The notes under the pieces are model-generated. The model made no database searches. It saw nothing but the letters and a program-made list of their open reading frames with translations, and was not told the origin of the DNA. Below, one piece after another: positions 1 through 21,460 of a DNA stretch of 21,460 nucleotides. Within the stretch, counting starts at the first letter, position 1, and each line of letters starts with the position of its first letter. The position numbers were made by a program, and so were the translations under genes. The stretch is from a virus. The stretch spans positions 1-21,460 of IMG/VR virus record IMGVR_UViG_3300042524_000042, one strand, 5' to 3'.

Positions 1-3
1 TCA

Positions 4-14
4 TTCTGATTGGT
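4..14 (-). promoter_or_regulatory. ACCAATC start-proximal element, copy 1
   Basis: The minus strand reads ACCAATCAGAATG, placing ACCAATC three bases before an ATG at 4..2. Only that start codon of the next leftward gene lies in the window, so the gene itself cannot be described. The 11-mer ACCAATCAGAA is identical to the one before the helicase-like gene at 3560..3570. The function is unknown. Confidence 0.6.
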
Positions 15-27
15 ATTAAATGTTCTC

Positions 28-57
28 CAAATATAATACAACTTTTCGGATTATCAA
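28..57 (-). promoter_or_regulatory. Bacteroidota-type promoter for the gene beyond the left edge
   Basis: On the minus strand TTG (57..55) is followed by 19 bases and TATATTTG (35..28). This matches the known Bacteroidota housekeeping consensus TTG/TTTG-N19-TAnnTTTG. It sits just downstream of a terminator (64..102) and about 24 bases before an ATG at 4..2, so it probably starts a new leftward transcript. Confidence 0.72.
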
Positions 58-63
58 CACTCC

Positions 64-102
64 AATAAAAAATAAATAAAAAAAGAGGACTACTTGCCCT
101 CT
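64..102 (-). terminator. Rho-independent terminator after the 45-aa gene
   Basis: The minus strand has a stem AGAGGGC / GTCCTCT (102..96 with 90..84, one G-T pair) around a five-base loop, followed by a T-rich tract. The stem overlaps the last codons of the small gene ending at 90. It closes the leftward operon before a new promoter at 28..57. Confidence 0.75.
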
Positions 103-227
103 CTAAATTGTGTGTAGCAAACTGCTATTGCTTGGTCTTTATTTGGGTACTCGCTTCCGATAGCCTCCAAGCAGCGTTGGATGTATTCGGATTGCTTTTC
201 ACCACTTTTGGGTTGAGGGATTGGCAT
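90..227 (-). CDS. Small phage protein of 45 aa, MPIPxP...GE type
   Basis: The ATG at 227 opens a 45-codon frame ending in TAG. The protein begins MPIPQPKSGE, continues with an EYIQRC stretch, and ends with an EYP-x6-AVCYTQ segment. I know this short pattern (Pro-rich start, Arg-Cys, then AVC) as a recurrent module in phage proteins, sometimes free-standing and sometimes fused to head proteins. Its function is not established. It overlaps the end of the upstream 168-aa gene by 29 bases, and its 3' end forms part of a terminator stem, so it looks like the last gene of this operon. Two cysteines are visible (Cys19 and Cys37). The reality of the gene is fairly certain from the motif; its role is not. 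Confidence 0.72.
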   Translation of the reverse strand: MPIPQPKSGEKQSEYIQRCLEAIGSEYPNKDQAIAVCYTQFREGK

Positions 228-705
228 AGGTTAAAACTTTGAATGAAACTAATCTTTGAATGTCTGGCAACTCAAGTCTGCTTATCACATCCTCCCTGCC
301 TTCTCTTTGGTAGTATTTTCTTGTAGCATCTTGCTTTGTCACAAACACAGGCTCTACAATCTGCTCACATAGCCGTGCAAGTTCTTGCGTTCTTACCATG
401 ACAAAACCACCAAGCTCTGGCATATCAAATGCGATGTACTCGGCTTTGCCGTACATCCATCCGTTATCTCCTTTTACGTTCTTAAACTCTACCCAGATGG
501 TATTGGGATGGTTGCCTCCTTTTACGTCTACGGATGTTGTTCCGTTTAGCCGTGTAACGAAGTAGTCAATGTGATCGTAGATGTCGGTGTTGCGGTCTGA
601 CTTCTCACAAGAGTAGCCGATGGCCTCGCAAGCCTCTACAAACCGCTTTGCAGTAATATCCCCAACTTGGTTGGAGTATTGCCTGCGCTCGTTACTAACT
701 GACAT
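199..705 (-). CDS. Candidate PD-(D/E)XK-fold nuclease, 168 aa
   Basis: I see a small protein with the layout of a PD-(D/E)XK endonuclease. Asp47 (in HIDYFV) is followed by SVDVKGG with Asp60-x-Lys62, then IWVEFKN with Glu73-x-Lys75, and then NGWMYGKAEYIAF. Hydrophobic strands carrying Asp and Asp/Glu-x-Lys are the hallmark of this fold, and a GW...G...YIAF segment after the core is often seen in such proteins. It may cut or resolve DNA during phage replication or recombination, but substrate specificity cannot be read from sequence. The ATG at 705 overlaps the end of the 134-aa gene by 11 bases, so the genes are probably co-translated. The RusA-type resolvase at 4428 means that resolvase activity is already covered, so another role is possible. 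The nuclease call is inference from motifs. Confidence 0.6.
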   Translation of the reverse strand: MSVSNERRQYSNQVGDITAKRFVEACEAIGYSCEKSDRNTDIYDHIDYFVTRLNGTTSVDVKGGNHPNTIWVEFKNVKGDNGWMYGKAEYIAFDMPELGGFVMVRTQELARLCEQIVEPVFVTKQDATRKYYQREGREDVISRLELPDIQRLVSFKVLTYANPSTQKW

Positions 706-1099
706 AAGCGTTGTATAGTGTCTCTAGTTCCTGCAACCTACCACGAAGGCATGAGCCGCAGTTGGTGGGCTTCACGGAGTCTTTGAACACTCGGTTGTAG
801 ATTCTATTCACTTCCGTCTGCTCAATAGCGGTGACGGTGTTCCTGCCTCGCATCTTGCCAACAAACTCGTATTCTTCTTTGGTCAAGCACTCTGGCTTCC
901 TGTACCGAAATAACTTGTTTAGTTTCTCCTTACGGGCATCGCAACCGCAGTCCACGCCTGTGGCTTCGCTAAACCAATCCACCGCAGCCTTGATGCCTGT
1001 GGCAGTTGTGATAGTCTCGATGGTATCACCCAAGCCGCTTGGCTTCTTTGTACGCTTCGTAGGTGTCTTGGCAGTCTTCTTGGATTCGCTCTCTTGCAT
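695..1099 (-). CDS. Cys-rich phage protein of 134 aa next to the sigma-like gene
   Basis: This protein has a Lys/Thr-rich N-terminus (residues 1 to 21), a GLGDTIETIT-x-ATGIKAAVDWF segment, and then cysteines at 51, 53, 71, 114 and 117. CGC...C and CGSC could bind zinc. I recognise the pattern as one that recurs in Bacteroidota phages beside a sigma-like protein, but I know no function for it. The ATG at 1099 lies 74 bases inside the end of the sigma-like gene, an unusually deep overlap. The overlap covers the low-complexity Lys-rich N-terminus, and there is no alternative ATG before Met83. A DNA-binding or sigma-partner role is possible only by context. Confidence 0.7.
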   Translation of the reverse strand: MQESESKKTAKTPTKRTKKPSGLGDTIETITTATGIKAAVDWFSEATGVDCGCDARKEKLNKLFRYRKPECLTKEEYEFVGKMRGRNTVTAIEQTEVNRIYNRVFKDSVKPTNCGSCLRGRLQELETLYNAYVS

Positions 1100-1562
1100 T
1101 TTTTAGTGTGTTGAATATGGAACGTGCTGAAATCTTGGTCTCATCCGCTAACGTGCGAATAGACATATCGGTGTTATGGTATAGCGCAAATATCTTTTTG
1201 TCGTACCAATGCCAGTCAGTTTGTGTTGACCACACCCTGTCGTAGAGTTGGATGAGTTGTACCTCCGCATCTTCGTTGGCCTCCTCGTAGATAAACTCCT
1301 CAAGGATGTCCACATCTACAAACTCAAACCTTGCCCTTTGACGCATCAACGTGGCGTACATATTTCGCAGAGTAACGTACACGAAGAAGGTGTTGACCTC
1401 CGTTTCGTTGTACATTATTTTCTCTGCGTCATCAACATACTTGTACAATCTGACGTACATCTCCTGCACAAGCTCTTGGGCAAGGTCATCACTCGCCCCG
1501 AAGCTCTTGCACATCCGAATCCAATCGGTCTGCCGCTTTGCTAATACTGCGAGGAGTCCCAA
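1026..1562 (-). CDS. Sigma-70-like transcription factor, 178 aa
   Basis: Residues about 20 to 50 (SFGASDDLAQELVQEMYVRL) resemble sigma region 2, in which DDLxQE is typical. Residues 57 to 78 contain a second helical stretch with TLRNMYATLMRQ, like regions 2.3/2.4. Residues 133 to 161 form a helix-turn-helix (SIRTLADETKISARSIFNTL) like region 4, as in small ECF-type sigma factors. It probably directs host RNA polymerase to a class of phage promoters. The start appears to be TTG at 1562; the first ATG in frame is codon 17, which would remove part of a segment that looks conserved. It overlaps the small gene at 1541 by 22 bases. It lies at the end of the early-type operon, as a late-gene activator might. 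The target promoters are not identifiable here. Confidence 0.72.
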   Translation of the reverse strand: MGLLAVLAKRQTDWIRMCKSFGASDDLAQELVQEMYVRLYKYVDDAEKIMYNETEVNTFFVYVTLRNMYATLMRQRARFEFVDVDILEEFIYEEANEDAEVQLIQLYDRVWSTQTDWHWYDKKIFALYHNTDMSIRTLADETKISARSIFNTLKNARERIQEDCQDTYEAYKEAKRLG

Positions 1563-1699
1563 GTAATTTCTACAATTACAACAAACAGAGCAAATTGCAC
1601 CGTGTGCATCACAATATCTTCTTCAAGGTAGTCGGTCTTTGACCAGTTAGCCCCTACGATAAGCCCATAGATTGGGTAAAGTCCTACGTTAAAATTCAT
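1541..1699 (-). CDS. Small membrane-type phage protein, 52 aa
   Basis: The ATG at 1699 opens a 52-codon frame ending in TAG. It begins MNFNVGLYPIYGLIVGANW and contains a second hydrophobic stretch, VQFALFVVIVEITW, near residues 34 to 47, with acidic residues between (DYLEED). The two hydrophobic parts suggest a membrane-associated or compact beta protein. It overlaps the end of the DnaA-like gene by 11 bases and the start of the sigma-like gene by 22, so it fits into a tightly packed operon. I have seen similar short sequences in Bacteroidota phages but know no function. It fills what would otherwise be a gap of about 125 bases. Confidence 0.65.
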   Translation of the reverse strand: MNFNVGLYPIYGLIVGANWSKTDYLEEDIVMHTVQFALFVVIVEITWDSSQY

Positions 1700-2108
1700 C
1701 AAATGTGCGTTTAAGAGTTAGATACAATTCCTTGTATTTAGATAACTCCGCAACGACTTCATTGAGTTTATTTAGTTCCAATTCTAAAGATTGAAAGTCG
1801 GGCTTATCAATGCAGGCCATCGGGTTCTCTTCAAGAACGCAGCAAGCGACCTTGTAGTAGTGCTGATAGTCCCCGTAGATAAGGCGGTCTTTGTGCATCC
1901 TTACGGCATAGGCTACGCTTGAATGGTCTTTGTCTATGGCCTCACCAAGTTCGTGCAGGGTTGCGTGGTTTCGGAATGCTGATACGAATGCTGCTCTTGC
2001 GGTGCTTTCTTTGTGCGCTCGGCTTCCGTTATCAGAAAAGCCCAGACGGGCGAAGTATTGCTCTTTAGATACTTTTAGTTGACGTAGTTCGAATGGTCTC
2101 ATTTGCAT
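1689..2108 (-). CDS. DnaA domain IV-like helix-turn-helix protein, 139 aa
   Basis: Residues 50 to 72 (TLHELGEAIDKDHSSVAYAV and following) match the signature of DnaA domain IV, where xLGxxxGxDHTTVxxA forms the helix-turn-helix that reads the DnaA box. Residues 33 to 48, also helical, fit the helix before it. There is no AAA+ ATPase domain, so this is a stand-alone DNA-binding domain with a Leu/Glu/Lys-rich helical tail (about 103 to 135) that could dimerise. It may bind origin-like sites in the phage or regulate transcription. Two in-frame ATGs lie at 2108 and 2102. It overlaps the neighbouring 76-aa gene by 10 bases. The DNA-binding call is fairly sure; the origin role is inference. Confidence 0.68.
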   Translation of the reverse strand: MQMRPFELRQLKVSKEQYFARLGFSDNGSRAHKESTARAAFVSAFRNHATLHELGEAIDKDHSSVAYAVRMHKDRLIYGDYQHYYKVACCVLEENPMACIDKPDFQSLELELNKLNEVVAELSKYKELYLTLKRTFDEF

Positions 2109-2329
2109 TTACAGAGTCTTGCTCTGCCCTCTTTATGATTGGTTATTACTTTGGTTATCGGCATAGTGAAGTGCTTGTGATCTTTTAGTCTTTTGAACTT
2201 CATCTCACTCGCCCATTCCACTAAATTGTCATCTTTGTCTTGTACGATAGTGTAGTCAACCACTAGGTAGTCCACCCCATCTACTGCAAAGCATTCGTAC
2301 TTCTGAAAGGGTGAGAGGATTTGCTTCAT
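2099..2329 (-). CDS. Hypothetical phage protein, 76 aa
   Basis: I do not recognise this protein. It starts MKQILSPFQKYECFAVDG, has a beta-type middle (DYLVVDYTIVQDKDDNLVEW) and a basic C-terminus ending in CKCK. Its ATG overlaps the stop of the 109-aa gene as ATGA, and its 3' end overlaps the DnaA-like gene by 10 bases, so it is translationally coupled on both sides. The Lys/Cys tail could contact nucleic acid, but that is a guess. Its position among replication genes is the only clue to its role. Confidence 0.62.
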   Translation of the reverse strand: MKQILSPFQKYECFAVDGVDYLVVDYTIVQDKDDNLVEWASEMKFKRLKDHKHFTMPITKVITNHKEGRARLCKCK

Positions 2330-2655
2330 AGCGAGTCCTCAATAATCCCTTGCAGGCGTTGTATCTCATAAATCATTTGTTCGCTATCAACTCGCAGCTT
2401 TGAGTTAGCCAAGTACATCTCATTCATTTTGCCCTCTGTGAACTGGCGGTAGTCAATAAACTGCTGAAGCAATAGGTCTGCGTAATGGCAAGACATGACG
2501 TGGTGCAGTAGGTCATCCTGTACCTCCCTGCCGTTTGCTTTGTCTGCTGCTTGCTTCGCCAACCACATCGCAGTTCCTGCAAGCATAAGTTGCTTCTCCC
2601 GAATGTAAAGGTCGTGTGAGTCATCAGAAGGGTACATCGCTCGCTGGTGTTTCAT
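2326..2655 (-). CDS. Hypothetical helical phage protein, 109 aa
   Basis: This protein is probably all-helical: residues about 14 to 75 are rich in Ala, Leu, Gln and His, and the C-terminal 35 residues (KLRVDSEQMIYEIQRLQGII) look like a coiled coil. I know no family for it. The ATG at 2655 lies 32 bases inside the end of the helicase-like gene; a second ATG at 2637 is possible but also inside. The stop overlaps the next start as ATGA. The position right after the helicase-like ATPase would suit a loader or accessory factor, but nothing in the sequence proves it. Confidence 0.62.
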   Translation of the reverse strand: MKHQRAMYPSDDSHDLYIREKQLMLAGTAMWLAKQAADKANGREVQDDLLHHVMSCHYADLLLQQFIDYRQFTEGKMNEMYLANSKLRVDSEQMIYEIQRLQGIIEDSL

Positions 2656-3556
2656 CTAATTTTATTGGCAGCAAGTTACGCCCATTTATCACAAAGCCAA
2701 CATTACCTAAAACGCTCTGCAAAACAAGCGGTGTCTCAAGGGGCGTGATGCGCCCACCAGATTCCATCTCCTTGACCTTACGAACATGGATGTGGGTGTA
2801 TATCCAATCGGTTTCGTGAGCCGCAAAGCGGTGAATCACGATTACACAGTCCGACCTGTTGCCCCACTTACCACCGCCTTCAATGTCTGATGTGTTTGGA
2901 GGCATAGCCATCCCCTCGTATTTGTGGCCTTTGTAGAATGTCTTGCGCATTGCCTCCGTTACTGGGTGAGCGTTGACTATGGTGGTGACGTTATTCTGAT
3001 GGGCAAACACCCGAAGGGCAGAGGCTACCTCGTAGTGATATTCGTGCATACCTGTCTTGCCTAATTTCTTTTGGTCTGTTGATAGGGAGTTGTATGGGTC
3101 TATCAAAGCACCTGTGTAGTTCCATTCGTTCTTAATGCTGCTCATAACCTCAAGTAGTTCAAAGGCGGTGAATAGCCTGTTGCCGTCTATGAATTGGAAG
3201 TACTCGTTGATGAAGTCCAACTTTCGGAACATCATCCCCTCATCAATACCTTGAATCGGTTTGCAAACTAGGAACTCAATTAACTTTCGCTTGAGGCTTG
3301 GCACTTCGTTCTCTGCCGAATAGATGAGCCACTTCTTGCCGAAGTTATACGACTGCAATAGCATAAGGTAAAGCAGCGTGTGGGTCTTGCCCACGTTGGC
3401 GTGGCCGACCACTACGACAAACTCCCCATCTTTAAGTCGTAGGTACTGATCTACTTCATAAACACCGAGCTTGCCCGTGTCGTAGTACTTGCCCTTTAAG
3501 GCTCTCTGGAGGTATGGTAACGAAGATTCGTTAGATAGTAGGTCGGGATGTATCAT
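2624..3556 (-). CDS. RecA/DnaB-fold ATPase, probable replicative helicase
   Basis: The protein has a Walker A motif GHANVGKT (residues 51 to 58) after a strand FVVVV, a Walker B-like strand GALIDPYNSL, a TTIVNAHP motif, and a late DIEGGGKWGNRSDCVIVIHR segment of the kind seen in DnaB/RecA-type phage ATPases. At 310 aa it is about the size of a lone helicase core, with no primase or DnaB N-terminal domain visible. It probably unwinds DNA at the phage fork, or acts as a recombination ATPase. The last residues are SDVPF, similar to the acidic-Pro-Phe tail of SSB proteins. The start ATG at 3556 is preceded by its own TATATTTG promoter element and an ACCAATC motif, after a strong terminator, so its operon is transcribed independently. 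Confidence 0.78.
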   Translation of the reverse strand: MIHPDLLSNESSLPYLQRALKGKYYDTGKLGVYEVDQYLRLKDGEFVVVVGHANVGKTHTLLYLMLLQSYNFGKKWLIYSAENEVPSLKRKLIEFLVCKPIQGIDEGMMFRKLDFINEYFQFIDGNRLFTAFELLEVMSSIKNEWNYTGALIDPYNSLSTDQKKLGKTGMHEYHYEVASALRVFAHQNNVTTIVNAHPVTEAMRKTFYKGHKYEGMAMPPNTSDIEGGGKWGNRSDCVIVIHRFAAHETDWIYTHIHVRKVKEMESGGRITPLETPLVLQSVLGNVGFVINGRNLLPIKLDETPASDVPF

Positions 3557-3559
3557 TGA

Positions 3560-3570
3560 TTCTGATTGGT
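3560..3570 (-). promoter_or_regulatory. ACCAATC start-proximal element, copy 2
   Basis: The minus strand reads ACCAATCAGAATCAATG, with ACCAATC seven bases before the helicase ATG. The 11-mer ACCAATCAGAA is the exact inverted complement of a segment spanning the stop codon of the upstream gene (3645..3655), so the two could pair in a read-through RNA. Confidence 0.6.
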
Positions 3571-3573
3571 GAG

Positions 3574-3581
3574 CAAATATA
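3574..3581 (-). promoter_or_regulatory. TATATTTG -7 promoter element of the helicase operon
   Basis: TATATTTG on the minus strand matches the Bacteroidota TAnnTTTG element. It lies 18 bases before the helicase ATG and just after a terminator. A good TTG/TTTG at the expected -33 distance is lacking; the T-run of the terminator occupies that place, so the promoter may be weak or need an activator. Confidence 0.55.
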
Positions 3582-3596
3582 ACAAAATAATTGACA

Positions 3597-3623
3597 TAAA
3601 AAAACCCCTCCGTAGAGGGGCTT
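3597..3623 (-). terminator. Strong rho-independent terminator after the SSB-like gene
   Basis: On the minus strand the stem CCCCTC / GAGGGG (3620..3615 with 3610..3605) closes a four-base loop TACG. It can be extended by AAG with TTT, and is followed by seven Ts. This is the clearest terminator in the window. It separates the SSB-like gene's transcript from the helicase operon. Confidence 0.9.
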
Positions 3624-3644
3624 CACACAACGACCTAATATAAA

Positions 3645-3655
3645 ACCAATCAGAA
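3645..3655. repeat. Inverted partner of the ACCAATCAGAA element
   Basis: The plus strand here reads ACCAATCAGAA, the exact inverse of 3560..3570. It spans the TGA stop of the SSB-like gene. Together the arms enclose the terminator and the -7 promoter element of the helicase operon. Confidence 0.6.
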
Positions 3656-4075
3656 AGGGTCGTTGCGATTTGCGAAATGCTCGGTGTGTGATGCAGGAGC
3701 AGCACTCTGCCCAGTCATCCAAGCGTTAAAGGTCTCTGCGTTGGCAAGGATGGTGTTGACATCGTGTTGCGCAGCACAAGCGTACTCCACCGCAGACTTC
3801 AAAGCAACCTGTCGGATGATAGAAGCGGAACGGTCATCGTTGCCTTTGGGTGCAGCAGATGGCGTGTAGCCTCCACCACCACCAAAAGCATTGGCACGTT
3901 GGATTTTCACCGTACCCTTTTCGTTCTTGGTGTACTCCACGTCTTCGCCTACGGCATAGGGTGGGGTCTGTGATTTGGCAAATGCAGTACCGAAGTCTCC
4001 ATTGTCAAAGCGAACCTCAAGCTTGAATAAATCTTGCCATTGGCCTGTCGGGGTGATAGAAATAATTTTTGACAT
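3650..4075 (-). CDS. Single-stranded DNA-binding-like protein, 141 aa
   Basis: Residues 1 to about 62 form a beta-rich domain (ISITPTGQWQDLFKLEVRFD ... VGEDVEYTKNEKGTVKIQRA) that fits a small OB-fold. A Gly-rich linker (FGGGGGYTP) follows, then a helical segment DDRSASIIRQVALKSAVEYA, then an unstructured Ala/Ser tail ending NRNDPF. This layout (OB domain, Gly-rich linker, short acidic-Pro-Phe tip) is that of SSB proteins, whose tips recruit replication partners. The helical RQxALKxAVE segment is typical of small phage ssDNA-binding proteins. The ATG at 4075 has ACCAATC four bases upstream. The neighbours are a helicase-like ATPase and a resolvase, which fits. The assignment rests on layout and motifs, not on a clear family match. 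Confidence 0.65.
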   Translation of the reverse strand: MSKIISITPTGQWQDLFKLEVRFDNGDFGTAFAKSQTPPYAVGEDVEYTKNEKGTVKIQRANAFGGGGGYTPSAAPKGNDDRSASIIRQVALKSAVEYACAAQHDVNTILANAETFNAWMTGQSAAPASHTEHFANRNDPF

Positions 4076-4079
4076 AATA

Positions 4080-4086
4080 GATTGGT
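4080..4086 (-). promoter_or_regulatory. ACCAATC start-proximal element, copy 3
   Basis: The minus strand reads TAAAACCAATCTATTATG. The element starts one base after the stop of the coiled-coil gene and ends four bases before the ATG of the SSB-like gene. Confidence 0.6.
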
Positions 4087-4087
4087 T

Positions 4088-4228
4088 TTAGATAAATAGA
4101 ATTGATTGCTGCTCCAATACATCAATACGAGCTTGAAGCTCTTGTATCTTGTTTTGAAGTGCTTGGATTTGTGCTTGTTGCACTTGCACCATCTCGGTGT
4201 AAACGTCTGATGAGAATGATAAAGTCAT
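4088..4228 (-). CDS. Small coiled-coil protein, 46 aa
   Basis: The ATG at 4228 opens a 46-codon frame ending in TAA. After MTLSFSSDVYTEM, the rest is a Gln/Leu-rich heptad pattern (VQVQQAQIQALQNKIQELQA and on to VLEQQ) typical of a short coiled coil that would oligomerise. I know no family for it. It fills the space between two other genes exactly, with ACCAATC elements both before its start and just after its stop, which supports its being a real gene. It could be a partner or adaptor for the replication proteins nearby, but no function can be assigned. Confidence 0.68.
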   Translation of the reverse strand: MTLSFSSDVYTEMVQVQQAQIQALQNKIQELQARIDVLEQQSILFI

Positions 4229-4233
4229 AACTT

Positions 4234-4240
4234 GATTGGT
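4234..4240 (-). promoter_or_regulatory. ACCAATC start-proximal element, copy 4
   Basis: The minus strand reads TAAAACCAATCAAGTTATG. The element begins one base after the stop of the 50-aa gene and lies five bases before the start of the coiled-coil gene. No TAnnTTTG promoter element is visible just upstream, so this copy works, if at all, on a continuing transcript. Confidence 0.6.
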
Positions 4241-4241
4241 T

Positions 4242-4394
4242 TTACATATTGATGTTACGATTAGAAAGCGTTTGCCTAAAAATTTCTTTCATACCAAGAG
4301 CGTTCTTCTTGTCCGTTCGGGTAGTAGCAGTTTCAAGTTTCGCAGACCATGTGTTGTAAAACTCAAGTAGGCGTTCAGTAGATAAATGTTGCAT
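4242..4394 (-). CDS. Hypothetical small protein, 50 aa
   Basis: The ATG at 4394 opens a 50-codon frame ending in TAA. The sequence (MQHLSTERLLEFYNTWSAKL, then TDKKNALGMKEIFRQTL) is charged and probably made of two or three helices. I do not recognise a family. It is the first gene behind the best-matching Bacteroidota promoter of the window (4416..4446) and has ACCAATC three bases before its ATG, so it is very likely expressed. Its operon continues into the coiled-coil and SSB-like genes and ends at the terminator at 3597..3623. Confidence 0.68.
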   Translation of the reverse strand: MQHLSTERLLEFYNTWSAKLETATTRTDKKNALGMKEIFRQTLSNRNINM

Positions 4395-4397
4395 AAT

Positions 4398-4404
4398 GAT
4401 TGGT
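4398..4404 (-). promoter_or_regulatory. ACCAATC start-proximal element, copy 5
   Basis: The minus strand reads AAAACCAATCATTATG, with the element three bases before the ATG of the 50-aa gene and 11 bases after the TATATTTG box, so it lies at the expected 5' end of this transcript. Confidence 0.6.
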
Positions 4405-4415
4405 TTTAAGTTATG

Positions 4416-4446
4416 CAAATATACAACTTATTCTGATACCAACAAA
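4416..4446 (-). promoter_or_regulatory. Consensus Bacteroidota promoter for the SSB-like operon
   Basis: TTTG (4446..4443), 19 bases, then TATATTTG (4423..4416) on the minus strand. This is a full match to the TTTG-N19-TAnnTTTG consensus. It lies inside and just past the 3' end of the RusA-like gene and drives the 50-aa, coiled-coil and SSB-like genes. Confidence 0.82.
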
Positions 4447-4787
4447 CCAGTAAAGGTTATTTCTGCCGTGTCTTTGGGAATTGTTGTATCGTGTACCAAC
4501 TTTAAGGAATGCACATATTTGCGTGAGTCATCTTTCACGCCACCCCAAGTCTTAAATGTGTCAAGGGCAAACTTCACCGCCATAATAGCATTGTCAATAT
4601 CATAACGGTAGTTGACCTTGCAATGGATGTGTACGTCTTTTATCTCTTGCAGGTCATATTTGTCAAGTTGCGACATCACTTCCCTTGATACCAACTCCTT
4701 TGCCTTCACACGGGCAGTCCAATGCTTTGATGCATAGAAGGCGTTAAGGCTTGGAACCTTGCCTACGACAATCTTGTAGCTTTTCAA
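4428..4787 (-). CDS. rusA: RusA-type Holliday junction resolvase, 119 aa
   Basis: The length (119 aa) and layout fit RusA, which cuts four-way DNA junctions as a dimer using Mg2+. VPSLNAFYASKHW near the N-terminus matches the family's conserved (P/S)xN..Y...HW region. The catalytic acidic residues are visible: Asp63-x-Asp65-Asn66 (in YRYDIDNAIMAVKFALDTF), Asp76, and Asp86-Asp87 (in GGVKDDSRKYVH). It probably resolves recombination or replication intermediates before packaging. The start appears to be TTG at 4787, overlapping the upstream stop as TTGA in the way that other genes here use ATGA. A promoter for the next operon lies within its 3' end. Confidence 0.88.
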   Translation of the reverse strand: MKSYKIVVGKVPSLNAFYASKHWTARVKAKELVSREVMSQLDKYDLQEIKDVHIHCKVNYRYDIDNAIMAVKFALDTFKTWGGVKDDSRKYVHSLKLVHDTTIPKDTAEITFTGLLVSE

Positions 4788-5041
4788 TTATCGGGGATCA
4801 GATAGCCGCATTGTATTGCGAAGTGCAGGTCTATCTTGGCAATCTCACCCAGTAGCTCTTGTTCTTTGTACTTCGCCTGTTGGCGAGCTTGGTATGTGGC
4901 TTCGCAGTTAGACATTAGCGTAGCGCACTCCTCAAGGATGAAGTCTATCTTTCTGCGTTTGGCAGGGTTAGTATAGTACTGCATATCGGCCTGTTGTTGT
5001 TTGGCTTCCTTCGCTTGTTGCGCTAATGGTTTGCTGCTCAT
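4784..5041 (-). CDS. Hypothetical helical phage protein, about 85 aa
   Basis: I do not recognise this protein. From the ATG at 5041 it begins MSSKPLAQQAKEAKQQQADM, a Gln/Ala/Lys-rich helical segment, followed by NPAKRRKIDFILEEC and a coiled-coil-like stretch of Gln, Glu and Lys, ending GYLIPDN. The frame is open to an ATG at 5092, and another ATG lies at 4984. I prefer 5041 because upstream of it the frame looks like a shadow of the DUF3310-like gene. The overlap with that gene (74 bases) remains large, so 4984 (17-base overlap) is also possible. The stop is coupled to the RusA-like start by a 4-base overlap. Confidence 0.55.
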   Translation of the reverse strand: MSSKPLAQQAKEAKQQQADMQYYTNPAKRRKIDFILEECATLMSNCEATYQARQQAKYKEQELLGEIAKIDLHFAIQCGYLIPDN

Positions 5042-5279
5042 CTTGGCGTTCAAGTTCAAATTGTAGGTGAGCGATGGCCTTGCGGATGTCATCGCAGATA
5101 GGGTTGTGAGGTTTCTTGCCTGCTCTCATTAGGTAGGTGAGGGCAGTTCCAAGATTGTAATTATCTGGTTGGAAGTCCATCACCACATCCTTCGCCTCTA
5201 TCTTCAACGTCTTGCCGATGTAGTACTTTGGTGTCATTAGCCAAAGGTACGTCATCCCAATAAATGTAGATGTGGTCAT
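4968..5279 (-). CDS. DUF3310-like (SaV-like) phage protein
   Basis: The core YYIGKTLKIEAKDVVMDF ... NLGTALTYLMRAGKKPHNPI-x-DIRKAIAHLQFELE matches the DUF3310 pattern (IEAxDV, then GxALxYLxRxGxK, then DIxKAxxYL). These small proteins are common in phage replication regions and are often labelled nucleotide kinase-like, without firm biochemical proof. The ATG at 5279 is 20 bases from the TAATAT box at 5300..5305. Met9 (5255) and Met16 (5234, MTPKYYIG) are alternative starts, and the last fits the usual family N-terminus better. The last 25 residues (Ser/Thr-rich) overlap the next gene and may be unconstrained. It is the first gene of the leftward replication operon. Confidence 0.72.
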   Translation of the reverse strand: MTTSTFIGMTYLWLMTPKYYIGKTLKIEAKDVVMDFQPDNYNLGTALTYLMRAGKKPHNPICDDIRKAIAHLQFELERQDEQQTISATSEGSQTTTGRYAVLY

Positions 5280-5299
5280 TCATTATTTAGAATCATTAC

Positions 5300-5328
5300 A
5301 TATTAGCATAAGGACTTGCGTATGTCAA
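5300..5328 (-). promoter_or_regulatory. TTGACA-N17-TAATAT promoter for the replication operon
   Basis: On the minus strand TTGACA (5328..5323) is followed by 17 bases and TAATAT (5305..5300), with TG one base upstream of the latter (extended -10). This fits the general sigma-70 form rather than the TAnnTTTG form of the other promoters here. The first start codon is at 5279. AT-rich inverted repeats begin 20 bases upstream. Confidence 0.65.
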
Positions 5329-5347
5329 TTTTATTTTGTTTTTTTTA

Positions 5348-5394
5348 CAAGTTAACTTGATTAGTTACTTAACTTAATCAACTTTCAAGTTGAT
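5348..5394. repeat. Cluster of overlapping inverted repeats (operators or origin)
   Basis: Three dyads follow each other. CAAGTTAACTTG is a perfect 12-base palindrome (5348..5359). TTGATTA pairs with TAATCAA (5357..5381). ATCAACTT-TC-AAGTTGAT (5377..5394) is a perfect 8-base dyad. Their centres are 15.5 and 16.5 bases apart. More AACTT/AAGTT words continue to about 5452. This gene-free gap (5280..5554) separates the two gene blocks, so the cluster could bind a repressor or activator or be an iteron-like origin. Confidence 0.6.
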
Positions 5395-5439
5395 ATTAGT
5401 TAGTAGTTAGTCAACTCTTAACTTTACCAAACAACTTAA

Positions 5440-5488
5440 AGAAAAAGAAACTTAATAAAGAAAAAGAAAGAAGTTGCGTTCTAACGCA
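5440..5488 (-). terminator. Possible weak terminator after the lysis genes
   Basis: The minus strand has a stem TGCGTT / AACGCA (5488..5483 with 5480..5475) with two bases between the arms, followed by a long T/C-rich tract (CTTCTTTCTTTTTCTTT). It would end the late transcript about 70 bases after the candidate spanin gene. The stem is short and the T tract is interrupted by C, so termination may be inefficient. Confidence 0.45.
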
Positions 5489-5554
5489 TCCAAATACCTC
5501 AAGGCATACACTTATACCATTTTAGTATTTAAGTGCAGCAGGAGCCAAATAAAC

Positions 5555-5962
5555 CTACTCTACGAGCTTATCTATCCACTTCTTTACGAAGTACGCAGCG
5601 ACCAAAATAAATATAAGCAAAACTGCTCCTCCCTCAAGAGTCCATCCCCTCTGCTTGCGCTCCTTCGTTAGAATCTTGGTTTGTGTAACTCTGATCGTGT
5701 CGGGCAAGCACGTTGCCTCAACGTACACCTTTCTGTCTATGTACTGGAGCTGCAACCTTACCTTGTCTTGGTAAATTGTCGTGTCCTTGTAGAGTTCCAA
5801 CGTGTCGGTTAGGTACTTTGTCTTGGTGACAATGACCGTGTCCCGAACAACTACACTCTGCAGGACTGGTTTCACAGTAGCGCAACTGCTAACTACCGCA
5901 AGAGTCGCAGTCAGCAGGATTGTCCATATTGCAAGTCGGTTGGGGTTTAGTTTCGAGTTCAT
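5555..5962 (-). CDS. Candidate unimolecular spanin (lipoprotein with C-terminal membrane segment), 135 aa
   Basis: From the ATG at 5962, the N-terminus MNSKLNPNRLAIW is followed by a hydrophobic stretch TILLTATLAVVSSC ending in a lipobox-like SSC, the signature of an outer-membrane lipoprotein. The middle is beta-type and Thr/Val-rich. Near the C-terminus a membrane segment GAVLLIFILVAAYFV is followed by KKWIDKL. A lipobox plus a C-terminal membrane anchor is the layout of unimolecular spanins (as in phage T1), which join the two membranes and fuse them in the last step of Gram-negative lysis. It follows the endolysin gene by 11 bases. A TTG at 5977, overlapping the endolysin stop, is an alternative start. 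The spanin call is inference from layout and context. Confidence 0.65.
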   Translation of the reverse strand: MNSKLNPNRLAIWTILLTATLAVVSSCATVKPVLQSVVVRDTVIVTKTKYLTDTLELYKDTTIYQDKVRLQLQYIDRKVYVEATCLPDTIRVTQTKILTKERKQRGWTLEGGAVLLIFILVAAYFVKKWIDKLVE

Positions 5963-5973
5963 TGAGCCAGTTA

Positions 5974-6399
5974 TCAAAAGGTGAGGTACTTGGTTTTGCC
6001 ATTGTGCTTTACTGCTTTTAGGATTTGTTTTCGGTTCTTGCTACTTGAGTAACTAACGTGAACCCACGATGGCGCAGTATCAGAGCCAAATTCCCAAATG
6101 AGTTGGTCAAAGTCTAAATTGTCTTTAATCCAATGGAACAAGACATCGTTGCCTGCTTCGCACTTGAGGTCGGCTGCTTGAGCCTGTACGTGCTGCGAGG
6201 TCTTTGCTCCCCCTACTTTGCTATTCACCGCAGGGCTGCGGTATGCACTTGTCACTTTCACCGCACCTAATGCGTCTCTTGTGGGTTGTAAGACGTTTTC
6301 TGCCAACGCACGGAGGTTGGGTTCCAAGTGCTTGGGTAAAGCGTTAGGAAGCCCTGTTTTTGTAGCAGTCAGTTCTGCGAGGGTAAAGTTCTTGGTCAC
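5974..6399 (-). CDS. M15-family peptidase endolysin, 141 aa
   Basis: This is a single-domain M15 peptidase (VanY/L-alanyl-D-glutamate peptidase type) that cuts peptide cross-bridges in peptidoglycan. The pattern NFTLAELTATKTGLPN at the N-terminus is common to the family. SAYRSPAVNSKVGG precedes the zinc site SQHVQAQAADLK (His70-x6-Asp77), and SWVHVSY supplies His114; Glu103 in LIWEFGS is a candidate catalytic residue. No signal peptide is seen, so release should depend on a holin. The start is GTG at 6399; no ATG precedes the conserved NFTLAEL segment. Upstream lies a 161-base gene-free region with dyads. It is followed by the candidate spanin and preceded by holin-like genes. Confidence 0.9.
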   Translation of the reverse strand: MTKNFTLAELTATKTGLPNALPKHLEPNLRALAENVLQPTRDALGAVKVTSAYRSPAVNSKVGGAKTSQHVQAQAADLKCEAGNDVLFHWIKDNLDFDQLIWEFGSDTAPSWVHVSYSSSKNRKQILKAVKHNGKTKYLTF

Positions 6400-6424
6400 G
6401 TTTTTAATATCAAAAGTTGGACAT

Positions 6425-6457
6425 TTTACACTTTATGCTCATTTGAGTTTACACTTT
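6425..6457. repeat. Direct repeat TTTACACTTT
   Basis: TTTACACTTT occurs at 6425..6434 and 6448..6457 (plus strand), 23 bases apart, about two helical turns. A related word, GCACTTTTTGCA, follows at 6459..6470. The pair lies 25 to 60 bases upstream of the endolysin start and may be a regulatory site. Confidence 0.4.
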
Positions 6458-6479
6458 GCACTTTTTGCATATTGCTTAA

Positions 6480-6557
6480 TGTGCCTTTAATTGCACAATT
6501 TGTAGTCATAATGTACATTAAAACGTACATTAACAGGTAAAGTGCGCCTTAATGCAC
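6480..6557. repeat. Three evenly spaced dyads upstream of the endolysin
   Basis: Three inverted repeats with the same 8-base centre lie here: TGTGC-N8-GCACA (6480..6497), TAATGTAC-N8-GTACATTA (6509..6532) and GTGC-N8-GCAC (6542..6557). The centres are 32 and 29 bases apart, about three helical turns. The flanks share TTAAT words. I see no gene and no clear TAnnTTTG box in 6400..6560. A cooperative protein-binding array is the simplest explanation. Confidence 0.5.
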
Positions 6558-6560
6558 ATC

Positions 6561-6689
6561 TTAACGACCTTGACTTTTGTAGGGCTTGGAGTAGTTCTTA
6601 CTGGCTTTGTTGCTAGACGCACTCTTGGAATGCTTGCCTCGCTTCTTGCTCTTACTTATTCGTTGGCTTACCGCCTGTTGCTTCGCCAT
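6561..6689 (-). CDS. Very basic small protein, 42 aa
   Basis: The ATG at 6689 opens a 42-codon frame ending in TAA. After MAKQQAVSQR, the sequence is made mostly of Ser, Lys, Arg, Asn and Tyr (ISKSKKRGKHSKS, then SKNYSKPYKSQGR). It has about 14 basic residues and no acidic ones. I remember similar SKxxRGKHSK...KNYxKPYxxQGR proteins from Bacteroidota phages, without a function. It overlaps the previous gene by 38 bases. Its extreme charge would suit binding to DNA, RNA or the cell envelope, all speculative. The composition and the gene-free region starting right after its stop both support a real gene. Confidence 0.62.
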   Translation of the reverse strand: MAKQQAVSQRISKSKKRGKHSKSASSNKASKNYSKPYKSQGR

Positions 6690-6852
6690 CTTTAGGGTCT
6701 TTTAAAAACATAAGTGCAAACGCACCCATCATAAACGCACTCACCTCCGTGAGCGTGGCCTTCTCGTAAAACACAAGCACAAAACAAAGGCCGATAATAA
6801 TCAGCCCAAGTAGAGTAGTCTTCGGGTTGCCGAAGATGCGCTCAATTAGCAC
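6652..6852 (-). CDS. Holin-like membrane protein, 66 aa
   Basis: The protein has a hydrophobic helix KTTLLGLIIIGLCFVLVFY, a short polar turn (EKATLTE) and a second helix VSAFMMGAFALMFL, then a hydrophilic tail (KDPKDGEATGGKPTNK). Two membrane helices plus a charged tail, within a lysis cassette, fit a holin or a holin-associated protein. The frame is open to a TTG at 6900, but I choose GTG at 6852, which overlaps the preceding stop by 11 bases and leaves the recognisable IFGNPKTTLLG start close to the N-terminus. There is no ATG before the second helix. Pore-forming activity cannot be judged from sequence alone. Confidence 0.65.
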   Translation of the reverse strand: MLIERIFGNPKTTLLGLIIIGLCFVLVFYEKATLTEVSAFMMGAFALMFLKDPKDGEATGGKPTNK

Positions 6853-7012
6853 CTTTGTCCTTCTTGTAGTCCCTTCGCCACTTCCAAAGAGTGTACGCAA
6901 GTGAGGTTACAAGTACGGCTAAACCCAACGCTTGATGGGCGTAGCTTACGAGAAGTCCTGCTCCCGTTAAAGACCAAGACGTGATTACGCTATCAGCCGA
7001 CTCCTTTGTCAT
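6842..7012 (-). CDS. Small membrane protein of the lysis cassette, 56 aa
   Basis: The ATG at 7012 opens a 56-codon frame ending in TGA. After a polar start (MTKESADSVITSW), a hydrophobic region runs from about residue 14 to 43 (SLTGAGLLVSYAHQALGLAV, then LVTSLAYTLW). The tail is strongly basic (KWRRDYKKDKGAN). One long or two short membrane helices with a basic tail fit a holin or antiholin. It overlaps the coiled-coil gene by 20 bases and the next membrane-protein gene by 11. With two holin-like genes in a row, a holin/antiholin pair is possible. Confidence 0.65.
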   Translation of the reverse strand: MTKESADSVITSWSLTGAGLLVSYAHQALGLAVLVTSLAYTLWKWRRDYKKDKGAN

Positions 7013-7127
7013 CTTTGTTTAGGGTGTTCTCGTATGCAGATACCAAGACACGAACCTCATCTAATTGCATTAGTAGATTCGCCTCTTGCTGCTTTAGTGC
7101 ATCAAGCCGTTGTTGTAAGTGTTCCAT
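6993..7127 (-). CDS. Small coiled-coil protein of the lysis cassette, 44 aa
   Basis: The ATG at 7127 opens a 44-codon frame ending in TGA. The sequence MEHLQQRLDALKQQEANLLM, continuing with QLDEVRVLVSAYENTL, has the heptad pattern of a coiled coil. It has no membrane segment or signal. The gene overlaps the next by 20 bases. Such short helical proteins are frequent just before holin genes in phages of this kind, and a chaperone or regulator for the holin is one possibility. I know no described family for it. Confidence 0.65.
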   Translation of the reverse strand: MEHLQQRLDALKQQEANLLMQLDEVRVLVSAYENTLNKDDKGVG

Positions 7128-7155
7128 CAGTAGGGGGTTTTAATTCCCTGCTAAT

Positions 7156-7422
7156 TTACGCTTCCGCTCCTTCTTCAGCAACAGGCTCCTCAACCACTAC
7201 GGGCGTTGGAACCATCGCCCAAGCATCGTTGGCAAGGGTGCGGTAGTAGCCATCAACTCCCAATACCTCATCGGCAGCAGGGTCGTTAACTGCAAGCACG
7301 GTGCGCCAATAAGATGAAGCGATTACGGCTCCGTCTTTGGTAACGTCAGTTGTTTTGCGGACTTCAATTTGTCCGTCTAATTTGACGTTGAATGCGCTGA
7401 TGTAGATTACTTCTTCAATCAT
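7156..7422 (-). CDS. Hypothetical phage protein, 88 aa
   Basis: I do not recognise a family. The first 60 residues alternate hydrophobic and polar residues as in a small beta domain (IEEVIYISAFNVKLDGQIEV), and WRTVLAVNDP and YYRTL follow. The last 20 residues are Val/Glu/Pro/Ala-rich (VVVEEPVAEEGAEA), a flexible acidic tail. It lies directly after the tail-fibre gene (19-base gap) and before the lysis genes, where small fibre accessory proteins or fibre chaperones are often found. That role is an inference from position only. Confidence 0.6.
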   Translation of the reverse strand: MIEEVIYISAFNVKLDGQIEVRKTTDVTKDGAVIASSYWRTVLAVNDPAADEVLGVDGYYRTLANDAWAMVPTPVVVEEPVAEEGAEA

Positions 7423-7441
7423 TTTGTTTTGTGTTTAATCG

Positions 7442-8518
7442 TTATACTGAATATGTTCCTGCAATTTGAATACCACCTGCGGCATCATAAGCAACGGCTT
7501 GAATTGACCCACCGCCTACAGGCATTTCGCCCAAGTATATTTGGCTTGAACCGACAAGCCCAAAGCATAGTGGAAAAGTCAAAGCAGTCATAGCTATAGC
7601 ATCAAATGCCCCAATACTAAATGCAGCGTATGTGAGTCCGCCAATAGTAAATGGAAGGTTTGAAATACGAAGGTTTCCCGTTCCCGTGCCTGCTGTATAA
7701 ACCATATAGATTTCAAATTGAACTAAACGACCAATTTTTGTATATCTGCCGTTTTGTTCTGTATATGTTGCAGTTCCTGCGGTAGTAGTACCAATAATGG
7801 TCGGACTAAAAGTCCCTTCTTCGTAGTCATCAAGGGCGTTGGCTGCTGCGGTGTCCCCGTTGAAGGTTAGGCCGTTTGAAGTAATGCGAGCAATTTCAGT
7901 CGTAGTGGTATTGTCGCTTAATGCGAATACTATTGGTGCAGTAAACGAAGACGTTACACCCGAATTAGAAACAATGTTTGCAGCACCACCAAAAGCATTG
8001 AAAATGGCTGAAGTTGTTGTACTTGGGTCTCTTTCTACTTTTAATCCATCTAAAAGAACAGAAGATGCAGCCTTTGCAATATGCAACGCATTTGACGGAT
8101 TTGTTTTAGCGATGCCTACGTTGCCTGCGTCAAGTATAACCATTGCAGGAGAAATGCCAAGAGTTGTTGCTCCGTTTGTTGCCGTTGGAGTAAACTCTAA
8201 TCCACCACCAACATTTTGCTGCACACCTAAAGACCAATTCTTAGTAGTAGATGCTCCTGCTATCAATATATTAGCACCCGAGTTGCCCGTTGCATTTCCC
8301 ACCCTTAAAGAAAGAGCAGGGGCGGTAAGGGTAGTAGCACCCGTTACTGCTAAAGTTCCCGATAAGGAAGCAGCAGTCGTTGACAAAGACAAAGAAGAAT
8401 CGTTGCCTAATCCGTCAGTCAATTTCTTTAGTGACCCCGTTAGAGGCCCGTTGTCCGTAACCTTAATAAGGCTATCGTATGTGTCCTGTGGGGTTGTCCC
8501 CGTTAATGTTGTTCCCAT
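7442..8518 (-). CDS. Tail fibre-like protein, 358 aa
   Basis: The N-terminus (MGTTLTGTTPQDTYDSLIKV) resembles the attachment part of phage fibres. Residues about 30 to 220 are Thr/Ser/Ala/Gly/Asn-rich with short repeated beta segments (GNATGNSGANILIAG; VGIAKTNPSNALHIA), typical of fibrous trimeric proteins. From about 230, ALDDYEEGTFSPTIIG begins a C-terminal domain (YTEQNGRYTKIGRLVQFEIY) known as a common tail module in phages of aquatic bacteria. It probably forms the fibre or tip that binds the host surface. It lies after the virion genes and starts two bases after the W-rich 69-aa gene. The receptor cannot be predicted. Confidence 0.78.
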   Translation of the reverse strand: MGTTLTGTTPQDTYDSLIKVTDNGPLTGSLKKLTDGLGNDSSLSLSTTAASLSGTLAVTGATTLTAPALSLRVGNATGNSGANILIAGASTTKNWSLGVQQNVGGGLEFTPTATNGATTLGISPAMVILDAGNVGIAKTNPSNALHIAKAASSVLLDGLKVERDPSTTTSAIFNAFGGAANIVSNSGVTSSFTAPIVFALSDNTTTTEIARITSNGLTFNGDTAAANALDDYEEGTFSPTIIGTTTAGTATYTEQNGRYTKIGRLVQFEIYMVYTAGTGTGNLRISNLPFTIGGLTYAAFSIGAFDAIAMTALTFPLCFGLVGSSQIYLGEMPVGGGSIQAVAYDAAGGIQIAGTYSV

Positions 8519-8520
8519 TT

Positions 8521-8730
8521 CTAATTATTCCAAGTTGTTGACCAAGTATTCCAAATTTCTTCTATCAACTGCCAAGCACCTTGCTCGTTGTTGCCGTAAA
8601 GGTTAGTAGTAGGATGACCATAAGACAATGGCTGAACCATACCCCAAGAGATACTATTCGTTGCAGCAGCTTGACCCCAATAGATGTCATTGTTTGCTGC
8701 TCCTTGTCCCCAATCGCCTTGAACTCCCAT
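8521..8730 (-). CDS. Trp-rich repeat protein, 69 aa
   Basis: The first 30 residues contain 11-residue repeats starting at Trp7, Trp18 and Trp29 (WGQGAANNDIY, WGQAAATNSIS, WGM...). The extreme C-terminus has Trp53, Trp60 and Trp67 spaced by seven (WQLIEEIWNTWSTTWN), a pattern also found in the 711-aa tail protein and the 74-aa protein. WGQ-xAxN-I repeats are found in tail-fibre-linked proteins of Bacteroidota phages, so it may be a fibre adaptor, but no function is established. It is placed between the connector-like gene and the fibre gene, with a two-base gap before the fibre start. Confidence 0.68.
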   Translation of the reverse strand: MGVQGDWGQGAANNDIYWGQAAATNSISWGMVQPLSYGHPTTNLYGNNEQGAWQLIEEIWNTWSTTWNN

Positions 8731-8800
8731 TGTCTAAATAACTCTTTAACTTCACAATGTTGCTACGCTTCGGAGTGTAGGTCTGTTTCTTACCACTCAT
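8687..8800 (-). CDS. Possible small basic protein, 37 aa
   Basis: The ATG at 8800 overlaps the stop of the connector-like gene as ATGA and opens a 37-codon frame (MSGKKQTYTPKRSNIVKLKS, then YLDNGSSRRLGTRSSKQ). It would fill the otherwise empty interval 8731..8796 but overlaps the W-rich gene by 44 bases. The coupled start and the mostly basic, compact sequence support it. The lack of a recognisable family and the overlap argue for caution. Confidence 0.42.
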   Translation of the reverse strand: MSGKKQTYTPKRSNIVKLKSYLDNGSSRRLGTRSSKQ

Positions 8801-9297
8801 AAAACCCAAGAGCTGAAGTTAGAGTCAGTATCGGGGTAAACGTCAGCGTTGTTGTTGGCGTTGTATTCGGGGAATGAGGCTTGGTTGTAGCTCATATAAG
8901 TGATGAACCTATCGGTGTAGTACTTTGCCAAATCCCGTGCCTTGCCGACCAAATAGTCAACCTCAATCTTCTCTGCCGTTGTGCTATTCTCGGAGTTGTG
9001 CTTGAACACACCACCATTGCCGATGGTATAAGCAGCAAAAGGCAAGTACTCCACCATTGCAAAATGGATTAACATTGGCTGCAAGTAATCATTCACCAAC
9101 GCCAAGTAAGGGTTGGCAAGAGTATTGGCGATGATGTCGTTGCTGATCTTGTCGTAGAGTTTTGTTCCTGTATAGTTTTGCAGGTGTATCTCCTGCGCAA
9201 TCTTGATGAACTGGATGAACTTGTCCGTGTCCACGTTACCGCCAATAGCGGTGTTGCGAACCAAGTCCTCTCTTTTGATGAATAATGCCGTTGCCAT
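8797..9297 (-). CDS. Head-tail connector-like protein, 166 aa
   Basis: A mostly helical protein: MATALFIKREDLVRNTAIGG at the start, then TDKFIQFIKIAQEIHLQNYT-GTKLYDKI, LVNDYLQPMLIHFAMVEYLPF, and a C-terminal region with TAEKIEVDYLVGKARDLAKY. The helix-rich form with an LxDYLQPxL core is like that of the small adaptor proteins that join portal and tail (gp6-like). I believe it matches a Bacteroidota phage family of unknown function (DUF6712), but I cannot verify that here. It starts three bases after the portal gene in the other direction of reading, that is, immediately upstream of it (9297 versus the portal stop at 9301), consistent with a head-tail interface role. Confidence 0.62.
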   Translation of the reverse strand: MATALFIKREDLVRNTAIGGNVDTDKFIQFIKIAQEIHLQNYTGTKLYDKISNDIIANTLANPYLALVNDYLQPMLIHFAMVEYLPFAAYTIGNGGVFKHNSENSTTAEKIEVDYLVGKARDLAKYYTDRFITYMSYNQASFPEYNANNNADVYPDTDSNFSSWVL

Positions 9298-9300
9298 ATT

Positions 9301-11082
9301 TTATCGTGGGTTTACAAATCCTTGATTGGGCATATCAACAGGTCGCTTCGCTACGTTTGTAGGATTGGTCTCAAGTACCACGCCCTCCTTCTTTGCCTTG
9401 TTTACACTCACCTCTGCGTTGGGGTTGCCAACATCGGGAGTTACGCCTTCGCCTTTTGCCAAGTAGGTCTTGCGCATCCAGAAGTGATGACACCTAGCAC
9501 CGCCCTTATACAACCATATTGAATAGGTTGGACTGCCGTTTGCTCCAAAGCCTACTCCGTTAACAGATACATTGTTTACTACCTGACCACTCATACGCAG
9601 GATGTCCTCCTTGCGGTATACCTTGCCTGCTGATACCATCTTCTTGCAGAACTCACGGCTATTGGTCTTTGTAGTTTCGGGAGCGTAAGCATAACGAACC
9701 TTGTACCTCTTGCCTTCTGCCGTCACTCCGTCTTGATCGCTCTTGGCGTTAGGGAATGCGCTGCCTGTTGATGCGAAAGCGTACTTGCTCAATGCCTGCT
9801 CCGCATCGTAGTCAACAGGCCTTTCATCTACAAGCTCCCATTCATCCATATTCACGACCTCGCCTACTTCTTCTAAAGCAGCAAACGCTTCCTCAAATAT
9901 CTCATCGCTCGGCTCTTGGCTTGATAGCTTAACGCCCGTCTCCTCCTCACGAGTTTCCAAATCCATAGGTGTTACCACGTCTTCCGTAAACTCCAAAGGC
10001 TGAAGGGTCTTGAAGTACAAGTTTAGGCTGATGTCGTTGTAGGCAAGAATCATATCTATGCCGTCAATGATAATCTCCTGCTTGGGTCGGATTACAAGGT
10101 TATCCAAAAGCGTAGAAGCGGTCTTCAGCTCCTCTGCGTTATTGCCAAGTCCCGAATTGTCCTTGATGCCTAAAAGCATAGGGCTGACAATACGATGCGA
10201 GACCATTATCTTCTGCGTTGATTCAGCACTCAAGAACTGATACTGCTCCGCAGCATCCGACAACTGCACGGGGTCAACCGTTGCAGCAAGGTCTTTGTTA
10301 TCGTTGAACGCAAGGATAAACTTACCAGAGTTTGAACTACCGCTAAACTTCGTAGCAATCTGCTGCTCTATGCTCCTGCGCTCCTCCTCACTTGGGACTC
10401 CGTTGTTGAAGTTAATCAACATGGAAGGCGCAAGGCCGTTCTGAATGTTGTTGATGTGGTAGTTGGCAATCTCCTCCTCTAGTTCTGCATAAGGTAGTCC
10501 ACCTTGATAGTCAACGGGGGAGTAGTAGTAGAATCCTGCTCGGTATGGCTTGATGTAAAGTATCTCCAAACCCTCACGGCTCTTGCCAAATGCAGGAATG
10601 CGCACAGGTGTCTCTTTTCTGCTGCTCACCGCAAGCCAATCCTTTGCGTAGTAGTAAGCCTCAATCTCGCCGTCTTCGTTGCACCTTGCGGCTCGTAACG
10701 TCTCTACGGGGATGTGCTGCACCTCTACGATGGTGTTGTGGTCTTGGGAGTACACGACCTGCAAAGAGCATTGACCCATCATCACATAATCGGCAACCAC
10801 CTTCTGCAAGCAAGACTTGGTGAACAAGCCACGCATCGCTGCGTACTCGCTCGGCTTCTTGGCAGAGTCCGTTGCATCTAGTCCCTTGCCAAAAGTCAAA
10901 TCCATCAACGAGTTGAGGATAGCGTTGTTGGTGGGTGAGCCGTTGTAGCGGTCAATCAGATACCCGAAATAATCGTTGTTATCTCCGTATTCTACGAAGT
11001 CCTTACCCTGCACCTCTTTTACGACAGGCGTGGTGTATGAACTGAAGTTCACAACATGGACTTTAGATGATGATGTACTCAT
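9301..11082 (-). CDS. Portal protein with an extra C-terminal domain, 593 aa
   Basis: The first 380 residues look like a portal, the dodecameric ring through which DNA enters the capsid. They include a NDYFGYLIDRYNGSPTNNAI start, mixed alpha/beta middle, and SHRIVSPMLLGIKDNSGLG then NNAEELKTASTLLDNLVIRP near the end, which match the portal stem/wing region. After an acidic linker (EEETGV...EEVGEVVNMDEW), a separate domain begins at about residue 455 (KRYKVRYAY...NSREFCKKM...YRKEDILRMS...SIWLYKGGARCHHFWMRKTY), with conserved-looking Cys and His residues. I have seen this C-terminal domain in Bacteroidota phage structural proteins; its role is unclear. ATG at 11082 is preferred over ATG at 11112, as it reduces overlap with the upstream gene from 50 to 20 bases. 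Confidence 0.82.
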   Translation of the reverse strand: MSTSSSKVHVVNFSSYTTPVVKEVQGKDFVEYGDNNDYFGYLIDRYNGSPTNNAILNSLMDLTFGKGLDATDSAKKPSEYAAMRGLFTKSCLQKVVADYVMMGQCSLQVVYSQDHNTIVEVQHIPVETLRAARCNEDGEIEAYYYAKDWLAVSSRKETPVRIPAFGKSREGLEILYIKPYRAGFYYYSPVDYQGGLPYAELEEEIANYHINNIQNGLAPSMLINFNNGVPSEEERRSIEQQIATKFSGSSNSGKFILAFNDNKDLAATVDPVQLSDAAEQYQFLSAESTQKIMVSHRIVSPMLLGIKDNSGLGNNAEELKTASTLLDNLVIRPKQEIIIDGIDMILAYNDISLNLYFKTLQPLEFTEDVVTPMDLETREEETGVKLSSQEPSDEIFEEAFAALEEVGEVVNMDEWELVDERPVDYDAEQALSKYAFASTGSAFPNAKSDQDGVTAEGKRYKVRYAYAPETTKTNSREFCKKMVSAGKVYRKEDILRMSGQVVNNVSVNGVGFGANGSPTYSIWLYKGGARCHHFWMRKTYLAKGEGVTPDVGNPNAEVSVNKAKKEGVVLETNPTNVAKRPVDMPNQGFVNPR

Positions 11083-11398
11083 TGTTGTAGCTTGTTTCTT
11101 CGGTGTAAACATTTTGGTTCACCGTAAATTTATCGAAATCAGTTTGTGAAGTTACAAAGACTCGGTCTCTGTATATTAGATTTCCCGATGCAAATACCTT
11201 CAAGCCATAGAATCTATTGTTGACAAGTACGAACGTGCCTGTAAGGGTCATAAAACCATTAGCAGAGGCAGCCGTAACCGCAGGTGTTGCGGTGGTGTTT
11301 GTTGATTCATCAATCAGCGCAATCGTAACGCTCGCAGGGAACGTGCGTGGAATGATTACTATTGCTTGTGGCGAGGCTGATACTTGAAGGATATGCAT
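11063..11398 (-). CDS. Small beta-type structural protein, 111 aa
   Basis: The sequence begins MHILQVSASPQAIVIIPRTF and alternates hydrophobic and polar residues, with TLTGTFVLVNNRFYGLKVFA then NLIYRDRVFVTSQ. It ends NVYTEETSYNNEYIII. The pattern is that of a small beta-sandwich like those seen in head-decoration or tail-associated proteins. The gene lies between a terminator after the tail-tube gene and the portal gene, overlapping the portal start. I recognise it only as a recurrent neighbour of portal genes in this phage type, not as a named family. A decoration or adaptor role is possible. Confidence 0.6.
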   Translation of the reverse strand: MHILQVSASPQAIVIIPRTFPASVTIALIDESTNTTATPAVTAASANGFMTLTGTFVLVNNRFYGLKVFASGNLIYRDRVFVTSQTDFDKFTVNQNVYTEETSYNNEYIII

Positions 11399-11432
11399 CT
11401 TAAATAAATAACCTTTTACTTTGGATTTGTTT

Positions 11433-11461
11433 GAAAATAGAAAAGGGGCTTACGCCCCTTT
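11433..11461 (-). terminator. Rho-independent terminator after the tail tube gene
   Basis: On the minus strand AAAGGGGC (11461..11454) pairs with GCCCCTTT (11449..11442) around a four-base loop, followed by a T-rich tract (TCTATTTTC). It lies in the gap 11399..11483 and would reduce expression of the genes that follow, beginning with the 111-aa protein and the portal. Confidence 0.8.
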
Positions 11462-11483
11462 AACTATTCTGCCTTGCGGTAGG

Positions 11484-12032
11484 TTACGAGTTAGAACCCA
11501 CTACAATCGTTTCAACTGCACCTGCAAGTCCTGCGAATGGATTGGCAACGGTAGCACCTGCGATGAAGTTAGCAGGAAGTTGCTCCTGTCCCTCCATTGT
11601 CAAAGTGTAGCCCGATAGGTCACCCATAGCAGCACCAGTTACAATCGTTCCACCCGTTACTTCGGCTCCGTAGTTCAGACCCATCATAAAGGCGTTGCCG
11701 TTGTAGTCTTGTACCACAACATAAGGCCTTCCATAAGCAAGCAACTTCAATTCTTTGTTGTCCTCCTTTGTCAGTTTGGTCAACGTCAAATTCAAAGTTT
11801 GCGTGAAGAAGGTTGTGCCATTCTCACGGCTTGAGTTAAAGGTTTGCTCAAAAGAGCTATTGCCTTTTACCAAGTATTGGTAAGCAGAGAAAGTACCACT
11901 AATGTTGGTAATCTCATCGTTGGTGAGGGTTACCGTACCCAAGTCACCGAAATCTACAAAGTACACGGCATAAATGCCACCTACTACGTCTTTACAGGGT
12001 ACTGCCCTGCCTTTTGTTAAATCACAAGCCAT
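11484..12032 (-). CDS. Probable major tail tube protein, 182 aa
   Basis: The N-terminus MACDLTKGRAVPCKDVVGGI is followed by beta-type sequence: AVYFVDFGDLGTVTLTNDE, a TFFTQTLNLTLTKLTKEDNK segment and LLAYGRPYVVVQDYNGNAF. The end includes GYTLTMEGQEQLPANF. This order (a small beta protein with a GRPYVVVQDxNGN loop and a TxxGxExxPA end) is typical of tail tube or similar abundant virion proteins. The separate terminator after it and its place next to the capsid gene suggest high expression. A role as a decoration protein is the main alternative. Confidence 0.66.
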   Translation of the reverse strand: MACDLTKGRAVPCKDVVGGIYAVYFVDFGDLGTVTLTNDEITNISGTFSAYQYLVKGNSSFEQTFNSSRENGTTFFTQTLNLTLTKLTKEDNKELKLLAYGRPYVVVQDYNGNAFMMGLNYGAEVTGGTIVTGAAMGDLSGYTLTMEGQEQLPANFIAGATVANPFAGLAGAVETIVVGSNS

Positions 12033-12052
12033 TGTTTCTTTGTTTTATTAGA

Positions 12053-12091
12053 ATTAAAAAAGAGGGCGAGGACATAGCCCAAGCCCCCTCT
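12053..12091 (-). terminator. Rho-independent terminator after the major capsid gene
   Basis: The minus strand has AGAGGG (12091..12086) pairing with CCCTCT (12066..12061), with further pairing GGGC/GTCC inside, followed by six Ts. It fills the gap 12033..12110 between the capsid and tail-tube genes. The loop is long, so the structure is less compact than the one at 11433..11461. Confidence 0.7.
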
Positions 12092-12110
12092 TGATTTACA
12101 TTAACTCGGA

Positions 12111-13037
12111 TTAAGAGTAAAGGACTACGTCAGAACCGATTCCGTACTGAACTCCTGCGAAGAAGCGAAGGATCACGCGGACATTTAAACTTCCGTCAAG
12201 GTCGGACATATCGAGGACACGCACTTCGTTTCTTTCATCAGCCAAACCGCAGCCGAAGAATAGGTTTGAAGATTCAGCAGCAACCATCTTGTTTGAAGGA
12301 AGACCGTTTGCCATAGCAACGCGGATGCCATCAAAGAACAAGTCTCCGTTGCCGTACCACATTGTGCCTTTGTTGTCAACACCATTTGCACCCAGACCCG
12401 AAGTTCCGAATCCACCTAGCGCACGGACATAAGCCTTTGCGACATTCTGTGGAACGTAGATGGTCAAGTCCTCCTTGCCGTAAAGGGCAGAAGGGATTGC
12501 ATCAGCAACTTTACCAAGCTCTGTGATTACGTTAGCAGCAGTCACGGTTGTAGCGGTTACGTCAATAACGTCAGAGTCAGCAGTCATCAATGAAAGGAAT
12601 CCAGAGAACTCACCTGCACTTGCAGCGTTTCCGTTCCAAATGTTCTGCTCAATCTTTTGGGCAGTCTTTGAAGCAACGTGAGCGATAAGGAAGTCAGCGA
12701 AAGAAGCAGGGATGCTATCGTAAGCAGAGAACCCCATTTGACCACCAATCCAAGAATCGTAGTAGTCCTTCTTGCAAAGTTGCAAGTTCACTTGAAATGG
12801 CTCAACCTCGAGAACGCGGTCGGTCAAAGTCAAGGTAGAAGTTGCATCGAAATCACAAGTGCCATCTTTTACGATGTCATTGGTGTTCACCTTCTGAAGG
12901 GTGGTTTTGTAGTTTACGTTTGGAAGAATCTCAATGAGTCCTTTGTCAAGCGTGTTAGCAGAAAGAAGTGCAGCAGAGATATACTTCTGCGCAAAAATGC
13001 CTGCATAGTTTGTGGTGATTGAAGTGGTCGTAGCCAT
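12111..13037 (-). CDS. Major capsid protein, 308 aa
   Basis: The length and layout fit an HK97-fold capsid protein. A helical start (TNYAGIFAQKYISAALLSAN) is followed by KGLIEILPNVNYKTTLQKV, then DRVLEVEPFQVNLQLCKKDY. A long helix with SIPASFADFLIAHVASKTAQKIEQNIW, likely the spine helix, follows. Later LTIYVPQNVAKAYVRALGG and MWYGNGDLFFDGIRVAMANG-LP represent the A-domain. It ends VRVILRFFAGVQYGIGSDVV. It would form the icosahedral shell. It comes 12 bases after the scaffold-like gene and is followed by a terminator. The A-rich sequence before its ATG (AAATATAAAAAATG) fits strong translation in Bacteroidota. Confidence 0.85.
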   Translation of the reverse strand: MATTTSITTNYAGIFAQKYISAALLSANTLDKGLIEILPNVNYKTTLQKVNTNDIVKDGTCDFDATSTLTLTDRVLEVEPFQVNLQLCKKDYYDSWIGGQMGFSAYDSIPASFADFLIAHVASKTAQKIEQNIWNGNAASAGEFSGFLSLMTADSDVIDVTATTVTAANVITELGKVADAIPSALYGKEDLTIYVPQNVAKAYVRALGGFGTSGLGANGVDNKGTMWYGNGDLFFDGIRVAMANGLPSNKMVAAESSNLFFGCGLADERNEVRVLDMSDLDGSLNVRVILRFFAGVQYGIGSDVVLYS

Positions 13038-13049
13038 TTTTTATATTTA

Positions 13050-13631
13050 TTATTTGTTGATTCGTGCAAGGACTCGGTCAATCGTCTTTTGGGGGCGGTT
13101 GGCACTCATCTTTTGGACTTGCTTTGTTTCGGGGTTGTGCTTGATGGCTTTCGCAGCAGGTGCGGCAGATAGTTCTGCTTTAACCGCAGCCATCTCCTCC
13201 TTCTTGGCGTAACCGCCCATCTCCTCACGCATTCCTTTCATCTCCTCACGCATCATTGCAATCTCCTCAAGAACTTTCTCGATGATTGCAACTACCGCAG
13301 GGGCTTCTTCTTTTACCTCTACCTCTGCAAGTTCTACCTCTGCTTCGGGGGCTTCAACTTCTACCTCTACTTCAGTTTCGGTAGCGGCTTCTTTGATTTC
13401 AGCGATCATACCTTCTTCTGTGATGACCAAAATACGGCCATCAGCAAGTAGGTGTTCGCCAACTGGAGCAGCAACTCGGTCTTCGCCACTAATGACAAAC
13501 ACTTCGTTACCTGCTTCAAATGATTCTGCCTCAAGAACGGCTCCGTTCTCAAGTGTCATTTGCTCGAACTTAACCTCGCGGATGGAGGACAGTTCAGCAA
13601 GGATGCGGTTAAGTATATTATTCGCTTTCAT
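13050..13631 (-). CDS. Scaffold-like acidic protein, 193 aa
   Basis: Residues about 20 to 80 form a small beta domain (VFVISGEDRVAAPVGEHLLA, then DGRILVITEEGMIAEI). The centre is extremely Glu/Val/Ala-rich (ATETEVEVEVEAPEAEVELA), then a helical coiled-coil-like part (IEKVLEEIAMMREEMKGMRE). The C-terminus is basic (HNPETKQVQKMSANRPQ, then TIDRVLARINK). An acidic, coiled-coil protein with a basic C-terminal end just before the capsid gene is the usual layout for a scaffold, whose basic tail docks on the capsid protein and which is later removed by the protease. The protease gene lies shortly upstream. The assignment is from position and composition. Confidence 0.66.
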   Translation of the reverse strand: MKANNILNRILAELSSIREVKFEQMTLENGAVLEAESFEAGNEVFVISGEDRVAAPVGEHLLADGRILVITEEGMIAEIKEAATETEVEVEVEAPEAEVELAEVEVKEEAPAVVAIIEKVLEEIAMMREEMKGMREEMGGYAKKEEMAAVKAELSAAPAAKAIKHNPETKQVQKMSANRPQKTIDRVLARINK

Positions 13632-13671
13632 ATCTAACTAATTAAAGGGGTTTTGATTATTTGTAACATTT

Positions 13672-13896
13672 TTAGAGGTCTTGCCATAGAGTATTTGTGG
13701 ACTCCCATCGTGTGTTGATGGTCTGCCACTCCTCGCCTCTTATCCTAACGCTTATGCCTTGACCTACTAACGAGCCTATCCCTTGCGCTTGCAATGAGCC
13801 ATCGCAGCAGGTGGACTTGTAGGTGTTGTCTTTGCATAAGCATCCACGATTGCCACCTCTCGGTGATGCAACGGGAAGTTTCATGGGTCTATACAT
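13672..13896 (-). CDS. Small Cys- and Trp-containing protein, 74 aa
   Basis: Residues 14 to 46 contain a compact Cys-rich segment (GGNRGCLCKDNTYKSTCCDG then SLQAQGIG), in which Cys19, 21, 30 and 31 could hold a metal or form disulfides. The C-terminus has Trp57, Trp64 and Trp71 at seven-residue intervals (WQTINTRWESTNTLWQ). The first part is a recurrent signature near capsid genes of Bacteroidota phages, to my memory, without known function. The last part matches motifs in two other proteins of this window. The gene overlaps the protease gene end by eight bases. An internal ATG (Met5, 13884) is an alternative start. Confidence 0.65.
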   Translation of the reverse strand: MYRPMKLPVASPRGGNRGCLCKDNTYKSTCCDGSLQAQGIGSLVGQGISVRIRGEEWQTINTRWESTNTLWQDL

Positions 13897-14974
13897 TCTT
13901 TAGGTCTTCTTTATGGTATAGGTATTCGCTATCTTCTGTATGCTCTGCGCCTGTCATCAGTCTGCCATCGGCATCCTTGTGAGTTAGTCCTGTGTAGAGT
14001 TTGCCGTCTGCGGTGTAATGGGGTACGCCTGCCGCAAGATCAATCTTGCCGAGTTCCTTTAGTTTGGACTCTGCCCACCTCTTGCCTGCAAGACCGCCCC
14101 ATAGTAGGAACGAGATTGTGCCGCAGGCTTGCGTGTCATTCTCATCGTAGTATTCTTCGGCTCTTGATAGGTATGAGTACATTCGTGTGATGGTCTCTAC
14201 GCTCACAGGCTTACCCTGTGCTAACTGCTGCGCCCTTACCTTACCGACAGGTGTTGCACACTTGTTGCCGTTCTTCTCGTTTAGTTCAATGCCACGCTTG
14301 GCGTTGTTCTTTACCGCATCGGGGTAGTCAGCAAACGACTCCATCTCGGTGCGTGTTCCCGACTTCTTACGACCATCTCTTTTTATGATTGCAACAATCT
14401 GCGCAAGCATCAACGCTGCTTCCTGCTCCTCTATCTGCGCCATCTCTTGCTTGGCAAGGTTTAGCTTGTCCACGAAGTACCCCTCAATAGAGAATCCTTT
14501 GACCTTCCCAGTCTTGACAAAGTTTGTCCAAATCTCTGGGTTGTTGACTTTCATAGATACCATCCACGTTCCAACAGGCAAATCAAAGCCGTACTTCTTG
14601 CTCTTGTCGTGTATCTCATCTTCAATAATCCAAGACTCCACAACCGTGAGGCCGTTGATGCCTACTTCGTGTTCAAGCGTAGCGTTGTTCTGCTTGGACT
14701 TCTGAAAGAACATCTCGCTTGCTTTGCGGATGGTCGATTCGCTGAAGTAAACGTAGAACTCCTCTTGGCCTTCTGCTCGGTAGATGGGCTTGTTGGGTAC
14801 GAGTGCTGCTCCCATAAGAATGCGCTTCTCATCGCTCTGCGTGGCAAACTCAACCCGTTGTGAGTTGAGCGCAATAAAGTCCTCCTCAATCGCAGGGTAT
14901 TCTACAAGGGAGATTGCATCAATGCCAGTTAGCAGCATCGTTTCATCTAGTATAAGTTCAATTAGTTTCATCAT
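13889..14974 (-). CDS. XkdF-like prohead protease with a C-terminal extra domain, 361 aa
   Basis: Residues 1 to about 172 fit the XkdF-like prohead serine protease: GIDAISLVEYPAIEEDFIAL at the start, ATLEHEVGINGLTVVESWII with candidate catalytic His102, GTWMVSMKVNNPEIW, and VKGFSIEGYFVDK with candidate Ser162. After a charged linker, residues about 213 to 308 form a second domain (KNNAKRGIELNEKNG; CATPVGKVRAQQLA; ETITRMYSYLSRAEEYYDEN; CGTISFLLWGGLAGKRWAES). I recognise that domain from other phage head proteins, often fused to a protease. A short repeat-like tail with TGLTHKDADGRLMTGAEHT follows. The protease should cut the scaffold during capsid maturation. The ATG overlaps the tape measure stop as ATGA. 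Confidence 0.78.
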   Translation of the reverse strand: MMKLIELILDETMLLTGIDAISLVEYPAIEEDFIALNSQRVEFATQSDEKRILMGAALVPNKPIYRAEGQEEFYVYFSESTIRKASEMFFQKSKQNNATLEHEVGINGLTVVESWIIEDEIHDKSKKYGFDLPVGTWMVSMKVNNPEIWTNFVKTGKVKGFSIEGYFVDKLNLAKQEMAQIEEQEAALMLAQIVAIIKRDGRKKSGTRTEMESFADYPDAVKNNAKRGIELNEKNGNKCATPVGKVRAQQLAQGKPVSVETITRMYSYLSRAEEYYDENDTQACGTISFLLWGGLAGKRWAESKLKELGKIDLAAGVPHYTADGKLYTGLTHKDADGRLMTGAEHTEDSEYLYHKEDLKNV

Positions 14975-16845
14975 CCGAATGTTGCGGTTCTTACTCTTTG
15001 GCGTTGTAGTTGTTGTGAGGTCGTTACATCCTGCCCTACGACATAAGCACGGATGGGCTGCTGAAACTGACCTCCTATGCTCTGTGCAAGTTGGTTTAGG
15101 TTAGACTGCCCTACGATGTTAAACTGCGCAGGGGTTGAGGGCTGCGAGAGCGTGTTTGTTATGGCAGGGCTGCTGCCACCGCCACCCGATTCAGTAGGCA
15201 CTTGCGTAGCGGTTATCTTTCGTGCGTTTGCAATACCTGTTGCAACAATTCCCGCAGCACCTATATAGCCAAATATACCACCCTGCGCAAGAGCCTTTGT
15301 AGCTCCCGTATAGGTGTCAATGGCTACCTGCGCTAACGCGATGCCTTTACCAAGCAGCGTATTCTCACCCACGAGTTGGGCAATGCCGTTTAGTGCGCCT
15401 TTGATAGCATCTAACTTTGCCTGCTGCAAGTTCTTCTCCAAAGCCAAACGCCCTGCTGCGTTCTCCGCTTCAAATAACTTTAGAGCATTCTCTGCCTCTG
15501 CTCTTGCTGCGGTTCCTGCCTTTGTAGCCGCTACCTCTTGCTCAAGCAATGCCTTCTTACGGTTGAAGACATTTTGGGCTATCTCTATTTCTTTTTCGGC
15601 TCTTGCTACCGCATCATCTATGAGTTCAAGTTGAGCGTTCTGCTGAATCTCAAATATCTCTTGGTCGGTCTCACCGATGCTCTTGGTGATGTCTGCCTGC
15701 TCACGAAGAAGGGAGTTTTGGTTTGCCAAAGCCTCCGACTTCTGACCTTGCAGCCTTTCATCCAAATCAATCAACTCCAACTGCGCTTGCTTCAGCGCAA
15801 CAAGATTCTCGTTAGAGTTTACAATTCCTAACTCTGCCTGCGCTGCCGCGACCTTTATATTTAACTGCACCCTCTCAAGCTCCGCTTGCTCCTCAAGAGA
15901 TGCAAGGAGTTTGTCGTTTGCCGATTGGCGTTCTGCAAGTGAGACAAGCTCATCATCACGCAACTGCCGAAGTTGCTCTTGGGTGTTTTGGAACTGAAGT
16001 TGAATCTTCTGCCGTTCTACATCAGCAAGGGCTGCCGCCTTTCGTAACGATACCAATCGCTCTGCATCGCTAACGGCCTTGTCTACATCCAACTCCTGCA
16101 CCGCCTTTGTAACGCTCTTTGCAACTGCTACAACGGTCTTTGCCACTTCGCTTGCTGCTTCTGCAAGGTTATTGATGACCATCTTGCCACTCTCCAAAAG
16201 GTTCTCCCCCGTTTTGGTCAACTCCTCACGAGTGAGGGCTATCTCCTTGTTTAGTTCTTTGATGCGTGTTGCATCCTTATCTCCAAAAAAGGACTTCTCC
16301 CAAGCGAGCTGCGTTTCAAGCACCGCTAACTGGATGCCCTGTATGATGCCTACAAATACATTAAGCACTCCGCTAATCAAGCCACCTACTACCTTCTTCG
16401 TTGCATCAAAGCCTCCGTTGAGTTTGCTCTGCTCCTCTACCGCACCAAAGATTGCTTCGGTTATCTGACTGAAGATAATGCTCAAGGTAGTCATCACCTT
16501 GTTGACCGCATCTACTACCTTTTGGTTGCTTTGAAAAGCCTCCGATAGTTTATCTACTACGCCAATAAGAAGGCCAAGACCAAGACCGCCTTTGAGTAGG
16601 CTTCCTAATCCGCTTGCTGCTTTTTTGGCAAGATCAAAGGGTGCAGTAACAACTTTCTTTAGGCCGTTGAAAGCCTTGTTGATGATGCCACCCGTCTTCT
16701 TGGCCTCTTTGCCTACGTCTGCTGCTTCCTTCTGTACGCCACCGAGATTCTTCTCAAGCTCCTCAATCTTTTTATTAAGCGCATCAATCTGCTTCTGGAA
16801 GCCCGAAGTATCTCCTTCAATACGAATTTCTTCTACTACTGCCAT
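14971..16845 (-). CDS. Tape measure protein, 624 aa
   Basis: The N-terminus has heptad repeats (FQKQIDALNKKIEELEKNLG), then a hydrophobic part (GLGSLLKGGLGLGLLIGVVD; VVGGLISGVLNVFVGIIQGI). A long helical coiled-coil region rich in Gln, Glu, Ala and Leu spans about residues 260 to 490. A further hydrophobic part, GGIFGYIGAAGIVATGIAN, follows, and then a Gln/Pro/Ser-rich end. This is the standard make-up of a tape measure, which fixes tail length and is ejected with the DNA. By the usual rule of about 1.5 angstroms per residue the tail would be of the order of 90 nm. The start overlaps the stop of the small gene before it (TAATG), and the end overlaps the protease start. Confidence 0.87.
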   Translation of the reverse strand: MAVVEEIRIEGDTSGFQKQIDALNKKIEELEKNLGGVQKEAADVGKEAKKTGGIINKAFNGLKKVVTAPFDLAKKAASGLGSLLKGGLGLGLLIGVVDKLSEAFQSNQKVVDAVNKVMTTLSIIFSQITEAIFGAVEEQSKLNGGFDATKKVVGGLISGVLNVFVGIIQGIQLAVLETQLAWEKSFFGDKDATRIKELNKEIALTREELTKTGENLLESGKMVINNLAEAASEVAKTVVAVAKSVTKAVQELDVDKAVSDAERLVSLRKAAALADVERQKIQLQFQNTQEQLRQLRDDELVSLAERQSANDKLLASLEEQAELERVQLNIKVAAAQAELGIVNSNENLVALKQAQLELIDLDERLQGQKSEALANQNSLLREQADITKSIGETDQEIFEIQQNAQLELIDDAVARAEKEIEIAQNVFNRKKALLEQEVAATKAGTAARAEAENALKLFEAENAAGRLALEKNLQQAKLDAIKGALNGIAQLVGENTLLGKGIALAQVAIDTYTGATKALAQGGIFGYIGAAGIVATGIANARKITATQVPTESGGGGSSPAITNTLSQPSTPAQFNIVGQSNLNQLAQSIGGQFQQPIRAYVVGQDVTTSQQLQRQRVRTATFG

Positions 16846-16982
16846 TATCTACGTTTTAGAAACTCCTTCCAAGTTCGTGGTATTGCGTTCTTGCCCTTTG
16901 CTATATCAATAGTTTCGGAGACGTTGCGATAGTCACTTGCTTGCAGCAGTTCTATCAAATAACTTAAATAGGTGGGCTTCAT
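16845..16982 (-). CDS. Small gene before the tape measure, 45 aa
   Basis: The ATG at 16982 overlaps the stop of the 711-aa gene as ATGA, and its TAA overlaps the tape measure start as TAATG, so all three are translationally coupled. The protein (MKPTYLSYLIELLQASDYRN, then IDIAKGKNAIPRTWKEFLKRR) is helical and basic at the end. The slot before the tape measure is where tail assembly chaperones are usually encoded, but this protein is far shorter than known ones and no frameshift partner is seen. The tight fit makes the gene very likely real; the chaperone role is only a suggestion. Confidence 0.7.
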   Translation of the reverse strand: MKPTYLSYLIELLQASDYRNVSETIDIAKGKNAIPRTWKEFLKRR

Positions 16983-19114
16983 ACTACGTTAAGGAGTTCA
17001 AATGATGCTTTGCCTGTGGTCATATTTAGATTGACGTTGTTTATGATGTACTTGGTGTTGTTCCAAATGATTGCATTCTGAAGGTTCAGCGTGATAATCT
17101 TGCCGATGGGTAACACCGCTTCTACGTTATACACCCTTCTTGCTTTAGCGTATAGGTCGGTGATGTAGTCGCTCCACTCGTTATTGTAGAGGCTGCGGTT
17201 TACCGATTGCAGATGGTATGGGTCTATGTCTGCGCCAAAGCAAATAGAATGCGATGCGCCTGCACTTGAGTATCTGTTTGATGTGTTAGAGTACCAAGCG
17301 ATAACTACGTCTCTGTGAGTTCCATCTGCATTTACAAATGTTAAGCGTTTTGTAGTTAAGTCGTAGTCATCAAAGTACCCATAGAATAAAACAGGCGCAC
17401 CCAAATATGGGTTAAACGTACCATCTTCATTTGCTTCACTTGTGATGCTTTTGTAAACGAGTACGTTTGTCAGACCCCCCGTATGCAGGTCAGTCAGCCT
17501 CTCAAATAACGGGCATTCAAACGGCACTTCAATTAGCAACTCCTCACCATCAAAAGTGAAGGTATTATTCAAATCCCCAAAGCCTACGTTGTTTGTCTGC
17601 AAGTATTGGAAGCCAAGTATTGCTTGGGTCTCTTGGTACTTAAATTCTATCTCCCTGTATAGCGATGGTCGGTTTACCACGTACTCGGTGATGTCTAAAT
17701 ACTCTTGGTAGTCTTTGTCGCTTCCTGCTGCGTACCAATCATCTAACGGCTGAAGCAAGAAGCTCGTGGATGTAGTTGGCACAATCACCATATTGTACAT
17801 CTTCAGAATGCCTGCCAAGAAGTCCTTTACCTTAATCTCGGGCATTATGTCCGAAACCACCACGTTGAAGAAATAGCTTGCTGATAAGGTTTGGTCTACC
17901 GAGAAACTAACAGAAGCCGTATCGCTATCAATACCCGAATAGTCCGTGCATTGGTATGTCATTGCCGTAGGGGTCTGCGGTCTAATAAACAACTGCACCG
18001 TATCGCCTGCGGCGAACGACAAAGCAGCCATTGTTGTAGTTACAGAAGATGCAGCGTGGGCAGGAACTAATACAGAAAAATCTAAAATCCCATTACGAAA
18101 TACAGAAAGCTCATAGTTTTCGCTTACGTCTTTCATCGCTATTTGCAAGTCATACTGCTTGCTATCTACAACAGTCCAAGTGTCTGTACTTAAATTAAAC
18201 TGCGAACCGCTTCCTGTGTTTCGGTTCATATTTATTAACTGATAAGCAATATCGTTGCCCCCTGCAAATAGATACCCCTCAAACCTGTGTAGCCATAACG
18301 ACAAATCAACAAACGGAGTAGCACTCAAGAACGCTCCTGTAAACGTGATTCCGTACTTCTGCTCCATCGCATCAAGGATAGCCGTTACCTTTAGCGCAGG
18401 CTTTAACTCAAAATAACGGATGCCACGCTCCCCTTGACTGCCACCACCTGCTTTGTGAGCAATGTTGTTAATGTCATCAGCACCTGCTCCCGCACTTTGA
18501 TAAAACCAATTCTTTACAGGACTGCATAGTGGATAAAATAACGGAGCGTAATTGTCAGTAGTAAGCCTTTCAAAGACCGCATCATCGGTGTACTCGTGAT
18601 TGAGTTCTGCAAAGTCAAGGTCGTACAAATAGTCCTCGCCAAATAAATCAGTAAGCGTTACCACATCCCCATAGAACGTCAGCGTGTAAGCATACGGCTC
18701 TGTGCCTTTGAGCTGCACGTTCTCTACCTCTATCACCCCTGTGCGGAATGGCAACGAGTTTATTTCAATTCTTGCTTCCTGTCGTAGCCTTCCATCAAAC
18801 GTATTGGCAACGCTCGTGCTTGTTGCACCAGAGTTCCAAGTTGTGTTAAAGGTATTCCAAGTGATGCCTATGCTATTCCACACGGGTGAGCCACCGACCT
18901 CCGTAGTGATAACGGAACTTGTGATATTGGCGTTGTAGTAGTGCTGAAGTATCTCGTTATTGCGAGGGCTTGCAGGAATGGTAAACCCCTGCGTGAAGTC
19001 CGTGAACACCTTACTGATGTCCTGCACGTTCTGCACAGAGAGGTTGATGCTTATCTCCTCATCATCAAAGATGTCTAGGCGAAAGCCATTGACGTAAATA
19101 TCAACCTTGTTCAT
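16979..19114 (-). CDS. Large tail protein, 711 aa
   Basis: The N-terminus (MNKVDIYVNGFRLDIFDDEE, then ISINLSVQNVQDISKVFTDF and TQGFTIPAS) is typical of a family of large tail proteins in Bacteroidota phages, where it begins a probable tail-tip or baseplate-hub protein. Trp79, Trp86 and Trp93 form a W-x6-W-x6-W motif (WNSIGITWNTFNTTWN). The rest alternates beta domains and contains LKPALKVTAILDAMEQKYGI, a motif also common in these proteins. The C-terminus is FELLNVV. It probably lies at the tail tip, linked to tube assembly and host contact, but I cannot assign it to a named hub family. It is coupled by ATGA overlaps on both sides. Confidence 0.72.
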   Translation of the reverse strand: MNKVDIYVNGFRLDIFDDEEISINLSVQNVQDISKVFTDFTQGFTIPASPRNNEILQHYYNANITSSVITTEVGGSPVWNSIGITWNTFNTTWNSGATSTSVANTFDGRLRQEARIEINSLPFRTGVIEVENVQLKGTEPYAYTLTFYGDVVTLTDLFGEDYLYDLDFAELNHEYTDDAVFERLTTDNYAPLFYPLCSPVKNWFYQSAGAGADDINNIAHKAGGGSQGERGIRYFELKPALKVTAILDAMEQKYGITFTGAFLSATPFVDLSLWLHRFEGYLFAGGNDIAYQLINMNRNTGSGSQFNLSTDTWTVVDSKQYDLQIAMKDVSENYELSVFRNGILDFSVLVPAHAASSVTTTMAALSFAAGDTVQLFIRPQTPTAMTYQCTDYSGIDSDTASVSFSVDQTLSASYFFNVVVSDIMPEIKVKDFLAGILKMYNMVIVPTTSTSFLLQPLDDWYAAGSDKDYQEYLDITEYVVNRPSLYREIEFKYQETQAILGFQYLQTNNVGFGDLNNTFTFDGEELLIEVPFECPLFERLTDLHTGGLTNVLVYKSITSEANEDGTFNPYLGAPVLFYGYFDDYDLTTKRLTFVNADGTHRDVVIAWYSNTSNRYSSAGASHSICFGADIDPYHLQSVNRSLYNNEWSDYITDLYAKARRVYNVEAVLPIGKIITLNLQNAIIWNNTKYIINNVNLNMTTGKASFELLNVV

Positions 19115-20352
19115 CGTACCAAACTGCGCTCATCAAATCCGAAGTCAAAGGACATTGTGTAATTGATAAGCTTTGTATTCACGCTCTTTTGGTATTCTAT
19201 GGTTCCACGATTCGGAACTGCACTCACCCAGTTGCTATTGGTATAGACCGCAACGTACTCACTCATTAGAATGTCCTCAATAGTCTCATCATAGTCTTGG
19301 TCAACGAACCCTGTGTTTAGAGTTAGGGTGTTGCGAGAGTTGACGTTGAAGGATTGGTACTTGCCTACCTCCAATGAAGGGGTGGTGAAGCCATCGTTGT
19401 AGATGCTCTTTTGGTAGGAGTCCTGCGTAAAGTTACCACGCTCATCGCTGCGTTTGAAGAACGTGATGAAGTCGGCAACGCCAAAGCGGTTGATGAACGC
19501 TACCTGCACAGGGTCGTACTTGGGTTCGCAGATAACGTAGTAGCGAACTCGCCCTATCTCGCTTGGTGAGTCATTATTATTTAACAAAATGACATCGTAG
19601 TAACTGCCAACGCCACCATTGGTCTGTGCGCTTGGCTTTACTTCCGCAGGTAGGTTACCATTGTTCTCAAGGTTAGCAGCACCTACGCCTGCATAGATTA
19701 CGAGGTCTTGCGAGTTGTTGCTTGATGGGTTGGGTGGCGTTGTGCTGCCCCCCCCTGTGTTTGTCAGTAACGCGGTGGCTCCACCCTGCCAAGTGATGCG
19801 GATGGAACCCAAGTCATTGGCTACGCTATTGTTGATTGCAAGGGATTCGTAGTTGCCGACAAGTACCTGCCTATCTCTGCTTGTGGCAAGCACCAACTGC
19901 GATACCGCAACAGGGGCGATGTTATCACGGGTAGCCCACCCATCTAAAGTGATGAATTGGTCGGGTGCTTCTTCTTCGGGCTGATTCCATTGCCCCGATA
20001 CAAGACCACCTCCTGCGTTGTTGTACTGCCAATCTCCATATCCCCAAACAAACAATGCCTCACCCTGCGGACTCTGCGTGAAGCCGATGTCGTTCCATAC
20101 GCTAAAGTCATGGTAGAACTCGGAACGGATTAGGTCGCTTACCTCAAAGTTGATTACGTTGTTGATTGAGTAGTTTTTCTCAAGCTCGTAATTGTCCGTT
20201 CCCGATGTGGTGAACGCACCCGAATAGATGCGTAAATCTAACGACATAAACTCAAGCGTATCTCCTGCAACGGAGTTGTTACGAGCCGTGAAAAATATCG
20301 GGCTTCGAGCCATTGAGATACTATCGGGAATGGAGGCAGTAGGTGTACTCAT
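19111..20352 (-). CDS. Tail structural protein, 413 aa
   Basis: A beta-rich protein: MSTPTASIPDSISMARSPIF, a LRIYSGAF segment, then INNVINFEVSDLIRSEF in the first 90 residues. A Gly/Thr/Pro/Asn-rich linker (GGGSTTPPNPSSNNSQ) lies at about 207 to 222, and the second half contains RVRYYVICEPKYDPVQVAFI and GVADFITFFKRSDERGNF. The second-half pattern (YYVxCEPKYxPxxVxFxNxxG, then FFKxS) recurs in Bacteroidota phages next to the large tail-tip-like protein, so they probably form part of the same tail structure. No catalytic motif is seen. It is ATGA-coupled to genes on both sides. Confidence 0.68.
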   Translation of the reverse strand: MSTPTASIPDSISMARSPIFFTARNNSVAGDTLEFMSLDLRIYSGAFTTSGTDNYELEKNYSINNVINFEVSDLIRSEFYHDFSVWNDIGFTQSPQGEALFVWGYGDWQYNNAGGGLVSGQWNQPEEEAPDQFITLDGWATRDNIAPVAVSQLVLATSRDRQVLVGNYESLAINNSVANDLGSIRITWQGGATALLTNTGGGSTTPPNPSSNNSQDLVIYAGVGAANLENNGNLPAEVKPSAQTNGGVGSYYDVILLNNNDSPSEIGRVRYYVICEPKYDPVQVAFINRFGVADFITFFKRSDERGNFTQDSYQKSIYNDGFTTPSLEVGKYQSFNVNSRNTLTLNTGFVDQDYDETIEDILMSEYVAVYTNSNWVSAVPNRGTIEYQKSVNTKLINYTMSFDFGFDERSLVR

Positions 20353-20894
20353 AGTTTTATATTTAAGTCCTTACGGGTAAATGCTTGCAAATCATCTTTG
20401 CCTAATTGAAAGGACTGAATAAGCTCGGGGGGTAGCTTGGCAAACCCAAGCCTAAAGGGTGTGCTAAAGAACTTTGTCGCAGGTATGCCCTGCCGATATA
20501 CCGACTCACGCACCGCAAAAGGATTCAGCCCCTTGCTCTCTGCCCACCGCTTGAAGTGCTTGGCGGATGGCTTCTTGCCCTCCTTGTAACTGTATGGGCT
20601 ATCGGGTGCTTTCTGCTTCCATATCTTGCCCTTGTTGTTTCGCCTGTTGAATGGGCTTGTGGACTTTCTCGTGCCTCCTGCGCCCTTTACTCCTTTGTCT
20701 TGGAAGTCACCATAGTCCTCCATCTCAATGCCCAGAGTAAACGAGTTCTCGCCTACAAATAGTTTATATTGCAAAGAATTGTAAAGGGTCTTGTCAAAGT
20801 TGTGCTTCCCTTTGGTGAGGTTAGTCCTCGCCTGCTGAATTACAAACTTTGCAAACTTGGTAAGCACCGCTTCCAACAATTCCTTCCGTGCCAT
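20349..20894 (-). CDS. HK97-gp10-like neck or tail completion protein, 181 aa
   Basis: From the ATG at 20894 the protein begins MARKELLEAVLTKFAKFVIQ with a helix, then a beta part (NSLQYKLFVGENSFTLGIEM, then EDYGDFQDKGVKGAGGTR). The YGxFxDxGVKG segment is the hallmark of HK97-gp10/minor tail completion proteins. The C-terminal part has KHFKRWAESKGLNPFAVRES and KFFSTPFRLGFAKL. It likely sits at the neck or tail end and helps tail completion. The frame is open to 21005, but that part is a shadow of the gene before; the ATG at 20894 lies one base after that gene's stop (TAAAATGG). The stop is coupled to the next start. Confidence 0.74.
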   Translation of the reverse strand: MARKELLEAVLTKFAKFVIQQARTNLTKGKHNFDKTLYNSLQYKLFVGENSFTLGIEMEDYGDFQDKGVKGAGGTRKSTSPFNRRNNKGKIWKQKAPDSPYSYKEGKKPSAKHFKRWAESKGLNPFAVRESVYRQGIPATKFFSTPFRLGFAKLPPELIQSFQLGKDDLQAFTRKDLNIKL

Positions 20895-20895
20895 T

Positions 20896-21363
20896 TTAGC
20901 AGATGCTGATCTCGGTGTTAGCAAGCAGCACGTCAAAGGTTGCAGTCCACCCTGCAAGCAGGTTCTCGAACCTCTCGCTAAAGGGAACACAAGAAGCAGT
21001 ACCATCCAACTGGTAAAGGTCGGTGTACAGAGTACCCCTACGCAGTTCTGTCACCACATCGTTGATTACTGCTAGTTGGGTGTTCAGTATGTTTTGCTCG
21101 TTGCTGATGCCGTAGAACGGCTCTGCCTGCAAGCGTGGATTCTCTTTGGTCTCATCTACCAAGTCCATACAAACAATGCTTACATTCATCCGTACTATCT
21201 GTCCTTCAAATGTTGCTTGGTTGATGATAATATGCGACAAAGGGAAGATGGTCTGCTTGTTTAGGTCTATGTCAAATATATCCCCTGTCGTTACCACGTT
21301 GACTTGGCTATTGGCCTCAAGCGTGTCTTTTAGCTTGGTGGTGATGTCGTAGAACTGTCTCAT
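20896..21363 (-). CDS. Tail terminator-like protein, 155 aa
   Basis: The sequence MRQFYDITTKLKDTLEANSQ followed by VNVVTTGDIFDIDLNKQTIF and PLSHIIINQATFEGQIVRMN fits the small alpha/beta proteins that cap the tail (gpU-like terminators). These start with a long helix, then strands, and carry a conserved late strand (here WTATFDVLLAN). It should cap the tube and join it to the neck. The following gene (HK97-gp10-like) supports this, as the two are usually adjacent. The ATG overlaps the stop of the partial gene to its right (ATGA). Confidence 0.62.
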   Translation of the reverse strand: MRQFYDITTKLKDTLEANSQVNVVTTGDIFDIDLNKQTIFPLSHIIINQATFEGQIVRMNVSIVCMDLVDETKENPRLQAEPFYGISNEQNILNTQLAVINDVVTELRRGTLYTDLYQLDGTASCVPFSERFENLLAGWTATFDVLLANTEISIC

Positions 21364-21460
21364 TTTTTTATCTTATCTAATTGTTTGCGTTCAACGTCTA
21401 TGCGCTCTTTTTCAAAAACGAGAAAGGTAAGGGCTTCGTGAACGCCAAGCCTTCCGACTC
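21360..21460 (-). CDS. C-terminal end of an unknown gene, cut by the right edge
   Basis: The last 32 codons are visible (VGRLGVHEALTFLVFEKERI then DVERKQLDKIKK, stop TGA). They form a helical, charged end. The stop overlaps the next ATG as ATGA, in the style of the genes around it. The visible part is too short to assign a family; from its place before the tail terminator-like gene, it should be another neck, tail or head-completion gene. Confidence 0.6.
   Translation of the reverse strand, partial: VGRLGVHEALTFLVFEKERIDVERKQLDKIKK

Follow-up and report, generated by a model that had tools for sequence, protein, structure and literature searches.

Why should the same seven letters, ACCAATC, recur just ahead of several start codons in one phage genome, and what might read them? 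The question is raised by the left block of IMG/VR virus record IMGVR_UViG_3300042524_000042, positions 1 to 21,460 of which (the window) were analyzed here. A first-pass annotation made from the letters alone had placed the element 3, 7, 4, 5, and 3 bases ahead of five minus-strand ATGs (at 4, 3556, 4075, 4228, and 4394), with two copies starting one base after the preceding stop. All five copies and gaps proved exact, and the two that begin one base past the TAA of the preceding gene are those at 4080-4086 and 4234-4240. The tags, genes, and promoter boxes are as follows.

4416-4423, minus strand: TATATTTG promoter box, serving the operon 4394-4228-4075-hairpin
4398-4407, minus strand: leader tag AAAACCAATC (7-mer at 4398-4404), 3 nt from the ATG at 4394 of the 50-aa ORF
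4242-4394, minus strand: 50-aa ORF, first gene of the operon; predicted target
4234-4243, minus strand: leader tag AAAACCAATC (7-mer at 4234-4240), 5 nt from the ATG at 4228 of the 46-aa coiled-coil-like ORF
4088-4228, minus strand: 46-aa ORF, sharing an operon with the SSB-like gene; predicted target
4080-4089, minus strand: leader tag AAAACCAATC (7-mer at 4080-4086), 4 nt from the ATG at 4075 of the SSB-like gene
3650-4075, minus strand: SSB-like gene, so named tentatively from a five-stranded N-terminal domain, a DPF tail, and the adjoining helicase gene; a hairpin lies at its 3′ end
3574-3581, minus strand: TATATTTG promoter box, separated by 3 nt from the helicase leader tag that follows it
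3564-3570, minus strand: leader tag ACCAATC, followed by AGAA, 7 nt from the ATG at 3556 of the DnaB-like helicase gene
2624-3556, minus strand: DnaB-like replicative helicase/primase-helicase gene; predicted target
28-35, minus strand: TATATTTG promoter box, preceding the 8-14 tag
8-14, minus strand: leader tag ACCAATC, followed by AGA, 3 nt from the ATG at 4 of a gene truncated by the window end

The tag and a complementary hairpin loop

The first-pass annotation had proposed a comparison with shuffled sequence, and this bore out an excess: both strands of the window together hold 13 copies of ACCAATC, against a mean of 2.44 (sd, 1.66) and a largest count of 7 in 100 shuffles. One orientation is favored: a start codon lies 1 to 8 nt downstream in 373 of 694 distinct contexts, whereas the reversed motif has one in 99 of 671. 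The tag is found within a few base pairs of the starts of nonstructural genes, in that single orientation; many small, nonhomologous ORFs have it upstream, and between tagged sites only the tag is common, the flanks being different. The same annotation had put two tags behind promoter boxes and a third behind a weak one. Tags do follow such boxes, but the count and the weak third do not stand, as three of the five lie behind a perfect TATATTTG, which we take to be a Bacteroidota-type promoter.

Eight copies of ACCAATC lie beyond these five. Seven are elsewhere; the other, on the plus strand at 3645-3651, was absent from the first-pass list and proved decisive, being the complement of a hairpin loop encoded where the SSB-like gene ends.

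3626-3667, minus strand: hairpin RNA with arms CGCAACGACC (3658-3667) and GGTCGTTGTG (3626-3635) and a 22-nt loop; the arms covary in relatives
3641-3656, minus strand: loop sequence UUUCUGAUUGGUUUUA, the reverse complement of leader tag UAAAACCAAUCAGAAA, with the SSB-like gene's UGA stop inside it
3598-3623, minus strand: intrinsic terminator-like hairpin and T run, immediately after the loop hairpin

The sequence complementary to the tag is exposed in the loop of an RNA secondary structure, and the loop hairpin, which together with the terminator hairpin folds at -30.1 kcal/mol, makes up an mRNA 3′ end with an intrinsic terminator, as in 3′UTR-derived small RNA. Loop-tag pairing in the window could amount to 11 to 15 bp, and when the 77 starts of the window are ranked by duplex energy, the four called tagged starts take ranks 1 to 4. 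By themselves the leaders are unstructured (0 to -0.4 kcal/mol).

Covariation supports the stem. The first alignments, in which 15 of 25 clade B-D hairpins and 9 of 18 clade A hairpins were picked by eye against near-copies, gave 24 double-changed cells for the B-D set (0 of 500 shuffles). All 25 B-D hairpins, among which 13 arm pairs are distinct, gave 66 paired cells of 78, with 20 double changed (0 of 2,000 shuffles). Clade A by itself speaks against this, with one double change that 57 of 500 shuffles equaled, as do the modest folding z-scores of single hairpins (mean, -1.27; below -2 in 8 of the 43 distinct hairpin cores folded, windows under 80 nt having been left out). The loop is conserved even though SSB-like protein identity drops to 43 to 47%; however, part of it (UUC UGA) doubles as coding sequence. 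Rfam, including its C4 and CI entries, yielded only four weak matches (17.6 to 21 bits), each under the gathering score.

The SSB identity of the hairpin-bearing gene is tentative. Its product has no Pfam family at an E value of 0.01, a sequence search of the PDB returned two weak matches, and an AlphaFold2 model (mean pLDDT, 72) found no Foldseek match at an E value of ≤0.001, the weak hits including some OB-fold proteins. No TAnnTTTG box lies within this gene in the window.

Matched loops and tags in three clades

Two sister clades carry other loops, T2 (GUGUGUGUUU) and T3 (UUUUAGGUGUUU), and their leaders are altered to match, the tag consensus being AAAACCAATC, AAACACAC, or AACACCTAAAAC according to type. 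Pre-ATG sites of the T1, T2, and T3 motifs number 602, 4, and 2 in the 166 T1 loci (168, 2, and 2 distinct contexts); 1, 40, and 0 in the 22 T2 loci (1, 8, and 0); and 3, 0, and 62 in the 43 T3 loci (2, 0, and 18). Distinct contexts are given because overlapping loci on one contig were counted separately. Loci L251 to L287 are omitted, and without the 12 loci numbered with the tag search, the T1 counts become 551, 3, and 2 in 154 loci. Neither loop nor tags were found in six outgroup loci; the original outgroup of seven had taken in L403, of a marine lineage, and the comparison was repeated with six, while the outgroup-like L400 was left out, the region being absent.

Five gene families bear the tag type of their own genome. 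ORFs positioned like the 46-aa ORF bear T2 and T3 tags; the 46-aa and 53-aa ORFs that precede the SSB-like gene are connected by single linkage of short proteins and by shared place, a connection that is weak by sequence. Helicase orthologues have the T2 tag or, at a single T3 locus (L449), the T3 tag. A few of the gene clusters (26 in T1) look like chance, and T1-only clusters fall outside the cross-type listing. In a tree of 32 helicases, thinned at 95.5% identity within type, every loop type falls on one side of a branch. In T1 to T3, complementarity to the target leaders has persisted through change in both partners.

Several observations count against so tidy a scheme. No tag precedes the ATG in 42 of 43 T3 helicase leaders, the SSB-like leaders of T2 and T3 lack one, and motif copies occur away from starts (460 for T1, 44 for T2, and 67 for T3). 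Because the leaders are A rich, shuffled loops are sometimes good matches, and a T2 shuffle equaled the observed 12; strong duplexes form with 2.1% of outgroup leaders versus 2.3 to 5.9% with own loops. Aligned leaders also contain single-base tag variants (distinct leaders: 8 C-to-T, 5+1 A-to-G, and 2 C-to-A; 14 of 16 still pair by G-U), which are weak evidence, since most transitions would keep G-U pairing. A looser 7-base tag pattern gave no discrimination between types, the T1 pattern being present in 20 of 22 T2 loci, and the loose own-type pattern (166/166, 22/22, and 43/43) was not used, as it did not separate them.

Nor is the loop-tag rule general, as start tags of the marine sister lineage lack a matched partner. 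A leader conserved there before the SSB-like gene, AATCAATC, finds a complement of at least 10 nt at the 3′ end in 14 of 42 distinct gene copies, but exchanged partners match equally often (477 of 1,710); for a second start tag, AAAGAGAG, no partner was found in this lineage. A 12-nt match in L403 had prompted a scan for a fourth type, the outcome of which was mixed, and we do not claim one. A second repeated leader, CACCAACGAGAAATG, is start adjacent in many viral contigs, with no antisense partner in four genomes or among 14 candidates.

The phage group is of Bacteroidota type and is abundant in IMG/VR, a single scan of which gave 303 helicase relatives. No close cultured relative was present in the phage records searched: cultured phages have helicase relatives at 25 to 32%, Nonlabens phages P12024L/S have capsid-type relatives at 33%, and the hairpin DNA gave only short matches in 38 cultured-phage records (the best covering 23% of the query). 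The helicase pattern matched 55 stretches in genome contigs, none of them a relative; 20 matches to the hairpin pattern there were scattered across phyla, without a tagged start in the stretches examined, and were taken as chance.

What reads the tag

We think it very likely that the tag is the target of a phage-encoded antisense hairpin RNA that base pairs in trans with early phage mRNAs where the ribosome lands, most likely repressing them. The SSB-like mRNA would end in a hairpin presenting the tag-complementary loop, just upstream of its terminator, and the loop would pair with tags before several early genes, of which some share its operon and others follow promoter boxes elsewhere; it is because of the latter that the hairpin would act in trans. 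The pairing rests on coevolution: the hairpin, its complementarity, the stem covariation, and the matched loops and tags of three clades, with neither in the six outgroup loci, are established only as features of sequence. Such matched replacement of a regulatory loop and the tags of several unlinked genes nonetheless points strongly, at the level of sequence, to a base-pairing regulon, and three natural loop/tag pairs are available for testing. Production and stability of the RNA, its form (a free small RNA or an mRNA end), and its repressing rather than activating are inferred, there being no transcript or protein data.

Bacteroidota ribosomes use A-rich sequence in place of a Shine-Dalgarno sequence. 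The predicted duplex would span about -4 to -17 relative to the start, over this zone, which makes blocked initiation the most likely effect. In Flavobacterium johnsoniae, As at -12, -13, -3, and -6 favor initiation, according to the portion of that report available to us (PMC6847099). The same pairing might instead activate or stabilize, the loop protecting or remodeling early mRNA 5′ ends so that translation goes up. Three tags do lie near presumed transcript 5′ ends behind TATATTTG boxes, where pairing could protect the end; however, the window leaders are free of any inhibitory structure that pairing could open, the duplex and the ribosome footprint coincide in part, and two tags are operon internal. 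Activation therefore seems improbable, although it cannot be discounted.

A leader preference of phages or hosts, with no partner RNA and with start-adjacent repeats of other origin, has very little to recommend it beyond the lack of any partner found for CACCAACGAGAAATG, AATCAATC, and AAAGAGAG. The T1, T2, and T3 tags each fit the loop of their own clade, and the tag is rare in 296 Bacteroidota genomes (0 to 9 copies per genome, with any match in 177), versus 4 to 8 matches in each related 16- to 32-kb record. The host counts rule out a host-wide leader; in hosts the tag is in mild excess, its backward control being rarer still. One Bacteroidota 16S rRNA locus contains no GATTGGT, ATTGGTT, TTGGTTT, or TGATTGG, and a ribosome preference for the tag is unlikely. 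This locus, together with the absence of a GGAGG-type core, agrees with the first-pass view that the tag is not a Shine-Dalgarno sequence. Of the three readers suggested there, a small RNA is the one that the evidence favors; a ribosome preference is unlikely, as noted, and a single RNA-binding protein would not account for loops that are complementary in three matched sequence types.

Even less credence attaches to a double-stranded-DNA-binding repressor or nucleoid-type protein, for which the SSB-like copy would be an extra site in the opposite orientation. Sites do occur close to promoter boxes, and once the hairpin copy is counted both orientations are represented, but position is tied to the start codon even within operons, orientation is one sided, and the SSB copy of clades A to D forms part of a hairpin loop on a covarying stem, which a DNA site would not need. 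The earlier preference for RNA-level or translational control over a DNA operator is upheld by that position and orientation and by a complementary loop that changes with the tags. That the tags are recombination linkers shuffling small-gene cassettes, the loop match being fortuitous or a by-product, is scarcely credible: many small, nonhomologous ORFs are indeed preceded by the tag, but the flanks differ, the tag alone being common, and a linker would not be expected to change in step with the loop, as the tag did in two clades.

If an antisense hairpin does repress the tagged genes, the outcome may be feedback or early shutoff linked to expression of the SSB-like operon; the purpose, whether feedback, timing, or exclusion of kin, is inferred. 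One speculative possibility, which we would sooner doubt than accept, is a viral "lock and key" regulon in which one early-mRNA loop controls an early-gene set through identical tags, the code is replaced as a set, and codes form RNA-based exclusion groups. With hairpin and tags acting in trans, coinfecting kin of the same code would be shut off and those of another code would not, and exclusion pressure would then account for the divergence of loop/tag codes.

Comparison with known systems

We found no comparable loop-tag system in print, as far as open-licence PMC papers go, and an exact-letter search of these for AACCAATC, ACCAATC, and GATTGGTTT gave an unrelated match only. Trans-acting small RNAs reportedly derive from bacterial 3′UTRs, those of glutamine synthetase and prtV being examples. 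Like these, the hairpin would regulate other mRNAs from a position at a coding transcript's 3′ end; unlike them, it is phage borne, displays its pairing region in a loop, and would have the phage's own early genes as targets.

Judged from the parts of the reports available to us, two phage RNAs come close. The C4 RNA of P1/P7 prevents translation of ant mRNA by binding in the region of its ribosome binding site, its complementary sequences probably lying in loops, and plays a part in heteroimmunity between kin phages (PMC12197685). It resembles the predicted hairpin RNA in pairing, probably through a loop, with the ribosome-site region of an mRNA, but it has one target mRNA, whereas one loop here matches tags of numerous genes that follow several promoter boxes, and the hairpin here belongs to the 3′ end of a protein-coding gene. 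The processed CI RNA of satellite phage P4 pairs with the short leader sequences seqA and seqC, and replication genes are kept off (PMC4825925). The likeness is of a phage RNA pairing with short complementary leader sequences; CI works by transcription termination, as far as that account goes, whereas the tags here abut start codons, two of them mid-operon.

In arrangement, the tag resembles the start-associated sequences (SAS) of cluster K mycobacteriophages, an asymmetric repeat typically 3 to 7 bp before nonstructural gene starts of many families, mostly in one orientation and not in the host, the readers considered being an RNA or a protein (PMC3203893, again in part). Both are repeats a few base pairs before nonstructural gene starts, in a single orientation. 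The window tag does not match the 13-bp GGGATAGGAGCCC-type SAS sequence with its AGGAG core; SAS has a Shine-Dalgarno core and, in what we could consult of that report, no partner RNA, whereas the tag here has no such core and has a hairpin that changes with it. Our findings suggest a way in which phages could regulate translation in those Bacteroidota that do without Shine-Dalgarno sequences, and they offer a candidate reader for start-associated phage repeats, a matter left open for SAS in the accessible portion of that work (PMC3203893).

Tagged start codons in the window and its relatives

All five minus-strand copies of ACCAATC claimed by the first-pass annotation were found in this 21,460-base IMG/VR virus record, with gaps to the ATG of 3, 7, 4, 5 and 3 bases, and two do begin one base past the preceding gene's stop codon, within the operon 4394-4228-4075 (genes named by ATG position). 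ACCAATC occurs 13 times on the two strands of the window, compared with a mean of 2.44 and a maximum of 7 in 100 dinucleotide shuffles, and in IMG/VR relatives of the window's helicase, which number in the hundreds (303 in one scan), AAAACCAATC is repeated ahead of different genes without shared flanking sequence. The tag pattern gave 4 to 8 matches per record versus 0 to 1 for a backward control in 14 records searched whole; one of these, G307 (from locus L155), matched 0 of 5 window proteins in the part examined, and its membership is not shown. Downstream proteins form 19 clusters with at least 5 sites, and 26 clusters carry tags in at least two loci of the window's own type (T1), a few of them apparently by chance. 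The helicase, the SSB-like gene and a 259-aa protein are among the tagged clusters, as are small ORFs.

Searches named a DnaB-like helicase, a RusA-like resolvase and an M15-type peptidase in the window, and we read virion-type genes on its right side from the ORF list. A weakly sigma-factor-like protein (1026-1562, minus strand; Pfam Sigma70_r2, E 0.009; PHROG sigma factor, E 0.0009) is a possible regulator of phage timing. TATATTTG boxes, which we take to be Bacteroidota-type promoters, stand upstream of three tagged leaders, and distant relatives occur in Cellulophaga, Maribacter and Nonlabens phages; from these two observations we infer a Bacteroidota host, the true host not having been identified. 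Judged by sequence counts, the tag is not itself a host feature: AAAACCAATCN{2,4}ATG was counted in 296 Bacteroidota genomes, each of which had 0 to 9 copies, and the hairpin pattern described below had 20 scattered matches in genome_contigs, none with tagged starts in the stretches examined.

A hairpin complementary to the tag

Window features around the hairpin
3556, minus strand: ATG of the helicase gene
3626-3667, minus strand: hairpin spanning the SSB-like gene's stop codon
3645-3651, strand opposite to the tags: further tag copy
3650-4075, minus strand: SSB-like gene

On its coding strand the SSB-like gene ends in CGCAACGACC-loop-GGTCGTTGTG, followed by a terminator. Within the loop are the gene's UGA and UUUCUGAUUGGUUUUA, which is reverse-complementary to the tag plus the AG(AA) that usually extends it. 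Relatives whose SSB-like proteins are 43-47% identical share this arrangement. The name "SSB-like" is a guess; the protein has a predicted five-stranded N-terminal domain, a helical C-terminal part and a DPF tail, and a Pfam search gave no match.

The stem arms covary among four hairpin groups: CGACC/GGTCG in clade A; GTCC/GGAC, GCCC/GGGC or GCC/GGC in B; GTCACC/GGTGAC in C; and GGTGCC/GGCACC in D, with AGTGCC/GGCACT at locus L211. In a chosen subset of 15 of the 25 B-D hairpins, 86.7% of stem cells pair and 24 cells are double-changed, which was equalled in 0 of 500 shuffles; in all 25 (13 distinct arm pairs), 66 of 78 cells are paired, with 20 double changes (0 of 2000 shuffles). The clade A stem alone is nearly invariant and thus uninformative on covariation. 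Swapping arms between A/B and C/D carries a penalty of about 5-11 kcal/mol, and within A/B of 0-4 kcal/mol; joining the 5' arm of C to the 3' arm of D leaves a fold of -12.2. Single-hairpin folding z-scores averaged -1.27.

Matching of loop and tag by phage type

Two further groups of relatives, T2 and T3, share 66-70% identity with the window in the helicase and 61-62% in the SSB-like protein; they have the hairpin and terminator with different loops. T2 has the stem GCAGTCC/GGACTGC and loop UUUUUAGUGUGUGUGUUUUUUA, complemented by its leaders AAACACACACACAATG and, at the helicase, AAACACACAGAATG; T3 has CCAGTC/GACTGG and UUUUAGGUGUUUCA, complemented by AAACACCTAAAACAATG and AACACCTAAAACTATTCTAATG. 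Motifs AACCAATC (T1), AAACACAC (T2) and ACACCTAA (T3) were scored as pre-ATG sites when ending at most 12 nt before the ATG of an ORF of at least 30 aa. Without the 12 loci numbered with the tag search, 154 T1 loci still gave 551/3/2 sites (T1/T2/T3). Duplexes at or below -13 kcal/mol followed the same own-type trend, with an outgroup background of up to 2.1%.

Table. Motifs and loop complementarity by genome type (order T1/T2/T3)
Type; pre-ATG sites; distinct contexts; own motif away from starts; leaders complementary to loops (at least 8 nt); leaders matching letter-shuffled own loop, mean (maximum) of 300 shuffles
T1; 602/4/2 in 166 loci; 168/2/2; 460; 104/3/6 of 3677; 10.0 (93)
T2; 1/40/0 in 22 loci; 1/8/0; 44; 3/12/1 of 438; 2.1 (12)
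T3; 3/0/62 in 43 loci; 2/0/18; 67; 5/2/15 of 801; 2.3 (14)

Table. Five protein clusters bearing tags of their own genome's type
Small ORF before the SSB-like gene; T1, T2, T3
Small membrane-like ORF; T1, T2, T3
Helicase; T1, T2, and in T3 at L449 only
Family of the window's 50-aa ORF; T1, T2
65-aa family; one T1 locus, two T3 loci

The helicase leader carries AAACACAC in 21 of 22 T2 loci and the T3 tag before the ATG in 1 of 43 T3 loci. Codons 2-4 of the T3 helicase often read AAACACC (e.g., L429:5195), complementary to the T3 loop; this may be chance, as other clades have the same codons.

A tree built from 32 helicase rows places T1 (19 rows, support 95/88), T2 (3 rows, 100/99), T3 (4 rows, 93/98) and an outgroup including L403 (6 rows, 100/100) each on one side of a branch. 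At six outgroup loci (L378, L398, L399, L401, L402 and L404) the SSB-like gene precedes the helicase and terminators fold, but none has a hairpin resembling that of the window, L304 or L429, with a large loop spanning the stop codon; pre-ATG matches in their 56.8 kb came to two AACCAATC and one AAACACAC. Tags were absent from the helicase leaders of the outgroup (five distinct).

The hairpin of L403 is weak (-3.5 kcal/mol), and its loop matches the leader of that locus's own SSB-like gene over 12 nt. Among relatives of L403 (80 of 184 from the scan; marine loci L509-L588), AATCAATC precedes a start codon 61 times, in 20 distinct contexts, compared with 0-4 such sites in T1-T3 loci; the sites listed lie mainly ahead of the SSB-like gene. 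At least 10 nt were common to 14 of 42 distinct leader/3'-end pairs; exchanged pairs match as often (477 of 1710), and no covarying partner is shown. A second marine start tag, AAAGAGAG, has 77 pre-ATG sites before at least 38 different N-termini, and no partner for it was found in the L403 relatives. Because exchanged marine pairs match equally and AAAGAGAG is without a found partner, we regard the match between loop and tags as established in T1-T3 alone. In some marine loci the 3' element TTGATTGATTGTGTTAGG also lies downstream of other genes.

Another leader, (CCTTTAA)CACCAACGAGAAATG, is repeated ahead of small ORFs at L277:4277-4291, 4982-4996, 6045-6059 and 6522-6536, at L207:6500-6514 and 6993-7007, and in other loci. 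It resembles the main tag (ACCAA..AGAAATG) and turns up in 120 or more stretches from viral contigs, of which some exceed 100 kb; a search for its antisense partner found none.

Possible mode of action and known systems

Each window tag could pair with the loop over 11-15 bp, and the five leaders alone have almost no structure. The duplex would span about -4 to -17. Flavobacterium johnsoniae does without Shine-Dalgarno sequences, has As over-represented around -14 to -11, and favors As at -12, -13, -3 and -6 for initiation (PMC6847099); pairing would therefore mask the region that matters. For this reason, if pairing occurs, we think repression its probable outcome; the main rival is that pairing activates the mRNA or protects its 5' end. 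Under repression, feedback would be built in, since the operon that would make the hairpin itself bears three tags. Only in trans could the hairpin reach the helicase and the gene at 4, each of which lies behind a promoter box of its own.

No TAnnTTTG box was found inside the window's SSB-like gene, and the hairpin RNA should therefore derive from the mRNA 3' end, either processed from it or remaining part of the mRNA. Some T3 and clade C phages carry tRNA-like genes on the 3' side of the hairpin: L439:8806-8926 scores 44.2 bits with Rfam tRNA over 121 nt, with long insertions, and L199:4387-4451 scores 26 bits, below cut-off. ARAGORN found no tRNA in six loci. Processing of such genes could trim the hairpin RNA.

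The window hairpin matched no Rfam family above gathering score. It would resemble C4 RNA in displaying a loop antisense to a ribosome site, P4 CI RNA in its way of working (PMC4825925) and SAS in anatomy (PMC3203893). C4 has a role in heteroimmunity (PMC12197685), and by analogy we propose, as a bold extension, that the hairpin RNA might mediate exclusion between kin phages. We would group the system with the trans-acting antisense RNAs of phages as a novel form, outside the C4, CI and SAS families.
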